In this document: piece after piece, positions 1 through 64,000 of the stretch
Position numbering within the stretch: the first letter of the stretch is position 1
Layout of the letters: every line of letters begins with the position of its first letter
Origin: Kushneria indalinina DSM 14324
Lineage (GTDB): Bacteria; Pseudomonadota; Gammaproteobacteria; Pseudomonadales; Halomonadaceae
NCBI RefSeq assembly: GCF_003385845.1
Contig: NZ_QRDJ01000008.1
Location: forward strand, 682,001 to 746,000
Length of the DNA: 64,000 nucleotides
Reading direction: 5' to 3'
Program-made: the position numbers and the translations under genes
The notes under the pieces: generated by a model
Told to the model about the DNA's origin: nothing
The model's input: the letters and a program-made list of their open reading frames with translations, nothing else
The model's database searches: none

Positions 1-1493
1 AGGCCAACGACACGCTGCGGGTCAACGGCAGTGAACTGGGCTGTCGCGTGGTCGGTGAGGGCGGCAATCTGGGTGTGACCCAGCTCGGGCGTCGTGAGGC
101 GGCCCAGCATGGCGTACGTCTCAATACCGACTTCATCGATAACGCCGGCGGCGTGAACTGCTCGGATCATGAGGTCAACATCAAGATCCTGCTGGATGAG
201 GTGGTCGCGCGTGGCGACATGACCGGCAAGCAGCGCAACGATCTGCTGGCGCAGATGACCGACGAGGTGGCGGATCTGGTGGTGGATGACAACTACCGCC
301 AGACCCAGGCGCTCTCCCTGTCACAACTACTGTCGGCAGAAAACCTGGGCCCCTACCGTCGCTTCATTCGCGATCTGGAAGAGACCGGCCAGCTTGATCG
401 GGAACTGGAAGCCCTGCCGGACGACGCCACGCTTGCCGTGCGCGCCGAGCGCGGTGAAGGGTTGACCCATCCTGAACTCTCGTCACTGATCTCGCATGCC
501 AAGATCGATCTCAAGGGCCTGCTGGTGGAGTCCGACGTGCCCAATGAACCGGGCATCGTCAATCACGCCGAGCGCGCCTTCCCGGCCACCCTGGTCAAGC
601 GTTACGGGGAGGAGATTACCAATCACCGGCTGCGTCACCAGATCGTGGCGACCAAGATTGCCGGGGATGTGATCGACCACATGGGCATTCCGTTCGTGCG
701 CCGGCTGATGGATATCACCGGCACCAGCGCCGGTGAGGTGGTCAGGGCCTATGTCATGGCGCGTGACAGTTTTGGGCTGGCGTCACTTTGGCAGCAGATC
801 GAAGCGCTGGATGCGAAGGTCGAGACCGCCGTTCAGTACGACATGATGCTCTCGCTGGTACGTCTGCTGCGACGCGCGACGCGCTACTTCCTGCGCTATC
901 ACATGCAGAGCAATGCCGACGAAGTGGTCGATCAGTACGCCCCGGATCTCGAACGTCTGCGGGACAATATCGGTGAAAGGCTTCGCGGTGAAGCGCAGCG
1001 TCAGTGCCTGGCGCTGCGGGACCGCTATATCGAGACTGGCGTGCCCGAGTCGCTTGCCGAACGTGTGGCGGCGACCGAAAGCCTTTATGCGGGCCTTGGC
1101 ATCATCGATACGGCGCGGCTGACCGAGGTGTCACTGGAGCGGGTGGCCGATACCTACTACCTCATCGGCGAGCGCCTCTCGTTGCCCTGGATGCTGGAGC
1201 AGGTCAATCGCCTGGAGGTGAACGACAGCTGGCAGACGATCGCGCGTGAGGCGCTTCGTGACGACCTTGATCGTCAGCAGCTGACCCTGACCGCCAGCGT
1301 GCTGCGCAGTGAGGAGTGTCAGGATGTCGATAGCTGCGTCGAGCAGTGGATGAAGCAGCACAAGGCGCCCGTTGAGCGCTGGTGTGCACTGCTAAAAGAG
1401 GTTCACTCGACCGACGAGCTTGGCTATGCGCTCTTCACGGTGGCGGTACGCGCGCTCGGGGAGCTCTCCGAGCGGCCCCCTTCCGTCGCATAG
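1..1493 (+). CDS. gdhB: NAD-specific glutamate dehydrogenase, large type, C-terminal part (5' end outside window)
   Basis: This is the C-terminal third of a large (about 1600 aa family) NAD-dependent glutamate dehydrogenase, which oxidatively deaminates glutamate to 2-oxoglutarate and ammonium in the cytosol. The reading frame is open from base 3 and encodes about 496 residues before TAG at 1491-1493. Near the window start it carries GEGGNLGVTQLGR and NTDFIDNAGGVNCSDHE, hallmark segments of the catalytic NAD-binding region. A long helical C-terminal domain follows, as is usual in the GDH-180 class. A strong intrinsic terminator follows at 1536-1564, so this is the last gene of its transcript. 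Assignment to the family is very secure; only the missing N-terminus limits the description. Confidence 0.95.
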   Translation, partial: ANDTLRVNGSELGCRVVGEGGNLGVTQLGRREAAQHGVRLNTDFIDNAGGVNCSDHEVNIKILLDEVVARGDMTGKQRNDLLAQMTDEVADLVVDDNYRQTQALSLSQLLSAENLGPYRRFIRDLEETGQLDRELEALPDDATLAVRAERGEGLTHPELSSLISHAKIDLKGLLVESDVPNEPGIVNHAERAFPATLVKRYGEEITNHRLRHQIVATKIAGDVIDHMGIPFVRRLMDITGTSAGEVVRAYVMARDSFGLASLWQQIEALDAKVETAVQYDMMLSLVRLLRRATRYFLRYHMQSNADEVVDQYAPDLERLRDNIGERLRGEAQRQCLALRDRYIETGVPESLAERVAATESLYAGLGIIDTARLTEVSLERVADTYYLIGERLSLPWMLEQVNRLEVNDSWQTIAREALRDDLDRQQLTLTASVLRSEECQDVDSCVEQWMKQHKAPVERWCALLKEVHSTDELGYALFTVAVRALGELSERPPSVA

Positions 1494-1535
1494 TCAGGGC
1501 TGCAAGTGCCCGTTTTTCAATCCCGGTACCACCCA

Positions 1536-1564
1536 ACGCCGCCCCACGGGGCGGCGTTTTTTTT
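1536..1564 (+). terminator. Intrinsic terminator after gdhB
   Basis: A GC-rich hairpin, CGCCGCCCC / GGGGCGGCG with a very short loop, is followed by eight T residues. It lies 43 bases after the gdhB stop. Confidence 0.9.
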
Positions 1565-1609
1565 ATGGTACATTGGTCTTCATCCACTTGAGACACTGGA
1601 TGACCGCCC

Positions 1610-2434
1610 ATGACGTCCTGCATCAGCTCACTGCATATCTATCCGGTCAAATCGCTGGCCGGTATCAATGTATCCCGCTCGTTACTGACTGCTGAGGGTT
1701 TGATGCATGATCGGCGCTGGGTCATCACTGACGAGCAGGGGGAGTTCATGACCCAGCGAAGCTGCGCGCGCATGGCGACCCTGATGCCTGCCATCGACGA
1801 GCACCACCTGATCCTTCAGGCACCCGACCGACGTCATCTGTTCGTTGCGCTCACACCGCCTGAAGTGGCGCCCTCGCGTGTACGCATCTTTGGTAGCGAG
1901 TGTCAGGGTCTTGATGAAGGCGATGAGGCAGCCCGGTGGCTGAGTGATTTTTTCGAGCGGCCCGTGAGACTCAAGCGCGTGCCTTTTGACAATCAGCGTC
2001 GCGTCAGCCCGGAGCGGCTTGGCGATCATGTGGCCCACACCGGCTTTGCCGACGGCTATCCACTGCTGGTAGCTGCCACGTCGTCGCTGGCAGCGCTCAA
2101 TGCGCGTCTGGAGGCACGCTCACTGCCCGCGCTGCCCATGTCACGCTTTCGACCCAATATTGTCGTGGAGGGCACCGCGGCCTTTGCCGAGCATGACAGC
2201 ACCACCCTTGCCGGCGAGGATCTGTCGCTGTGGCTGTGCAAACCCTGCGAGCGCTGTCGTATTACCACCATCAATCAGTGCAGTGGCGAGATTGCCGTGC
2301 CCGGCGAACCCCTTAAAACGCTGACGATGATGGATCATGGCGCGCAGGCCGGGGCCTTTTTTGGCGAAAATGCGGTCGTCATGCAGGGGATTGGCCAGTG
2401 GCTGCATACGGGTATGCCGATATGGATGCGCTAG
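1610..2434 (+). CDS. MOSC domain protein (YcbX-like, molybdenum cofactor sulfurase C-terminal family)
   Basis: This 274-aa protein has the two-part layout of MOSC proteins: an N-terminal beta-barrel (about residues 1-120, opening with SSLHIYPVKSLAGI) and a MOSC domain (about 125-270). The family handles sulfur or molybdenum cofactor; YcbX of E. coli uses Moco to reduce N-hydroxylated base analogues. The cysteine cluster CKPCERC, matching the family's conserved K/RPCxRC motif, precedes TTINQ. The start ATG gives the canonical N-terminus. YcbX itself carries an extra C-terminal ferredoxin domain that is absent here, so an exact equivalent is not claimed. It stands alone between the gdhB terminator and the secreted protein gene. 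Confidence 0.85.
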   Translation: MTSCISSLHIYPVKSLAGINVSRSLLTAEGLMHDRRWVITDEQGEFMTQRSCARMATLMPAIDEHHLILQAPDRRHLFVALTPPEVAPSRVRIFGSECQGLDEGDEAARWLSDFFERPVRLKRVPFDNQRRVSPERLGDHVAHTGFADGYPLLVAATSSLAALNARLEARSLPALPMSRFRPNIVVEGTAAFAEHDSTTLAGEDLSLWLCKPCERCRITTINQCSGEIAVPGEPLKTLTMMDHGAQAGAFFGENAVVMQGIGQWLHTGMPIWMR

Positions 2435-2549
2435 TCAAAAGCATCGCCAAACACACAGGCTTTGTTATGCTGTGGCCGTTTTGCCGACCGGCTGATATGC
2501 CACCTGCTGTCTGCATCGGCATCAATGGATCATTCCAACGAGAGACATC

Positions 2550-3728
2550 ATGAAAAATACAATCCTGTATCTGGCACTGGGAATGGGCGTAGGGCTTGGC
2601 ACTCTCTCGGGGCAGGTGTTGGCCGCCAAGAGCCCGGCACTTCAGCAGGCCGAGCAGGCCGCAAGCCAGGTCGATATTTCCGGTGCCCTGCAGCGCGATA
2701 CGGATTCCATGAGCCGATCAATGTATCTGGGCTCGAAACCGGTCTCGCATGATTTCGATGTCACTCAGGGCGGTGACTACATTATCGAAGCGCGCGCCTT
2801 TCATGGCACATCCGGGCTTTATGAGGTCAATGCCGAGCTGCGCGATGATGGCGGCCAGACGCTTGCCACGGCCAGCGGCAACAATCAGACCAACGGCTTG
2901 ATGATTCGCCATCAGCTCGAGCCGGGCACCTATCATGTCGTGATTACCGGTCAGAACCGCAGTCCGGCGCGTGACCAGACCCAGTCCGTGACCGTATCCG
3001 TGCAGCGCTCCGATGCCGATGTGCGCGGGGAGGGGCTGGCCGATGCCAACCGCATCGAACGGCTGGGAAGCTCCAGCGAGGCGACTGCCGCCGAAAACAG
3101 GGCGAACGCACCGGCGCGCCTGGGGCGTGAGGGCGCCGTTCAGGGGGATGTTACCGCTGCAGGCACCGGCGCTTCGCAGCGCAGCGCCAGCGTGATGACA
3201 GGCCCCGGTGAGACGCGTCCCGACCCCGGTCCTTCCGGTCGAGCGCTGGAGGACGCCACACAGTCGGCCACTGCCGAAGAGGGTGAAGGTCTGACGGCGG
3301 GGCAGGGCGACGTCAATACCGCCCGCGACAGCGAGCAGGTGGCAACGAGCGGGGCCGGTGACGCGCGCCCGGCACAGTCCACGCAGGCGGATGAAAACGC
3401 CTCTCCCATTCGTGAGCGCATCCTGCGCGATGTACCCATGCGCACCAACGGCGAAGTGCTCAAGTTTGAAGTGGTCTCTGCCGGTACCGTGACCGTTGAC
3501 AGCTTCACGATGGATTCCAGCGGCAACTACCGCATCTCCGGTGAACTTGTCGACAGTAACGGCAACGTGGTGGCCAGCGACAGCGGCAGCGGCTTCCAGG
3601 GCGACTTCCATCTGCGCGAAACCCTTGAGCCCGGCATCTACAGCGTGCGTGTGCGCGGTCAGAAGTTCGGCGGTGTGCGCGGCGGCGCCAACAACTTCAC
3701 GCTGCGTATCGAGCAGCCCGGCAACTGA
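2550..3728 (+). CDS. Secreted protein with two copies of a beta-rich PPC-like domain around a low-complexity linker
   Basis: The 392-aa product starts with a Sec signal peptide (MKNTILYLALGMGVGLG, then a VLAAK cleavage-like site near residues 23-27). Two homologous segments can be aligned by eye: residues about 64-153 and 298-390. They share a HDFDV/LKFEV strand, a YEVNAELRDDGG / YRISGELVDSNG segment, and RHQLEPGTYHVVITGQ / RETLEPGIYSVRVRGQ. This resembles bacterial pre-peptidase C-terminal (PPC) folds. The central 140 residues are rich in Ala, Gly, Glu, Asp, Ser and Thr and look disordered. No catalytic motif is visible. RBS GAGAGACATC precedes ATG 2550. Likely periplasmic or extracellular; function unknown. 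Confidence 0.8.
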   Translation: MKNTILYLALGMGVGLGTLSGQVLAAKSPALQQAEQAASQVDISGALQRDTDSMSRSMYLGSKPVSHDFDVTQGGDYIIEARAFHGTSGLYEVNAELRDDGGQTLATASGNNQTNGLMIRHQLEPGTYHVVITGQNRSPARDQTQSVTVSVQRSDADVRGEGLADANRIERLGSSSEATAAENRANAPARLGREGAVQGDVTAAGTGASQRSASVMTGPGETRPDPGPSGRALEDATQSATAEEGEGLTAGQGDVNTARDSEQVATSGAGDARPAQSTQADENASPIRERILRDVPMRTNGEVLKFEVVSAGTVTVDSFTMDSSGNYRISGELVDSNGNVVASDSGSGFQGDFHLRETLEPGIYSVRVRGQKFGGVRGGANNFTLRIEQPGN

Positions 3729-3793
3729 CCCTTCCTGCATGGTCCGGGGGATACCCCGGGCCTGATCCATCTGCTTTCAAGGACATGCCCTTC

Positions 3794-4840
3794 ATGTACA
3801 AGGCCGCTCGTGCGCTGCTGTTTCGTCTCGACCCTGAAACGGCTCATGGCCTGACGCTGTCATCGCTGGATCTGGCGCATCGTCTTCACCTGCAGCGTGC
3901 GCTGGCAGCGCCCCCCGTTGATGACCCTGTCACACTGATGGGGCTTCGCTTTGCCAATCGGGTGGGGCTTGCTGCCGGACTGGACAAGAACGCCGAGCAC
4001 CTCGACGCGCTGGGGGCGCTGGGGTTTGGCTTCGTAGAAGTCGGTACGGTCACGCCACGTGCCCAGTCGGGCAATCCGAGGCCCAGAGTCTTTCGCCTGC
4101 CCGAGCACGGCGCGATCATCAATCGCATGGGGTTCAACAATCAGGGGGTCGATCAGCTGGTCACCAATGTGGCCCGTAGCCGTTACGACGGTGTGATCGG
4201 GATCAACATCGGCAAGAATCTGACCACACCGGTCGAACAGGCGGTGGATGATTATGTGACCTGCCTGCAGGCGGTGCATGGTCACGCCCACTACGTGACC
4301 GTCAATATCTCCTCGCCCAACACGCCGGGGCTTCGCAGCCTGCAGTTCGGCGAGCAGCTCAATGGCCTGCTGTCGGCACTGCAGCAGGAGAATCGGACGC
4401 TCAACCAGCATCATGGCCGGCAGGTACCGCTGGCGGTCAAGATTGCCCCGGACATGAGCGAGCCGGAAACGGATCTGGTCGCAGAGTGTCTCAAGGCCTG
4501 CCATATCGATGCGGTGATCGGGACCAATACCACCATCAGCCGTGATGACGTCGCGGGCAGCCTTCATGCCAACGAGGCGGGGGGGCTGTCAGGGCGTCCG
4601 GTGAAACACGCTGCCACAACGATTGTCCGGCGCTTGCGCGAGAAGCTTGCGGACATCACCATTATCGGCGTGGGTGGTATCGACAGTGGCGAGGCGGCAC
4701 TAGAAAAGCATCGGGCCGGCGCTGATCTGGTACAGCTTTATAGCGGGCTGATCTATGAAGGTCCTGCGCTGGTCGAGCAGTGCGCCAGGGCATTGAAGGA
4801 TAATCAGCCGGGCAGCGTTGGCAGGCAGAGAGCGCAGTAA
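3794..4840 (+). CDS. pyrD: Dihydroorotate dehydrogenase (quinone), class 2
   Basis: Membrane-associated FMN enzyme that oxidises dihydroorotate to orotate with quinone as acceptor in pyrimidine synthesis. I chose ATG 3794 (MYKAARALLFRLDPETAHG, matching the E. coli N-terminus and placing AAGGA ten bases upstream) over ATG 3785, which would sit almost on the RBS. That gives 348 aa, normal for class 2. Visible motifs are GLAAGLDKNAE, GFVEVGTVTPRAQ, the NISSPNTPGLR loop with the catalytic serine, GTNTTISR, and the phosphate-binding GVGGIDSGE and LYSGLIYEGP segments. The N-terminal amphipathic helix typical of quinone-using enzymes is present. Its stop codon lies inside the T-tract of the opposite-strand rmf terminator. 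Confidence 0.97.
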   Translation: MYKAARALLFRLDPETAHGLTLSSLDLAHRLHLQRALAAPPVDDPVTLMGLRFANRVGLAAGLDKNAEHLDALGALGFGFVEVGTVTPRAQSGNPRPRVFRLPEHGAIINRMGFNNQGVDQLVTNVARSRYDGVIGINIGKNLTTPVEQAVDDYVTCLQAVHGHAHYVTVNISSPNTPGLRSLQFGEQLNGLLSALQQENRTLNQHHGRQVPLAVKIAPDMSEPETDLVAECLKACHIDAVIGTNTTISRDDVAGSLHANEAGGLSGRPVKHAATTIVRRLREKLADITIIGVGGIDSGEAALEKHRAGADLVQLYSGLIYEGPALVEQCARALKDNQPGSVGRQRAQ

Positions 4841-4869
4841 AAAACCGGGCACGCTGGCCACGCACCCGG
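4838..4869 (-). terminator. Intrinsic terminator of rmf, overlapping the pyrD stop codon
   Basis: Read on the reverse strand, CCGGGTGCG...TGCCCGG folds into a hairpin with some G-U pairs, followed by six T residues. The T-run is the complement of the A-run beginning in the pyrD TAA stop. Confidence 0.75.
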
Positions 4870-4905
4870 ATGTCATGTGATGGGTTCAACGGTGGCGATG
4901 GTCGA

Positions 4906-5115
4906 TCAGCTCGACGCCATCGGATTGACGTGCAGACCCGAGACCCCTGTCATGCCGGACCATTGTGCTTCACGGCCTTCACGCCAGCCGCTCATCCAGG
5001 ACTCGCGCATTTCGATACCCTGACTGGGACAGTCGTCTCTGGAGCGTCCGGTCACACCGGCCTTGTAACCACTGACATAGGCTTTCTGGAAGGGATCACG
5101 TTTCTGTCTTTTCAT
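4906..5115 (-). CDS. rmf: Ribosome modulation factor
   Basis: RMF binds 70S ribosomes in stationary phase and converts them to inactive 100S dimers. The product begins MKRQKRDPFQKAYVSGYKAG and continues with GRSRDDCP and WMSGWREGREAQW, a clear match to RMF. The start is ATG 5115: GAGG lies seven bases upstream, while an in-frame GTG at 5133 would overlap that RBS. At 69 aa it is about 14 residues longer than the 55-aa E. coli protein; the extra tail ends GMTGVSGLHVNPMASS. It is monocistronic, with its own terminator. The leader contains a GTGGCA-G-TGCCAC dyad at 5159-5171, which could be regulatory. Confidence 0.95.
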   Translation of the reverse strand: MKRQKRDPFQKAYVSGYKAGVTGRSRDDCPSQGIEMRESWMSGWREGREAQWSGMTGVSGLHVNPMASS

Positions 5116-5158
5116 TGGATAACCTCGCTTCACACAAAAAGTGTTTCGTCCCGTAATG

Positions 5159-5171
5159 GTGGCAGTGCCAC
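5159..5171. promoter_or_regulatory. Perfect 13-base dyad between rmf and rlmL
   Basis: GTGGCA-G-TGCCAC is a perfect inverted repeat 44 bases upstream of the rmf start, in the 198-base divergent intergenic region shared with rlmL. It could be an operator or a leader hairpin. No known binding site is recognised. Confidence 0.35.
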
Positions 5172-5313
5172 AACTCCGGGGGTCGTAGGTTGACAGCGAT
5201 CGTGCGATCTTTCGTAGCTACCCCTATACCTTTACAGCAGCTGCAGGATGCTGTCGAAAATCGTTTTCATCTAAGTAAATCGCTTATTAATCTTTTCAGG
5301 AATATGACACCGC

Positions 5314-7524
5314 ATGATGCCTTCCAGCACTGAACATTTACCGGATACGGCTCATGAGGAGCTCTCCTTTCTGGCCACCTGTCCGCGCAGCATGGAAACC
5401 CTGCTGGCCGATGAATTGTCCGGTCTTGGCGCCAGCGTGGCGCGAACCAGTGTCTCAAGCGTCCATGGCAGCGCCACCCGCGATGTGCTTTACCGCCTGT
5501 GTCTGTGGTCACGACTGGCCAACCGCATCATCCTGGTGGCCGGTCGTTTCGAGGACGTGGAAGATGGCCCGTCGCTGGTGGCGGCCTCCCACAGCATCGA
5601 GTGGCAAACCCTGATCGCGCCTGGTGCCAGCCTGCGCGTCGATTTTCACGGTGAAAGCGCCCAGATTCGCCACACCCGCTTCGGGGCGCAGTGCGTCAAG
5701 GATGGCGTGGTGGATCGTTTTCAGGATCACGGTCTGGCGCGACCGACCATTGATCCGGGGGCGGCTGATCTGCGTCTTTACGCGCATCTGCATCGTGGCC
5801 GGCTGGTGCTGGGCATCGATCTCTCCGGCGACAGCCTGCATTTGCGCGGCTATCGCCTGGAGGGCGCCAGCGCCCCGCTCAAGGAGAACCTGGCCGCGGC
5901 GCTGCTGGTACGCGCCGACTGGCCGGCGCGCGCGGGTCGGGGAGAAGGCCTGTTTGACCCGATGTGTGGTTCGGGGACGCTTTTGATCGAGGCTGCGCTG
6001 ATGGCCTGCGATGTGGCGCCCAACCTAAAGCGCTCCCGTTTTGGCTTTCACGGCTGGGCCGCACACGATGAAACGCTCTGGCAGGAAATCCACGGTGAGG
6101 CGGCCCATCGGGCGCGCGTCGGCCGTCGCGAGTGTCAGCTCACGCTCTGTGGGCGTGATCACAATCTGCGTGCGGTGGAGGCAGCACGGTCCAATGCCGG
6201 CCGCGCCGGTGTCGAGGCTCTGTTGCACATTGAGCACGGCGATGCACTGTCAGCGCCTCCAACAATGGCGTCCGGCCTTGTGATCACCAACCCGCCCTAT
6301 GGCGAACGCCTGGGGGAACTGCCGGCGCTGATCAGCCTTTATCAGGGCCTGGGGGCGCTGTTGCGCGAGCACTTTGCCGGCTGGTCGGTGGCGCTTTTGA
6401 CCGGTGATCCGAAGCTTGGTCACCGGCTGGGCATGAAGGCTCATCGCCAGTACGCCTTCAAGAACGGCAGCCTGGATACCAAACTTCTGCTTATTGATGT
6501 TCGTGAGCGTGCGCGTCCGGAAAAGAGCGAACAGGCGCAGGGCACCCCAAAAAGCGATGAGGATGCCGGGGCCGTGACCCATTCGGCCGGGGCGCAGATG
6601 TTTGCCAACCGGCTCAGGAAAAATCAGAAGCGCTTGTCGAAATGGCTCAAGCGCTCCGGGGTGGAATGCTACCGGCTTTATGATGCGGACATGCCCGAAT
6701 ACGCGCTCGCCATCGATATCTATGGCGCCTGGGTGCACGTGCAGGAGTATGCCGCGCCGCGCTCGATCGATGCCGGTCAGGCCGAGCGGCGCCTGCTGGA
6801 AGCGATCGGTGTGTTGCCGGAAGTGCTGGATGTCCCGGCGGATTACATCTTTTTGAAGCGCCGCGAGCGGCAGTCGGGCCGGGCGCAATACGAGCGCCGG
6901 GACAGCTCCGGGCAGCGCTTTCAGGTGGGGGAAGGCAGTGCGAAACTGTGGGTCAATCTGCGGGATTATCTCGATACCGGGCTTTTTCTGGATCATCGCC
7001 CCGTGCGGCGCTGGCTGTTCGAAAACGCCGCAGGCAAGCGGGTGCTCAATCTATTCTGCTATACCGCCTCGGCCAGCGTTCAGGCAGCCCTGGGTGGGGC
7101 AAGCGAGAGTCTGAGCATCGACATGTCCAACACCTATCTGGGCTGGGCCGAGGACAACTTCCGGCTCAATCGGCTCGACATGTCACGCCATCGACTGGCC
7201 CGGGAAGACTGCATGGCTTGGCTTGAGAGAACGGGGCCGCAGTTTGATCTCATCTTCATGGACCCGCCGACGTTTTCCAACTCCAAGAAGATGGACAACG
7301 TACTGGATATCCAGCGCGACCACGGCCACATGATCGAACGCGCCATGGCGCATCTGGCACCGGGCGGGACACTGCTGTTTTCCAATAACCTGCGTCGTTT
7401 CCAGATGGATGAGAGCGTCAATGCCCGTTTTGAGGTGAAATCGCTGTCAAAACAGATGCTGGACCCGGATTTCGAGCGGCGCCCGGACATTCATCACGTC
7501 TACCAGATTCGCCACCAGAGCTGA
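5314..7524 (+). CDS. rlmL: Bifunctional 23S rRNA methyltransferase RlmKL (m2G2445 / m7G2069)
   Basis: A 736-aa fusion enzyme that modifies two guanines of 23S rRNA during 50S assembly using S-adenosylmethionine. The N-terminal half (RlmL) carries a THUMP domain (about residues 50-160), FDPMCGSGTLLIEAALMA as the SAM-binding loop, and NPPYGER (about 326-332) as the N6/N2 methyltransferase motif. The C-terminal half (RlmK) has VLNLFCYTASASVQA and DPPTFSNSKKM (about 650). Length is slightly above the E. coli 702 aa because of a charged linker near residues 405-425 (PEKSEQAQGTPKSDEDAG). Two ATGs are adjacent; the first is used, with AGGAA about 12 bases upstream. The stop abuts the stop of the reverse-strand WGR-like gene. 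Confidence 0.96.
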   Translation: MMPSSTEHLPDTAHEELSFLATCPRSMETLLADELSGLGASVARTSVSSVHGSATRDVLYRLCLWSRLANRIILVAGRFEDVEDGPSLVAASHSIEWQTLIAPGASLRVDFHGESAQIRHTRFGAQCVKDGVVDRFQDHGLARPTIDPGAADLRLYAHLHRGRLVLGIDLSGDSLHLRGYRLEGASAPLKENLAAALLVRADWPARAGRGEGLFDPMCGSGTLLIEAALMACDVAPNLKRSRFGFHGWAAHDETLWQEIHGEAAHRARVGRRECQLTLCGRDHNLRAVEAARSNAGRAGVEALLHIEHGDALSAPPTMASGLVITNPPYGERLGELPALISLYQGLGALLREHFAGWSVALLTGDPKLGHRLGMKAHRQYAFKNGSLDTKLLLIDVRERARPEKSEQAQGTPKSDEDAGAVTHSAGAQMFANRLRKNQKRLSKWLKRSGVECYRLYDADMPEYALAIDIYGAWVHVQEYAAPRSIDAGQAERRLLEAIGVLPEVLDVPADYIFLKRRERQSGRAQYERRDSSGQRFQVGEGSAKLWVNLRDYLDTGLFLDHRPVRRWLFENAAGKRVLNLFCYTASASVQAALGGASESLSIDMSNTYLGWAEDNFRLNRLDMSRHRLAREDCMAWLERTGPQFDLIFMDPPTFSNSKKMDNVLDIQRDHGHMIERAMAHLAPGGTLLFSNNLRRFQMDESVNARFEVKSLSKQMLDPDFERRPDIHHVYQIRHQS

Positions 7525-7806
7525 TCAATGGGCGTCCAGCAGGGAGAGCTGGCGCACGGCGTCCCGGGCCTCGGGGGCGTCGTCGCTGGTTTCCAGCACC
7601 TTTTCAAAACCGCGCAGGCGCTGAATATGATCCACGTCACTGACCCAGGTCATGGCCTGGGTATAGTCCTCGGCCAGCGCGTGCTGGATACCCCCGTAGG
7701 CGGTGCCGGTCTGCCCCCAGGCGCGGACAAAGATCCAGTCACCAAACATGTCCTGATGGACGTGTACCAGCACATAGTCATGCTCGCTTTCCCAGCGGAT
7801 GATCAA
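7525..7806 (-). CDS. Small WGR-like domain protein
   Basis: A 93-aa protein starting at TTG 7806, chosen because AGGAG sits seven bases upstream and the translated family-like sequence begins exactly there (IIRWESEHDYV). The core, YVLVHVHQDMFGDW followed by FVRAWGQTGT, resembles the WGR domain with WGQ replacing WGR. WGR domains occur in PARPs and in small bacterial proteins and are thought to contact nucleic acid. The segment YTQAMTWVSDVDHI would be the domain's helix. The C-terminus is acidic. It converges on rlmL (stops adjacent) and diverges from pdxB. Domain assignment is by eye and the cellular role is unknown. Confidence 0.7.
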   Translation of the reverse strand: MIIRWESEHDYVLVHVHQDMFGDWIFVRAWGQTGTAYGGIQHALAEDYTQAMTWVSDVDHIQRLRGFEKVLETSDDAPEARDAVRQLSLLDAH

Positions 7807-7913
7807 GGCAGCGCTCCTGTGTAGTATTGAATGCGAAGATGGCCGGAACAGTGCGGGCGTTGACGCCGACAGGGCGCAGATTGTAACGGTCGCGGGCGTT
7901 TCGACAAAGCAGA

Positions 7914-7945
7914 GCACACCGGCCGCCGTGCGCAGGCCGGTGTGC
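7914..7945 (+). promoter_or_regulatory. Stable leader hairpin upstream of pdxB
   Basis: GCACACCGGCC and GGCCGGTGTGC form a perfect 11-bp stem around a ten-base loop, ending 35 bases before the pdxB ATG. No T-run follows, so it is not an obvious terminator. A leader element, or a boundary with the divergent WGR-like gene, is possible. Confidence 0.45.
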
Positions 7946-7980
7946 CCTTCATTCACGGCAGTCCAGGTATCGATTGAATC

Positions 7981-9132
7981 ATGCGTATTGTGGCAGATGA
8001 GAACATTCCGCTGGCCGAGGCCTTTTTCGCGGATCACGGCGAGCTGATACGGCTGCCCGGACGCGAGATGACCCGAGAGCAGGTGCGTGACGCTGACATC
8101 CTGCTGGTGCGTTCGGTCACCCGCGTCAATGCCGAGCTGCTCGAAGGCTCTCGCGTGAAATTCGTGGGCACGGCGACCATCGGGCGGGATCACGTGGACC
8201 AGGACTGGCTGGCGGAGCAGGGTATCGGCTTTGCCAGTGCGCCGGGCTGCAATGCCGATTCGGTGGGCGATTATGTGATCTCGACACTATTGCTGCTCGG
8301 CGAGCAGGACGGCGTGGCCCTCACCGATCGCGTGGTCGGTGTCGTGGGCGCCGGCAACGTGGGCGCACGCCTGGTTGAGCGCCTTCGCGCGCTGGGCATT
8401 CGCTGCCTGATCTGTGACCCGCCGCGGGCCGAGCAGGAGGGCAGTGACGGCTTCGTTAGCCTTGAGACGCTGATCGAGCAGGCCGATGTGGTGTCCGTGC
8501 ATACGCCGCTGATCCGTGACGGCGAGCATCCCACCCACCACCTTATCGGCGAGCAGCAGATCGAGGCGCTGCGCACCGAACAGATCCTGCTCAGCGCCGG
8601 GCGGGGGGACTGTGTGGATGGTCAGGCACTGAAGGCGCGCCTTGAGCGCGACCCCGATCTGCGCGTGGTGATTGATGTCTGGGAGCAGGAGCCGGATATC
8701 GATGAGGCGCTGTATCGCAAGGCCGTTATCGCCACGCCTCACATTGCCGGCTACAGCCTGGATGGCAAGCTGCGGGGGACCGAGATGCTTTATCAGGCCA
8801 TGAGCCGTCATTTCGGTCTACCGGTGCGCAAGCGACTGGGGCAGCTCAAGCCTGAAAACTGGCTGCGCCGCATTGCCATCTCCCGGCGCGCGCCACCGCA
8901 GGAAGCGCTGCTGCTGTGTGCGCGTACCTGCTATGACGTGCGCCGCGACGCGCTGTTGTTCGAGCGCTATCGACGCCAGTACGGCATGGCCAGGGGCTTT
9001 GATCTGATGCGTCGTGAATACCCGTCGCGCCGCGAGTTTTCGACCCTGCGCGTGGAGCTCAAGCACAGTGCCGGCGCGGTCCGGGAGGTGCTGGAAAGCG
9101 CCGGCTTTGCCATACGCGCGCCGCGAAAGTAA
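7981..9132 (+). CDS. pdxB: 4-phosphoerythronate dehydrogenase
   Basis: NAD-dependent enzyme of the DXP-dependent pyridoxal 5'-phosphate pathway: it oxidises 4-phospho-D-erythronate to the 2-oxo acid. The 383-aa product starts MRIVADENIPLAEAFF, typical for PdxB. It has the D-2-hydroxyacid dehydrogenase Rossmann motif GVVGAGNVGARL (about residues 119-130), the GRGDCVDG active-site arginine loop, and HIAGYSLDGK containing the catalytic histidine. The C-terminal dimerisation domain unique to PdxB follows from about residue 285. No terminator is visible in the 88 bases separating it from the convergent MFS gene. Confidence 0.96.
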   Translation: MRIVADENIPLAEAFFADHGELIRLPGREMTREQVRDADILLVRSVTRVNAELLEGSRVKFVGTATIGRDHVDQDWLAEQGIGFASAPGCNADSVGDYVISTLLLLGEQDGVALTDRVVGVVGAGNVGARLVERLRALGIRCLICDPPRAEQEGSDGFVSLETLIEQADVVSVHTPLIRDGEHPTHHLIGEQQIEALRTEQILLSAGRGDCVDGQALKARLERDPDLRVVIDVWEQEPDIDEALYRKAVIATPHIAGYSLDGKLRGTEMLYQAMSRHFGLPVRKRLGQLKPENWLRRIAISRRAPPQEALLLCARTCYDVRRDALLFERYRRQYGMARGFDLMRREYPSRREFSTLRVELKHSAGAVREVLESAGFAIRAPRK

Positions 9133-9220
9133 CGCCCTGTTCAGTACCGTCTTGCATGCGCCCCGTATCGGCCGGAACGCCCGGACAATGCCATCGAGGC
9201 GTCGCCCGGGTCGGCAGACA

Positions 9221-10381
9221 CTATTTGTATCGATGCAGCAGCCAGATGCCCAGAGCACTGACGCCAAGGCTCAAGGCCGCAAACATCGTGAAGGTGGTCG
9301 TGTAGCCTTGAGACCCCACAAGCCAGCCGGCCAGTGGTGAGCCAACGACCTGACCGATCGAGGTGGCCAGCAGCGGCGGAATGGGGCCAAGGGAAGGGGT
9401 GTCCAGCATGATCTGTGTGCCCCTGACCAGATAGAAGCCGGTCAGGGTCATGTAGCCGGCACCGAACAGGGCCGCTGACAGCAGGGCCCGAGGGAAATTG
9501 CTCGGGTCCAGTGCCAGCAGACCAAGCGCCACGGCAATGACGACAAGTCCGGCCGCATGCGTCACGACTGCCCCAAAGCGGGCGATGAGGTCGCCGGCGC
9601 TGCCGCCGGCCAGCCCACCCAGCCCAACGGCAAGCCACATCCATGCTGCCTGACTGGACGCCATGCCACCGCCGGTCATGACAGCGTCAGGTGCAAATAC
9701 CCAGTAGGCTGCGCTGGCAATGCCCATCAGGGCCGCCAGCCCACTCAGGCGCGCAATACTCCACCACTGCTTTTTGGCCACGGATGACAGCACTGCCCGT
9801 CGCTGTGGCAGGTCGACGTCGCGCACCTCTCCCGGCAGGTAGTACAGCGCCCCCAGAGCGCCAAGGGCTGCCAGCGCGGCAAAGCCGATATAGGCGCTGC
9901 GCCAGGCTTCGGCCCAGATCAAGACGGCCGGCATGGCAAAGGCAATGCCCACGCTGGTGCCTGCATTGGTAATGGCATTGACACGGCCTCTCAGGCTGGC
10001 AGGGACGATGCGATAGACGGCTTCGGCCATGACCGGTGAGGAGAGCCCGGTACTGATGCCACAGGTCAGCACGCCTGCTGCCAACACCGATGACGAAGGC
10101 GCCAGCGCAATCATGACCAGCCCGGCCGTGGCCAGAATTGTCGCAGCTACTGCGGTTCGTCTCACCCCCAGAAATCGTGTGATGCCAGGCGCGGCCACGA
10201 TGGCGATGACAAAGCTCAGAAACGGCAGGGCGCCGATCACCCCCGCCATGGTGGGCAAAATGGTCATCTCATCGCGTATGGACGGCAGAAAAAGCCCGAA
10301 CACGAAGCGCGCCAGACCATACGTAATGGCGATGATGCCGCTGCCGAGAATGGCCATGCTGACCGAGGTCAAGGGCCTCAT
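9221..10381 (-). CDS. MFS transporter in an operon with a TetR regulator
   Basis: A 386-aa major facilitator with about 12 hydrophobic segments, opening with SMAILGSGIIAITYGLARF. The loop after the second helix reads TRFLGVRRTAVA, in the position of the MFS A motif but diverged. Polar residues are few, as in small-molecule or drug exporters; the substrate cannot be read from sequence. Its ATG overlaps the stop of the upstream TetR gene (ATGA), so the two are translationally coupled and presumably controlled by that repressor. The C-terminus ends after the last helix (IWLLHRYK). Confidence 0.85.
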   Translation of the reverse strand: MRPLTSVSMAILGSGIIAITYGLARFVFGLFLPSIRDEMTILPTMAGVIGALPFLSFVIAIVAAPGITRFLGVRRTAVAATILATAGLVMIALAPSSSVLAAGVLTCGISTGLSSPVMAEAVYRIVPASLRGRVNAITNAGTSVGIAFAMPAVLIWAEAWRSAYIGFAALAALGALGALYYLPGEVRDVDLPQRRAVLSSVAKKQWWSIARLSGLAALMGIASAAYWVFAPDAVMTGGGMASSQAAWMWLAVGLGGLAGGSAGDLIARFGAVVTHAAGLVVIAVALGLLALDPSNFPRALLSAALFGAGYMTLTGFYLVRGTQIMLDTPSLGPIPPLLATSIGQVVGSPLAGWLVGSQGYTTTFTMFAALSLGVSALGIWLLHRYK

Positions 10382-10944
10382 GCCCCATCCCTCATTGCCG
10401 AATCGAGCACAAGGTCAATCATCTCCCGTGTGTCGGCAAGGGCCGTTGCCACGCCCAGAAGTGCCACTGTGGTGTTACTACCTTCAAGCACCGTGAGCAG
10501 TCGTCTTGCAAGCCCCGGACAGTGTCCCAGTCCATCACGGACTACCGTTGCCTCGATGCGCTGTAAAAAATCATTTTTGGCGCCGGTGGCGAGTGCATGA
10601 ATGGCCGCGCTGTGCTCGGCGAATTCCCCCATGGCCTTGAGCATGATGCAGCCATGCTGACTGTAGGCTTCCAGCCAATAGCCATGCGCTTCGGCCAGGT
10701 GGCGTGTTGCCTGGCCGGCAGGGGCTTTGGCCACAGCCATGTCGAGGCTGTCCATGAAACGCTTGTGGCGTGCTTCCAGCACCGCAAGGATCAACGCTTC
10801 CTTGGAGCTGAAGTGATTGTAGAGTGTCATGCGGACCACGCCGGCCGCTGACACGATGCGATCAATCCCGGTGGCGTGAAATCCCTGCTCATGAAAAAGC
10901 TGTTCGGCTGTAGTCAGTAAATGATCACGTTTGGAAGCAGGCAT
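10378..10944 (-). CDS. TetR/AcrR family transcriptional regulator
   Basis: A 188-aa repressor-type protein. The N-terminal helix-turn-helix (about residues 10-50) reads FHEQGFHATGIDRIVSAAGV then TLYNHFSSKEALI, the standard TetR recognition helix and following YxHFxxKexL signature. The C-terminal ligand domain (about 60-188) is less conserved and contains only two cysteines (one in QHGCIMLKA), so a ligand cannot be guessed. It is the first gene of a two-gene operon with the MFS pump. A perfect 22-bp palindrome lies 14 bases upstream of its start, which strongly suggests autoregulation of the operon. Confidence 0.92.
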   Translation of the reverse strand: MPASKRDHLLTTAEQLFHEQGFHATGIDRIVSAAGVVRMTLYNHFSSKEALILAVLEARHKRFMDSLDMAVAKAPAGQATRHLAEAHGYWLEAYSQHGCIMLKAMGEFAEHSAAIHALATGAKNDFLQRIEATVVRDGLGHCPGLARRLLTVLEGSNTTVALLGVATALADTREMIDLVLDSAMRDGA

Positions 10945-10957
10945 GGGCGGCGTCGCC

Positions 10958-10979
10958 TTATATAGACCGGTCTATATAA
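10958..10979. promoter_or_regulatory. Perfect 22-bp palindrome, probable TetR operator
   Basis: TTATATAGACC / GGTCTATATAA is an exact inverted repeat with no spacer. It sits immediately upstream of the TetR-MFS operon, overlapping where the promoter should be. The TAGACCGGTCTA core resembles operators reported for some TetR-family repressors of stress-induced genes such as NemR-type regulators. Confidence 0.8.
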
Positions 10980-11098
10980 ATTCGAGGCACAGCCTCTGTC
11001 AAAGCGTTATCCATGGGTATCGACCAAAGAGATCCAATGCCCCATGAATGTGTGGTGATACGACGAACGGGACAACGAAAGCGTCATGAAACGACCAT

Positions 11099-11129
11099 AA
11101 AAAAGGCCCGCCAGAGGGCGGGCCTTTTT
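11099..11129 (-). terminator. Bidirectional-looking terminator downstream of htpX
   Basis: GGCCCGCC / GGCGGGCC with a four-base loop is flanked by an A-run (11099-11104) and a T-run (11125-11129). It lies 29 bases after the htpX stop and so ends the reverse-strand transcript. Confidence 0.85.
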
Positions 11130-11157
11130 ATGTCAGCTGCAGCGTATGACCTTCCGG

Positions 11158-12060
11158 TTACTGCTGGTAGGCCGCCTTTTTCAACGCAGCGATGCGATCA
11201 TCCAGCGGCGGGTGGCTGGCAAAGAGCTTTTCCATGATCTTGCGGGTCTGACCGGTAGTGATGGCAAAGGCGGTCAGTGAATCCGGCATCTGATCGGGCA
11301 TGTTCTGCTGCGCCTTGAGACGTGCCAGGGCATTGATCATGGCGCCGCTGCCGGCAAGCCTTGCGCCGGCTTCATCGGCGCGATATTCACGGTAGCGCGA
11401 GAACCAGGCAACGATCACGGAGGCCGCCAGACCGAACACGATCTCCAGCACCATGACCACGGCAAAATAGCCCATGAACCCCAGGCCGCCGCCTTCATCG
11501 TCGCGGCGCAGGAAGCTGTCGATCAGCTGAGCGGCGACGCGGGCGAAGAACATCACGAAGGTGTTCAAGACACCCTGGATCAAGGACAGGGTGACCATAT
11601 CGCCGTTGGCCACGTGGCCGATCTCGTGGCCCAGAACGGCACGCACCTCTTCGGGACGCATCTGATTGAGCAGTCCGGCCGAGACGCACACCAGCGCGTC
11701 GTTCTTGTTCCAGCCGGTGGCAAAGGCATTGGCCTGCTGTGCCGGGAAGACGCCCACTTCGGGCATCTTGATGCCGGCATCGCGGGACAGCTCGGCCACG
11801 GTGTCATAAAGCCACTGTTCGTTGGCATTGCTCGGGCGGTCGATGATCTGCGCCTTCGTGCTCATCTTCGCCATCTTCTTGGACAGCAACAGCGACACCA
11901 GCGAGCCGGCCATGCCGAACACAAAGCAGAATATCAGCAGCGAGGTCAGGTTGAGTCCGCTGCCGGCAAGGTAACTCTCTACACCCAGAAGGCGCAGCGT
12001 AATGCTTGCCACCAGCACTACTGCCAGGTTGGTGGCAAGAAAGAGGACAATCCTCATCAT
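11158..12060 (-). CDS. htpX: Membrane-bound zinc metalloprotease HtpX
   Basis: M48-family protease of the inner membrane that degrades misfolded membrane proteins, alongside FtsH. The 300-aa product begins [19 protein letters not shown] and has four hydrophobic segments (about residues 4-24, 35-58, 160-180, 190-215). The zinc site HEIGH lies at about 145-149, and the third ligand is in [19 protein letters not shown] lies about 11 bases before the start. Length matches the E. coli protein (293 aa). It is monocistronic with a terminator downstream. Heat or envelope stress control would be expected, but I could not identify a convincing sigma-32 or CpxR site by eye. Confidence 0.96.
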
Positions 12061-12193
12061 GACCGGTGGTCTCCATTGGGTAATACATCAAACGGTGGCC
12101 CGTCCATCGGGACCGCAGGGGTCTCCAGCGACAGCCCTTAGATAAGTTCTGTCGCCGGGAGTTTCAATCACGCCTTAAGCATCGTTTAGGTGA

Positions 12194-13414
12194 TCACGCC
12201 TGACGGCGGCGGGCCAGAAACCGTCCCAGCCGGTCGATGGCGTCTTCAAGCTGATCGGCCCAGGGCAGCGTCACGATGCGAAGATGATCGGGGGTGGGCC
12301 AGTTGAACGCCGTGCCCTGTACCAATAACATTTTTTCTTCGAGCAGCAGATCGAGCACCAGCTGCTGGTCGTCTCTGATGTCATACATGGCCGGGTCGAG
12401 CCGCGGGAACATGTAAAGCGCACCATGCGGCTTAACGCAGCTGACGCCGGGAATCTCGTTGAGCTTCTCCCAGGCAGCATCGCGCTGGGCAAGCAGGCGG
12501 CCACCGGGCAGCACCAGGTCGTTGATCGACTGATAGCCGCCAAGGGCTGTCTGAATGGCGTGCTGTGCCGGCACATTGGCACACAGGCGCATGGAGGCGA
12601 GCATGTCCAGACCCTGGATGTAATCCCGGGCATGGCGCTTTTCGCCGGAAACGATCATCCAGCCGGAGCGAAAGCCGGCACAGCGATAGCTCTTGGAGAG
12701 CCCGTTCATGGTGATGATCAGGAGATCGCTGGCCAGCGACGCTGTCGGGGTATGGAAGGCACCGTCGTAAAGAATCTTGTCGTAGATCTCATCAGAAAAC
12801 ACGATCAGACCGTGCTCACGCGCCACCTGAAGCACGTTTTCGATCACCTGTCTTGAGTAAACGGCGCCGGTTGGGTTATTGGGGTTGATCAGCACGATCG
12901 CTTTGGTGCGGGCCGTGATCTTTTGTCGAATATCCTCGATATCCGGCTGCCAACCCTGATTCTCGTCGCAGAGATAGTGAACGGCCTGACCGCCGGCGAG
13001 ATTGGTGGCCGCCGTCCAGAGCGGATAGTCGGGTGCGGGCACCAGTACTTCATCGCTGTCATCGAGCAGGGCCTGCATGGCCATGACGATCAGCTCGGAA
13101 ACGCCGTTGCCGACATAGATATCCTCGATGCCTACGCCTTCCACGCGGTTGCGCTGGCACTCCTGCATGATCGCCTTGCGGGCCGAATAAAGCCCCTTGG
13201 AGTCACAATAGCCCTGCGCGGTGGGCAGGTTGCGCATGACATCCTGCAGGATCTCTTCGGGGGCTTCGAAGCCAAAGGGTGCGGGGTTACCGATATTGAG
13301 CTTCAGGATGCGATGCCCCTCATCCTCGAGCCGTTTGGCGTGCTCAAGTACCGGACCGCGAATGTCATAGGAAACGTGGTCTAGCTTGTGGGATTTTTTG
13401 ATCGGCGTGGTCAT
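12194..13414 (-). CDS. alaA: Alanine transaminase AlaA (class I/II PLP aminotransferase)
   Basis: Pyridoxal-phosphate enzyme converting pyruvate and glutamate to alanine and 2-oxoglutarate. I start it at ATG 13414 (MTTPIKKSHKLDHVSYDIRG), giving 406 aa, the usual size; a longer open frame upstream has no family similarity. Seen in the sequence: the NIGNPAPFGFE substrate segment, VGNGVSELI, LVPAPDYPLW, INPNNPTGA, and the PLP lysine in GLSKSYRCAG (about K241). The upstream RBS is weak. It follows the YlqF-type GTPase gene on the same strand but that gene has its own terminator, so alaA is probably transcribed separately. Confidence 0.94.
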   Translation of the reverse strand: MTTPIKKSHKLDHVSYDIRGPVLEHAKRLEDEGHRILKLNIGNPAPFGFEAPEEILQDVMRNLPTAQGYCDSKGLYSARKAIMQECQRNRVEGVGIEDIYVGNGVSELIVMAMQALLDDSDEVLVPAPDYPLWTAATNLAGGQAVHYLCDENQGWQPDIEDIRQKITARTKAIVLINPNNPTGAVYSRQVIENVLQVAREHGLIVFSDEIYDKILYDGAFHTPTASLASDLLIITMNGLSKSYRCAGFRSGWMIVSGEKRHARDYIQGLDMLASMRLCANVPAQHAIQTALGGYQSINDLVLPGGRLLAQRDAAWEKLNEIPGVSCVKPHGALYMFPRLDPAMYDIRDDQQLVLDLLLEEKMLLVQGTAFNWPTPDHLRIVTLPWADQLEDAIDRLGRFLARRRQA

Positions 13415-13495
13415 GCTGCTCAAGGGGTCCGCTGAAATGAAAGGGGGCAGCCATCGGCCGGCAGGGCGGCGTCCGGCATCTCTGCCATAACCATG

Positions 13496-13530
13496 AAAAA
13501 TGACAGGCCTGAAAAGAGTGCCTGTCATTC
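13496..13530 (-). terminator. Terminator after the YlqF-type GTPase gene
   Basis: AATGACAGGC / GCCTGTCATT forms a ten-base-pair stem, with a T-run on the reverse strand (A-run 13497-13500 on the plus strand). It separates the GTPase gene from alaA. Confidence 0.75.
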
Positions 13531-13583
13531 CAGCATACCGCGCTGTCTGCCCGTGATGCCATCGCTGTATCACGGTGCTGATA

Positions 13584-14504
13584 TTACGGCTCGGAAGGGG
13601 TGTCATCGTCGAGAAAGGTTTCGCCGCGATTGAAGCGCTCGCGTTCGGCGCGCATGGCCTCGAGCGCCGCTTCATCGGCGATGTCCTGCGGGGTTTCAAG
13701 CGTGATGCGCCCGAGCTTGCCGCCGCGCAGATCCATCAGCAACACCTCGGCACCGCGATGCATGTCGACCTCACCGCCGGCACGCAGGCCGCCGCGGCGC
13801 ATGGCAATCTCGCGCACGATGGACTCGCCGGTATCGCCGAGAGTCTCCAGCTTGTAGCGCGATTTGAGGGCGTCGGGGTAATGCTCGGCCAGCGCCAGGG
13901 CGGATACCGAGGCCACATCGACATATTCGAGTGCGGTATCACGGATGGCGCCACTGGCGGCCAGCCGGTAGGCACTGTTTTGATCCTCGATGCGCGGCCA
14001 GAGCACGCCGGGGGTGTCGGTCAGGGCAATGCCCTGACCGATGCGGATCTTCTGCTGACGCTTGGTGACGGCAGGCTCGTTACCCACCTTGGCAATTTTC
14101 TTGCCGGCAAGCGTATTGATCAGCGTGGATTTGCCCACGTTGGGGATGCCCATCACCATCACGCGCACGTCGCGATCTTCACGAACATGACCGGCGAGTT
14201 CATGGCAGAGCTTGTAGAGCGGCTTGAGCGCTCGCGTGTCGGTGGTGACCACCGCCATGGCGCGTACATCGGGCTGGGCGTCAAAGTGCTCGATCCATTC
14301 CCTTGTTCTGTCAGGGTCGGCCAGGTCGGCGCGTGACAGCAGCTTCAGTGACGGTTTGTGGCGAATCAGATCCCCCAGCATGGGGTTGGCGCTGGAGTAG
14401 GGCAGGCGTGCATCCAGCACCTCGATAACCACATCAATTTCGGGCAGGGCTTCGCTGATCTGGCGTCTGGCCTTGTTCATATGCCCCGGGAACCAGCCCA
14501 GCAT
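13584..14504 (-). CDS. ylqF: YlqF/RbgA-type circularly permuted ribosome-associated GTPase
   Basis: A 306-aa GTPase of the family that includes RbgA, which assists late 50S subunit assembly in Bacillus. The start ATG 14504 is set by AGGAGA six bases upstream and by the family N-terminus MLGWFPGHMNKARRQI. The motif order is permuted: the G4-like SRADLAD comes first (about residue 57), then the P-loop GIPNVGKSTLIN (119-130), then DTPG (163-166). The C-terminal helical domain is present; the tail is acidic (GETFLDDDTPSEP). In gammaproteobacteria the role is not well defined, so ribosome assembly is inferred from the family. Confidence 0.9.
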   Translation of the reverse strand: MLGWFPGHMNKARRQISEALPEIDVVIEVLDARLPYSSANPMLGDLIRHKPSLKLLSRADLADPDRTREWIEHFDAQPDVRAMAVVTTDTRALKPLYKLCHELAGHVREDRDVRVMVMGIPNVGKSTLINTLAGKKIAKVGNEPAVTKRQQKIRIGQGIALTDTPGVLWPRIEDQNSAYRLAASGAIRDTALEYVDVASVSALALAEHYPDALKSRYKLETLGDTGESIVREIAMRRGGLRAGGEVDMHRGAEVLLMDLRGGKLGRITLETPQDIADEAALEAMRAERERFNRGETFLDDDTPSEP

Positions 14505-14624
14505 AGGTCTCTCCTGTTGCTTTACGGTTGGGCGGGCACACTGCGCGCCCGCAATGGCGGCCGCGCAGTGTACCCTGGCAGGCATCGATGCCGAAGCGCC
14601 GGGCGGGGTAGCGGTGGTGGAAGG

Positions 14625-15023
14625 CTATTCGCCCTGATGGAACGTCATGGCCACCGAGTTGATGCAGTAGCGCAGCCCGGTCGTGTCACGCGGGCCGTCA
14701 GGGAAGACGTGGCCCAGGTGCGCATCACAGCGCCGGCAGGTGACCTCGATGCGGCGCATGCCCATGGTGTCATCGGTATGCTCTTCCAGCGCGGCATCAG
14801 CCAGCGGCCGATCAAAGCTTGGCCAGCCGCAGTGCGACTCGAACTTGTGCTCATTTTCAAACAGCGGCGCATTGCAGCAGACGCAGTGATAGATGCCCTG
14901 GACGGGCTCGACCTGATAGTCGCCGGTATAGGGGCGCTCGGTGCCCGCCTGACGGGTTACGCGATACTGCTCGTCGGTGAGCGCCTCGCGCCATTCGCTG
15001 TCGCTTTTGTGTACCTTGTCCAT
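14625..15023 (-). CDS. msrB: Peptide-methionine (R)-S-oxide reductase
   Basis: Repairs methionine-R-sulfoxide in proteins using thioredoxin. The 132-aa product shows both structural zinc pairs (C47/C50 in YHCVCCNAPLF and C96/C99 in CRRCDAHLGH), the SHCGWPSF motif with a possible resolving C65, and the catalytic C120 in LRYCINSVAM. Length and domain are those of a free-standing cytoplasmic MsrB. GAGGA lies about six bases upstream of the start. It lies between the GTPase gene and the gamma-glutamyltransferase gene with intergenic gaps on either side, so it appears to have its own promoter. Confidence 0.97.
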   Translation of the reverse strand: MDKVHKSDSEWREALTDEQYRVTRQAGTERPYTGDYQVEPVQGIYHCVCCNAPLFENEHKFESHCGWPSFDRPLADAALEEHTDDTMGMRRIEVTCRRCDAHLGHVFPDGPRDTTGLRYCINSVAMTFHQGE

Positions 15024-15184
15024 GAAATCCTCCTCGGTCCCTGTTCATGCACGTCAGTCATGCCAGCCAGACGGCTGCCCGGACAGGCCGGCATCCTAAC
15101 AGGATAGAACGGTGTGTGCCTGCCCGTGCAGTGACATGAATCAGGCTGCGTCACCCATCGCGGTCCTGAGCGACAGGGGGCAGC

Positions 15185-16918
15185 CTATACGCTGGCGGCG
15201 CCGCCATCGCTTCGCGGGTCGTGAGCACTTTCCAGCAGACCGTCAGGGTGGTGCACGATGGCACCGGCATGCCCCATGGTATCGGTAAAGGTCTCGGGCA
15301 GGACCTCTACGTCATGACCGGCCTGTCTGAGCTCGTTGACCAGAGGTGTGTAGACGCGTGACTCCAGCTTCAGGTTGGTACTGTTTTCGCCCCAGGTGCG
15401 CCCCAGAAGCCAGCGCGGTGCTGCAATCGCCTGTTGCAGGGGCATGCCGTGCATGGCATAGCGCGAAAAAATGGCCGCCTGGGTCTGCGGCTGGCCTTCA
15501 CCCCCCATGGTGCCATAGACCATGGTGCGCCCGTCCTTGAAGCGTGCCAGTGCCGGGTTAAGGGTATGAAACGGTTTGCGCCCGGGGGCCAAAGCCCGCA
15601 GGTCATCCGGGTCCAGCGAGAAACTGACGCCCCGGTTTTGCCACAACACGCCGCTTTCGGGCAGCACCACGCCGCTGCCGAACTCCCAGTAAAGGCTCTG
15701 GATAAAGCTGACCGAGCGGCCTTCGCTGTCGACCGTACCCATCCAGATAGTGTCCCCGGGTTCGGGCGTGTGTGGCCAGGCCAGGGCCTTTTGCGGATCG
15801 ATCATGGCCGCTTCGCGATCTAGGCGTTCACTGCTCAGAAGGCTCTGGAGATCCATTGTCATGCTGGTGGGATCGGTGATGTATTGATCCCGCAGCAAAA
15901 AGGCGCGCTTGGTGGCCTCGACCAGGCCGTGCAGATGGGCGAAACCTTCACCGCTGTCGATGTTGAGACGCTCGTAGAGGCCCAGAATCATCAGCGAGGC
16001 CATGCCCTGGGTCGGTGCAGGCAGGTTGTAGAGCGTGGCATTGTTGAGCTCGACTTCCAGCGGGGTGACCACCTGTGCCTGGTAGTCGTGAAAGTCCTGC
16101 AGGCGAAGCGGGCTGCCAAGCGATTCAAGGTCTTTTGCCATGCTGTGGGCCAGCTCGCCGCGATAAAAATCATCGAGCCCGGCATCGGCGAGGCGTCGCA
16201 ACGTGGCGGCCAGGCGCGGCTGACGCAGGCGCTGACCTTCGCGAGGGATATCGCCGTCGATTAAAAAGGCCTCGTTGAAGCCGGGGCTCTGTGACAGACG
16301 CTCGAAATGCTTGCGGGCCAGCGCTTCCTGACTCCTGGACACGGCGATGCCCTGTTCGGCGTAACGAATGGCATCCCCCATGATGGTGCTTAATGGCAGG
16401 GGGGTTCCCCAGTCTGCACCAATATCGAGCGCTTTTTGCCAGCCGCTGATGGTGCCGGCCATGGTCAGCGCGGCTTTGGGCCCGCGTTCCGGAATGCTTG
16501 AGTCACCGGCGTAAAAGTCGGTACTGGCAAGCCCGGCCGCGTTGCCGCAGGCATCGATGGCCACGGGCGTCTTGCCGGGTTCATTGATCAGCCAGAAGCC
16601 GTCGCCGCCGAGTGCGTTCATGTGCGGGTAGGCCACCGCGATGGCAGACGCCGCCGCTACCATGGCCTCGATAGCGTTGCCACCTTGTTTGAGCACGTCG
16701 CGCCCGGCATTGGCTGCCAGATGGTGCGGTGCGACACAGCTGCCGCCCCCGTAGCTTCGCTGGGTATTGAAGGCCGCATCAGGCTGGAAGTCGGTGGTAG
16801 CCGGCATCTGTTGTTCGTCCGGGGCCTGGGCATTGCTCATTCGGGGAAACCCCATGGTCAGGCCTGCTGTGGTAGATGCGGCTGTAGCGCTTAGGAATCT
16901 GCGACGCGTAAAGGACAT
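15185..16918 (-). CDS. ggt: Gamma-glutamyltransferase family protein, Tat-exported
   Basis: A 577-aa N-terminal nucleophile hydrolase related to gamma-glutamyltransferase, which cleaves or transfers gamma-glutamyl groups from glutathione and similar peptides. The N-terminus TRRRFLSATAASTTAGL is a twin-arginine signal, so the protein is probably exported folded to the periplasm. The autocleavage/nucleophile region reads GDTIWMGTVDSEG (Thr about 390). It is followed by SFIQSLYWEFGSGVVLPESG, typical of the non-glutathione-specific bacterial branch rather than E. coli Ggt. The GGxGQPQTQ region also fits. Substrate is therefore uncertain. The gene is monocistronic. Confidence 0.88.
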   Translation of the reverse strand: MSFTRRRFLSATAASTTAGLTMGFPRMSNAQAPDEQQMPATTDFQPDAAFNTQRSYGGGSCVAPHHLAANAGRDVLKQGGNAIEAMVAAASAIAVAYPHMNALGGDGFWLINEPGKTPVAIDACGNAAGLASTDFYAGDSSIPERGPKAALTMAGTISGWQKALDIGADWGTPLPLSTIMGDAIRYAEQGIAVSRSQEALARKHFERLSQSPGFNEAFLIDGDIPREGQRLRQPRLAATLRRLADAGLDDFYRGELAHSMAKDLESLGSPLRLQDFHDYQAQVVTPLEVELNNATLYNLPAPTQGMASLMILGLYERLNIDSGEGFAHLHGLVEATKRAFLLRDQYITDPTSMTMDLQSLLSSERLDREAAMIDPQKALAWPHTPEPGDTIWMGTVDSEGRSVSFIQSLYWEFGSGVVLPESGVLWQNRGVSFSLDPDDLRALAPGRKPFHTLNPALARFKDGRTMVYGTMGGEGQPQTQAAIFSRYAMHGMPLQQAIAAPRWLLGRTWGENSTNLKLESRVYTPLVNELRQAGHDVEVLPETFTDTMGHAGAIVHHPDGLLESAHDPRSDGGAASV

Positions 16919-17067
16919 CAGGCACCTGTGTTTCGTGAGTGAATCTCACTGGATGCAAAAAACGCGCCAGATATCAGTCTGGTAGGGCAGTGTCATGCTC
17001 TAGCGGTCAATCTCCCGTCATGCCGAGGGCAAGTCGAAAAAATTGATTTTGATGTGTTGTTACATGC

Positions 17068-17096
17068 TTGACACCTCTGGGCTGCGTGGGTAATAT
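17068..17096 (+). promoter_or_regulatory. Strong sigma-70 promoter of the tRNA array
   Basis: TTGACA (17068-17073), a 17-base spacer and TAATAT (17091-17096) form a near-consensus promoter 30 bases before the first tRNA. The following GCGCGCC is a GC-rich discriminator, typical of stringently controlled stable-RNA promoters. Confidence 0.85.
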
Positions 17097-17126
17097 GCGC
17101 GCCACTCGTTGAGACGAGGCAGGCAC

Positions 17127-17202
17127 GTCCCGTTCGTCTAGTGGTCCAGGACACCGCCCTTTCACGGCGGTAACAGGGGTTCGAACCCCCTACGGGACGC
17201 CA
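17127..17202 (+). tRNA. tRNA-Glu (UUC), copy 1
   Basis: A 76-nt cloverleaf with encoded CCA. Acceptor stem GTCCCGT/ACGGGAC, anticodon stem CCGCC/GGCGG around the loop CTTTCAC (anticodon TTC), and T-arm GGGGTTCGAACCCC. It is the first gene of the array, directly after the promoter. Confidence 0.98.
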
Positions 17203-17225
17203 CTTCGCTTTCATCGATGACCGGT

Positions 17226-17300
17226 GCGGGAATAGCTCAGTGGTAGAGCATCGCCTTGCCAAGGCGAGGGTCGGGAGTTCGAATCTCCTTTCCCGCTCCA
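17226..17300 (+). tRNA. tRNA-Gly (GCC), copy 1
   Basis: A 75-nt tRNA with CCA encoded. Acceptor GCGGGAA/TTCCCGC, anticodon stem TCGCC/GGCGA around TTGCCAA (anticodon GCC), T-arm GGGAGTTCGAATCTCC. It lies 23 bases after tRNA-Glu copy 1. Confidence 0.98.
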
Positions 17301-17391
17301 TTTTTTGGTAGCGTAAAGCAGCAGGGTCGTAAGCCGGTGTGCCGGTTCAATAGAACGTCATTCCGATCGATCTTTTTTTCGCGCCAAATGC

Positions 17392-17467
17392 GTCCCGTTC
17401 GTCTAGTGGTCCAGGACACCGCCCTTTCACGGCGGTAACAGGGGTTCGAACCCCCTACGGGACGCCA
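17392..17467 (+). tRNA. tRNA-Glu (UUC), copy 2
   Basis: Identical by eye to copy 1 over the whole 76 nt. It lies 91 bases after tRNA-Gly copy 1 and belongs to the second repeat unit of the array. Confidence 0.98.
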
Positions 17468-17480
17468 CTTCTTGTTGTAT

Positions 17481-17555
17481 GCGGGAATAGCTCAGTGGTA
17501 GAGCATCGCCTTGCCAAGGCGAGGGTCGGGAGTTCGAATCTCCTTTCCCGCTCCA
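17481..17555 (+). tRNA. tRNA-Gly (GCC), copy 2
   Basis: Identical by eye to Gly copy 1. It lies 13 bases after Glu copy 2; this spacer differs from the 23-base Glu-Gly spacer of the first unit. Confidence 0.98.
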
Positions 17556-17629
17556 ATTCTGGTAGTGCAAATCAGGCAGCATGGGTCGTGAGCCGGTGTG
17601 CCGGTCCAATGGAACGCCAGCCCGGTCGA

Positions 17630-17646
17630 TCTCCTTTCCCGCTCCA
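17630..17646 (+). pseudogene. 3' remnant of a third tRNA-Gly
   Basis: Seventeen bases (TCTCCTTTCCCGCTCCA) are identical to the 3' end of the two intact tRNA-Gly genes, T-arm edge through CCA. They lie where a third Gly would be expected before Glu copy 3, and look like a recombination scar. Confidence 0.75.
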
Positions 17647-17724
17647 GTTTCAGCAATACTCTCAGACATACCGTGTTGTGGTTCGATACACCGATCCCCT
17701 CGGTTTTCCTGTCTGCATTGATAC

Positions 17725-17800
17725 GTCCCGTTCGTCTAGTGGTCCAGGACACCGCCCTTTCACGGCGGTAACAGGGGTTCGAACCCCCTACGGGACGCCA
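17725..17800 (+). tRNA. tRNA-Glu (UUC), copy 3
   Basis: A third 76-nt tRNA-Glu(UUC), identical by eye to copies 1 and 2, ending the array. No clear intrinsic terminator follows in the 323 bases before yadG. I see no gene in that stretch, only AT-richer, T-rich patches. Confidence 0.98.
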
Positions 17801-18123
17801 CTTCCAGGCTTTGAATTTCTCCCTGTATGTCGCCTTGCTGTATCGATCCTTTAGGGTTGTGCAGGACAGGGGCCTGACGTCTGCTTTTTTGTGGCTGAAC
17901 AGTGCTGACTATCCTGTGTTCGGCTATCATTGCTGCCTGGCAATACGCATCCCTGTCAGCGTCGATTGATGACGTTGAGACGAAGGATGCTTTCATTTCA
18001 ACGCCCCTTTCCGGGTGTTTCTCTATCGCCGCCTTTTTCTGTCCTGTCTTCACAGGCTGAGGTATCTCACCTTCTGGTGCGTGCATTTGCGGCGATATTT
18101 TCGATCGTCATGGAGTCTTGATT

Positions 18124-19074
18124 GTGCATGCTGCCCTCTCCATAAGAGGCCTGACCAAGGTTTACGACAATAGTTTTCACGCCCTCAAGGGCATCGATCT
18201 GGAAGTGCCCCAGGGTGATTTCTTCGCGCTGCTTGGGCCCAATGGGGCCGGCAAGTCCACAACGCTTGGTGTGGTCAGCTCGCTGGTGCGCAAGACGGCA
18301 GGCGAGGTCTCGATTTACGGCATTGATGTCGATCGGGATTTTGCTCGAGCGCGTTATTATCTCGGCGTCGTGCCCCAGGAGTTCAACTTCAACCAGTTTG
18401 AAAAGGTTGAAGATATCGTGCTGACCCAGGCGGGATACTACGGCATCCCGCGTCGTCAGGCCGAGGAGCGCGCCCACCAGCTGCTGGAGGATCTCGGTCT
18501 TTGGGACAAGCGTCACGACGCAGCGCGAATGCTTTCAGGCGGCATGAAGCGACGCCTGATGATTGCGCGTGCCCTGATTCATCGACCGAAACTGCTGATT
18601 CTCGATGAGCCCACCGCGGGCGTGGATATTGAGCTGCGCCGCAGCATGTGGGAGTACATGAAGCGCATCAATGAGCAGGAGGGCACCACCATTATCCTGA
18701 CCACGCACTATCTGGAAGAGGCGGAAAGTCTGTGTCGCAATATCGCCATCATCAATCATGGCGAAATCGTGCATAACACCAGCATGCGAGAGCTTCTGGG
18801 CCAGCTTAGCCGCGAGACCTTCGTGCTGGATCTGGCCTCGCCGGTGGCGCAGTGTCCGGTCATCGAGGGCTTCGATGTTGAACGCCTTGATGACAGCCAG
18901 CTGACACTGTCGGTCGACAAGGGGCAGCGAATCAACGACGCCTTTGCCCGGTTGAGCGAGCAAAATATCGAAGTCGTATCGATGCGTAATCGTGCCAATC
19001 GGCTCGAGGAGCTTTTTGTGCGCATGGTGGAAGGCAGTAATGGAACACAAGGTCAGCAGGGGGGCATTCGCTGA
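18124..19074 (+). CDS. yadG: ABC transporter ATP-binding protein YadG
   Basis: ATPase subunit of a two-gene ABC-2 type exporter. I choose GTG 18124 because GGAG lies eight bases upstream; the alternative TTG 18118 is too close. About 316 aa. Walker A GPNGAGKST, the Q-loop in PQEFNFNQFE, signature LSGGMKRRLMIARAL, Walker B LLILDEPTAGVD, and H-loop TTHYLEEAE are all intact and very close to E. coli YadG. A C-terminal domain (about 225-316) of the family follows, with MRNRANRLEELFV. The stop overlaps the yadH start (TGATG). The transported substrate of YadGH is not established. Confidence 0.95.
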   Translation: MHAALSIRGLTKVYDNSFHALKGIDLEVPQGDFFALLGPNGAGKSTTLGVVSSLVRKTAGEVSIYGIDVDRDFARARYYLGVVPQEFNFNQFEKVEDIVLTQAGYYGIPRRQAEERAHQLLEDLGLWDKRHDAARMLSGGMKRRLMIARALIHRPKLLILDEPTAGVDIELRRSMWEYMKRINEQEGTTIILTTHYLEEAESLCRNIAIINHGEIVHNTSMRELLGQLSRETFVLDLASPVAQCPVIEGFDVERLDDSQLTLSVDKGQRINDAFARLSEQNIEVVSMRNRANRLEELFVRMVEGSNGTQGQQGGIR

Positions 19075-19847
19075 TGAACGCTCGACAAAAGCTGGTGGCG
19101 CTATGGACCATCGTGCGCAGCGAGATTCGCCGCTTCATGCGTATCTGGCCCCAGACGCTGCTGCCGCCTTCCATCACGATGACGATGTATTTCATCATCT
19201 TCGGCAATCTGATCGGTTCACGTATCGGTCAGATGGATGGCGTGGATTACATGGACTATATCGTGCCCGGTCTGATCATGATGTCGGTCATCACCAACAG
19301 CTACTCCAACGTGGCGTCCTCGTTTTTTGGCAGCAAGTTTCAGCGCAGCGTCGAAGAGATGATCATCTCGCCGATGCCCAACTGGCTGGTGCTGTCGGGC
19401 TTCGTGATCGGCGGGGCCGCGCGCGGCCTGGCCGTGGGCATTATCGTGACCGCCGTCTCGCTCTTTTTTACCGATCTGCAGATTCAGCACCCGATTCTGA
19501 CCATCCTGGTCGTGATCATGACCGCAGTGCTTTTTTCCATCGGTGGCTTTATCAATGCGCTGCTGGGCAAGAAGTTTGACGACATCTCGATCGTGCCCAT
19601 TTTCGTGCTCACACCGCTGACCTATCTGGGCGGCGTATTCTACTCGATCCACACGCTGCCCGAATTCTGGCAGAACGTTTCCTTGATCAATCCGATCCTG
19701 TATATGGTCAACACGTTCCGATACGGTATTCTTGGCGTTTCCGATATCAATGTTGGCGCAGCTGTCGGAGCCATCGCGGTGTTTATCGTGATTTTCTTCT
19801 CCGCGGCCATATGGCTGCTGCGCCGTGGCAAGGGGCTGCGTAGCTGA
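19074..19847 (+). CDS. yadH: ABC-2 type permease YadH
   Basis: A 257-aa inner-membrane permease with six hydrophobic segments, starting after a short cytoplasmic N-terminus (SEIRRFMRIWPQTLLPPSIT). It carries the family's GLIMMSVITNSYSN and EEMIISPMP segments; the ABC-2 signature region LTPLTYLGGVFYSIHTLP is clear. Its start overlaps the yadG stop, so the ATPase and permease are made together. queF follows after two bases, making yadG-yadH-queF a tight operon that probably extends into the nitroreductase gene. Confidence 0.95.
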   Translation: MNARQKLVALWTIVRSEIRRFMRIWPQTLLPPSITMTMYFIIFGNLIGSRIGQMDGVDYMDYIVPGLIMMSVITNSYSNVASSFFGSKFQRSVEEMIISPMPNWLVLSGFVIGGAARGLAVGIIVTAVSLFFTDLQIQHPILTILVVIMTAVLFSIGGFINALLGKKFDDISIVPIFVLTPLTYLGGVFYSIHTLPEFWQNVSLINPILYMVNTFRYGILGVSDINVGAAVGAIAVFIVIFFSAAIWLLRRGKGLRS

Positions 19848-19849
19848 TC

Positions 19850-20674
19850 ATGAGCGACGACCTGAAGGATGCGCCACTGGGACACACCAGTGCCTACATC
19901 ACCGAGTACGACCCGTCACTGCTGTATCCCATCGCGCGCAGTGCCAATCGGGCGTCGCTGGATCTTGACGAGGACGATCTGCCCTTTGAGGGCGAGGATG
20001 AGTGGCAGGCCTTTGAGCTCTCCTGGCTGACGCCCACCGGCAAGCCCGTAGTGGCCATTGCACGTTTTCGGGTGCCTGCCGACTCGACCTGGCTGATCGA
20101 ATCCAAGTCCTGGAAGCTCTATCTCAACAGCTTCAACCAGACCCGGTTTGCCTCTTCCGTTGAGGTGCGCCGGGTGCTCAGGCAGGACCTGTCGCGGGTG
20201 GTGGATGCCGAAGTAGAGGTCACGCTGTTTGGGGTAGATGACATGGCACTGGCCCCTGGGCGGCTGCCCGGGCTCTGCCTGGATGATCTCGAGGTCGAGG
20301 TCGATACCTATCAGCCCGACCCCGAGCTGATCATCACCGACAACGAGATCGTCGAAGAGACCGTGCACTCGCACCTGCTCAAGTCCAACTGTCCGGTCAC
20401 CGGCCAGCCCGACTGGGGCAGCGTGCTGATCCGCTATCGAGGTCCGGCACTCGATCATCATGCGCTGCTGGCCTATATCATCTCCTTTCGTGAGCATCAG
20501 GAGTTTCATGAGCACTGCGTGGAGCGCATGTTCATGGACATTCTGCGTGAGGCCGAGCCGGATCAGCTGCTGGTCATGGCGCGCTATGTGCGCCGGGGCG
20601 GGCTTGATATCAGCCCCTGGCGGTCATTGCCCGGCGAGACACCGATCAAGACACTGCGTCTGATGCGTCAGTGA
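19850..20674 (+). CDS. queF: NADPH-dependent 7-cyano-7-deazaguanine reductase, bimodular
   Basis: Reduces preQ0 to preQ1 in queuosine biosynthesis, the only known biological nitrile reduction. The 274-aa length and two tandem T-fold halves mark the bimodular (E. coli-like) class. The N-terminal half holds the ESKSWKLYLNSFNQTRF motif (QueF signature E(S/L)K(S/A)hK(L/Y)YxxSFR-like). The C-terminal half has the catalytic cysteine C181 in SNCPVTGQPDWG. It starts two bases after yadH. I see no preQ1 riboswitch in front of it, consistent with an internal operon position. Confidence 0.97.
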   Translation: MSDDLKDAPLGHTSAYITEYDPSLLYPIARSANRASLDLDEDDLPFEGEDEWQAFELSWLTPTGKPVVAIARFRVPADSTWLIESKSWKLYLNSFNQTRFASSVEVRRVLRQDLSRVVDAEVEVTLFGVDDMALAPGRLPGLCLDDLEVEVDTYQPDPELIITDNEIVEETVHSHLLKSNCPVTGQPDWGSVLIRYRGPALDHHALLAYIISFREHQEFHEHCVERMFMDILREAEPDQLLVMARYVRRGGLDISPWRSLPGETPIKTLRLMRQ

Positions 20675-20688
20675 GTCAGGAGACGGTT

Positions 20689-21249
20689 ATGGATGCCATG
20701 GCACTGCTGCTGGATCGTCAGTCTCACGCCAGTCTGGAAGGACCTGATCCGACGGCCGAGCAGATGGAAATGCTCTATCGCGCCGCGCTGAGGGCGCCGG
20801 ATCACGGCGAGCTGCGTCCGTGGCGTTTTATCGAATACCGCGGGCGAGGGCGAGAGACGCTGGGAGAGATATTCGCTCGCGCCGAGCTTGAGGATAACCC
20901 TGACGTTAGCGACAAAACGCTTGAGAAGGCGCGCAGCAAACCCCTTCGTGCGCCTGTCGTGATTGCCGTCATCGCGGCCGTAAAGGCCAATCACAAGGTG
21001 CCGCGCGTTGAACAGGTCATTTCGGCCGGTTGTGCAGCGCATGCGATGCTCTATGCCGCGCACGCACAGGGTCTCGGCGCCATGTGGCGAACGGGGGGCC
21101 TTGCCCATCATCGGCATGTGCGCCAGTCGATGGATCTTGGTCAGGACCATGAACTCGTGGGCTTTCTCTATCTGGGCCATTGCGCTCGTGGTGATCGTGA
21201 TCTGAAGCCGCTTGAACCCGCTGATTTTGTCGAGCGAATCGAGGGTTAA
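20689..21249 (+). CDS. Nitroreductase family protein (YdjA-like)
   Basis: A 186-aa FMN-dependent oxidoreductase of the nitroreductase superfamily. Start ATG 20689 has AGGAG seven bases upstream; an in-frame GTG at 20671 overlaps the queF stop and lacks an RBS. The protein begins MDAMALLLDRQSHASLEGP and has APDHGELRPWRF, KVPRVEQVISAGCAAHAML and LGAMWRTGG, close to E. coli YdjA. Such proteins bind FMN as dimers and reduce nitro or quinone compounds; the natural substrate is unknown. It is the last gene of the yadGH-queF cluster and is followed by tRNA-Ser. Confidence 0.88.
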   Translation: MDAMALLLDRQSHASLEGPDPTAEQMEMLYRAALRAPDHGELRPWRFIEYRGRGRETLGEIFARAELEDNPDVSDKTLEKARSKPLRAPVVIAVIAAVKANHKVPRVEQVISAGCAAHAMLYAAHAQGLGAMWRTGGLAHHRHVRQSMDLGQDHELVGFLYLGHCARGDRDLKPLEPADFVERIEG

Positions 21250-21331
21250 CATTATCCGTGCTTGCAATCACCAACCCATCATGGCAGGATGTGCGCCGTT
21301 CTCGCAGGTAATCCTGCGCGGATAACAATGC

Positions 21332-21419
21332 GGAGGGGTGTCCGAGTGGTCGAAGGAGCACGCCTGGAAAGTGTGTAAGTCGCAAGGCTTCGAGGGTTCG
21401 AATCCCTCCCCCTCCGCCA
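21332..21419 (+). tRNA. tRNA-Ser (GGA)
   Basis: An 88-nt class II tRNA with encoded CCA. Acceptor GGAGGGG/CCCCTCC, anticodon stem CACGC/GTGTG around CTGGAAA (anticodon GGA), a long variable arm, and T-arm GAGGGTTCGAATCCCTC. A terminator follows directly. Confidence 0.97.
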
Positions 21420-21432
21420 CGAGTTAAGAATC

Positions 21433-21457
21433 AGCCGGCTCCCGTAGCCGGCTTTTT
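21433..21457 (+). terminator. Terminator after tRNA-Ser
   Basis: Two copies of AGCCGGCT form an eight-base-pair stem around CCCGT, followed by TTTTT. It lies 13 bases after the tRNA. Confidence 0.9.
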
Positions 21458-21586
21458 CATGTCTGAAAAATGGTTCGATGCAGGAAGAGGGCGCCGACAG
21501 CATTCATGTGCGGTGAGCTGCCAATCCCTCTCACAGCGCCGCGCAATATTGAAGGGGAAGCAGGCCAGTGCCTGCTTCCCCTTTTT
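21458..21586 (+). ncRNA. Candidate small RNA between two terminators
   Basis: No protein frame of note lies here. The interval contains nested inverted segments (GGCGC 21490-21494 with GCGCC 21536-21540, and GTGAG 21513-21517 with CTCAC 21530-21534). It ends in a long perfect terminator hairpin, so a short structured transcript is plausible. No promoter was confirmed and no known RNA family is recognised. Confidence 0.35.
21552..21586 (+). terminator. Strong terminator of unassigned transcript
   Basis: AAGGGGAAGCAGGC / GCCTGCTTCCCCTT is a perfect 14-bp stem with a four-base loop, followed by a T-run. It is the second terminator within 100 bases after tRNA-Ser. Confidence 0.9.
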
Positions 21587-21728
21587 CGTTTCTTTCTCAT
21601 ATGAGCGAGAAATGTGATGAGGCAGGAAGATCAGTGCTGTGACACGAAGTTAATGACGCACGAAAGCCAGCTTTCTTGCAGAGCATTTCCGGTCCATGCT
21701 TGACGCAGACACCAACGCAGGAGAGACC

Positions 21729-22025
21729 ATGCGCTACTACTTCAATTACCAGTATCTTCCCAGGGGTGCCGAGCAGCCCGTGGAGACAGGGGATGCCGTT
21801 AATATCACCGATGAGCAGACGGCGAAACCACCGACCCTTCCTGCCGTAGGCGATTATGTGCAAATCAGTTATGTTGGGGGAGAGGGTGAGGGCCTCACCG
21901 GCAAAGTGAAGAGTCGTCTCTTCAAATATCTGGTAAGTGATGATGAACCGGATCTTCATCAGTGTCTGGTCAATATCGTGGTTGAAGAAACCGATGAGGA
22001 CTGGGGCAAGCTGATAAGGGAATAA
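21729..22025 (+). CDS. Conserved-looking hypothetical protein, 98 aa
   Basis: ATG 21729 has a strong RBS (AGGAGAG three bases upstream) and the frame ends just before a good terminator, so it is very likely a real single-gene transcript. The product (MRYYFNYQYLPRGAEQP at the N-terminus, then VGDYVQISYVGG, KVKSRLFKYL and CLVNIVVEETDEDW) is soluble, acidic and probably beta-rich, like small barrel-type proteins. No signal peptide and no known catalytic motif are seen. It lies between the tRNA-Ser region and acuI. I do not recognise the family. Confidence 0.75.
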   Translation: MRYYFNYQYLPRGAEQPVETGDAVNITDEQTAKPPTLPAVGDYVQISYVGGEGEGLTGKVKSRLFKYLVSDDEPDLHQCLVNIVVEETDEDWGKLIRE

Positions 22026-22043
22026 TATTTTCTGAAGTTTCAG

Positions 22044-22074
22044 GGCGCTCGGTCACTTGCCGAGCGCCTTTTTT
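22044..22074 (+). terminator. Terminator after the 98-aa hypothetical gene
   Basis: GGCGCTCGG / CCGAGCGCC with a seven-base loop, followed by six T residues, 18 bases after the stop codon. Confidence 0.92.
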
Positions 22075-22106
22075 ATTTGGCTTCGCGCCGTCGCAGGGAG
22101 CAGGGC

Positions 22107-23093
22107 TCAGCCGTTGACGTTGACCACCAGGCGACCGCGGACCCTGCCGGCCAGAAGATCGTCAGCGGCGCTGATGGTCTCCAAAAGGCCGATCTCCCCG
22201 GTTGTGGTATCAAGCGCGCCGGTGTCGATCTCGTTGGCAAGTCTTGACCAGGCTTTCTGACGCTGCGCCTGTGGCCTTGTCACACTGTTGATGCCCAGAA
22301 GCGTCACTCCCCTCAGGATGAATGGCGCCACGGTGGCCGGAAAGTCCATACCCTGAGCCAGACCGCAGGCCGCGACCAGTCCGTCTTCACAAGTATGGGC
22401 ACAGGCATTGGCCAGCGTATGGCTGCCTACGGAGTCAATGACGCCTGCCCAGCGCGCCTTGCCCAGAGGTCGGCCCTGAGAGGTCAGTTCATCACGGTGA
22501 ATGATGTCCGAGGCGCCCAGCGTTTTGAGATAATCCTGTTCTTCGGTGCGGCCGGTGGCGGCAATCACGCGATAGCCCCGCCTTGCCAGCAACATGACGG
22601 CAAACGTGCCCACGCCGCCGCTGGCGCCCGTGACAAGAACATCACCGCCATCAGGCGTCAGCCCATGATGCTCGAGCGCCATAAGGCTCAGCATGGCCGT
22701 ATATCCCGCTGTGCCGATCGACATGGCTTCTCTTGCGTTCAGGCTTTCGGGAAGGCGCGTCAACCACTTCGATGGCAGTCGCGCCTTTTGCGCCAGCCCG
22801 CCCCAGTGACTTTCGCCAATGCCCCAGCCATTGACCAGCACGCGATCGCCGGGTGACCAGTCTGCGCTGTCGCTGTGTTCTACCACGCCGGCAAGGTCGA
22901 TGCCCGGTACCATCGGAAAATGGCGAACGATCGCTCCCTTGCCTGTGATGGCAAGCGCATCCTTGTAGTTGAGCGTGCTCCAGTCGATATGCACCTGCAC
23001 ATCACCTTCGGGAAGCGCCTCAGGGGACAGTTCGGTTACCGCTGCATCAGTGGATTGATCTTCTGCCTGGCGGATCAAAATGGCACGAAACAT
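22107..23093 (-). CDS. acuI: Zinc-independent quinone-oxidoreductase-type MDR protein (AcuI/YhdH)
   Basis: A 328-aa medium-chain dehydrogenase/reductase matching the AcuI/YhdH branch, which reduces acryloyl-CoA to propionyl-CoA with NADPH. ATG 23093 follows AGGAG by six bases and yields MFRAILIRQAEDQST, the family N-terminus. Seen: STLNYKDALAITGKG, PMVPGIDLAGVVEHS, VNGWGIGESHWGGLAQKA, and the nucleotide-binding VTGASGGVGTFAVMLLARRG (about residues 149-168). No structural zinc cysteines are present. AcuI detoxifies acrylate made from DMSP in marine bacteria, but here no dddL/acuK neighbours are present, so a general acrylyl-CoA detoxification role is inferred. Confidence 0.9.
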   Translation of the reverse strand: MFRAILIRQAEDQSTDAAVTELSPEALPEGDVQVHIDWSTLNYKDALAITGKGAIVRHFPMVPGIDLAGVVEHSDSADWSPGDRVLVNGWGIGESHWGGLAQKARLPSKWLTRLPESLNAREAMSIGTAGYTAMLSLMALEHHGLTPDGGDVLVTGASGGVGTFAVMLLARRGYRVIAATGRTEEQDYLKTLGASDIIHRDELTSQGRPLGKARWAGVIDSVGSHTLANACAHTCEDGLVAACGLAQGMDFPATVAPFILRGVTLLGINSVTRPQAQRQKAWSRLANEIDTGALDTTTGEIGLLETISAADDLLAGRVRGRLVVNVNG

Positions 23094-23106
23094 GGCACTC
23101 TCCTTT

Positions 23107-23142
23107 ATCAGGGACACGAACCCTTCATCAGGGACACGAACC
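23107..23142. repeat. Two tandem copies of a 16-base sequence upstream of acuI
   Basis: ATCAGGGACACGAACC occurs at 23107-23122 and again at 23127-23142, with a 20-base period. It lies 13-50 bases upstream of the acuI start, between the RBS and the promoter region. Confidence 0.8.
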
Positions 23143-23261
23143 GGCACGGACGTTTTGATCTGAATGGCCGAAACATGGACATCGAGAAACGTGCTCGTTT
23201 CCGGGTAACCCCTGGAGCGTATCATCGCGCGCCGAACGTCACTTCATCCGATGGCCTGACC

Positions 23262-23273
23262 ATGGCATGCCAT
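23262..23273. promoter_or_regulatory. Palindrome in the acuI upstream region
   Basis: ATGGCATGCCAT is a perfect 12-bp palindrome about 170 bases upstream of the acuI start. The stretch 23226-23504 otherwise contains no convincing gene. Confidence 0.25.
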
Positions 23274-23504
23274 CAGATCGCGACCATCGATGCCAGACCT
23301 CATGAGTTGAACGATGCCTGTCAAAGGTAACGCTTTGTAGGGCCTTGACGTGCATCAAATATCGCTAAAGAAAATATCGGACACTGCGCGTGGGCAGGAA
23401 GCCTGGATGGTCACGGAAAACCTTCTGCACAAGGATGTGCTTGCTTTTGCAACTGTTCACACGGTCTGGAAGGGGCAGGGAAGACATTCAATTTATTTCA
23501 GACA

Positions 23505-23541
23505 TAAAAAAAGGCCGGCTGCGAGGGTGCGTTACCGGCCT
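23505..23541 (-). terminator. Terminator downstream of the acyltransferase gene
   Basis: Read on the reverse strand, AGGCCGG / CCGGCCT brackets a 16-base loop and is followed by a run of seven or more T residues. It is 140 bases after the acyltransferase stop. Confidence 0.7.
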
Positions 23542-23577
23542 GAAATCCCGTCGTGGTTGTTCACCAACAACGTATTC

Positions 23578-23614
23578 ATATTGTTACACAATGTGTTTGT
23601 TTTGGTAACAATAT
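23578..23614. repeat. Ten-base inverted repeat in AT-rich DNA
   Basis: ATATTGTTAC (23578-23587) and GTAACAATAT (23605-23614) are exact inverted copies with a 17-base spacer. A smaller dyad GTTGTT-CACC-AACAAC lies just before it (about 23556-23571). The surrounding DNA is noticeably more AT-rich than the genes on either side. Confidence 0.6.
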
Positions 23615-23680
23615 TTTAGCTTGGAAGATGCCTCTCATGTGCACCTGATCGTTTTTCACTTTTCCCCAAATCTGACCGTA

Positions 23681-24952
23681 TCAGGCATGCCCATGAGACA
23701 TTCCGGGGCGGCTGCGCTTTTTCTTGTCCAGGATTCTTTCCTGGATGGCCATGCGCATTCGGTTAACCAGCTGTTCCTGGAAGAGCACACAAACCACTAC
23801 GACGCCTGCCAGAAAGAACGGATACATCCAGAGTTCCCGTGTTTGTTCACCTGCCAGGCTCAGCATTGATGATACGGAGACAGGCGCCTGGGTGGTAAGC
23901 ATCTCGATGGTCCCGAGTATCAGCTTTTCGATCTTCGAAGACATCATGTTGAGTGGGGTGTGCAATGCGAAGATGGACAGCGATGCCACCCCCAGCCGCG
24001 TGGCCACTCTTGCCTGAGCCGTATTGCTGTCGGGTTGAAACCAGGCGCACATCAATACCAGCAGCAGCTGTGAGGGCAGGAGCAGGCCGTTGTGCAACAG
24101 GTAGTACCAGCCACCCCTGACTTCGGCATGTATCCAGGCACTCAGTGCAAAGCAGCCCAGGATGAAGGCCAGCGAGAGCAGCGTGCCCCTGGCACTGAAA
24201 AGCGAGGCCAACAGCAGTTTGTGACGCAGATAGATCTGATGCAGCACTACGCCTGCCAGAAACTCTGGAAGTCGGATTAAGGGATTACGGTGCATGAGAC
24301 CATGTGCGATGACATTGTCGTTGATACCGGCAAGGAACATGTAAAGTGCCGGCAGTGCGTAAATGAGGCCGATAACAACCAGCGCCAGCAGCGGGCGGTG
24401 AATGCGTGCCAGGGCCGGCCCGATAAAGGGAAAGACCAGATAGAAGAAAAACAGGGCCGAAAGTGACCAGGTCGCAAAATTGAAAGTAGTGTAAAACGGG
24501 CTCCAGGCATGCAAAAGGCTGACATGCAGCAGAAGATTGCTTAGAAAGCCGCCCATACCAAGCATGTGCGAGGCAATGCTGCCGCCTTCGGCCCAGTCAT
24601 TGGTGTTGGGGGTCACGGTAATCTGCGTTACACCACCGGCATTGATAACGACCAACGGCAACACAATGATCAACGCCAGAATGTGAATGGGGTAAAGCGA
24701 GGCGAATCGCTTGATCCAGAAGCGCTTGTAATCGAGGTTGCATCCCTGGTTTCTGCCAATATAAACATGTGCCAACAGAAAGCCGGACAGTACAAAGAAG
24801 GTACTGGTGGAATAAAAGCCCAGGCTCATGCTGCTGTATATCCACTGTATGGCCCTGATGTCGCCATACTCCTTTAGGGTATGGAATAGCACCAGATAAA
24901 TAGCCAGTGCAAAACGCAACCAGTCAAGAGCAATAAATTTTTCCCGGTGCAT
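23681..24952 (-). CDS. Acyltransferase family 3 membrane protein (OafA-like)
   Basis: A 423-aa polytopic membrane protein of the acyltransferase_3 family, which transfers acyl groups (often acetyl) to sugars of surface polysaccharides or to other periplasmic targets. I use ATG 24952 (GGGAG ten bases upstream); a TTG further upstream has no RBS. The N-terminus shows ALDWLRFALAIYLVLFHT, the family's D-W/G-LRxxAxxxVxxxH pattern with the probable active-site histidine. It is followed by STSTFFVLSGFLLAHVY and about ten hydrophobic helices. No SGNH domain is attached. It stands alone with no polysaccharide genes nearby, and its base composition is lower in GC than its neighbours, which suggests horizontal acquisition. 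Confidence 0.85.
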   Translation of the reverse strand: MHREKFIALDWLRFALAIYLVLFHTLKEYGDIRAIQWIYSSMSLGFYSTSTFFVLSGFLLAHVYIGRNQGCNLDYKRFWIKRFASLYPIHILALIIVLPLVVINAGGVTQITVTPNTNDWAEGGSIASHMLGMGGFLSNLLLHVSLLHAWSPFYTTFNFATWSLSALFFFYLVFPFIGPALARIHRPLLALVVIGLIYALPALYMFLAGINDNVIAHGLMHRNPLIRLPEFLAGVVLHQIYLRHKLLLASLFSARGTLLSLAFILGCFALSAWIHAEVRGGWYYLLHNGLLLPSQLLLVLMCAWFQPDSNTAQARVATRLGVASLSIFALHTPLNMMSSKIEKLILGTIEMLTTQAPVSVSSMLSLAGEQTRELWMYPFFLAGVVVVCVLFQEQLVNRMRMAIQERILDKKKRSRPGMSHGHA

Positions 24953-25168
24953 AGAGCTAACACTCCCTGTTGGGATTGTGGTGACGGGTATGTCAGTCAA
25001 AATGTTACTTAATGCATTTTTAAGTTATAAAACGTAACTTGAGGGTGTACGTTAACTGATAGCTTGCGCTTTATGAATGCTCGCTCTGTGCCATGTTGCG
25101 CGCCCGCGTGTTCGCATTAAGGCTCATATAAAAGCCCGAACACATTGGCATAGTTGAGAGAGGTGTCT

Positions 25169-25183
25169 ATAGTCCTGGACTAT
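25169..25183. promoter_or_regulatory. Dyad upstream of gndA, possible operator
   Basis: ATAGTCC-T-GGACTAT is a perfect 7+1+7 inverted repeat 125 bases before the gndA start. A TTGAGA hexamer lies at 25154-25159. The 355-base region between the divergent acyltransferase and gndA otherwise contains no gene; near the acyltransferase it has several GTTAC/GTAAC half-sites. Confidence 0.4.
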
Positions 25184-25307
25184 CAGTATTCGGGTAATGC
25201 AAGTCGTGGCAAGAGGCAGGAAACAGGCTCCTTTGTTAGACTCGTTATCACGATATCGACGTGGTCGGGCCTGGCGGTCTGACTCGCAACGAAACGGGAG
25301 CGCGACA

Positions 25308-26303
<996 letters not shown>

Positions 26304-26327
26304 GATTTTGGCGTCATTTAATGAACA

Positions 26328-26352
26328 GGGGCCGCTTTTGCGGCCCCTTTCT
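26328..26352 (+). terminator. Terminator after gndA
   Basis: GGGGCCGC / GCGGCCCC with a TTTT loop, followed by TTTCTCTTTT, 24 bases after the stop. Confidence 0.85.
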
Positions 26353-26399
26353 CTTTTGAAACATGCCCGTGCGGCCCTTCATGAGGATATGAAAAGCGA

Positions 26400-27581
26400 A
26401 TGAATCACTGGGATGTAGTGATCATCGGTGCTGGTGCAGCAGGCATGATGTGCGCCCTGCAGGCCGGTTATCGCGGCAGGCGCGTGCTGTTGCTCGATCA
26501 CGTCAAGCGCCCCGGCAAGAAAATACTGATGTCAGGGGGCGGGCGATGCAATTTCACCAACATGGCCACCGCCCCGGGTCATTTTTTCTCCCGTAATCCG
26601 CATTTCACCATTTCTGCGTTAAAGCGCTATACGCCGGCCGATTTCGTGGAAATGGTGGAACGTCACGGCATCGAGCCAATCGAAAAGGCACCGGGTCAGC
26701 TATTTTGTGCCGACTCCAGTCAGCCCATCGTGGATATGCTTTTGACCGAGTGTCAGTGGGCCGGGGTGGAGCTCAGACTGTCGACATCCGTCGAGCATGT
26801 CGACGTCGCGGAAGAGGGCGTCGAGCTCGTGACATCAACAGGTCAGATCCTTGCTGACCGGCTGGTCGTGGCGACCGGCGGTCTTTCCATTCCGACACTG
26901 GGTGCCACCGGATTTGCCTATGACATTGCACGTCAGTATGGCCTTGACGTCATTACACCTCGTCCGGCGCTGGTGCCATTGACACTGGATATGCCGTGGA
27001 AGGAGCGCATGGCAGCGCTATCAGGTGTTTCGGCATCGACCATCGTGCGATGTGGTGAAGCTCACTATCGTGACGCGACGTTATTGACGCATCGCGGCCT
27101 CTCGGGGCCTGCCATTTTGCAGGCATCGAGTCACTGGCAGGGCGGTAAAGAGATCCACATCAACTGGTTGCCTGAGGTGGATGATCTGTCTGCCACGCTC
27201 AAGGGAGTGCGACAGGATGCTCCCAAAAGAACGCTGGGCGGCTGGCTGGGCGAGCATCTGCCCAAAAGGCTGGCGCAGGCACTGGAAGAGTGGCTGGGAC
27301 TTTCCGGCATCATGGCGGATTACAGCAACCAGAAGCTTGAAACACTGTCCAGACAGATCACGGACTTTACGATCAAGCCGGCAGGAACCGAGGGATGGCG
27401 TACGGCAGAGGTCACCATCGGGGGCATTGACACCCGCGCCATCTCGTCAAAGAGTTTTGCCGTGCAAAACCGACCAAGACTGCACTTTATTGGGGAGGCC
27501 CTTGATGTGACGGGGCAGTTGGGAGGATTCAACTTTCAGTGGGCGTGGGCTTCGGGGTATGCCTGTGCGCAGGCTCTTTAA
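26400..27581 (+). CDS. FAD-dependent oxidoreductase, HI0933/YhiN family
   Basis: A 393-aa flavoprotein of the HI0933-like (BaiN/YhiN) family. N-terminal FAD-binding Rossmann VVIIGAGAAGMMCALQAG, the family's GRKILMSGGGRCNFTN-type motif (here GKKILMSGGGRCNFTN), ATGGLSIPTLGATGFAYD, and the C-terminal VTIGGIDT and GEALDVTGQLGGFNFQWAW segments are all intact. The biochemical role of this widespread family is poorly defined; one relative, BaiN, reduces bile acids. The frame starts right after the gndA terminator with ATG 26400 overlapping a preceding GCGAA; RBS GAGGAT lies about 13 bases upstream, so the start is slightly uncertain. Confidence 0.9.
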   Translation: MNHWDVVIIGAGAAGMMCALQAGYRGRRVLLLDHVKRPGKKILMSGGGRCNFTNMATAPGHFFSRNPHFTISALKRYTPADFVEMVERHGIEPIEKAPGQLFCADSSQPIVDMLLTECQWAGVELRLSTSVEHVDVAEEGVELVTSTGQILADRLVVATGGLSIPTLGATGFAYDIARQYGLDVITPRPALVPLTLDMPWKERMAALSGVSASTIVRCGEAHYRDATLLTHRGLSGPAILQASSHWQGGKEIHINWLPEVDDLSATLKGVRQDAPKRTLGGWLGEHLPKRLAQALEEWLGLSGIMADYSNQKLETLSRQITDFTIKPAGTEGWRTAEVTIGGIDTRAISSKSFAVQNRPRLHFIGEALDVTGQLGGFNFQWAWASGYACAQAL

Positions 27582-27627
27582 GGCCTGCACACAGGAAAAC
27601 GCCAACCCTGAAACAACATGATCATGG

Positions 27628-27909
27628 CTAGCGGCCGATCATCTTTTTGGCACGTCGCGCCATCGTATAAACAACAACGGAGCGCTTGAAAAGTCGGCCC
27701 ACGCGACCCTTGTTACGTGACAGCATGGTCACGAGAAGCCCTGAGCCCAGCAGGATCGGGCCCTTGTAACGGGCAAGCTGCTGCCATCCCTGATCGATCG
27801 GCGCCGTTGATTCACGCCAGTCACGCACGGCGCCGGCTATCTGAAGGCGCTCCTGTATGATGCGCTGTTCAAAGCGATGGCGCCGGGCTGCCAGTTCATT
27901 TTTCTTCAT
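27628..27909 (-). CDS. YqjK-like small protein
   Basis: A 93-aa basic protein, third gene of a yqjD-yqjE-yqjK-type operon. It starts MKKNELAARRHRFEQRIIQER, as YqjK-like proteins do, and has a single central hydrophobic stretch (PILLGSGLLVTML) and a very basic tail (ARRAKKMIGR). Its start overlaps the end of the preceding gene by 14 bases. Function is unknown. The assignment rests on gene order as much as sequence. Confidence 0.8.
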   Translation of the reverse strand: MKKNELAARRHRFEQRIIQERLQIAGAVRDWRESTAPIDQGWQQLARYKGPILLGSGLLVTMLSRNKGRVGRLFKRSVVVYTMARRAKKMIGR

Positions 27910-28321
27910 GCCGTTCTCCCACACGGGTGTGGTCGATACGCGTTTGATCCAGCAGTTCCTTGTCTTCACTAAAGCGTGCAAGCGTTGAACGCAGCAGACT
28001 TGGTTCACGCGAGATGGCGCGTACACGTAGCGATACCAGAAGTCCTGACAGAATCAGTACTGCAGCTGCGATGCCGATCGCCATCAGGCGGTGATCCTGC
28101 CAGAAGGCCACGATGATCAGCAGCATCAGCATGCCGATGCCAAAGGCAAACAGCAGCAGGGCAATGCCTGCCAGCAGAAGCAGCGAAAAAAGCCTTGCGC
28201 GTTCTTCCTGAAGCTCGATAACAGCAAGACGCAAGCGCGTCTCGCCGGTATCCAGAAGGTTTTGTAGAAGACGCCGCGCGGCCAGGATAACGCGTTCGGC
28301 TGGGCCGCTACCGGAAGACAT
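27896..28321 (-). CDS. YqjE-like inner membrane protein (phage-holin-like superfamily)
   Basis: A 141-aa protein with two hydrophobic segments (FSLLLLAGIALLLFAFGIGM and LMAIGIAAAVLILSGLLV) between an amphipathic N-terminus with the ELQEERARL motif and a charged C-terminus. This is the layout of YqjE of E. coli. The start ATG 28321 overlaps the upstream stop as TAATG, so translation is coupled to the DUF883 protein. Likely an inner-membrane partner of the ribosome-anchoring YqjD-like protein; that role is inferred from conserved gene order. Confidence 0.85.
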   Translation of the reverse strand: MSSGSGPAERVILAARRLLQNLLDTGETRLRLAVIELQEERARLFSLLLLAGIALLLFAFGIGMLMLLIIVAFWQDHRLMAIGIAAAVLILSGLLVSLRVRAISREPSLLRSTLARFSEDKELLDQTRIDHTRVGERHEEK

Positions 28322-28647
28322 TAGCTGCGACCGAGAATCAGGCCTACCACGACACCCATCGCTGCGCCGTAGCCGACACTTTTCCAAGGGTTGCTGCGTA
28401 CATACTGGTCAGCACACTCCATGCTGTCCTGCGCCTGATGGCGAACACGCTCGCCGCTGGCCGACAGGCGTTCCCGGGTCTCTACAAGTTTGGCTTCTGC
28501 GCGTTCACGAAGGCGGGCAACATTTTCGCGAGAGTCATCGGCAGTAGCGTGCATCAACTCCTCGATCGTGCCCGAAAGTTGACGCAGATCCTCGCGCAGT
28601 TGCTCCTGACTGTCGGTGTCATTATCCCTGATAGGCTTCATGGCCAT
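28321..28647 (-). CDS. ElaB/YqjD-type (DUF883) membrane-anchored ribosome-binding protein
   Basis: A 108-aa tail-anchored protein. ATG 28647 follows GGAGG by eight bases. The N-terminal two thirds are charged and helical, with EQLREDLRQLSGTIEELM as a likely coiled coil; the C-terminus WKSVGYGAAMGVVVGLILGR is the single membrane anchor with the family's RxNPW motif before it. YqjD/ElaB proteins bind ribosomes at the membrane in stationary phase. It heads a three-gene coupled operon. With rmf in the same window, it suggests a ribosome-hibernation capacity, though the loci are 23 kb apart. Confidence 0.9.
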   Translation of the reverse strand: MAMKPIRDNDTDSQEQLREDLRQLSGTIEELMHATADDSRENVARLRERAEAKLVETRERLSASGERVRHQAQDSMECADQYVRSNPWKSVGYGAAMGVVVGLILGRS

Positions 28648-28740
28648 GCTACGTCCCTCCGTTGACAATAAGATTGCATTTTTATCATAGCAGCCTGGGC
28701 GTTGGCATCAACGTAAAGACATTATGTTTTGATTAACGCT

Positions 28741-29646
28741 TCAAATGGTGTCCGGTATACCCAGAAACGACGTGTTAAGTGAAAAGCCAATACCGATCCG
28801 GCGATTGTAGTGATTGTAATCAATCATGCTTTCACCGTAGCCCTCATAATACTGCACCAGACCCCTGATCTTGCCATGGAGCGGAAAGGAGTAATCCAGC
28901 TGATTGCCGAAATGGCCCTTGGCGGGATTGCCGCGGGTCAGCAGCGTGATTTCGTGCTGATTGTCGAACAGATAGCCCACCGTAACATCGGCGTATCCGA
29001 CATAGTCTTCGATATCAGGGTTGTCATCGTTGCTGCTGGATTCAGGAATACGCCAGAAGGGCGCTACGGACAGTGTCAGGTTGCCCTTTTGCCAGATGCT
29101 GTCCAGATAGATTCGGTTCCAGCTGCGCGACAGCGGGTCGGAACGACCATTGGATTGATGCAGCAACCCGACCCGGTTGGCCGTATTGTTCCAGCCGGCC
29201 AGGTCATAATCGTTGTCAAAGCTTATAAAGACTTCCGGCTCATAATTGGTCTCACGAAAGGGAGACGAGGCGTCAGCGTTATAGGCCTGCCACCACGAGC
29301 GCTGGGTATAGGCGAAATAGAGATCACCGTTGTCGCCAAAGATGTTGTCCAGAATACCCACCTTGACGCTGAACTGGAATTTCACTTCACCCCGATCAAC
29401 GCCGGCCTCGTCGATCTCATTGAAGTTTTCGGCATTGGGACGGCTGTTGTAGGTGTAGGGCATCAGATAGTTGCGCTTGTACACCGTAATGGCCACGGGA
29501 TTCATCATGGCCTGACGCTCCAGCGCCTGACGATCGCGTTCTCTGCTGAGCGTGTCATCGCCGTCGGTATCAGCATGTGCCAGGGGAGTGAACATCAGCG
29601 TGCATGGCAGCAGGGCCAGCAACAGACGTTGAACACAATGAGTCAT
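28741..29646 (-). CDS. pldA: Outer membrane phospholipase A
   Basis: OMPLA hydrolyses misplaced phospholipids in the outer leaflet of the outer membrane, calcium-dependent and active as a dimer. The 301-aa product has a Sec signal (about residues 1-25) and the active-site segment LHQSNGRSDPLSRSWNR, in which H163, S165 and N177 correspond to the E. coli triad His142/Ser144/Asn156. Alternating-pattern beta strands follow, ending in a beta-barrel-like C-terminus. The upstream leader contains a notable 17-bp palindrome (29710-29726). It faces the MscK-like gene divergently. Confidence 0.95.
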   Translation of the reverse strand: MTHCVQRLLLALLPCTLMFTPLAHADTDGDDTLSRERDRQALERQAMMNPVAITVYKRNYLMPYTYNSRPNAENFNEIDEAGVDRGEVKFQFSVKVGILDNIFGDNGDLYFAYTQRSWWQAYNADASSPFRETNYEPEVFISFDNDYDLAGWNNTANRVGLLHQSNGRSDPLSRSWNRIYLDSIWQKGNLTLSVAPFWRIPESSSNDDNPDIEDYVGYADVTVGYLFDNQHEITLLTRGNPAKGHFGNQLDYSFPLHGKIRGLVQYYEGYGESMIDYNHYNRRIGIGFSLNTSFLGIPDTI

Positions 29647-29703
29647 AGAGATCCATTCCAGAGGTGACAGACGTCATGATGAGCTTATCATGGCGCCCTG
29701 AAT

Positions 29704-29737
29704 TCGGCATGCCCCATGATGGGGCAGGCCCTGCCGA
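29704..29737. promoter_or_regulatory. Nested palindrome between pldA and the mscK-like gene
   Basis: TGCCCCAT-G-ATGGGGCA (29710-29726) is perfect, and TCGGCA (29704-29709) pairs with TGCCGA (29732-29737) outside it. There is no T-run. It could be an operator for the divergent pair or a hairpin in the pldA leader. Confidence 0.5.
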
Positions 29738-29847
29738 GATGACCGTCATTATCGGCAGTCTCGGGTAGCGTTTTAGTTATTTCCTCGTGGATCGATATTA
29801 TGTCTACGCGAGAAGTTCTAATCCAGAGATCTTCATTCATGTGAGGT

Positions 29848-32800
29848 ATGGCCAGCGTGGTAGCCCCCGTCACGGACTCGGTGCACCGAGGCATGCTGTT
29901 TTTAATGGTATTGATGCTGTGGCTGATGACGCCTTGGGCGATGGCCGGTGAGCAGGACATACCGTCTCGCCAATCCATCGATGAGCAGATCGGTCAGATC
30001 GAAGGCAATGACCCTCAAAGCGCAGCCGATCAGCAGGCGCTGGAAACGCTGAACCAAACGCGTGAAGCCCTTGAGGCGCTGGAAAAGACGCAAAAGGAAC
30101 AGGCAGCGCTTGAAGATCGGGTCAATCAGGCCGATCGGCAGCGGCGTCAGTATCAGAATCAGCTGCAGGGACTGGAAAGCGATCGGGCGCTGGACAGCGA
30201 GGCACTGGGAAGAAGCTCGCTTGAGCAGATCGAGCAGCGACTGGGCAGCACCGTCGAGGATCTCCAGCGCCAGCAGGAACAGCTCAGTGAGGTCACGCGT
30301 GCTCTGATCAGCGCCCAGACCCTGCCGGAGCGGGTACAGGCCACCATCAGCGATGCGCGTCGCGAGCAGCAGCAGCTGGGCGACTCACTCGATTCAGGCG
30401 ATGGCAATGCGCCGAGCAGTGAGCGGCGACAGCTGGTCAATACCCGCATGGCGCTGCTGGAGGCCAGCATCGAGCTGGGCCAGCGTCAGCTGGCCAACAG
30501 CACGATATTGCGTGACGTTAACCAGGTGCATCGAGAGCTCCTGGCGCGCCAGATCGATATCAACCAGAACGCGCTGCTGGTGCTGCAGGAAGCGATCAAT
30601 CAAAAGCGTCGGGACGCCTCCGAGCAGGCCATCGCCGAGGCGGCCCACGTGGGGGAAAGTGATCGGGTCAGTAATCCGGTGGTGGACGAGGCGCGAGCGC
30701 AGAATCAGGCGCTGGCCCAGGAGCTTTTGCGCACCACGGATCGCGCCAATACGATGATTCGCGATGGCATCAATACCCGTGCCCGGCTCGAGCAGGTGCG
30801 TCAGGTGGAGCGCACGCTCAATGAACAGATCCAGGCCCTGCGGGGCAGCCTTTTGCTGTCACGCGTGCTGCGCCAGCAGCGTGGTTCGCTGCCGGATGTC
30901 GAGAATCAGCGCAGCCTGCAGGAAGAGATCGGGGATCTGCGCCTGCGTCAGTTTGATGTCGGCCAGTCGCGCCAGGCACTGACCAATCCGGCGCGCTATA
31001 TCGAGGAGCATTCTGACGTCGAAAAACCCCTGCCACCCCGGGCTCGCCAGGCACTGTTACAGACCCTGGAGATGCGTCGGGACCTGCTTGATCAGCTCGA
31101 CAGGGAATATGGCAACCTGCTGAGCCGGGCCATTGATGTGCAGCTCAATCAGCAGCAGCTTCTGGATATCAGTCGTTCGGTGCGCGACACCATCGAAGAG
31201 CAGCTGTTCTGGGTCGCCAACGGGCAGCCTCTGGGACTGTCGTGGCTTGGTGACCTGCCGGAACGCCTTGGGGAACAGCTGCTGGGCGGGGAGTGGCTAC
31301 AGACCCTGCGATCGCTATGGGCACTGCCCTCGCCACAAGCACTGCTGGCAGCCCCCTTATTGATTGTGGCCGGGCTGATGGCCTTTTTTCGCCGCCGCAT
31401 CAAGGCCTATCTATTGGAGCTGCACAATCAGATCGGCCGCCTCAAGCGGGATACGCAGCTTCATACGCCCCGGGCGATCGCGCTCAACCTCGTTCTTTCA
31501 TCAACCCTGCCTCTGATCCTGCTGGCGGCGGGTATTGCCCTGTGGCTGGGCGGGGAAGGGTTTGCCATCTCGCTGGGACGGGCGCTGCTGCAGCTGGCGC
31601 TCGCCCTGCAGGTCTTTGGTCTCATCCGACGGCTTCTGGTGCCTGACGGGGTGGCAATGCGCCATTTTCACTGGCCTGCGCCCTATGTCGATCGACTGCG
31701 GCGCAATATCTTCTGGCTGGGCTGCAGCGTGGCGCCGGTCGTGGTCGTGGCCAGTATCGCCGAACAGGCCGATAGCCGGCTGGCCGAGCAGCCATTGGCG
31801 CTTCTGGTCATGCTGGCGGGACTGATGGGCATGAGCGTTTTCATGCTGCGCCTGATTCTTGCCCACGTACCATGGATGGGCGTGCGTCTTTTCCGTCTGC
31901 TGCTGGGGATTACGCTTGCCATGGTGCCGCTGGCGCTGATCGGCATGATCCTCTTTGGCTACGAATACACGGCGCTGCGTCTGTGTGGTCGCTTTATTCT
32001 GACGCTCTATATTCTGGCGCTGTGGCTTCTGGTCGAGGCCAGTGTGGTGCGGGGGCTGGCGGTGGCCGCCCGGCGCCTGGCCTATCGTCGCGCCGTCACG
32101 CGCCGTCGCGCTCAGGGGCGTGACGGTGCTGCCGAAAGCGGTGTGGAGCTTGTCGAGGAGCCGCCGCTGGACATGGAGCAGGTCAATCAGCAGTCGCTGC
32201 GCCTGTCCAAGCTGATCCTGTTTTTGATCTTCATCAGCGTGCTGTATCTGGTCTGGGCCGACCTGCTGGGTGTGCTCTCCTATCTCGATAACGTCAGCAT
32301 CGGCCAGATCGAGGAGGGCGATGCGGCAGGTGGTGCTGTCAATGTGGTCACGCTGGCGGATGTGATGACCGCCCTGATTATCGTCGGGCTAATGGTGATC
32401 ATGGCGCGTAATCTGCCGGGGCTTCTGGAGGTCATGGTGCTCTCCCGGCTCAATCTCAAGCAGGGCAGTGCCTATGCCGTCACCTCACTGCTGTCCTATA
32501 CCATTGTCGGCGGCGGTATCGTGGCCGCTCTGGGCACGCTGGGCGTGACCTGGGACAAGCTGCAGTGGCTGGTGGCGGCGCTTTCGGTGGGTCTGGGTTT
32601 CGGTCTGCAGGAAATCTTTGCCAACTTCATCTCGGGTCTGATCATCTTGTTCGAGCGGCCGATCCGGATTGGCGACACCATTACGCTGGGCAACCTGCAT
32701 GGCACGGTCAGCCGGATTCGTATCCGGGCCACCACGGTGACGGATTTTGATCGCAAGGAGATCATTATCCCCAACAAGACCTTCGTCACCGATCAGCTGA

Positions 32801-33252
32801 TCAACTGGTCACTGACCGACAACATCACGCGCGTGGTGCTGACCTTCGGGGTGGCCCATGGCACCGATCTCGACCTTGCCCACCGCATCCTGCGGCGCAT
32901 TGCCGATGAGCATCCCAAGGTGCTGGTCGATCCCGAGCCGCAGGTGTTCTGCATGGCCTACAGTCAGGACGCCTTCAACTTCGAGCTGCGGGTGTTCGTC
33001 AACGAGCTGATCGACCGGCTTGTGGTGACCGATGAGATCAACCGCCGGGTCGATGCCGAGTTCCGGTCCAACGGCCTGCGCGTGGCGTTCCAGCAGATGG
33101 ATGTCTGGCTGCACAACGAAGAGGGCGAGAAGCGTCTGGTGCAGCAGAAGGCGACGCGGGACGGTCGCCCGTCACCGCATGCCAGCAGCGCTCACGATGG
33201 CGATCCGGGCGACGCTTCGCCGGGCGATGCCACGCCCGGCGAGCTGCCCTGA
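29848..33252 (+). CDS. MscK/KefA-like large mechanosensitive channel
   Basis: A 1134-aa protein: a signal-like hydrophobic N-terminus (MLFLMVLMLWLMTPWAMA), a long periplasmic coiled coil (about residues 40-440), then a series of membrane helices from about residue 495, and a C-terminal MscS-type pore and beta domain (about 900-1090). The pore-proximal helix region reads LSVGLGFGLQEIFANFISGL and ERPIRIGDTITLG, the MscS hallmarks. It ends in a hydrophilic, Asp/Pro-rich tail. Such channels release solutes on hypo-osmotic shock, fitting a salt-adapted organism. The start is uncertain: ATG 29848 is too close to GAGG, and GTG 29857 would have a better spacing. Confidence 0.92.
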   Translation: MASVVAPVTDSVHRGMLFLMVLMLWLMTPWAMAGEQDIPSRQSIDEQIGQIEGNDPQSAADQQALETLNQTREALEALEKTQKEQAALEDRVNQADRQRRQYQNQLQGLESDRALDSEALGRSSLEQIEQRLGSTVEDLQRQQEQLSEVTRALISAQTLPERVQATISDARREQQQLGDSLDSGDGNAPSSERRQLVNTRMALLEASIELGQRQLANSTILRDVNQVHRELLARQIDINQNALLVLQEAINQKRRDASEQAIAEAAHVGESDRVSNPVVDEARAQNQALAQELLRTTDRANTMIRDGINTRARLEQVRQVERTLNEQIQALRGSLLLSRVLRQQRGSLPDVENQRSLQEEIGDLRLRQFDVGQSRQALTNPARYIEEHSDVEKPLPPRARQALLQTLEMRRDLLDQLDREYGNLLSRAIDVQLNQQQLLDISRSVRDTIEEQLFWVANGQPLGLSWLGDLPERLGEQLLGGEWLQTLRSLWALPSPQALLAAPLLIVAGLMAFFRRRIKAYLLELHNQIGRLKRDTQLHTPRAIALNLVLSSTLPLILLAAGIALWLGGEGFAISLGRALLQLALALQVFGLIRRLLVPDGVAMRHFHWPAPYVDRLRRNIFWLGCSVAPVVVVASIAEQADSRLAEQPLALLVMLAGLMGMSVFMLRLILAHVPWMGVRLFRLLLGITLAMVPLALIGMILFGYEYTALRLCGRFILTLYILALWLLVEASVVRGLAVAARRLAYRRAVTRRRAQGRDGAAESGVELVEEPPLDMEQVNQQSLRLSKLILFLIFISVLYLVWADLLGVLSYLDNVSIGQIEEGDAAGGAVNVVTLADVMTALIIVGLMVIMARNLPGLLEVMVLSRLNLKQGSAYAVTSLLSYTIVGGGIVAALGTLGVTWDKLQWLVAALSVGLGFGLQEIFANFISGLIILFERPIRIGDTITLGNLHGTVSRIRIRATTVTDFDRKEIIIPNKTFVTDQLINWSLTDNITRVVLTFGVAHGTDLDLAHRILRRIADEHPKVLVDPEPQVFCMAYSQDAFNFELRVFVNELIDRLVVTDEINRRVDAEFRSNGLRVAFQQMDVWLHNEEGEKRLVQQKATRDGRPSPHASSAHDGDPGDASPGDATPGELP

Positions 33253-33258
33253 TTGACC

Positions 33259-34029
33259 TCAGCAAGAAGCGCGTGTGGCGTGCATCAAAAACTCCCGATT
33301 ACCGTCACCGCCGGTGATCGGGCTGTCGCCCCAGTAGTGCAGGCTGAACCCGTTCTGCGCGCAGCATGTGCGCAGGCGCGTCTCGACCTGATCAAAGTGG
33401 CGCGCATCGCGCACGATGCCGCCGCTGCCAATCTGCTCGGGGGAAAGCTCGAACTGTGGCTTGACCAGGCTGAGCAGGTGCGCGCCTTTGGATAACAGTC
33501 GGGCCAGCTCGGGCAGGATCAGCGTCTGGGAGATGAACGATACGTCCATGACGGCGCCAGCCAGCCCCTCGGGCGCCAGCGCCAGAATTCGGTCATCCGG
33601 CAGGTTGCGGGCGTTGATGCCCTCCAGACAGTGCACCCGCTCATCCTCGCGCAGCAGCGGATCCAGCTGATCATGGCCGACCTCGATGCCGATCACGCGC
33701 GCGGCGCCATGCTGGAGCAGGCAGTCGGTAAATCCGCCCGTCGACTGGCCTACATCCAGCAGGGTCAGCCCCTGAGGCGATAGGCTGGTGGCGTTGAGAA
33801 GCGCCTCGAGCTTGAGCCCTGCGCGTGAGACGTAGCGCTCCTCGGGATCCTCCACCACATGAAAGCGACTCTCTTCCGGCAGTTTCTCGCTGGGCCGGGT
33901 CAGGGTGCGCGGCTGGCTATCGCCGATCAACTGTACCCGGCCGTGGCGAATCAGACGCTGGGCGCGCGTGCGTGAACGGACCAGCGCCTGGGCGACCAGC
34001 AGCTGATCGACACGTAACATCCTGCTCAT
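33259..34029 (-). CDS. tlyA: TlyA-family S4/SAM-dependent RNA methyltransferase (putative hemolysin family)
   Basis: A 256-aa protein with an N-terminal S4 RNA-binding domain (about residues 3-62, RVDQLLVAQALVRSRTRAQR) and a C-terminal FtsJ-like methyltransferase. The latter carries YVSRAGLKLEALL, the SAM loop LLDVGQSTGGFTDCLLQ, and the KPQFEL motif. TlyA of Mycobacterium 2'-O-methylates C1409 of 16S and C1920 of 23S rRNA; the short gammaproteobacterial members are less studied, so target is inferred. ATG 34029 has AGGA seven bases upstream. It converges with the mscK-like gene six bases away. Confidence 0.92.
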   Translation of the reverse strand: MSRMLRVDQLLVAQALVRSRTRAQRLIRHGRVQLIGDSQPRTLTRPSEKLPEESRFHVVEDPEERYVSRAGLKLEALLNATSLSPQGLTLLDVGQSTGGFTDCLLQHGAARVIGIEVGHDQLDPLLREDERVHCLEGINARNLPDDRILALAPEGLAGAVMDVSFISQTLILPELARLLSKGAHLLSLVKPQFELSPEQIGSGGIVRDARHFDQVETRLRTCCAQNGFSLHYWGDSPITGGDGNREFLMHATRASC

Positions 34030-34090
34030 GTTTCTGTCCTGCAATACAAGAGGTGGTGGCCGTGCCGAGCGGCACGGCCCTTCAGACAGC

Positions 34091-35197
34091 CTATTCTACC
34101 TCGCCTTCAACGGCCTGCGGGACGACAGCGTCACCAAGGGTGAAGATCGTCTGCCAGCGATGAAGCAGCGCTTCGCGCTTGAGCGGGTCGATCAGGGCCA
34201 GTAGGCCCGGCGTCAGTTGAATGGGCTCCAGCGATTCGTTGGTCTTCGCGGGGTCCTTGTGGGCCAGCAGCGGGCTGCCCAATGGCGTCCGGGAGGTCAT
34301 GATCTGCTGGCCCTGTCTTGACGTAATAAAGCTCAGAAAGCGTCGGGCCGTTTCGGGGTGCGGGGCCGTGGTTGGAATCAGGGCCAGTCTCTGCAGCGCC
34401 AGTGCGTAATCGGTGGGCACCTGCAGCACCAGTTCAGAATGTTCGCGTACGACGCGACGGGCGTAGGAGCCGATCAGGTTGTAGCCGATCAGATAGCGCC
34501 CCTCGATCAGCCCTTCGAGCATGGCTGTCGTTGAATCAAGCAGCTGCGTATCGGCTGCCCCCATGGCCTCGAACAGCCCCCAGGCCTCCTGTGAGCGCGC
34601 CATGTCCTGAGCCACCGCCATGAAGCCGGTCGGGCTTCGCGCCGGATCGTAGGTGGCCACGCGCCCTGCCAACGCCGCGCTTTCCTGATTCAAAAGCGCC
34701 AGCAGGCCTGCGTGGTCCACGGGCGGCGGTGCAATATCGGCAAGCTCGCGGCGATAGACCATCACCAGTGGTTCATGGGTCAGCCCGATCAGCTCATCAC
34801 GCCAGCGAGCGCTCTCCGGCCAGGCAGGGTTGATGACGCCGCGGCCCAGCGGCTGGGCGTTACCGCCGTTGGCCAGTTGATACTGCTGCGCCATGGCCGA
34901 GGACATCAAAAGATCGACGTCGGCCGGTATCCCGGCAGACGGCTGGCGAGCGCCGCGCGAGGCGTCGCGATAGTTCAGCGTGATCTGCGGATAGCGCTGA
35001 TGGAAGGCCTCGAGCACCGGATGCAGGACATCGGCTTCCACCACACCCTGAATGTTGAGGCGCTCGCTGCCGCTGCCGGGGAAGTGACGCTGGCCCGGCG
35101 ATGAGACGGGAGGTTCCTCGGCGCCGGCCGTCGTCGCGAGGGCCAGCACTATCCCGATGACCACGATGCGCTGCAGGGTCCTGAAAAGCCTCGGCAT
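34091..35197 (-). CDS. Periplasmic solute-binding protein in a two-component operon
   Basis: A 368-aa periplasmic binding protein (extracellular solute-binding family, iron/thiamine-like fold) with a signal peptide (about residues 1-26, VVIGIVLALATTAGAEE). Features: LNIQGVVEADVLHPVLEAFHQ, PADVDLLMSSAMAQQY, and LVMVYRRELAD, the last typical of the hinge of this class. No lipobox is evident. The ATG overlaps the sensor-kinase stop by one base (TGATG), so it is the third gene of a regulator-kinase-binding protein operon. No permease or ATPase is adjacent. It probably acts as a ligand sensor that contacts the kinase, as has been described for some periplasmic sensing proteins, rather than as a transporter component; this is inference. 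Confidence 0.85.
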   Translation of the reverse strand: MPRLFRTLQRIVVIGIVLALATTAGAEEPPVSSPGQRHFPGSGSERLNIQGVVEADVLHPVLEAFHQRYPQITLNYRDASRGARQPSAGIPADVDLLMSSAMAQQYQLANGGNAQPLGRGVINPAWPESARWRDELIGLTHEPLVMVYRRELADIAPPPVDHAGLLALLNQESAALAGRVATYDPARSPTGFMAVAQDMARSQEAWGLFEAMGAADTQLLDSTTAMLEGLIEGRYLIGYNLIGSYARRVVREHSELVLQVPTDYALALQRLALIPTTAPHPETARRFLSFITSRQGQQIMTSRTPLGSPLLAHKDPAKTNESLEPIQLTPGLLALIDPLKREALLHRWQTIFTLGDAVVPQAVEGEVE

Positions 35198-36564
35198 CAG
35201 GAGGTTTCTCCGGGCAGATGCAGACCGATCATGAAGCCACCTTCCGGCCGGCGATGCATGATCATGTGGCCGCCGTGGGCTTGCGCCACACCATCGGCAA
35301 TAGCAAGCCCCAGGCCGCTACCGCCGCCCTGTGCCTGATCGCTGTGAAAGGGGCGCAGGGCATCGGCCTGAGCCGAGTCGCTGATACCCGGGCCATCATC
35401 CTCGACATACAGCACTCGGCCGGCGGCATCGATGCCCACGGTGACACGGCTGCGGGCGTGGCGCAGGGCGTTGTCGATCAGATTGCTCAGGGCCTCTTCA
35501 ACCTGCCAGCGGTCGGCATCGACTGACAGGGGCGGGCAGTGTTCGGCCAGTCCCAGATCGATACCGCGGCTGTCAGCGGTGGGCAGAAAGCGGATCAGCG
35601 ATTCGCGGGCCAGCGTGTCCAGCGCCACCGGTGCCCGCGCAAGGGGTGCCTGCGGGGAGTAAAGGCGTGTCAGCGATAAAAGCTGCTCGGCCAGACGGGT
35701 GGCCCGACGCGTGCCGGTCTGGATCTCGTGCAGGGCCTGCTGCCAGCGATTCGTGTCATCACTTCTAAGGGCCAGCTCGGCGCTGGCCGCGATACCGGCC
35801 AGCGGCGTGCGCAGCTGATGAGAGGCGTCGCCAATGAAGCGCTGTTCGTGAACGCGTACCTGACGCTGGCGGGCCAGCAGGGCGTTGAGGGCGGCGAGAA
35901 GTTCTTCCAGTTCGCGCGGTACGGTCACATCAATCGGGGAGAGATCGTGTGCCGTGCGGGCCTTGAGCCGTGTACGCAGGTCTTTCAGCGGACGCAGGGC
36001 CAGGCGCAGGGTCATCACCAGCCCTGCCAGGGCCAGCACCACGATGCCGGCCAGACGCAGGCTGCTGTCGCGAAAAAGCTGCCAGGTCATGGCGCGTCGC
36101 GCCTCCAGCGTATGGGCCACCAGCAGGGTATAGGGTTCGCGGTGGTGCCAGCCGGTCAGGCGGGCGCCCAGTGCGCCGACGCGCAGCGATCGGCCGTTGA
36201 GAGTCGCCGGGCCGGCCTGAAAGGCACCCGGTGCGGGCAAGGGTGCCATCAGTGCTGCGAGATCGGCATTGCCACTGACGGGGTTGCCCTCGTGATCGAC
36301 GAGCGCATAAAAGACGCGTTCGTCGCCGTGTGGTGCCAGCATGTTCAACGCCGAGGCGGGCACATCAAACCAGAGGCGATCATCGCGCCAGCCCACGTGG
36401 TCGCTCATGACCTGGGCCGCCGACGCCAGCAGACGATCATGGGCGCGGTCGGCGCTGCGCTGTGCGCTGTACCAGGACTGAAGCAGCAGCAGGATGCAGG
36501 TGAGCAGCAACAGCAGGGCGAGCCCGCCCAAAAGGCGCCGATGAAGGCTGGGTGCGGACGTCAT
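35197..36564 (-). CDS. Sensor histidine kinase (TctE-like)
   Basis: A 455-aa inner-membrane kinase: transmembrane helix 1 (about residues 11-30), a short periplasmic sensor region, helix 2 (about 171-190), then the HisKA domain with H249 in FIGDASHQLRTPLAG and an HATPase domain carrying NLIDNALRHA (N box), EDDGPGISD (G1) and GSGLGLAIADGV (G2). The periplasmic region (about 31-170) is Ala-rich. Layout and neighbours match the TctDE family, which senses tricarboxylates in other bacteria; the actual signal here is unknown. It lies three bases after the response regulator. Confidence 0.94.
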   Translation of the reverse strand: MTSAPSLHRRLLGGLALLLLLTCILLLLQSWYSAQRSADRAHDRLLASAAQVMSDHVGWRDDRLWFDVPASALNMLAPHGDERVFYALVDHEGNPVSGNADLAALMAPLPAPGAFQAGPATLNGRSLRVGALGARLTGWHHREPYTLLVAHTLEARRAMTWQLFRDSSLRLAGIVVLALAGLVMTLRLALRPLKDLRTRLKARTAHDLSPIDVTVPRELEELLAALNALLARQRQVRVHEQRFIGDASHQLRTPLAGIAASAELALRSDDTNRWQQALHEIQTGTRRATRLAEQLLSLTRLYSPQAPLARAPVALDTLARESLIRFLPTADSRGIDLGLAEHCPPLSVDADRWQVEEALSNLIDNALRHARSRVTVGIDAAGRVLYVEDDGPGISDSAQADALRPFHSDQAQGGGSGLGLAIADGVAQAHGGHMIMHRRPEGGFMIGLHLPGETS

Positions 36565-36567
36565 GGC

Positions 36568-37236
36568 TCAGCGCAGTTCCAGACGATAGCCCATGCCACG
36601 CACGGTACGAATGTGAAGGTCGCTGCCTTCAAGACGCCGGCGCAGGCGGTGTACATAAACCTCCAAGGCGTTGTCACGCAGGGTGTCGTCACCACCAAAG
36701 GCCTCGGACATCAGATCGGCGCGGCTGATGATCTGCTCGGCGTGGCGCAGCAGACAGGCCAGCAGGCGCTGCTCGCGGGTGGGAAGTTCCAGTGCCGTGC
36801 GGTTCAGCTCAAGGCGCTGGGTGGGCACATGCAGCACCAGCTGTCCCAGCGCCAGTGTGTCAGGGGCAGCCGGTCGTGCGCGGCGAAGAAGCGCACGTAC
36901 CCGGGCCTCGAATTCGCTGAGCGAGAAGGGCTTGGTCAGATAATCATCGGCGCCCAGATCCAGCCCCGCCACACGATCCTCCACCGAGGCGCGCGCCGTC
37001 AGAATCAGCACGGGGGTGCGGGTATCGTGCCGGCGCAGCGTGGTCAGCACATCAAGGCCGCTGCGCCAGGGCAGGTTCAGATCCAGAATCACCAGATCGA
37101 GCTTTCGGGGTGTGGCGAGGTGATCGCAGGCGTGATCACCGCGTGTGATGACCTCCAGCTGATCGTCATGGTCACGCAGCAGGGTTTCAAGAGTCTGTGC
37201 CAGCAGCACGTCATCCTCGATGAGCAGTAGCGCCAT
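36568..37236 (-). CDS. OmpR/TctD-type response regulator
   Basis: A 222-aa regulator. I start it at ATG 37236 (GGAG five bases upstream), which gives MALLLIEDDVLLAQTLETLL. The receiver has the acidic pair E7/D8, phosphoacceptor D52 (in VILDLNLPW), T80 region ILTARA and K102 (in DDYLTKPF), all conserved. The C-terminal winged helix carries LTPxE-like LPTREQRLLACLLRH and VHRLRRRLEG. It is first in the operon regulator-kinase-binding protein and presumably autoregulates it. Likely targets would be the genes for the sensed nutrient, which are not in this window. Confidence 0.94.
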   Translation of the reverse strand: MALLLIEDDVLLAQTLETLLRDHDDQLEVITRGDHACDHLATPRKLDLVILDLNLPWRSGLDVLTTLRRHDTRTPVLILTARASVEDRVAGLDLGADDYLTKPFSLSEFEARVRALLRRARPAAPDTLALGQLVLHVPTQRLELNRTALELPTREQRLLACLLRHAEQIISRADLMSEAFGGDDTLRDNALEVYVHRLRRRLEGSDLHIRTVRGMGYRLELR

Positions 37237-37420
37237 GAAGGCTCCGCAGCAACAAAACGGAAAGGGCGTCAGTCTACCCTGGACGACCCACCCATCACGA
37301 CTGTCCTGATCATGTAGCGGCATCGCTTGCGATGAGGGAAGTCATGCTGCTACCATGCGCGCTCGGTTGATCGGGGGCTGGCCAGCGGCCGGCAGATAAC
37401 ATGCCCTGACATCCGGTGAT

Positions 37421-37536
37421 GGTGACCCTCGATGGTCCTCTCGCAACGCGATATCGCGAACCCCGCCAGGCCCGGAAGGGAGCAACGGTAGTGATGGATG
37501 CGTGTGCCGGGATGTGGCTGTTGAGGGTCGCCACCC
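37421..37536 (+). ncRNA. ffs: 4.5S RNA of the signal recognition particle
   Basis: The conserved internal segments GCCAGGCCCGGAAGGGAGCA and GCGTGTGCCGGGATGTGGCTG identify the Ffh-binding domain IV. The 5' segment GGTGACCCTC pairs with 3' GAGGGTCGCCACC to close the long hairpin. The size, about 115 nt, is normal. Bacterial SRP RNA escorts membrane-protein ribosomes to the Sec machinery. Its place just upstream of dnaX is common in gammaproteobacteria such as Pseudomonas. Confidence 0.95.
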
Positions 37537-37782
37537 TTTCCTGAAAGTGATCCTCCTCGTATTACCCTTTCCGATGACGACTCCTGGTCGGCAATCCTGT
37601 GCTGTGTCGTGTGTTTCCCCTTGCCTGGCAATGCGGTCCCGCAGGGCTGACGTCGTGACCGATGGCAGGGATTGATTGGCGCGTGTGCGCTCAGTCGATA
37701 GAATGGGCAGCCTATCCATCCAATCGACGACCCTTTCCATGCGTCGACACTCCACCGCTTTGATTACAGGCTATAGCGCTGC

Positions 37783-39921
37783 ATGAGCTATCAGGTACTG
37801 GCCCGCAAATGGCGGCCGCGCACATTTCACGAGCTGATAGGGCAGGAGCATGTCAGCCGTGCGCTGGTCAACGCGCTTGACCAGGGGCGATTGCATCATG
37901 CCTATCTGTTTACCGGCACGCGCGGGGTGGGCAAGACCACGCTGGCCCGCATTCTGGCCAAATGCCTGAACTGTGAAACCGGCGTGACGTCACTGCCGTG
38001 CGGCCAGTGCCGGACCTGTCAGGACATCGATCAGGGACGTTTTGTGGATCTGATCGAGGTGGATGCCGCCTCACGTACCCGCGTTGAAGATACCCGCGAA
38101 CTGCTCGATAACGTCCAGTATGCGCCCACTCAGGGGCGCTACAAGGTGTACCTCATTGACGAGGTGCACATGCTGTCGACGCACAGCTTCAATGCGCTGT
38201 TGAAAACGCTGGAAGAGCCGCCTCCGCACGTACGTTTTCTGCTGGCGACCACCGACCCGCAAAAGCTGCCCATCACGGTGCTGTCGCGCTGTCTGCAGTT
38301 TGCCCTCAAGCGCATGACCCCTGAGCGCATCGTCGATCATCTCGACCACGTGCTCACCCAGGAGCAGACCGCCTTTGATGCTGCGGCCCTCTGGTTGCTG
38401 GGACGCGCGGCTGATGGCTCCATGCGCGATGCCATGTCGCTGACCGATCAGGCCATTGCCTTTGGCCACGGTGAGGTGCGCGAAAACGATGTCATCGCGA
38501 TGCTCGGCACCCTCGATCATCGCCAGATTCTGGCGCTGGCCGAGTCGCTGGCAGGCGGTGACGCCGCCGATGTGCTGGCGCGCGTGGCCCATCTGGCCGA
38601 GCAGGGCCCGGACTTTGCCGGGGTGCTGGATGCCCTGTGCGGTGTCTTTCACCGTCTGGCGATTGCACAGATGGTGCCGGCCGCGCTGGACAACGCCCAG
38701 GGCGATCGCGAGGCGCTGGTCGCGCTTGCCGCCCATTTCACGCCCGAGGATGTGCAGCTCTACTATCAGATTGCGCTCAACGGCCGGGGCGACATGGACA
38801 ACGCACCGGAGCAGCGAACGGCGCTGGAGATGACGCTGCTGCGCATGCTGGCCTTCCGACCCCAGGGGGCGCCTGCCCCGGAACACAAGCCGCTGCCGAT
38901 CCAGGGCGCTGCGTCGTCGACGCCACCGACCAGTCACGAAGAAAGCGCATCTTCGCAGGCGGCGCCTGCCGATGATGCTGCCGTGTCGGATAGCGCGCAG
39001 GCGCAGGCCCCGGAACGGAGCGAGCCGGCCGAGGCAGAGCCATCGGCCTCGGCGGCACCTGCCGAACCGTCAGACCCGGTTGAACCTCCGGTTGCCCCTG
39101 CACCGGCGCCGCCCTGGAATGATGATGATGCCGCTGTCTCGCTGGCAGATGCTGCCGAGAGTGCTGCCTATGGTGAAGCGTTGCAGGCAGAAGCAGGTGA
39201 AACTGCCCCTGCCGATACCGTTCAGCCAACGGTCGTCCCGGACGAGCCGGAGGTGGCGGATACGCGTCAGGCGCTCTTTGGTGCCGCGCCTGCCGCCGAT
39301 GATGAGCAGGACGATGCGCTTGATGAGTACATGAACGAAGCGGTTGGCGATAATGCCGCCGGGCAGGCCAGTGCGCTGGAGGCGATGGTTGATGGCCTTT
39401 CGGGCGAGTCATCGCCGGAGACGCTGGAGGCACCAGAAATGCCGGCGCCGGATAATGAGACGGCATCCGAGGGTGCTCGCGCTCTGCCGGTCGAGGCGGA
39501 TCACACGCCGATCGACAACGCTCGCTGGCTCGAACTCTTTCCCGGGCTGGGGCTTTCCGGCATGACGGGCAACCTGGTGGCCAACTGCGTTGTCCGCCAT
39601 GATGACGGGGAACAGCTTGGCATGTGGCTGCATCATTCCCAGAGTGCCATGAATGCAGAAGTGCATCGCGAGCGTCTTGAAAAGGCACTGGCGGCGCGTG
39701 GCCTGTCACGCCGGGTGTCCATCGAGGTAGGGGAGATCGATGAACAGATCGAAACCCCGGCACGCCGCCGTGCCCGCCTCGAACAGGCGCGATTGCAGCG
39801 CGCCATTGAAGCCTTGCGTGATGACCCGCATATTCAGTCCCTGCAGGACGTTTTCGGTGCCCGGTTGCTGGAGCGCAGCGTCACCTCGTTCGAGCAGGAT
39901 AATGCTGGCGGCGGCAACTGA
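37783..39921 (+). CDS. dnaX: DNA polymerase III subunit gamma/tau
   Basis: Clamp-loader ATPase of the replisome. The 712-aa product starts [18 protein letters not shown]. It has Walker [13 protein letters not shown] (about 45-56), zinc cysteines C64/C73/C76/C79 at the positions of the E. coli protein, Walker [11 protein letters not shown], and the SRC motif in TVLSRCLQF. After about residue 365 comes a long acidic, Ala/Pro/Glu-rich linker to about 575, longer than in E. coli. A C-terminal polymerase-binding domain (about 580-712) follows. I could not find an A-AAA-AAG type slippery site, so a short gamma form by frameshift is not evident. It starts the dnaX-ybaB-recR operon. Confidence 0.96.
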
Positions 39922-39971
39922 ACGTACCTATCGATAACGGTTTGACTCAACGGCTCTCGAGGGAGGCAATC

Positions 39972-40298
39972 ATGATGAAAGGTGGCATGGGTAACCTGAT
40001 GAAGCAGGCTCAGGAAATGCAGGACAAGATGCAAAAGGTGCAGGAAGAAATTGCTGACACCGAAGTGCATGGTGAGTCCGGTGCCGGCATGGTCAAGGTG
40101 ACCATGAACGGTCGCCATGATGTCACATCGATCGAGCTCGATCCGGCCATCATGCAGGAAGAGAAGGAATTTCTTGAAGACCTGCTGGCAGCGGCAGTCA
40201 ACGATGCGGTGCGCAAGGTGGAAGTCAACTCGCGCACCCGGATGGAAGAAGTCACGGAAGGCATGAACCTGCCGCCCGGCTTCAAGATGCCGTTCTAG
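39972..40298 (+). CDS. ybaB: Nucleoid-associated protein YbaB/EbfC
   Basis: A 108-aa DNA-binding protein of the YbaB family, dimeric, which bends DNA and is encoded between dnaX and recR in most proteobacteria. ATG 39972 has GGGAGG five bases upstream and gives [20 protein letters not shown]; an in-frame ATG 30 bases upstream lacks such support. The [17 protein letters not shown] segment and the C-terminal [12 protein letters not shown] tail are typical. Confidence 0.95.
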
Positions 40299-40312
40299 GA
40301 TAGATATCATTC

Positions 40313-40924
40313 ATGGCGACATTTTCACCGCTGATCGATCGTTTGCTCGAAACGCTGCGGGTGCTGCCGGGCGTCGGCCCACGCACCGCGCAGCGCATGG
40401 CCTTTCATCTGCTGGAGCGTGACCGCGAGGGCGGACGCCGGCTGGCGGAGGTGCTGGGCGAGGCGCTTGAGAAAGTGGGCTACTGCGAGCGCTGTCGTAA
40501 CCTGACAGAAAGCCAGCAGTGCAGTATCTGCGACGATGCGCGCCGTGATGATCGCGCCCTGTGTGTGGTGGAGTCTCCGGCAGACCTTCTGGCCATCGAG
40601 GAGGCCGGCGGCTTTCACGGCCGCTATTTCGTGCTGCATGGGCATCTCTCGCCCATCGACGGCATTGGCCCGGGCGATCTGGGACTGGATCAGCTTGAAG
40701 CGCTGGTGCACCAGCGACAGATCGAAGAGCTGATTCTTGCCACCAACCCGACTGTGGAAGGTGAGGCCACCGCGCACTATATCGCCGAGCAGCTTCGCGC
40801 ACTGGGCGTGCGCTGTTCGCGGCTGGCCTACGGTGTCCCCATGGGGGGCGAGCTCGAATACGTGGACGGCGGGACGCTGTCGCGTGCTTTCATGGGGCGC
40901 CAGCCCTTTGGCGAGCAGGGCTAG
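40313..40924 (+). CDS. recR: Recombination mediator RecR
   Basis: Acts with RecFO to load RecA at gaps. The 203-aa product has the N-terminal helix-hairpin-helix ([21 protein letters not shown]), the zinc finger [17 protein letters not shown] (about residues 57-73), and the Toprim domain with [16 protein letters not shown] and [14 protein letters not shown], ending with a Walker B-like [13 protein letters not shown]. It starts 14 bases after ybaB; a terminator follows at 40975. Confidence 0.97.
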
Positions 40925-40974
40925 CAACCGATGTGATGACGCTCACCCCTGCAGGCACGAACATCATGGATGCG

Positions 40975-40998
40975 ACAAGCCGCTGTGCGGCTTGTTTT
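40975..40998 (+). terminator. Terminator of the dnaX-ybaB-recR operon
   Basis: ACAAGCCGC / GCGGCTTGT with a TGT loop, followed by TTTT, 50 bases after the recR stop. Confidence 0.85.
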
Positions 40999-41051
40999 AC
41001 TTTATTACCTGTTGGCCAATGTGCCGGCGGGCAGCTGTAGACGGAATGACC

Positions 41052-42206
41052 ATGCCCACTGACGTAACCTGGCACTTTATCGAAACCGAAGAGGCACTCG
41101 AGCGCGCCTGTGCCGATCTCGCCACCCGCGAGGTCATCGGTGTAGATACCGAATTTATGCGTGAAACCACTTTTTATCCGGTGCCTGCGCTGATTCAGCT
41201 GGGGGATGCCGATGTGGTCTATCTGATCGACCCGACCGTGGTGGCACCCACGGCCTCACTGCGCGCACTGCTGGGTGATGCCGGGCCGCTGAAGATACTG
41301 CACGCCTGCAGTGAAGACATGGAGATCTTCACGCTCTGGGCAGGGGACGTTCCCGCTCCGGTCGTGGATACCCAACTGGCCCACGCCCTGGTCGGCGAGG
41401 AGAGCTCCATCAGCTATCAGCGCCTGGTGGATTACTGGGTAGAGCAGCATGTCCCCAAGGGGGAGACCCGCTCCAACTGGCTGCAGCGCCCGCTGAGCGA
41501 GGAGCAGTGTCGCTATGCCGCGCTGGATGTGGTCTGGCTGCCTCTGATCTGGCAGCGCCAGCAGGATCGTCTTCGCGAGCAGAACCGCCTTGAGTGGCTG
41601 CTCGAGGATTGCCATGCGCTGGTCGAGGCGGCGCGAGGGGTGCGCGATGATGAGCGCTGGTACCTGCGCCATCGTAACGCCTGGCGGCTGGAGCCTCGTC
41701 AGCTGGCCGCTTTCCAGCGGCTGTGTGTCTGGCGTGAACGTGCCGTGCGCGAGCGCAATCTGCCGCGCAACTGGCTGGCCAGCGACGCGATCCTGATGGA
41801 AATCGCTGCGGCGCTGCCGGCCAATCGCTATGAGATTTCCCGGGTGGATGGCATCAAGCCCACCCTGATCAAGCGGGAAGGCGATACGCTGCTGGCCCTG
41901 GTTCAGGAAGCCGCCCTGCTGGATGAGTCCGTGCTGCCCACTGCCTTGCCTTCTCCCATCAGTGATGCCTATAAAAAGCGCATGAAGGCGCTAAAAACTG
42001 CGGTCAACGAGCGTGCCGGCGCACTGTCACTGCCGGGAGAAGTGCTGGTGACACGTCGAGAGCTGGAGCGCTGGATCAGCGCGGATCTTCAGCGTACCGA
42101 CTGGCCCTGTCTGGGCGGCTGGCGTGGGGAGGTGCTCAACGATGCCCTGATATCGGCCCTTTCAGGCAAGAGTCGTACGCCTGCTTCTACTTCTGATGAG
42201 CATTGA
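41052..42206 (+). CDS. rnd: Ribonuclease D
   Basis: DEDD-family 3'-5' exoribonuclease that trims tRNA and other stable RNA precursors. The product of about 384 aa begins at ATG 41052 (or ATG 41046, two codons upstream; both have only a GGA as RBS). Exo motifs: Exo I VDTEFMRETTFYP (D32/E34), Exo II HACSEDMEIF, Exo III in QCRYAALDVVWL. The C-terminus holds the HRDC domain (about 215-290, LEPRQLAAFQRLCVWRE). It is the first gene of rnd-ycgL-ycgN, an order seen in many gammaproteobacteria. A much longer open frame upstream runs through recR and is not real coding. Confidence 0.95.
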   Translation: MPTDVTWHFIETEEALERACADLATREVIGVDTEFMRETTFYPVPALIQLGDADVVYLIDPTVVAPTASLRALLGDAGPLKILHACSEDMEIFTLWAGDVPAPVVDTQLAHALVGEESSISYQRLVDYWVEQHVPKGETRSNWLQRPLSEEQCRYAALDVVWLPLIWQRQQDRLREQNRLEWLLEDCHALVEAARGVRDDERWYLRHRNAWRLEPRQLAAFQRLCVWRERAVRERNLPRNWLASDAILMEIAAALPANRYEISRVDGIKPTLIKREGDTLLALVQEAALLDESVLPTALPSPISDAYKKRMKALKTAVNERAGALSLPGEVLVTRRELERWISADLQRTDWPCLGGWRGEVLNDALISALSGKSRTPASTSDEH

Positions 42207-42233
42207 AACGCCCATGCGTTTGCGGAGAACATC

Positions 42234-42548
42234 ATGACCCCGACACCGCTTTTGTGTCAGATCTACAAGAGTGCGCGCCATGAAGAGATGTTTCTCTATG
42301 TGGACCGTACCCGCGGGCTGGAAGTGGTGCCTCAGGAGCTGCTGGCAGGCTTTGGCACCCCGCAGTCGATCATGATAATGGTCATGACGCCGGAGCGAAC
42401 GCTGGCGCGGGTGGAGACCACTCGGGTCATCGAGGCCCTGAAGGAGAAGGGGTATTACCTGCAGATGCCGCCGGGAGGTGATGCACGAACGCGTGACCTT
42501 GCCTTTGATGTCAGCGCCAGCGCCGACGATCACGGGCCGGTGTCCTGA
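42234..42548 (+). CDS. ycgL: YcgL-domain protein
   Basis: A 104-aa protein of the YcgL family, unknown function. It has the family pattern CQIYKSARHEEMFLYVDR and PQELLAGFGTPQSIM, followed by VIEALKEKGYYLQMPPGG. It begins 27 bases after rnd with a GGAG-type RBS. YcgL is almost always encoded beside rnd, hinting at RNA metabolism, but no activity is known. Confidence 0.93.
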   Translation: MTPTPLLCQIYKSARHEEMFLYVDRTRGLEVVPQELLAGFGTPQSIMIMVMTPERTLARVETTRVIEALKEKGYYLQMPPGGDARTRDLAFDVSASADDHGPVS

Positions 42549-42590
42549 CGGGCGTTCTGGCAGACCTGACAGGGGGGGTGGGAGAGCAGT

Positions 42591-43040
42591 ATGCGTGAGC
42601 GTTTTTGGGAAAGATTTTCGCTTGAGGAACTGACGCCCAGCGAATGGGAAGCCGTCTGCGATGGCTGCGGACAGTGCTGCCTGGTCAGACTCGAAGATGA
42701 AGAAAGCCAGGAGATCGTGACGCTGTCGGTCGCCTGTCGACTGTTTGATACGCATGCCTGCCGCTGCAGCGATTACGAGCACCGCTTCGACAAGGTGCCG
42801 GACTGTCTGCAGCTGACGCCGGAGCGGGTGCGCGCGTTTCACTGGTTGCCGGAGACCTGTGGCTATCGGCGCCTTGCGCAGTCAAAACCGTTGCCCAAAT
42901 GGCATCCGTTGCGCAGTGGAGACGCAGCCGGCGCGCGCAAGGCCAGTGTCAGCATGCACGGCATGGCCGTCAGTGAAGCGGTTGTCCCCGAGAGGGATTA
43001 TGAGGACTACATCATCGCCGTGATGCCCTGCCAGTCCTGA
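42591..43040 (+). CDS. ycgN: YcgN (UPF0260), YkgJ-type cysteine cluster protein
   Basis: A 149-aa cysteine-rich protein of the UPF0260 family. It carries the CDGCGQCC motif early (about residues 23-30), then ACRLFDTHACRCSDYEHR and CGYRRLAQ, with eight or more conserved cysteines likely binding a metal cluster. Function is unknown. It ends the rnd-ycgL-ycgN operon, before a bidirectional terminator shared with ptrB. Confidence 0.93.
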   Translation: MRERFWERFSLEELTPSEWEAVCDGCGQCCLVRLEDEESQEIVTLSVACRLFDTHACRCSDYEHRFDKVPDCLQLTPERVRAFHWLPETCGYRRLAQSKPLPKWHPLRSGDAAGARKASVSMHGMAVSEAVVPERDYEDYIIAVMPCQS

Positions 43041-43077
43041 TGGTTTCAGGGAAACCGGTAGTCGGCATGTGGTGTTC

Positions 43078-43115
43078 AAAAAAGGGGCACGCTTCAGACA
43101 TGAAGCGTGCCCCCT
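43078..43115. terminator. Bidirectional terminator between ycgN and ptrB
   Basis: GGGGCACGCTTCA / TGAAGCGTGCCCC is a thirteen-base-pair stem with short loop, flanked by an A-run at 43078-43083 and CTTT after it. It serves both converging transcripts; the A-run gives the reverse strand a good T-tail. Confidence 0.88.
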
Positions 43116-43148
43116 TTGCGTTCAGTCCGGCCTGGACATCAGCCGCTA

Positions 43149-45242
43149 TCAGGCGTCCTGCGAGGATGCTTGTGACGTTGTCATGACGTGGGAGAGCCCC
43201 AGTGCCCACAGGATAAAGGCGTCCTGACGGGCGACATCATGCCAGGCATGAAAACGACCGGAAGCCCCGCCGTGGCCGGCACTCATGTCGGTGCGCAGCA
43301 GTACCGGACCGCGGGCACTGTCGAGTTCGATCAGACGCGCGTAGAGCTTGGCCGGCTCCCAGTAGGGCACGCGCGAATCATGCCAGCTACCCTGTAGATA
43401 AACGGCCGGCCAGGGCGCAGGCAGCAGATTGTTCAGCGGCGAATAGCCCTTGATGCGGCGATGGGCTTCAGGCTCCTCCGGATTGCCCCATTCGGTATAT
43501 TCCGCGGTGGTCAGCGGCAGGTCCGGGTTCTCCATGGTGCGCAGCACATCGACAAAGGGCACATCCAGGACGGCCGCACAGAAGGCGTGCGGGTCAAGGT
43601 TGACGCTTGCCGCCACCAGCAGCCCGCCGGCGCTGGCGCCATAGGCGGCAATGTGGCGCTCATCGGCCAGGCCGTGCTCCACCAGCACGTTGCGTGCGGC
43701 CAAAAAGTCGCGAAAGCTGTTTTCCTTGTGTTCCAGCTTGCCTGCCAGATACCAGGGCTCGCCCCGGTCGCCGCCGCCTCGAACGTGGGCCACGGCAAAG
43801 GCCGCGCCGCGCGTCAGAAGCTCAAGGCGCGAGATCGAAAACCATGGGTCAAGCGTCTGGCCGTAGGCACCATAACCATAGAGCAGTGTCGGCAACGGCC
43901 CGCGATCGATCAGATCGGCCCGTGCCACCACGGATACCGGAACCCGCTCGCCATCAAAGGAGGTGGCCCAGACGCGTCGACAGGCCAGCTGCCCGGGCTG
44001 AAGATCGCCATAAATGGGCTGCTGACGCAGCAGACGACGCTCGCCGCTGTCGATGTCGAACTCGATCCAGCGTGGCGGCGTAATAAAGGACTCTTCGTGC
44101 AGGCGAAGCTGGCGCGTCCTGAAATGTGGGGTGTCTGCAAGGGCGAGGCTGCAGGGCGTTTCGGCGATGGGCAGCCACTCATCACGCGTCACCTCATGGT
44201 GCTCATCGAGCTGCATCAGACGCAGATGCACCTGAGCGCTGTCATGATCCCGTTCGGTCAGCACCAATCCCCACGAGAAGGCATCGACATCCTCCAGCGT
44301 GGTACTGGCGCGATGTTCGATCATTGGCAGCCAGTGCTCGAGCGCATGCTCTTCTGCGCGCTCAAGGCAAAAGTGGACGGCGCCTCTGTTGTGGAGCACA
44401 TAGAACATGCCCGGGCGGTGATCGATGCCATACTCCACGCCGGTTTCGCGCGGGTGGAAGCATCTGGGCGTTGTCTCCGGGGCGGTAGCGGGAACCAGAT
44501 GGGTCTCGCTGGTGTCCTTGGAGGCGGTATGAATGACCAGCCATTCGCGTGAGCGGGTCTTGTCCAGACCGACCCAGAACTCGACGTCGCTTTCTTCAAA
44601 GAGACAGACGGCGTCATCATGGTCGCGATGGCGCCGCCAGACCGTGGCCGGGCGCTGGGTGGTGTCATAGCGGGTAAAGAGGATCGTGGCGTTATCTTCT
44701 GCCCAGCACAGGTCCGGCCCGATACCGCGTTCTAGGCGGATCGTCTCGCCATTGGGCAGATGCCGCAGATAGAGGTCGAAATATTCGTTGCCCTGGGTGT
44801 CCAGCGTCCAGGCCATCCACTGCTCGTCTTCAGACAGGGCGAGATCGCCCAGCTCGAGAAAGCTGCTGTGCGTGGAGAGCTCCTGAAGATCGATCAGGCA
44901 CTCATGGCCGTGACGCTCGACATCGAGGTGATCGAAACACTCACCGATCGGATGACGCCAGAAGACCGGATAGTCGGCATCGGCGGCCGTCTCGCTCCAG
45001 TACACGAAATGATCAAAGGGTGTGGCCAGACCCGTGACAGAGAGCTCGCGGCGAGCAAGATGGCTGTCAAACAGGGTCTGGGTGAGTGATTCAAGCGGTT
45101 CAAACCACTGATCACTTGCCAGATTCACGGCTTCAAGAAATTGTGCCACCTCTGGTGTGTCCCGGTTTTCAAGCCAGTGCCAGTGGGGGTCGTCGACTTT
45201 CCTGAAGCGCGCAACCGGCGCGGGGGATGGGTGTTCTTTCAT
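43149..45242 (-). CDS. ptrB: Oligopeptidase B (S9 prolyl oligopeptidase family)
   Basis: A 697-aa cytoplasmic serine peptidase cutting after basic residues in short peptides. An N-terminal beta-propeller (about 1-400) is followed by the alpha/beta hydrolase domain. The nucleophile elbow reads AAYGASAGGLLVAA (Ser about 536), with DVPFVDVLRTMENPDLPLT downstream. The catalytic histidine lies in DMSAGHGGASGRFH. The sequence also has the characteristic PTLLYGYGAYGQTLDPWF. ATG 45242 is used. It diverges from a small membrane protein gene with only 51 bases between starts, where both promoters must lie. Confidence 0.93.
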   Translation of the reverse strand: MKEHPSPAPVARFRKVDDPHWHWLENRDTPEVAQFLEAVNLASDQWFEPLESLTQTLFDSHLARRELSVTGLATPFDHFVYWSETAADADYPVFWRHPIGECFDHLDVERHGHECLIDLQELSTHSSFLELGDLALSEDEQWMAWTLDTQGNEYFDLYLRHLPNGETIRLERGIGPDLCWAEDNATILFTRYDTTQRPATVWRRHRDHDDAVCLFEESDVEFWVGLDKTRSREWLVIHTASKDTSETHLVPATAPETTPRCFHPRETGVEYGIDHRPGMFYVLHNRGAVHFCLERAEEHALEHWLPMIEHRASTTLEDVDAFSWGLVLTERDHDSAQVHLRLMQLDEHHEVTRDEWLPIAETPCSLALADTPHFRTRQLRLHEESFITPPRWIEFDIDSGERRLLRQQPIYGDLQPGQLACRRVWATSFDGERVPVSVVARADLIDRGPLPTLLYGYGAYGQTLDPWFSISRLELLTRGAAFAVAHVRGGGDRGEPWYLAGKLEHKENSFRDFLAARNVLVEHGLADERHIAAYGASAGGLLVAASVNLDPHAFCAAVLDVPFVDVLRTMENPDLPLTTAEYTEWGNPEEPEAHRRIKGYSPLNNLLPAPWPAVYLQGSWHDSRVPYWEPAKLYARLIELDSARGPVLLRTDMSAGHGGASGRFHAWHDVARQDAFILWALGLSHVMTTSQASSQDA

Positions 45243-45293
45243 AATGTGCAGTGTAACATTGATCGCTGTATTTAACCCGGAGGTACCAAGGGC

Positions 45294-45758
45294 GTGCTGA
45301 TTTCTGACTCGATCCCACTATTGTGGCTATGCTGGTTCGTATTATCCGTTGCGGTGCTGGTGTTTGGCTATTTTGCCATTTCATTTCTGCCGCGCCTGCC
45401 TCGCTGGCTGATTGCAGGCGGGGTGGCGGGCATGCTCTGGATGCCGGCCTTCTTTTCGGTCCCCGGTCCCGAGTCGGAGCTTGGCTATTCGGGGTGGGCG
45501 CCGTCGCTGGTGGTCACGGCGGTCGGCTTTCTGCAGCACAACGGTGGCCAGATCTTTCTGGGCGGCGTTCTGATGACTATCGGCGCATTGCTGGGCGTGC
45601 TGGCAGCCTTCTTTATCGGCCGCCGCGGCCGGCAGGACAACAATGATGATGACCGCTCGGGCGATTCCCGGACAGGTGGCAAGGGTGCTGAGCGTGATCA
45701 CTCTCGTCGACGTCAGGAAAGTGCGCCAGCGCGTCGAGAGCCTTCGCTCGGGAGATAG
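45294..45758 (+). CDS. Small membrane protein in a VWA-amidotransferase operon
   Basis: A 154-aa protein starting GTG 45294 with GGAGG nine bases upstream. It has three to four hydrophobic segments (about residues 8-30, 36-52, 66-82 and 87-110) followed by a strongly charged, probably cytoplasmic tail rich in Asp, Arg and Ser (GRRGRQDNNDDDRSGD). No known domain is recognised. It lies five bases before the VWA gene, so the three genes form one transcription unit. Confidence 0.72.
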   Translation: MLISDSIPLLWLCWFVLSVAVLVFGYFAISFLPRLPRWLIAGGVAGMLWMPAFFSVPGPESELGYSGWAPSLVVTAVGFLQHNGGQIFLGGVLMTIGALLGVLAAFFIGRRGRQDNNDDDRSGDSRTGGKGAERDHSRRRQESAPARREPSLGR

Positions 45759-45763
45759 GCCCT

Positions 45764-47542
45764 ATGCTGTATCGGTGGCTGATGACAGGTGCATGGTTGT
45801 TGCTGAGCCTGATGGCACTGCCGGCTCAGGCGGCGCCACAGGGCTTGCCTGAACAGGACGATGTTCGTCTGGCGATCGACGTCTCCGGCAGCATGAAAGG
45901 CAACGACCCCGACAACCTGCGTGCCAGCGGCCTTCGCCTGCTGGTGGATCTGCTGCCGGACAATGTTCGCGCCGGGCTCTGGACCTTTGGCCAGCAGGTC
46001 GCCAATCCACTGGCCATGGGCACCGTCAACGATCAGTGGCGCCAGCGTGCGCTCTCCGTATTGCCGCAAATGACCCGCTACGAGCAGTTTACCGATCTCG
46101 AGTCGGCGCTTGATCTTGCCACGCAGGGGGTGACAGGTGATGGCCGTACGCATCTGATCGTGCTGACCGATGGCATGGTGGATGTCCCCGCCATCAACGA
46201 CAAGCCTGCCCGGGATCGCGCCTCGCGCGAGCGTATTATCGAGACGCTGGCCCCGGATCTGGGCGAACGTGATGTGGTCATTCATACCATTGCCCTGTCC
46301 CGCAACGCCGATATCGATCTGATGCGCACCATTTCCCAGCAGACCGGCGGGCTGGCCTCGGTGGCAGAGGATTCCCGGGCGCTGTTGCGCTCCTTTCTGG
46401 ATGTTCTGAACCAGGTGGCACCGCGCCAGCAGCTGCCGCTGGAAGACGGTCGGTTTCAGGTCGACGATCAGGTGCGTGAGTTTACGGCGCTGATCTTTCA
46501 TGATCGCGATGAAGGCCCGGTGACGCTGATCACCCCCGATGGCGAGCACCTGAGCATTGACTCCCCCGGTATGGCGAGCCGCTGGCGTCATGATGATCGC
46601 TATGAGCTGATCACCGTGCCCGAGCCGACGGCCGGAAAGTGGCAGATTGAAGGGCCGGTAGGTGCCGGCTCGCGTATCCTGATCGACTCATCACTCAGGC
46701 TGCGAAGCGCCGAAATACCGGCCACGCTCTACGCGCATATCGATCAGCCTCTCGAGGTCTGGCTGGAAGGCCACGACGAGCAGGGCGATACATCGTCGCC
46801 GACTGTGTCCGTTGATGCAGCGCTACAGGGTGCGGAGGGCGAAATTACCCGGACTCGTTTGCAGCGTGAAGCGGACGGACGTTACCGTGGGCGTCTTGAT
46901 CGCATCGACCGGACGGGTAATGCCGAGCTGGCGCTTGAGGCGCGCAGCGAGGGGTTTGCACGACTGCTGACTCATAGCGTCAACGTGGTTCCGGTTATCG
47001 ATGCCGCACTGGTTGATCATCAGTCCCATATTGCGCTGACCGCGGCCTGGTCGCGCTTGACGCGGGACAATACCCGTATCCATGCGGAGCTGCTGGGAGA
47101 AACGCTCGACGTTGAGCCTGTGGCAGATGATCGCTGGCGGGTCACGCTACCTGACACGTTGCCTGATGAATCCGTCCCGGTAGAGCTTGCCGCAACCGTG
47201 GCACTGGATAACCGAATACTCGATATCCCGCTGCCCCCGGTAGTGCTCAATCGCGAGGCGGCTACCAGTCTGTCTGCTGCCCGCCTTGACCGCGAGGCGA
47301 TCAGCGGTGAACAGATGGCTTCCCCTGATGATGAGGAAGATCAGGGATGGTCACTGCAGCGTTTATGGCATCTGGCGCAGGGCAACTGGCCTGCGGCCAG
47401 GGCACAGGCCATGCAGTGGATGCAGGACCCGCGCGCGTGGTGGGTGGCTGCCGGGTTGATATTACTCTGTCTATTGCTTGCCTTCAGACGACGTCGTTTG
47501 CGACGTCAGCGTCCCCGACACAGGAGAGACCCGAGTGTGTGA
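45764..47542 (+). CDS. Membrane-anchored von Willebrand factor A domain protein
   Basis: A 592-aa protein with a signal peptide (about 1-23), a VWA domain (about 33-215) with an intact MIDAS DVSGSM (39-44) and DLESALDLA, LTDGMVD. A beta-rich region of several Ig-like segments (about 240-520) follows, then one transmembrane helix near the C-terminus (WWVAAGLILLCLLLAF) and an Arg-rich cytoplasmic tail. It is thus a periplasmic protein anchored at its C-terminus. VWA domains bind metal and mediate protein contacts. The next gene, a class II amidotransferase, starts inside its last codons. Confidence 0.85.
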   Translation: MLYRWLMTGAWLLLSLMALPAQAAPQGLPEQDDVRLAIDVSGSMKGNDPDNLRASGLRLLVDLLPDNVRAGLWTFGQQVANPLAMGTVNDQWRQRALSVLPQMTRYEQFTDLESALDLATQGVTGDGRTHLIVLTDGMVDVPAINDKPARDRASRERIIETLAPDLGERDVVIHTIALSRNADIDLMRTISQQTGGLASVAEDSRALLRSFLDVLNQVAPRQQLPLEDGRFQVDDQVREFTALIFHDRDEGPVTLITPDGEHLSIDSPGMASRWRHDDRYELITVPEPTAGKWQIEGPVGAGSRILIDSSLRLRSAEIPATLYAHIDQPLEVWLEGHDEQGDTSSPTVSVDAALQGAEGEITRTRLQREADGRYRGRLDRIDRTGNAELALEARSEGFARLLTHSVNVVPVIDAALVDHQSHIALTAAWSRLTRDNTRIHAELLGETLDVEPVADDRWRVTLPDTLPDESVPVELAATVALDNRILDIPLPPVVLNREAATSLSAARLDREAISGEQMASPDDEEDQGWSLQRLWHLAQGNWPAARAQAMQWMQDPRAWWVAAGLILLCLLLAFRRRRLRRQRPRHRRDPSV

Positions 47543-48323
47543 GCTATTGGGCATGAGCGCCAACCAGCCGGTGAATACCGGTTTCAGCTGGCGTGGGTTC
47601 AAGCATCGAGGGGGAGATGATGGCCCCCATTGCGACGGATTCGGTATCGGTTTTTATCGTCGTGACGGCTATCACGACTTTCATGATGTGCGCGCGGCAA
47701 TGGATTCACCGCTGGCGGATCTGCTGGGTAGTGACGATATTCCGGCTCTGATCATGCTGGGCCATCTTCGTCATGCCAATGAAGGCAGCATTGAGATCCA
47801 GAATACCTACCCGTTTACGCGGGAAGCGAAAGGGCGGCAATGGTGCTATACCATGCAGGGTCAGTTGGAGGGCTTTGAAGCGCTGACGCTTTCCGGCCGG
47901 TTTACGCCATTAGGTACGACGGATGGTGAACATGTCTTCTGCTGGCTGCTGGATCAGCTGTCAGAAGAAAATTGCGATGATCCCTCTGCTGTCTGTGAGC
48001 TGCTGCGTGAGTGTGGTGACCGGTTGGCGCAGATGGGCGTTTTCAACATGATGCTCAGCGATGGACGGGTACTTTATACCTACTGCAGCAAGAAAATGTG
48101 CTGGCTGACGCGGCGTGCGCCCTTCGGTACCGTCACTTCGTTGGACAGTGGGGAACATATTGACCTTGCCACACGCTGTGACAGCGCCACGGTCTATACC
48201 CTGCTGGCGACGGCGCCCCTGACCAGCGAATCAGGCTGGCAGGACATGCATCCGGGCGAGGCGATGGCCTTTTGCAATGGCGAGCGATGTGACATCAATA
48301 CACCGGAAGCCGTGCTGGCCTGA
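47535..48323 (+). CDS. Class II glutamine amidotransferase (YafJ-like)
   Basis: A 262-aa Ntn-type amidotransferase. GTG 47535 (AGGAG eight bases upstream) gives the N-terminus CELLGMSANQPVNTGFSW after the initiator, so Cys2 becomes the nucleophile after Met removal. Other family marks are DGFGIGFYR, GHLRHAN (where class II enzymes carry the arginine for glutamine binding) and NTYPFTRE. There is no attached synthase domain, as in YafJ, whose substrate is unknown. The start lies within the VWA gene (8-base overlap), implying coupled expression. Confidence 0.9.
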   Translation: MCELLGMSANQPVNTGFSWRGFKHRGGDDGPHCDGFGIGFYRRDGYHDFHDVRAAMDSPLADLLGSDDIPALIMLGHLRHANEGSIEIQNTYPFTREAKGRQWCYTMQGQLEGFEALTLSGRFTPLGTTDGEHVFCWLLDQLSEENCDDPSAVCELLRECGDRLAQMGVFNMMLSDGRVLYTYCSKKMCWLTRRAPFGTVTSLDSGEHIDLATRCDSATVYTLLATAPLTSESGWQDMHPGEAMAFCNGERCDINTPEAVLA

Positions 48324-48357
48324 CCCGGCCCGGGGATGAAGCAGCATTGGCGGACCC

Positions 48358-48401
48358 CAAAAGGCGCCGCAGACACGACAGGTGTCTGCGGCGCCTTTTT
48401 T
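48358..48401. terminator. Bidirectional terminator between the amidotransferase and cysK
   Basis: GGCGCCGCAGACAC / GTGTCTGCGGCGCC is a perfect 14-bp stem with A-run on the left and T-run (48396-48401) on the right. It ends both converging transcripts. Confidence 0.93.
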
Positions 48402-48422
48402 CAGCGTTCAGCTCAACGCTTT

Positions 48423-49391
48423 CTAGCTCAGCTCTTCTTCGCTAAACATGCCTTCAAACAGCGCGGTTGAGAGATAGCGCTCGCCGCTATCGGGGAGGAT
48501 GACGGCAATGGCCTTGTCCCTGTACGCCGAGTCTTCGGCCAGGCGCAGGGCGGCGACCATGGCGGCGCCGCAGGAAATACCGACCAGCATGCCTTCCTCG
48601 CGCATCAGGCGGCGCGCCATGGCCATGGCCTCTTCACTGCTGACCGCTTCGACCTGATCGATATAGGCCAGATCAAGATTGGTAGGGATAAAATTGGCAC
48701 CAATGCCCTGGATCTTGTGGCCGGCAGGCGTTAACTCTTCACCGCGCATGCGCTGACCGATAATGGGCGATTCAAGCGGCTCGACGGCCACGCTGTGAAG
48801 CGCCTTGTCTTTCGTTTTTTCGAAATAACGTGAAATGCCGGTGATGGTGCCGCCGGTGCCGACGCCGGCGACCAGGACATCGAGATCGCCGTCGGTGGCG
48901 TCCCAGAGTTCGGGGCCGGTCGTTTTTTCATGAATCTCGGGGTTGGCAGGGTTTTCGAACTGGGCCGGCATGAAATAGCGCTCCGGCTCGGCATCACGCA
49001 GTTCGGTGGCGCGCTCAACTGCGCCCTTCATGCCGCGCGCGGGCTCGGTCAGCACCAGCTCGGCGCCCAGGGCCTTGAGGACCTTGCGTCGCTCGATGCT
49101 CATTGAGGCCGGCATGGTCAGCTTGACCCGGTAGCCGCGCGCGGCGCCCACAAAAGCGAGTGCAATGCCGGTATTGCCGGAGGTGGGTTCGATGATCTCC
49201 ATGCCCGGTTTCAGGGCGCCGCGCTTTTCGGCGTCCCAGATCATGTTGGCACCGATCCGGCATTTGACAGACAGTGCCGGATTGCGTGATTCAAGCTTGG
49301 CATACACTCGAGGGTGATCGGTCAGGTGTCTGATCCGGACCAGCGGCGTTTGTCCAATTGCCTGAGAGTTGTCTTCCAGAATCCTGCTCAT
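48423..49391 (-). CDS. cysK: Cysteine synthase A
   Basis: PLP enzyme joining sulfide and O-acetylserine to make cysteine. ATG 49391 (GGAG six bases upstream) gives [20 protein letters not shown] and 322 aa. The PLP lysine is K43 in [46 protein letters not shown] and [10 protein letters not shown] follow the CysK pattern closely. It is monocistronic, with a hairpin in its leader. Regulation by CysB, encoded at 61.9 kb, is expected but no clear CysB site was found by eye. Confidence 0.96.
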
Positions 49392-49411
49392 TGCGTGCTC
49401 CGTGTCATTCG

Positions 49412-49429
49412 ACTGCCCGACAGGGCAGT
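49412..49429 (-). promoter_or_regulatory. Leader hairpin upstream of cysK
   Basis: ACTGCCC-GACA-GGGCAGT is a perfect 7-bp stem, 20 bases upstream of the cysK start. Too close for a normal terminator and without a T-run; it may affect translation or mark an operator. Confidence 0.4.
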
Positions 49430-49572
49430 GCAAGGGATGTCTCATTGTGTCGGGGGCCGTGACCGTCGTCGAGTCCTGAAGCATCCGCCTGGGTCACGGG
49501 CTTTCATGCTATTTTAGAGTCTTTCCATGAAACGGTATTTGGCCGCAAGCGGCATGATGATCGGGAGAAGGC

Positions 49573-51249
49573 ATGAGCGAGATGAAGACGGCACCGGCAC
49601 TGCTTGAAGGGCCTGCGCTCGAGAAGGATGACGACTACCGATCGATTCTCGATGTGTTCGAAAGGGCCTGTACGCAATATGCTGACCGCCCTGCCTTTAC
49701 CTGCATGGGGAGCACGCTGACCTACGCGGGCATGCAGGATCTGGTGGATCGGTTTGCACACTGGATTATCACGCGGACCGATATGTCGCCCGGTGATCGC
49801 CTGGCCATTGTGCTGCCCAATCTGTTGCAGTATCCGGTGGCCGTGTTCGGGGCCCTGAAGGCTGGCCTGGTCATCGTCAATACCAATCCGCTCTATACTG
49901 CCGACGAGATGTACCATCAGTTTAAAGATGCCGGCGTGACCGGGGTGGTGGTGTTTGCACACATGGCCCACAAGCTGGAAGCCGTGCTCAAGCGCATGGC
50001 GATTGCCCATGTGATTGTCACCGAAGTGGCGGATCTTCACCCCTGGCCATCGCGTTTTAAATACAACCTTGGGGCGCGCTATATTGCCCGCCAGGTGCCG
50101 CGCTACCATCTGTCCGATGCCGTCACGATGCGTCAGGCCCTGAAGCAGAAAGGGCAGGTCGATGAGAGCCGCCAGGGGCGTGACGATGATCTGGCCATTT
50201 TGCAATACACCGGTGGCACGACCGGCACGCCCAAGGGGGCCATGCTTTCTCATGCCAATCTGGTGGCCAACATGCGCCAGACCGGAGAGGTGCTGGGCAG
50301 TGCCATCTCGCGCGGATATGAGACCATTATCGCGCCGCTGCCGGTCTATCATATCTACACCTTTACCGTGAACTGCATGTTCGGCTGTGAAACCGGCAAT
50401 CACAGCATCCTGATCCCCAACCCGAAGGATCTTGACGGCTTCGTCAAAACGCTTGCCAAACAGCCCTTTTCTGCCTTTATCGGCCTCAATACGCTGTTTG
50501 CCGCCCTGTGCCGGCGCGAGGACTTCAAAAAACTGGATTTCAGCCATCTAAAGCTCAGTGTCTCCGGCGGCATGGCGCTCAATACCACCACGGCCAATCG
50601 CTGGCACGAGATTACCGGCTCTGCCGTGCTGGAAGGCTATGGCATGACCGAGACCTCGCCGGTGGTATGTGTCAATCCGCCGGACAGGATTCAGCCGGGG
50701 GCGATCGGCCGACCGGTGGCCGGTACCCGGCTGCAGGTGCTGGATGACAACGATCAGCCGCTGGGCTATGACACGCCCGGGGAGCTGTGTGTGCAGGGGC
50801 CGCAGGTCATGAAGGGGTACTGGAACCTGCCCGAGGAAACCGCCAAAGCGCTTTTCGATGATGGCTGGGTCAGATCAGGTGATATCGCCGTGCTGCAGCG
50901 TGACGGGTTTGTGCGTATCGTGGATCGCAAAAAGGACATGATCGTCAGCTCGGGCTTCAATATCTACCCCAATGAGGTAGAAGACATTCTCCTGCGCCAC
51001 GAAGACATCCATGAGGCCGCCGTGATCGGCGTGCCGGATGAGGACAGCGGTGAAAGCGTGGTGGCGTTCATCGTGCCGCGCAACGGGGCAAGTCTTGACC
51101 CCGAGACTCTGAAAAAATGGTGTCGACAGGAGCTGACAGGCTACAAGGTGCCACGGCGCTTCGAATTTCGTGATCAGCTGCCGCGCAGCAATGTCGGCAA
51201 GGTGCTGCGTCGGGCCCTGCGCGATGAGCTGGCAGATACCGCTCGTTAG
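49573..51249 (+). CDS. fadD: Long-chain-fatty-acid-CoA ligase
   Basis: A 558-aa AMP-forming acyl-CoA synthetase that activates fatty acids for beta-oxidation. The AMP-binding motif reads QYTGGTTGTPKGAMLSHANL (about residues 211-230), then EGYGMTETSPVV (about 354-365), TPGELCVQGPQVMKGYW and the C-terminal DRKKDMIVSSGFNIYPNEVE with FVRIVD before it. The FadD-like N-terminus has an extra acidic stretch. GGGAGAAGGC sits just before ATG 49573. It appears monocistronic, with hrpA downstream on the same strand after a 162-base gap. Confidence 0.93.
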   Translation: MSEMKTAPALLEGPALEKDDDYRSILDVFERACTQYADRPAFTCMGSTLTYAGMQDLVDRFAHWIITRTDMSPGDRLAIVLPNLLQYPVAVFGALKAGLVIVNTNPLYTADEMYHQFKDAGVTGVVVFAHMAHKLEAVLKRMAIAHVIVTEVADLHPWPSRFKYNLGARYIARQVPRYHLSDAVTMRQALKQKGQVDESRQGRDDDLAILQYTGGTTGTPKGAMLSHANLVANMRQTGEVLGSAISRGYETIIAPLPVYHIYTFTVNCMFGCETGNHSILIPNPKDLDGFVKTLAKQPFSAFIGLNTLFAALCRREDFKKLDFSHLKLSVSGGMALNTTTANRWHEITGSAVLEGYGMTETSPVVCVNPPDRIQPGAIGRPVAGTRLQVLDDNDQPLGYDTPGELCVQGPQVMKGYWNLPEETAKALFDDGWVRSGDIAVLQRDGFVRIVDRKKDMIVSSGFNIYPNEVEDILLRHEDIHEAAVIGVPDEDSGESVVAFIVPRNGASLDPETLKKWCRQELTGYKVPRRFEFRDQLPRSNVGKVLRRALRDELADTAR

Positions 51250-51411
51250 AACACTCGTCAGGGCGTCGACCGATTGGCCGCCAGGCCCTGATTGGCGCTA
51301 CAATAATGGCCCTGTTACCAGTATCCGAAACACCTTTCTCCCAGACGGTCATGGCAGTGCCATGGCCGTTGTCACTACCGCCTTGGCGGTTTCAATAGTC
51401 CAGAGGGTACC

Positions 51412-54400
51412 TTGAGCGATAACGTGACTGACTCCGGTGAGTCGGCGCAGCAGGCGCTTGCATCACTGCGTCGCCGCCTTGATGACGTGCTGATCAGCGA
51501 CGCCACGGCGCAGGGGCAGCGACTGGAACGTCTGACCGGGCGCATTCGACGCGGCCAGCCCGTGGACAAGGCCCTGAACGATATCGAGGCCCGCCTGACG
51601 CGTTCAGAGGGGTTTGTGCAGCGGCGTCGCGACCAGCCGGTGACGCTGGAATACCCGCCTGAGCTGCCGGTCGCCGAGCGCCGCGACGACATACTCGAGG
51701 CCATTCGCGATCATCAGGTCGTGGTGGTGGCCGGCGAGACCGGCTCCGGCAAGACGACCCAGCTGCCCAAGATGTGTCTGGAGCTGGGGCTCGGGCTGCG
51801 CGGTCTGATCGGCCACACCCAGCCGCGCCGTCTGGCCGCGCGCAGCGTGGCGCAGCGTCTGGCTCAGGAGACCAGTACCTCGCTGGGTGGTGTTATCGGT
51901 TATCAGGTGCGCTTTACCGACCAGACCGACCCGACTACTCGGGTCAAGCTGATGACCGACGGGATCCTGCTGGCCGAAACCCAGCATGATCCGCAGCTTT
52001 TGCGCTATGACGCGATCATCATCGATGAGGCGCACGAGCGCAGTCTCAACATCGATTTTTTGATGGGCTATCTCAAGCGACTGCTGGCGGATCGCCCCGA
52101 CCTCAAGGTCATCATCACCTCGGCCACCATCGATGTGGACCGCTTTTCGCGTCACTTCGGTCAGCACCATGACGATGGTACCGTCACGCCGGCGCCGGTG
52201 ATCGAGGTCTCCGGACGGACGTACCCCGTGGAAACGCACTATCGTCCGTTGGTGCGTGATGAGCGCGAGGAAGAGGATCAGACGCTGCAGGAAGGCATTG
52301 TGACGGCTGTCGAGGAGATCGGGCGTATCGAGCGCGAAAAGCGCTGGTATACCGGTCCGCGCGATATTTTGATCTTTTTGCCCGGCGAGCGCGAGATCCG
52401 TGAGACGGCCGATACGCTGCGCCGCCTCGAGCTAAGGGATACCGAGGTGCTGCCGCTGTATGCGCGTCTTTCCAACAGCGAACAGAACCGAGTGTTTGCC
52501 CCGCATACGGGGCGACGCATCGTATTGTCCACCAACGTGGCGGAAACCTCGCTGACGGTGCCCGGTATTCGCTACGTGATCGACCCGGGGCTGGTGCGTA
52601 TCAGCCGCTACAGCTATCGCGCCAAGGTGCAGCGCCTGCCGATCGAGCCGATCAGCCAGGCCAGTGCCGACCAGCGCCGCGGTCGCTGCGGGCGTATCGC
52701 CGAAGGCGTGTGTATTCGTCTCTACAGCGAAGAGGATTACCTGTCGCGCCCGGCCTATACCGAGCCCGAAATCCAGCGCACCAATCTGGCCTCGGTCATT
52801 CTCTCCATGCTGTCGCTGGGGCTGGGGGATATCGGAAAATTTCCCTTTGTGGATGTACCGGACAGCCGCTTTATCAAGGATGGCTTTCGCCTGCTCTTTG
52901 AGCTGGGCGCCGTGGATGAGCGCCAGCATTTGACCAAGACGGGGCGCCAGCTGGCGCGACTGCCGATCGACCCGCGACTGGCGCGCATGGTGCTGGCGGC
53001 CAGCGAGTTCGGCAGCCTGCGTGAGACGCTGATCGTGGTCAGTGCGCTGTCCATTCAGGACCCGCGGGAGCGCCCGGCCGACAAGCGTGAAGCGGCCGAT
53101 CAGAAACATCGTCAGTGGCTGGACAAGGACTCCGATTTCACGGCCTGGATCAATCTGTGGCAGGGCTTTGAGGCCAGTCGGGCGGAGCTTTCGGCCAATC
53201 AGCTGCGGCGCTGGTGTCGCGACAACTATCTGAGCTATCTGCGTCTGCGCGAATGGCACGACACCTATCGCCAGCTCAAGCAGCTGACCCGAGAGCTGTC
53301 ACTGGTCGAAAACGAGGGCGAGCCCGACATTGCCCGCCTGCATCAGGCGCTTTTGACCGGACTCCTGTCCAATCTGGGCATGCACGCCGCCTCGGACAAG
53401 GAGCCACGAGAATATCTGGGCGCCCGCAATCGCAAGTTCATGATCCACCCGGGGTCCGGGCTTGCCAAACGCAGGCCCAAATGGATCATGGCCGGCGAAA
53501 TGGTGGAAACCACGCGATTGTTCGCCCGACAGGTGGCCGGCATCCGCCCGGAGTGGATCGAGCCACTGGCGACGCATCTGACCAAACGCAGCTACAGCGA
53601 GCCACACTGGGAAATGAAGCGTGCCCAGGTGGTGGCGTATGAGCAGGTCACGCTGTTTGGTTTGCCGATCGTGGCCCGACGCAAGGTGCATTACGGCCCC
53701 ATTGCCCCCGAGGAGTCCCGCGAGCTGTTTATCCGCCATGCACTGGTGGAAGGGCAGTTTCAGACTCAGGGGGCGTTTTTCGAGCACAACCGGGCGCTGA
53801 TTGAGGAGGTCGAGGACCTCGAGGACCGCGCCCGGCGTCGCGACATCATGGTCGACGAACAAACGCTGTTTGAATTTTATGATGCGCGCATTCCTGCCGA
53901 TATCTACAACGGCAAGAGTTTCGAGCGCTGGCGGCGTCACGCCGAGCAGAACGATGGAAACGTGCTGTTTCTCGACATGGAAACCCTGCTGGCACGCGAG
54001 GCCAGCGAGGTCACTGTCGAGCAGTATCCCGATACGCTTGAGCTGAGCTATCAGGGCGGCGGGATTCGCTATCCGCTTTCCTATCACTTTGCACCGGGCG
54101 AGCCGGATGACGGGGTCACCGTGACGGTACCGGCCTCGATGCTGTCGACCCTGCCGGGTGAGCGCTTGGAGTGGCTGGTGCCGGGCCTGCGTCGGGACAA
54201 GGTGATTGCGCTGATGAAGTCGCTGCCCAAGCAGTACCGCCGCCAGGTCGTGCCGATTCCTGACTGGGCAGATGCCGCGCTGTCGGCGCTCACGCCCGGC
54301 AATGTGTCCTTGACTTCGGCGCTGGCAGAATTTCTGCGCCAGAAAACGGGCATCCGTCTGGCGGCTGATGAATGGCGGCCGGAGCAGCTGCCGGTGCATC

Positions 54401-55395
54401 TGATCATGAACATCCGGGTGGTGAATCATGACGGCCATGTGCTGGGGGAAGGGCGTGATCTGAATGCGCTGATCGAGCGCTTCGAGCGGGAAGCCGAGGC
54501 GGGCACAAAAGCCATGGCGGGTGACGCGCTGTCGCAGCAGGGGTTGACGCAGTTTCCGGCCGGGGAGCTGCCGCAGTCTCACGTGCGTGATCAGGCCGGC
54601 ATTCGTGTCGAGGCCTGGCCGGCACTGGTGGATGAAGGCGATACGCTGGGCGTGACACTCTTTGACCATCCCGACAAGGCGTATGAGCAGCATCGTCATG
54701 GCATCAAGCGGCTGGCCATGCGTCGCCTGCCGGACCAGGTTCGCTTTCTGGCGCGTGATCTACCCGGGCTTGAGCGTTGCGTACTGCTTTATGCCAACGT
54801 CGGTACGCGGCGGGATCTGGTGGATGATTTCATCGAAGCCGTGTTCCTGAGAGTATTCGCTTTTGATCCGTTGCCGCGTGATCAGGCGGCCTTCGAGGCG
54901 CGTCTTGAGAGCGAGCGCTCGCGACTGCATGAAACGGCCGAGGCACTGGTCTCACTGCTGGAGCGCATCCTCAAGCGCCATCTTGAGGTCAGCAAGGCCC
55001 TCAAGGGCAAGGTTGCCTTCAATCTGGCCCTGAGCTGGAGTGATATTCGCGCCCAGATGCAGCGGCTGGTCTATCCGGGCTTTATCAGTGCGGCAGGAGA
55101 GTGGCTGGCGCAGTATCCGCGTTATCTGGAAGCAGCGCAGATCCGGCTTGAAAAGGCCCCGCGCGAGGTGCGCCGCGATCAGCTGTCGATGGAGGAAGTC
55201 AATGACTTCCAGCGGCGGCTTGAGGAACGGCGCAGCAGAAACGGTGCTTCCTCCCTGCAGGACCAGGCGCTGGAAACGTTTGGATGGTGGCTTGAAGAGT
55301 TGCGGGTGTCGCTTTTTGCTCAGCAGCTGGGAACGCTGGCGCCGGTTTCCAACAAGCGCCTGGAGCGTCAGTGGCAGGAGCTCACGGCTTCCTGA
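51412..55395 (+). CDS. hrpA: ATP-dependent RNA helicase HrpA
   Basis: A 1327-aa DEAH-box helicase; E. coli HrpA (1300 aa) processes fimbrial mRNA and rescues stalled ribosomes. Walker A GETGSGKTTQLPK (about 108-120), DEAH at about residue 205 (IIIDEAHERSLN), then SATI and the helicase C domain ending QRRGRCGRIAEGVC. A long C-terminal part (about 700-1327) with DUF3418 follows. The start is TTG 51412 with AGAGGG four bases upstream; GTG 51424 is an alternative. The gene is unusually long for the window and free-standing. Confidence 0.95.
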   Translation: MSDNVTDSGESAQQALASLRRRLDDVLISDATAQGQRLERLTGRIRRGQPVDKALNDIEARLTRSEGFVQRRRDQPVTLEYPPELPVAERRDDILEAIRDHQVVVVAGETGSGKTTQLPKMCLELGLGLRGLIGHTQPRRLAARSVAQRLAQETSTSLGGVIGYQVRFTDQTDPTTRVKLMTDGILLAETQHDPQLLRYDAIIIDEAHERSLNIDFLMGYLKRLLADRPDLKVIITSATIDVDRFSRHFGQHHDDGTVTPAPVIEVSGRTYPVETHYRPLVRDEREEEDQTLQEGIVTAVEEIGRIEREKRWYTGPRDILIFLPGEREIRETADTLRRLELRDTEVLPLYARLSNSEQNRVFAPHTGRRIVLSTNVAETSLTVPGIRYVIDPGLVRISRYSYRAKVQRLPIEPISQASADQRRGRCGRIAEGVCIRLYSEEDYLSRPAYTEPEIQRTNLASVILSMLSLGLGDIGKFPFVDVPDSRFIKDGFRLLFELGAVDERQHLTKTGRQLARLPIDPRLARMVLAASEFGSLRETLIVVSALSIQDPRERPADKREAADQKHRQWLDKDSDFTAWINLWQGFEASRAELSANQLRRWCRDNYLSYLRLREWHDTYRQLKQLTRELSLVENEGEPDIARLHQALLTGLLSNLGMHAASDKEPREYLGARNRKFMIHPGSGLAKRRPKWIMAGEMVETTRLFARQVAGIRPEWIEPLATHLTKRSYSEPHWEMKRAQVVAYEQVTLFGLPIVARRKVHYGPIAPEESRELFIRHALVEGQFQTQGAFFEHNRALIEEVEDLEDRARRRDIMVDEQTLFEFYDARIPADIYNGKSFERWRRHAEQNDGNVLFLDMETLLAREASEVTVEQYPDTLELSYQGGGIRYPLSYHFAPGEPDDGVTVTVPASMLSTLPGERLEWLVPGLRRDKVIALMKSLPKQYRRQVVPIPDWADAALSALTPGNVSLTSALAEFLRQKTGIRLAADEWRPEQLPVHLIMNIRVVNHDGHVLGEGRDLNALIERFEREAEAGTKAMAGDALSQQGLTQFPAGELPQSHVRDQAGIRVEAWPALVDEGDTLGVTLFDHPDKAYEQHRHGIKRLAMRRLPDQVRFLARDLPGLERCVLLYANVGTRRDLVDDFIEAVFLRVFAFDPLPRDQAAFEARLESERSRLHETAEALVSLLERILKRHLEVSKALKGKVAFNLALSWSDIRAQMQRLVYPGFISAAGEWLAQYPRYLEAAQIRLEKAPREVRRDQLSMEEVNDFQRRLEERRSRNGASSLQDQALETFGWWLEELRVSLFAQQLGTLAPVSNKRLERQWQELTAS

Positions 55396-55583
55396 CTCAT
55401 GACTGATGGCCGGTGGGCTGTACAGTGGCCTGAAATCGGCTGACAATGCGGCGTTTGGTCCTTTGCGCGCTATCGAAATCGTGGGCGTTGGATGGATGCA
55501 GGATGCAGGCGGTTGCCGCAGTAGACGTAGAAGATGATGCAGTTGCCTTGAGCGCTGCAGACAACAAGGGACAGGGTGAACGA

Positions 55584-56324
55584 ATGAAAACATGGACGAA
55601 CATTGCCGCGGCGACCTTTACCTGTGTCACGCTGGCGGGATGTGCCGGTGCGCAAACGCAGGACAGCAATCCCCAGGATCCCTGGGAGGGCTTTAACCGG
55701 GGCGTTTATTCCTTCAACGATACGCTGGATCGCTATGCGCTCAAGCCGGTCGCGCAGGGGTATGACTACATTACGCCGACACCCGTGCAGCAAGGGGTAG
55801 GCAATTTCTTCTCCAACCTCGGTGAGATCAGCAACTCCTTCAACAGTCTGCTGCAGTGGAAGCTGACCAATTCGGGTACCTCGCTGGGACGGCTCTTGAT
55901 CAATACCACTCTGGGGCTGGGGGGCTTTCTTGATCCGGCATCTCGCATGGGGATCGAGCAGCATGATGAAGACTTTGGCCAGACACTGGCGGTCTGGGGC
56001 GTGGGTTCCGGGCCTTATCTGGTTCTGCCTTTCCTGGGGCCAAGCACCGTGCGTGATACGGCCGGTCTGCCGGTCGACTGGTATACCGATCCGGTCACCT
56101 ATATCGATGATGACGCTACCCGCTGGAGCGTGCGGTTTATCGATCTGGTGCAGACGCGGGCGTCACTGCTGGATCAGGAGCAGCTGATTCGAGGCGATCG
56201 CTACTCGTTCATTCGCGATGCCTACCTGCAGCGCCGGGAGTTCTTGATCAACGATGGCCGCTCCGGAGAAGATCCCTTCGCCAGCGACGATCTTGAGTTC
56301 GATGACAGTGACTTTGCAGAATAA
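55584..56324 (+). CDS. mlaA: Phospholipid-transport lipoprotein MlaA (VacJ)
   Basis: Outer-membrane lipoprotein that extracts misplaced phospholipids from the outer leaflet and passes them to MlaC. ATG 55584 gives 246 aa with lipobox VTLAGC (C20). Family segments: PWEGFNRGVYSFNDTLDRY, ITPTPVQQGVGNFFSNLGE, FGQTLAVWGVGSGPYLVLP and PFLGPSTVRDTAGL. Charged tail (DPFASDDLEFDDSDFAE). It is followed 33 bases later by a phosphatase/response-regulator gene; this gene order occurs in other gammaproteobacteria. The remaining mla genes are not in the window. Confidence 0.95.
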   Translation: MKTWTNIAAATFTCVTLAGCAGAQTQDSNPQDPWEGFNRGVYSFNDTLDRYALKPVAQGYDYITPTPVQQGVGNFFSNLGEISNSFNSLLQWKLTNSGTSLGRLLINTTLGLGGFLDPASRMGIEQHDEDFGQTLAVWGVGSGPYLVLPFLGPSTVRDTAGLPVDWYTDPVTYIDDDATRWSVRFIDLVQTRASLLDQEQLIRGDRYSFIRDAYLQRREFLINDGRSGEDPFASDDLEFDDSDFAE

Positions 56325-56356
56325 ATTCTTCGAACGACCATGGCGGAAAAGCGTTC

Positions 56357-57499
56357 ATGCCTGTCACTACGGATAGGATCGCGCTTGTCGATCAGGCTGG
56401 AGCGCGTCGCGACGCGCTCTATCAGGCGTTATCAGCGTGTGACCGGTTCATGTTGCTGGTTGCCGAGAATATCGAGGCGCTGCCCGAGGGGCTTGATGGC
56501 CTGATCGTTCACGTGGATATCGTGCCGGCTGCCCACTGGGGGGCGATGGCGCGACGCCTGCCCACGGTAGTCATCAGCCAGAGCCGCGATAGTCAGGAGC
56601 TGCTGGCGGCCGTGGATGCCGGCATTCTCGATTATGTGGTTGATCCCGTGGGGCAGGGCGAGCTCTTGACGCATCTCATGCTCAGGGCGCTGGATTGTCG
56701 ACGTCAACAGGCCTCGACGCTGCGCGACAGGGATCGTCTGGAACAGCTCAACGAGCAGCTTCAGACGCATCTGAGCACGCTGCGTACCGATCTTCAGGCC
56801 GGGGGGCAGATTCAGCGACGGTTGCAACCCATGCCCTGTACCCGGCTCAACGGTATCGAGGGCGATTACTGGATGGCGCCCTCGCTCTATCTGTCGGGGG
56901 ATTTTCTCGACTATCAGGCCCATGGTGAGCGTCACGTTCTGTTCTGTTTTGCTGATGTGGCAGGCCATGGCGCCTCGTCTGCCTTCGTCACGGTGCTTCT
57001 CAAGGCGCTCTTTCAGCGCTGGCTGTCGCGCTGGAACGCTCGCCTGCCGGAAAACCTGCCGGCCCGGTGGCTTGCCCGTCTCAATCGGGAGCTGCTCGAT
57101 ACCGGTATCGGCAAGCATGCGGCCATCGTGGTGGGGGTTATCGATTGCCATACACGCATGCTGCACTATTCTCTGGGCGCTCAGATGCCCATGCCGATTC
57201 TGGCCACCAGGGACAGCGTGCGCCAGCTTGAGGGGGAGGGGCCTGCCGTCGGGCTGTTCCCGGATGTTGAATATCCGACCTATCACTGTGAACTGCCGGA
57301 ACATTTCAGGCTCTGGCTCTGCTCGGATGGTGTCTTTGACTGTCTGGCAGGAGACAATCTTGAGGAACGACTTTCTGCGCTGTGCGAGCATATCGGCAAT
57401 GCAGAGAGCATCAGTGATCTGAAATCATCACTGGCCCTGTCCGATGCATTACCGGATGACATTACCTTTCTTACCCTGAGCGGTTTTAACGATGGATGA
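56357..57499 (+). CDS. Degenerate receiver-PP2C (SpoIIE) phosphatase, HsbR-like
   Basis: A 380-aa two-domain protein. Residues about 5-110 form a receiver domain: the phosphoacceptor position D54 is kept (LIVHVDIVP), but the acidic pair is reduced to D12 and the lysine that coordinates phosphate is replaced by D96 (DYVVDP), so it is a pseudoreceiver. A coiled coil (about 120-147) links it to a SpoIIE phosphatase domain with SGDFLDY, FADVAGHGASSA, CSDGVFD and PDDITFLTL, all metal ligands apparently intact. HsbR of Pseudomonas has this architecture and dephosphorylates the STAS protein encoded next. The following gene overlaps it by eight bases. Confidence 0.88.
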   Translation: MPVTTDRIALVDQAGARRDALYQALSACDRFMLLVAENIEALPEGLDGLIVHVDIVPAAHWGAMARRLPTVVISQSRDSQELLAAVDAGILDYVVDPVGQGELLTHLMLRALDCRRQQASTLRDRDRLEQLNEQLQTHLSTLRTDLQAGGQIQRRLQPMPCTRLNGIEGDYWMAPSLYLSGDFLDYQAHGERHVLFCFADVAGHGASSAFVTVLLKALFQRWLSRWNARLPENLPARWLARLNRELLDTGIGKHAAIVVGVIDCHTRMLHYSLGAQMPMPILATRDSVRQLEGEGPAVGLFPDVEYPTYHCELPEHFRLWLCSDGVFDCLAGDNLEERLSALCEHIGNAESISDLKSSLALSDALPDDITFLTLSGFNDG

Positions 57500-57983
57500 A
57501 GGACGACTTCAGGCGGCTTTCGAAAAGGGCACCTTCGTGCTCCGACTGACCGGAGATGTGCGCCTGACACTGTGTGCTACCCTGGACCAGCAGGTACAGC
57601 CGCTGGCAGAGCTGCCGGGACTTGAGCGCGTCATCATCGATCTGCGTCAGGTGGTCAACATGGATTCCACGGCGCTGGGCTTTCTGGCCAAGATTGCGCT
57701 GGCCGTGCGTCATCGTATCGCTGGTCAGCCGCTGGTAGCCGTCGATCATTCCGATGTCCGGCGCATGCTCGATGTCATGGGCTTTCAGAGCTATGTCACC
57801 ATTATCGACATGCCGTGGTCGGAGCCTGCCAGCTTCAGCGATCTCCCTGCCATGGAAACCAGCGAAGAAGAGCTGCGCTCACGGATCATCGAAGCGCACC
57901 GTACGCTGGCGGCGATGAGCGAGCAGAACCGAATCGAGTTTCAGCCGCTCATCGATCTGCTGGAGTCCCAGCGAGAACACTGA
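57492..57983 (+). CDS. STAS-domain anti-sigma factor antagonist, HsbA-like
   Basis: A 163-aa protein with a STAS domain (about 10-105): GDVRLTLCATLDQQ, VIIDLRQVVNMDSTALGFL. The phosphorylatable serine is S59 in the canonical DSTALGFLAK motif. A C-terminal helical extension (about 115-163, SEEELRSRIIEAHRTLA) follows. It overlaps the phosphatase gene, so the pair is a partner-switch module controlling an anti-sigma or anti-activator protein; HsbA in Pseudomonas contacts FlgM. The partner is not in this window. Confidence 0.9.
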   Translation: MDEGRLQAAFEKGTFVLRLTGDVRLTLCATLDQQVQPLAELPGLERVIIDLRQVVNMDSTALGFLAKIALAVRHRIAGQPLVAVDHSDVRRMLDVMGFQSYVTIIDMPWSEPASFSDLPAMETSEEELRSRIIEAHRTLAAMSEQNRIEFQPLIDLLESQREH

Positions 57984-58046
57984 TCGTGGTGGGCGTGTCT
58001 CCGGCAGGGGACAACACGATACCCATGATCTGATCTGGAGAATGAC

Positions 58047-59249
58047 TTGCCTATTATCGGGGCCAGACGCCTGGCTTTGCTGGTGGCCGCCAATACGGCG
58101 CTGGCACCCTTCGCCATTGATGCCTACCTGCCCGCCATTCCTGCCCTTGCCTTGCATATCGATGCCAACATTCATCTGACCGAGCTTTCGATCAGTATCT
58201 TTTTGCTGGGCATGGCACTGGGCCAGCTGATTTTTGGCCCCCTGTCGGATCGAATCGGGCGTAAACCGGTGCTGCTGGGGGGGATCACGGTCTTCACCCT
58301 ATCCAGTCTGCTGCTCACGCAGGTAGATACCTTCTGGGCGCTCATGATGCTGCGATTTTTGCAGGCGCTGGGCGGTGGTGCCTGCGTGGTTAATTCGCCG
58401 GCCATCGTGCGTGACTGCTTCTCGGGGCGGGAAGCGGCGCGGGTGCTTTCCACCATGGTCATGATTTTAATGCTGGCCCCGCTAGTGGCGCCGACGGTGG
58501 GCAGCATGCTGCTGACGCTTGTCGACTGGTGGGCCATTTTCCTGTTTCTGGCCCTTTATGGCGCCGCACTGCTGTATCTGATCACGACTTATCTGCCTGA
58601 AACCCGCATGCCGGATCGCCAGGCGCCTCGTGGGGCAGGGCAGGTCATCCGCAATTATGCGCTCGTGCTCAAGCATCGCGAAGCGATGGGCTACATTGCC
58701 GCCGTATCCTTTTCCTTTGCCGGCATGTTCTGCTTTATTACCAGTTCTCCATATGTCTATATGGAGTATTACGGCGCATCCAGTCAGCTTTATCCGTTCG
58801 TTTTTGGTGCCAATATCATTGTCATGGCGCTTTCCAATCGGCTCAACATACGGCTTCTGGCGCGCTATTCTCCTCAGCAGCTGCTCAGGCTGGGACTCGG
58901 CATTCAGCTGGGGGCCGGCGTGCTGATCGTACTGTCGGTGCTTGCGGGTCTGGATACGCTATGGTGGATGGTAGTACTGGTCATGTTTTTTGTTGGCGTT
59001 AACGGTCTCATTTCACCCAACGCCGTCTCCTCCATGCTGGATCACTTTCCCAACATGAGCGCCACGGCCAACGCCGTACTGGGGAGTTTGCAGTTTACGG
59101 CAGGTGGATTGGCAGGCGCGCTGGTCAGCGGACTTCAGATGGAAAGTGTCTGGCCGATGGTATTGGGTATGGTCGGCGCAAGCCTTTGCGCCAATACGCT
59201 TTTGCGTGTACTGACACCGTCTGTTCATGCAAGGGAAAAAGCATTGTGA
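58047..59249 (+). CDS. MFS drug/small-molecule exporter, Bcr/CflA type
   Basis: A 400-aa, 12-helix major facilitator transporter. TTG 58047 has GGAG six bases upstream and gives the family N-terminus (PIIGARRLALLVAANTALAP followed by FAIDAYLPAIPAL). The A motif is GPLSDRIGRKPVLLGG after helix 2, and LQALGGGACVVNSPAIVRD fits Bcr/CflA. Substrate may be a drug or a metabolite such as an amino acid; not determinable. It follows the STAS gene with a 63-base gap, and is followed at once by the PerM-like gene. Confidence 0.9.
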   Translation: MPIIGARRLALLVAANTALAPFAIDAYLPAIPALALHIDANIHLTELSISIFLLGMALGQLIFGPLSDRIGRKPVLLGGITVFTLSSLLLTQVDTFWALMMLRFLQALGGGACVVNSPAIVRDCFSGREAARVLSTMVMILMLAPLVAPTVGSMLLTLVDWWAIFLFLALYGAALLYLITTYLPETRMPDRQAPRGAGQVIRNYALVLKHREAMGYIAAVSFSFAGMFCFITSSPYVYMEYYGASSQLYPFVFGANIIVMALSNRLNIRLLARYSPQQLLRLGLGIQLGAGVLIVLSVLAGLDTLWWMVVLVMFFVGVNGLISPNAVSSMLDHFPNMSATANAVLGSLQFTAGGLAGALVSGLQMESVWPMVLGMVGASLCANTLLRVLTPSVHAREKAL

Positions 59250-59313
59250 AACGAGTGTTGCACAACGGGTGCAGACGGTCGCAATGTTTGATATCGGTAT
59301 TCAAGAGGCTGCC

Positions 59314-60399
59314 ATGGAAAACGACCCCGAACAGGACCAGCACCATTTCCCCTATCATCTGATACTGACCTTTGCGTCGCTGGTCATCATCGTGACAGGG
59401 CTGAAGCTGGGGGCCGGCCTGTTCATCCCGGTACTTTTGTCGCTGTTTATTGCCATTTTGTGTTCTCGCCCGGTTAAATGGCTCCATGGCCGGGGTTTCA
59501 GCGTCAATTTGTCCATTCTTTGTGTGTTGTCGGTCGCGGCGCTGACAAGCGCTTTGTTGATCTGGCTGGTCACGGCACGCTTGGGAGACCTTGTCAATCA
59601 GCTACCGGCGCTTGAGCAGTCACTGAGTGATCACTACGCGGGTCTTTTGCAGTGGTTCGATGCACTCGGACTGCCGTTTGATGCACAAGCGCTGCAGGAT
59701 AATCTGGATCCCGGCATTCTCATGGATTCCCTGCCGTCGCTTCTGGGCGGTATCGGTAATTTCATTACCCAGCTGGGCATTATTATCATTTTGATCATTT
59801 TCATCCTGTACGAAACGCTGGATTTTCCCTATAAGCTTTCACAGGCCATTCAACAGCCCCACGGCAGTCTGGCGCGCTTTACGCAATTTTCCAGAACGCT
59901 ACAGCGCTATCTGCTGGTCAAGACGGTGATCAGTGCCATTACCGGTGCGCTCATTGCGGCCTGCTGTCTGGTCCTGCAGGTCGAGTTTGCACTGCTATGG
60001 GGGGTGCTGGGCTTTTTCCTCAACTTCATCCCCAATATCGGGTCGATCATTGCCGCGGTGCCGGCGGTGCTTCTGACCCTGATCATGCCGGACGGTGGCG
60101 TGGTGAAGGCCGCGATTCTCAGCGGTGCCTATATGATGATCAATTTTGTGCTGGGAAATCTCATTGAGCCCCGCATCATGGGACAGACGCTGGGAATGTC
60201 CACTCTGGCGGCCTTCATGTCACTGGTGTTCTGGGGCTGGCTTTTCGGCCCAGTGGGGCTGTTCCTGTCGGTGCCCCTGACCATGTCCCTCAAGATTCTG
60301 CTCGACAGCCATCCCGATACGCGCTGGCTGTCGATACTGCTCGGGCCCAATCGGGAGCGGCGGCGGCGCGCCAGGGAAGGAATGCCCAGGGAAGACTAG
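59314..60399 (+). CDS. PerM/AI-2E transporter family permease
   Basis: A 361-aa inner-membrane protein of the AI-2E exporter (PerM/TqsA) family, start ATG 59314 with AGAGG six bases before. It has the family's pattern: a first helix pair (PYHLILTFASLVIIVTGLKL), FIPVLLSLFIAILCSRP, and the C-terminal block GVLGFFLNFIPNIGSIIAAV and NLIEPRIMGQTLGMSTL. The transport direction and substrate of PerM-type proteins are uncertain. A bidirectional terminator follows. Confidence 0.93.
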   Translation: MENDPEQDQHHFPYHLILTFASLVIIVTGLKLGAGLFIPVLLSLFIAILCSRPVKWLHGRGFSVNLSILCVLSVAALTSALLIWLVTARLGDLVNQLPALEQSLSDHYAGLLQWFDALGLPFDAQALQDNLDPGILMDSLPSLLGGIGNFITQLGIIIILIIFILYETLDFPYKLSQAIQQPHGSLARFTQFSRTLQRYLLVKTVISAITGALIAACCLVLQVEFALLWGVLGFFLNFIPNIGSIIAAVPAVLLTLIMPDGGVVKAAILSGAYMMINFVLGNLIEPRIMGQTLGMSTLAAFMSLVFWGWLFGPVGLFLSVPLTMSLKILLDSHPDTRWLSILLGPNRERRRRAREGMPRED

Positions 60400-60437
60400 G
60401 GGGCTACTGGTAGACTCGAACGTACAATGGCAGGCAT

Positions 60438-60466
60438 AAAAAACGCTCCCCGATGGGGAGCGTTTT
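60438..60466. terminator. Bidirectional terminator between the PerM gene and trxA
   Basis: CGCTCCCC / GGGGAGCG with a GAT loop, flanked by an A-run (60438-60443) and TTTT (60463-60466). Confidence 0.9.
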
Positions 60467-60487
60467 AGCGAATACAGCGGGGCAGGA

Positions 60488-60811
60488 TCAGGCGTTCTGA
60501 TCGATGAACTGCACCAGCTGTGTCTTGGACTGGGCGCCGACCAGGGAAGCTACCTTGGCGCCATCCTTGAACATCATGACGGTCGGGACACCACGAACAC
60601 CCTGTTCGGCGGCAATATCCTGAGCATCATCAACGTTGATGCTGACGACCTTGAGTTCGCCCGACTTCTCTTCTGCGACTTCGTCGACCACCGGGGCCAT
60701 CATCTTGCAGGGGCCGCACCACGGGGCCCAGAACTTCAACAGTACAGGCTTGTCAGCCTGCATGACTTCCTGGTCGAAATTGGCGCTGGTAACGTCAACA
60801 TTGTTAGCCAT
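60488..60811 (-). CDS. trxA: Thioredoxin 1
   Basis: A 107-aa thioredoxin with the WCGPC active site (C32/C35) in KFWAPWCGPCKMMAP, cis-proline GVPTVMMF, and the standard fold. It reduces disulfides, including in MsrB and CysH of this window. Monocistronic, with a terminator shared with the PerM gene. Confidence 0.97.
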   Translation of the reverse strand: MANNVDVTSANFDQEVMQADKPVLLKFWAPWCGPCKMMAPVVDEVAEEKSGELKVVSINVDDAQDIAAEQGVRGVPTVMMFKDGAKVASLVGAQSKTQLVQFIDQNA

Positions 60812-60935
60812 GATTTACTCCAGTGATTACATGTACAGGCTGTATACAAGGGATGGTAGCGGGTACCGGGGGGCGAGGCAAATGTGTCTCTGCGATGGTA
60901 TCCATTGAGTAAAGCGATGGACGCCACATTCCTGT

Positions 60936-61715
60936 TCAAAAAAATGCATATCGAATGCCCATGCTCAGCAGCAAAAGCGTCAGCATGACGCGCAGTAGAT
61001 TGTCCGGTAGATACTTCGAAAGCCAGGCGCCCAGATGGATGGCCGGGACAGAGCCGACCAGCAGAGCCAGCAAAAGGGCGAAATCAACGTTACCCAGCAG
61101 CAGGTGTCCGCCACCGGCCACCAGTGTCAGAGGCACGGCGTGGGCGATATCGGTGCCCACAATGCGGCCCGAGGTAAAGAAGGGGTAGAGCAGCATCAGT
61201 ACGGCAGTACCAAAAACACCGGCACCTACCGATGACAGCGTGACACAGACACCCAGCACGATACCCGCGACCAGGGTCAGGGGAGCAACGTGTCGGTTGA
61301 CCCAGCGATCTCCCTGACCGGTCCAGCGCTGCAGCGGCGTCTTGAAGATCAACACCGCGGCCGTCAGGATCAGCATGATGCCCAGAGTCGTGGTGATCAG
61401 CCCGCTGTAGTCGTGAGCACCGGTAAAAAAGCGGTTAAGCAGAAAAACGGTCACGATCGCTGCCGGCACACTACCGGCAGACAGACGGAGCATGACCTTC
61501 CAGTCGATATGGCCCTGCCTTTGATGACTGGCGATACCGCTGATTTTGGTAAAGGCGGCGTATAAAAGATCCGTGCCCACGGCGACATGTGGGGGAAATC
61601 CAAAGGTCAGCAGGATAGGGGTCATCAGTGAGCCGCCGCCGATGCCAGACAGGCCTACTGCGATACCGACACCCGCGCCGGCAAGTACATAAAGCAGAAA
61701 ATCGATAAGAGACAT
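60936..61715 (-). CDS. TauE/SafE-family sulfite/organosulfonate permease
   Basis: A 259-aa inner-membrane protein with about eight helices, of the TauE/SafE (TSUP) family. It carries the repeated GIGGGSLMTPILL motif and VAVGTDLLYAAFTKISG in the first half and the matching VGTDIAHAVPLTLVAG in the second half. These proteins are thought to move sulfite, sulfonates or related anions. It is divergent from cysB with 169 bases between starts, a layout consistent with sulfur regulation. Confidence 0.92.
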   Translation of the reverse strand: MSLIDFLLYVLAGAGVGIAVGLSGIGGGSLMTPILLTFGFPPHVAVGTDLLYAAFTKISGIASHQRQGHIDWKVMLRLSAGSVPAAIVTVFLLNRFFTGAHDYSGLITTTLGIMLILTAAVLIFKTPLQRWTGQGDRWVNRHVAPLTLVAGIVLGVCVTLSSVGAGVFGTAVLMLLYPFFTSGRIVGTDIAHAVPLTLVAGGGHLLLGNVDFALLLALLVGSVPAIHLGAWLSKYLPDNLLRVMLTLLLLSMGIRYAFF

Positions 61716-61774
61716 GCTAAATCCCGTGGCATTGGCAAGAGCATTGCGCTGCAGGAATCTAGGGATAATCTTTT

Positions 61775-62856
<1,082 letters not shown>

Positions 62857-62886
62857 TCGGGGGATATTTCGGCATAAATCTTCATG

Positions 62887-62922
62887 AAAAAGGCTCGCCA
62901 GCGGATATGGCGAGCCTTTTTT
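62887..62922. terminator. Bidirectional terminator between cysB and cysH
   Basis: GGCTCGCCA / TGGCGAGCC with a seven-base loop, A-run to the left and TTTTTT to the right. Confidence 0.9.
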
Positions 62923-62958
62923 ATTGATGCCGATACGGTGCGTTTCAAAAACGGCGCA

Positions 62959-63579
62959 TCAGTGCTGCAGGTGCAGTCCGCATTCGCGGGTTTCTTCACC
63001 CTTGGTCGGGTCAAAGTAATCAAAGTTGTTGGGCAGGTCATGCCTGACCAGATAGTCGTGCATGTCCTTGCTGCTCCAGTGCAGTACGGGGGCGACCTTG
63101 ATCAGACCATCCTGATTGATGCTGACCGGCTGCATCTGTGCACGGGTAGCGGTGTCGGAGGCGCGCAGCGCTGTAAACCAGACGCCCGGGCTGGTCTCGC
63201 GCAGGGCGCGCTCAAAGGGCTCGAGCTTGACCTCTTTTGTAAACGCCTCGTGGTGAGGATCATCCAGGGCGGGTGTCGGCCCGTCGACGGCTTCACGATG
63301 CGCACGTGAGCGCAGCGGGACGTAGATGATGCGATTGAGCCCGAGCTTCTGGCTCACCTCATCGGCAAACTGATAGGTCGCGGGGGTGTTGTAACCGGAG
63401 TCCATCCAGACAATGGGAATGTCGGGACGAACCTGCGACACCATATGCAAAATGACGGCTTCGAAAGGACGAAAATTCGTGGTGCAGATGGGACGTTTAT
63501 CTAGCGACAGGGCCCACGCCACCAGGGCCTGAGGATCATGGCCCAATCTTTCATTGATTTCATCAACATTCAGCGACAT
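62959..63579 (-). CDS. cysH: Phosphoadenylyl-sulfate reductase family protein, short form
   Basis: Reduces PAPS (or APS) to sulfite with thioredoxin. The 206-aa product matches the PAPS reductase core: LSLDKRPICTTNFRPFEAVI (nucleotide binding, PP-loop like), VWMDSGYNTPATYQF, WFTALRASDT, and the active-site C-terminal ECGLHLQH. The extra cysteine pairs of [4Fe-4S] APS reductases are absent, so a PAPS-type enzyme is more likely. It is shorter than E. coli CysH (244 aa), mainly at the N-terminus. It converges on cysB, sharing the terminator. Confidence 0.9.
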   Translation of the reverse strand: MSLNVDEINERLGHDPQALVAWALSLDKRPICTTNFRPFEAVILHMVSQVRPDIPIVWMDSGYNTPATYQFADEVSQKLGLNRIIYVPLRSRAHREAVDGPTPALDDPHHEAFTKEVKLEPFERALRETSPGVWFTALRASDTATRAQMQPVSINQDGLIKVAPVLHWSSKDMHDYLVRHDLPNNFDYFDPTKGEETRECGLHLQH

Positions 63580-63606
63580 TCGATGTCTCCATTTTCAATG
63601 GCAGAT

Positions 63607-63620
63607 GGCCTTTAAAGGCC
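63607..63620. promoter_or_regulatory. Palindrome upstream of cysH
   Basis: GGCCTTTAAAGGCC is a perfect 14-bp palindrome 28 bases upstream of the cysH start. The same gap to the ABC ATPase end also has CAAACCA and TGGTTTG as inverted copies. Confidence 0.35.
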
Positions 63621-63680
63621 GTTTGGCAGGCACGATAGCAAACCACTCGAGCCCCTCCCCAATACCATTTGGTTTGAAGT

Positions 63681-64000
63681 TTAGAAGTCCTGCCCCGTGC
63701 CCTGTGCGCCAAGCTGGCGTGTGGCCGCCAGCGGCGTAACACGTGGTGGCTCGCCGTCGGGCCATTCCACATGCGCTTTGATGGCATAGACCTCTCGCAG
63801 GCGCTCTTCGGTGAGTACCGCTTCAGGTGCGCCAACGGCACGTACGATACCGCCTGCGCCCATGAGCCACATGTGACGCGAAAAACGTGCCGCCAGACTC
63901 AGATCATGGATGGCGATGACGATGATCATCTGTTGCTCGCGCGCCAGAGCAACCAGCCACTCAAGCACCTGTAGCTGATGGTGCAGATCGAGCGCACTTG
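63681..64000 (-). CDS. ABC transporter ATP-binding protein, C-terminal part (continues past the window end)
   Basis: The frame is open to the right edge. The encoded piece reads SALDLHHQLQVLEWLVALAR, i.e. just after the Walker B/D-loop, then VIAIHDLSLAARFSRHMWLM with the H-loop histidine, and a C-terminus of the FecE/BtuD/HmuV type importer ATPases (iron siderophore, heme or cobalamin). About 106 residues are visible. The substrate cannot be told from this end. It points away from the window and is separate from cysH by 101 bases. Confidence 0.9.
   Translation of the reverse strand, partial: SALDLHHQLQVLEWLVALAREQQMIIVIAIHDLSLAARFSRHMWLMGAGGIVRAVGAPEAVLTEERLREVYAIKAHVEWPDGEPPRVTPLAATRQLGAQGTGQDF

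Follow-up and report, generated by a model that had tools for sequence, protein, structure and literature searches.

Three adjoining genes (the triad) encoding a response regulator, a sensor histidine kinase and a periplasmic solute-binding protein (SBP) were identified in a stretch of 64,000 nucleotides from Kushneria indalinina DSM 14324 (contig NZ_QRDJ01000008.1, positions 682,001 to 746,000), which is referred to as the window. The features of the locus, in window positions, are as follows.

36568-37236, reverse strand: response regulator of the OmpR/PhoB type, TctD/PmrA-like, 222 aa (Pfam, NCBIfam and motifs)
35197-36564, reverse strand: sensor histidine kinase of the TctE/QseC type with a 2CSK_N periplasmic sensor domain, 455 aa (Pfam, motifs)
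34091-35197, reverse strand: periplasmic SBP of the MctA/3c9h (metal-citrate) type, 368 aa (Pfam, structure search)
37237-37429, no strand assigned: intergenic stretch between the regulator gene and the SRP RNA, probable promoter of the triad and putative scar
37783-39921, forward strand: dnaX-like gene, left syntenic marker (named by eye)
33259-34044, reverse strand: tlyA-like gene, right syntenic marker (named by eye)
29848-33252, forward strand: MscK-like mechanosensitive channel gene, right syntenic marker (named by eye)

The triad runs on the reverse strand from 37236 to 34091 in the order regulator, kinase, SBP. The tight packing given in the preliminary description was confirmed by the junctions, which are TGA-GCC-ATG between regulator and kinase (a 3-base gap) and TGATG between kinase and SBP (a 1-base overlap). 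The regulator frame is open to 37323, and the start at 37236 (MALLLIEDD) agrees with the relatives. The TlyA-like and MscK-like genes flank the triad on one side, and the SRP RNA and the DnaX-like gene on the other. No permease or ATPase gene adjoining the triad was found in the window.

The regulator matched Response_reg and Trans_reg_C above the Pfam cut-off, and the kinase matched 2CSK_N (89.4 bits, cut-off 23.2), HisKA and HATPase_c. HAMP scored 22.8 in the kinase, under its cut-off of 25. The kinase motifs SHQLRTPL, NLIDNA, DDGPGI and GSGLGLAI were all found. The best NCBIfam model for the regulator was TctD (NF012023) with 184.7 bits, below the cut-off of 337. In domain make-up the pair thus agrees with the TctDE systems to which it had been likened, even though the regulator score is below the TctD cut-off.

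The SBP has a signal-peptide-like N-terminus, as judged by eye, and matched SBP_bac_11 and SBP_bac_8 above the Pfam cut-off. No match to the TctC family (PF03401) was observed, in line with the earlier placement of the protein outside the TctC group. Its description as iron/thiamine-like holds for the fold and does not reach further, since 3c9h and MctA, a metal-citrate protein, are the nearest structures. The nearest solved structure was 3c9h (Z 37.3), the PDB title of which names no ligand, followed by ten MctA metal-citrate entries (Z 34.0-35.0), compared to 25.9 or less for ferric-binding proteins. MctA, with 30-32% identity, is therefore the closest structure with a named ligand. Six positions of the MctA citrate site have been probed, according to the PDB titles (7f6e and kin) from which the MctA facts are drawn. 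S26, D28, S79, S164, T199 and Y221 of MctA align with V52, E54, S100, S188, T223 and Y245 of the SBP, so that four of the six are identical, one is a D/E swap and one is changed. The identical four, S79, S164, T199 and Y221, are those at which MctA mutants are titled apo. The MctA mutants at the other two positions, where D28 is replaced by E and S26 by V in the SBP, still hold citrate according to their titles. The difference at two of six site residues counts against a citrate reading. Judging from the sequence, the probable ligand is citrate or a closely related tricarboxylate, which may be bound as its magnesium complex.

Among named genomes, the closest relatives of the triad are in Kushneria. 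The triad was intact in 80 of 80 loci of named Halomonadaceae and together in 40 of 40 loci of a second Halomonadaceae set, with one locus (L058) in which kinase and SBP are separated by a 4-kb insert; the two sets have genomes in common. Since the same three genes occur together in all of these loci, the layout is beyond chance. The SBP was kept in all six of the same-genus genomes compared. In two relatives outside the family (L187 and L188) the SBP is still found with the triad on a differing strand, and in L188 it adjoins the regulator. Comparison with four close Kushneria species gave dN/dS values of 0.20-0.29 for the SBP, 0.16-0.18 for the kinase and 0.13-0.19 for the regulator, and comparison with K. 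aurantia gave 0.25-0.37 for all three. The triad is under purifying selection in Kushneria. The flanking genes had values of 0.08-0.15, below those of the SBP.

The absence of a transporter, as first described, is correct for the locus in the window. It was not found to be the original state of the family: most relatives carry genes of a tripartite tricarboxylate transporter (TTT) beside the triad, and the arrangement in the window appears to be derived. At least one TTT gene was found beside the triad in 67 of the 80 named Halomonadaceae loci; three loci are cut by a contig end, and the ten without TTT genes belong to Kushneria, Phytohalomonas and Larsenimonas. In relatives with the same synteny, tctCBA (or abrB) lies between dnaX and the regulator gene. 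abrB has been retained at this place in K. sinocarnis and in one further genus, and these AbrB proteins match, at 55-60%, the AbrB encoded directly behind tctA in two relatives (L106 and L164). From the synteny, the leftover abrB and the tree, tctCBA was most likely lost from this locus in the lineage of the window. An IclR gene and the motif upstream of tctC are also missing from the Kushneria-lineage locus.

A move of the transporter to another place was considered and rejected. In the named relatives, triad-linked tctA genes share 82-100% identity with one of two query types (L034 or L063), except those of L139 (45%) and L156 (49%). The seven TctA genes of the K. indalinina genome reach only 34-59% to these types at best, so the cognate tctA looks gone rather than moved; no close match to the triad-linked TTT genes of the relatives was found in this genome. 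The tctA genes of L139 and L156 look replaced.

Candidates for a present target of the regulator were also searched for. The motif before tctC, GTTCTRCCTTACRGAAYTGTAAG, gave high scores throughout the 54 first-clade loci on which it was trained (48 with an IclR gene and six from Salinicola without). It was absent from the second clade (13 loci) and from the region before the regulator gene in the ten transporter-less loci. A shortened form matched 11 sites in the K. indalinina genome (2-3 mismatches per site), compared to 12 in the reversed control, and was rejected as a guide to the target. A second-clade motif gave eight sites with 2-3 mismatches against one in the reversed control; these were taken as chance, since 8.6 sites are expected at even base composition. 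One gene of the genome, at G000:C3 near 285 kb, scored 283 bits with the citMHS model, above the cut-off of 259.7. It was rejected as a new target, as its neighbours look unrelated and nothing was found that links it to the regulator.

The reading that we favour, with somewhat better than even confidence, is that the triad is a three-component sensor of citrate or tricarboxylates, built like HptASR and CuaDSR, which has outlived its transporter. The SBP would close on its ligand in the periplasm, and the loaded SBP would dock at the 2CSK_N domain, leading the kinase to phosphorylate the regulator. The ancestral regulator may have turned on the divergent tctCBA uptake operon. If the Kushneria lineage lost tctCBA and kept the sensor, the regulator would presently control itself and/or an unlinked target. 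Besides the two differing site residues, several observations count against this reading: motif sites in the genome no more numerous than in the control, the ABC importer near the triad in L190, the AtuA-family neighbours in L187 and L191, SBP dN/dS values above those of the flanking genes, and the values of 0.25-0.37 obtained with K. aurantia. A three-part sensor with a dedicated SBP, as originally proposed, finds support in the conservation of the triad and in the absence of ABC partner genes from its loci in the family, the SBP-kinase contact being predicted.

A sensor of the same build for another carboxylate, such as an aromatic or hydroxy acid, is rather unlikely, and is the best of the alternatives. 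In one relative, the triad-linked TctC resembles several TctC structures, including a terephthalate binder, and the positions of MctA S26 and D28 differ in the SBP. In L187 and L191, two outside relatives, AtuA-family genes are found near the triad, which may point to a ligand that varies. Two observations stand against another carboxylate: MctA is the nearest of the structures with a named ligand, and in one outside relative the triad lies beside porin and citMHS genes (citMHS 624.1 bits, cut-off 259.7).

It is unlikely that the kinase senses citrate-like acids directly through 2CSK_N, as in a plain TctDE pair, with a co-transcribed SBP that only buffers or traps the ligand without contacting the kinase. 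The K. indalinina genome does hold a TctDE-like pair with tctCBA (L080), beside which no such SBP was seen. Neighbouring sbp and kinase genes are, as reported in PMC11113362, not always linked functionally, and for the AgtS and AruS kinases of P. aeruginosa no interaction with the SBPs encoded nearby was observed. However, SBP and kinase genes are neighbours in all 80 named loci and in 39 of the 40 family loci, the remaining one being L058 with its 4-kb insert; the SBP also stays with the triad in L187 and L188 despite the strand change, and it outlasts the loss of the transporter.

Still less probable is a role of the SBP in capturing ligand for an unlinked ABC importer, with its place behind the kinase reflecting co-regulation only. 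The fold group, MctA included, consists mostly of SBPs of ABC importers. However, BLAST with three different ATPases as queries found no ABC ATPase within about 8 kb of the triad in the 80 named loci; a broader ABC signature pattern occurred in 394-401 aa frames of L152, L159 and L050, without a BLAST match. Linked transporters were of the TTT type, with CitMHS in a single case, and the ABC importer that lies about 2 kb from the triad's SBP in an outside relative (L190) comes with an SBP of its own from a different family. A decaying remnant after the loss of tctCBA would fit the missing transporter genes, IclR gene and motif and the faster evolution of the SBP than of its neighbours, but is the least credible explanation and quite improbable in view of the three intact frames and kinase motifs, the dN/dS of 0.13-0.29 against four close species, the SBP in all six compared genomes of the genus and the full triad without an adjoining transporter in loci of three genera.

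The three-component citrate sensor can be extended, tentatively and with some doubt, to a dedicated citrate receptor in which a metal-citrate SBP works with a TctE-type kinase. Such a receptor would have survived the transporter that it had arisen to regulate and, in Kushneria and two further genera, would have been reconnected to a new target not linked to it; citrate, perhaps as Mg-citrate, would there be a pure signal. About ten SBP-activated sensor kinases had been characterised as of 2022, according to PMC9602780. The literature search gave no title or abstract opening naming the combination of SBP, kinase and regulator. The triad adds a family, conserved in Halomonadaceae, whose tricarboxylate-type operon combines TctC for uptake with an SBP of a second family beside the kinase. 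The analysis provides a concrete, testable ligand guess, and the apparent natural loss of the transporter from this locus in three genera that retain the sensor offers a ready-made test of what becomes of a sensor once its transporter has gone.

The kinase shares 2CSK_N, HisKA and HATPase_c with the TctD/TctE systems, from which the triad differs in a regulator below the TctD equivalog cut-off and in the absence of tctCBA beside it. A similar layout is found in the PgtABC-type phosphoglycerate system of Salmonella with its sensor protein PgtC. MctA shares the SBP fold, with four of six probed site residues identical, one conservative and one changed, and is titled as part of an ABC transporter, whereas the triad has no linked ABC genes. 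BctC-BctDE of Bordetella and TctDE of Salmonella are likewise two-component pairs that control a TTT transporter with citrate as the signal, and SBP-kinase contact has been shown for BctC and BctE (PMC5812351, PMC9602780). There the TctC-type SBP of the transporter itself signals and tctCBA is present, whereas the locus in the window lacks tctCBA and the kinase is associated with an additional SBP from a different family. HptASR of Staphylococcus aureus also combines SBP, kinase and regulator: HptA is reported to bind the ligand and relay the signal to HptS, with hptASR located beside the transporter gene uhpT (PMC8774646). It differs in its glucose-6-phosphate ligand and in another transporter that is still present, the likeness being drawn without protein sequence comparison. 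In CuaDSR of Ruminiclostridium cellulolyticum, a second, sensing SBP, separate from the uptake SBP, is described as encoded next to kinase and regulator (PMC10384115); this system, also likened without sequence comparison, differs in its cellobiose ligand, its ABC transporter and its Clostridium-group host. The triad resembles the HptASR/CuaDSR type in an SBP gene fixed beside the kinase and regulator genes, with no linked ABC partner in the 80 named loci.

The response regulator, TctE-type histidine kinase and solute-binding protein (SBP) form a triad that is probably a three-component sensor of the citrate type, its transporter most likely having been lost from the locus in the Kushneria lineage. 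The genes concerned are as follows.

37236-36568, minus strand, response regulator (Pfam Response_reg, Trans_reg_C)
36564-35197, minus strand, histidine kinase (Pfam 2CSK_N, HisKA, HATPase_c)
35197-34091, minus strand, SBP (Pfam SBP_bac_11, SBP_bac_8)
37430-37526, plus strand, SRP RNA between the regulator and dnaX (Bacteria_small_SRP match)

The tight packing reported in the preliminary description was confirmed, with TGA-GCC-ATG and TGATG as junctions. The motifs of the kinase are all intact, and its HAMP domain scored slightly below the Pfam cut-off. The triad is flanked by tlyA-like and mscK-like genes on one side and by the SRP RNA and a dnaX-like gene on the other (protein names recognised by eye). 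A block between the SRP RNA and the regulator is conserved in Kushneria and by eye resembles an SRP RNA promoter. Elsewhere in the window, ABC-2 type exporter ATPase and membrane genes adjoin queF (18118-20674).

Genome contigs were scanned for the triad, and the best 80 of 461 confirmed loci were kept, with 8 kb per locus. Among these, the named species with the most similar SBPs belonged to Kushneria (76% for K. pakistanensis). In all 80 loci the three genes of the triad share a strand and keep their usual spacing, and in 67 at least one gene of the tripartite tricarboxylate transporter (TTT, genes tctCBA) adjoined the triad divergently; tctA itself was present in 65, the remaining two being cut by a contig end. 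TTT genes were absent within 8 kb in ten loci, from Kushneria (six, L086-L091), Phytohalomonas (L092) and Larsenimonas (three, L111, L114 and L122). In three more (L118, L126, L133) the contig stops before any TTT gene could appear. BLAST with three ABC ATPases as queries found none in these best 80 of 461 loci. In a whole-genome set of 81 genomes, a search with the SBP found 81 strong matches (E below 1e-30), itself included, and 61 genomes had a match of any strength. For 40 of the 80 strong matches other than the window's own, the neighbouring genes were examined, some genomes being common to both sets. The triad was found in 40/40 and a TTT gene in 33/40; in L069 and L070 the TTT genes lie downstream on the same strand and not divergently. 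The sole clear break of the triad among the 40 is a 4-kb insert ahead of the SBP gene in L058 (genome G029). This stretch between the kinase and SBP genes (L058:9534-13546) holds S-type pyocin DNase and immunity-type genes, with the domains Pyocin_S, Col-Pyo_DNase twice and Colicin_Pyocin. In L139/L048 and L156 the TTT genes beside the triad share just 36-49% identity with those usually found there, which would fit an exchange of the transporter with retention of the sensor.

In a set of 274 gammaproteobacterial genomes, the SBP was matched with an E-value of at most 1e-30 in at least seven, two of them in the window's genus; the true number may be higher, because at most seven first-look candidates were scored per genome. 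A kinase and regulator stood beside the SBP in all five matches outside the genus (L187-L191), with the SBP on the opposite strand in L187 and L188. Divergent from the regulator were TTT genes in L187, L190 and L191, and porin and citMHS genes in L189 (citMHS 624.1 bits, cut-off 259.7). In L188, whose contig stops behind the SBP, neither TTT nor porin/citMHS genes were seen in the 9 kb examined. L190 also has, at a distance of about 2 kb, an ABC importer of the branched-chain or urea type that brings its own SBP.

The gene order in Salinicola avicenniae (L112), dnaX - tctABC - regulator - kinase - SBP - tlyA - mscK, is the layout of the window with the transporter in place. An AbrB-family gene (PF05145) lies between dnaX and the regulator, with tctCBA missing, in K. 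sinocarnis (L091) and in all five such loci examined of another genus (L067, L068, L192-L194).

L091:4528-5622, AbrB-family membrane protein gene in the dnaX-regulator interval
L067:11400-12515, AbrB-family membrane protein gene in the dnaX-regulator interval

This remnant is 55-60% identical to the AbrB protein encoded directly behind tctA in L106 and L164, and may itself be a target of the regulator there. A midpoint-rooted kinase tree with 40 rows and long outgroup branches placed the 11 transporter-less rows in a single clade (100/99) and two rows of the other genus in a separate one. Two losses are therefore likely, since transporter-less kinases fall in two clades. Judged by synteny, the leftover AbrB gene and the tree, the absence of tctCBA at the window locus is most likely a loss and not an original absence.

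The preliminary description had proposed looking for the transporter elsewhere in the genome. Seven TctA genes were found, 34-59% identical to the two types of the relatives and none higher, and the cognate transporter is, as far as seen, not elsewhere. A second 2CSK_N kinase occurs with a TctD-like regulator and tctCBA (G000:C4 of the same genome, near 40 kb). No SBP of the triad's kind was seen beside this second TctDE-like pair (L080, G000:C4:34000-52000), which together with its tctCBA is followed by LacI-type and TRAP transporter genes. Within its own genome the SBP had a single match with an E-value of 0.001 or lower.

An IclR-type gene was present between tctC and the regulator in 48 loci among the best 80 of 461 (e.g. 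L116:5094-5864) and had no match in any of the ten transporter-less loci. Tricarboxylate loci with this gene thus carry two regulators. The motif GTTCTRCCTTACRGAAYTGTAAG was found upstream of tctC in 54/54 first-clade loci, the set from which it was learned. It may belong to the triad's regulator, since six of these 54 have no IclR gene. The motif was missing in 13 second-clade loci and upstream of the regulator in the ten transporter-less loci, and in the window's own genome it was not above control.

The operon is alive, with the SBP slightly more relaxed. Nei-Gojobori dN/dS ratios towards four close species (K. pakistanensis, K. phyllosphaerae, an uncultured Kushneria and K. avicenniae; dS 0.5-1.0) were 0.20-0.29 for the SBP, 0.16-0.18 for the kinase, 0.13-0.19 for the regulator and 0.08-0.15 for flanking genes. 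Towards the more distant K. aurantia the ratios were 0.28, 0.37, 0.25 and 0.21-0.27, respectively. Five transporter-bearing relative pairs gave 0.11-0.20 for the SBP, 0.06-0.21 for the kinase and 0.07-0.17 for the regulator.

A phmmer search with the SBP found 3c9h (1.6e-53) and the 7f6 series (1.5e-32 to 4.3e-31). VIA-align of the predicted SBP structure, built from 46 sequences with a mean pLDDT of 86.4, ranked 3c9h first (Z 37.3, rmsd 2.8, 315 aligned), followed by ten entries of MctA (Z 34.0-35.0) and ferric-binding proteins (Z 25.9 and lower); Foldseek gave the same group order. PDB titles name citrate-binding mutants of MctA at S26, D28, S79, S164, T199 and Y221, which correspond in the phmmer alignment to V52, E54, S100, S188, T223 and Y245. 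S79A, S164A, T199A, Y221F and Y221A are titled apo, S26A as retaining Mg-citrate and D28A as retaining citrate; the four positions with apo mutants are thus the four kept in the SBP. Across the alignment of 46 proteins, S188, T223 and Y245 never vary and S100 is found in 43; position 54 has D in 38 and E in 6, and A (37) or V (7) occupies position 52. The 3c9h protein has the site residues of MctA, except S for T. The kinship to MctA and 3c9h and the comparison of site residues make a citrate-like ligand a reasonable guess. AtuA-family genes lie near the TTT genes of the distant relatives L191 (403-2489, plus a DUF4387 gene) and L187 (6029-7420), a possible clue to a different ligand.

For the probable citrate-type sensor, known systems are available for comparison. 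P. aeruginosa without TctD-TctE did not grow on citric acid alone (PMC6403454). Caution on contact between SBP and kinase is advised, because two P. aeruginosa kinases are described as having no contact with SBPs encoded nearby (PMC11113362). HptA relays the glucose-6-phosphate signal to HptS, with uhpT adjoining (PMC8774646), BctE is acted on by citrate-loaded BctC (PMC5812351, PMC9602780), and CuaD is a second SBP, for sensing (PMC10384115). By analogy, HptA with HptS and uhpT, BctC with BctE, and CuaD would be precedents for the mechanism of the triad.
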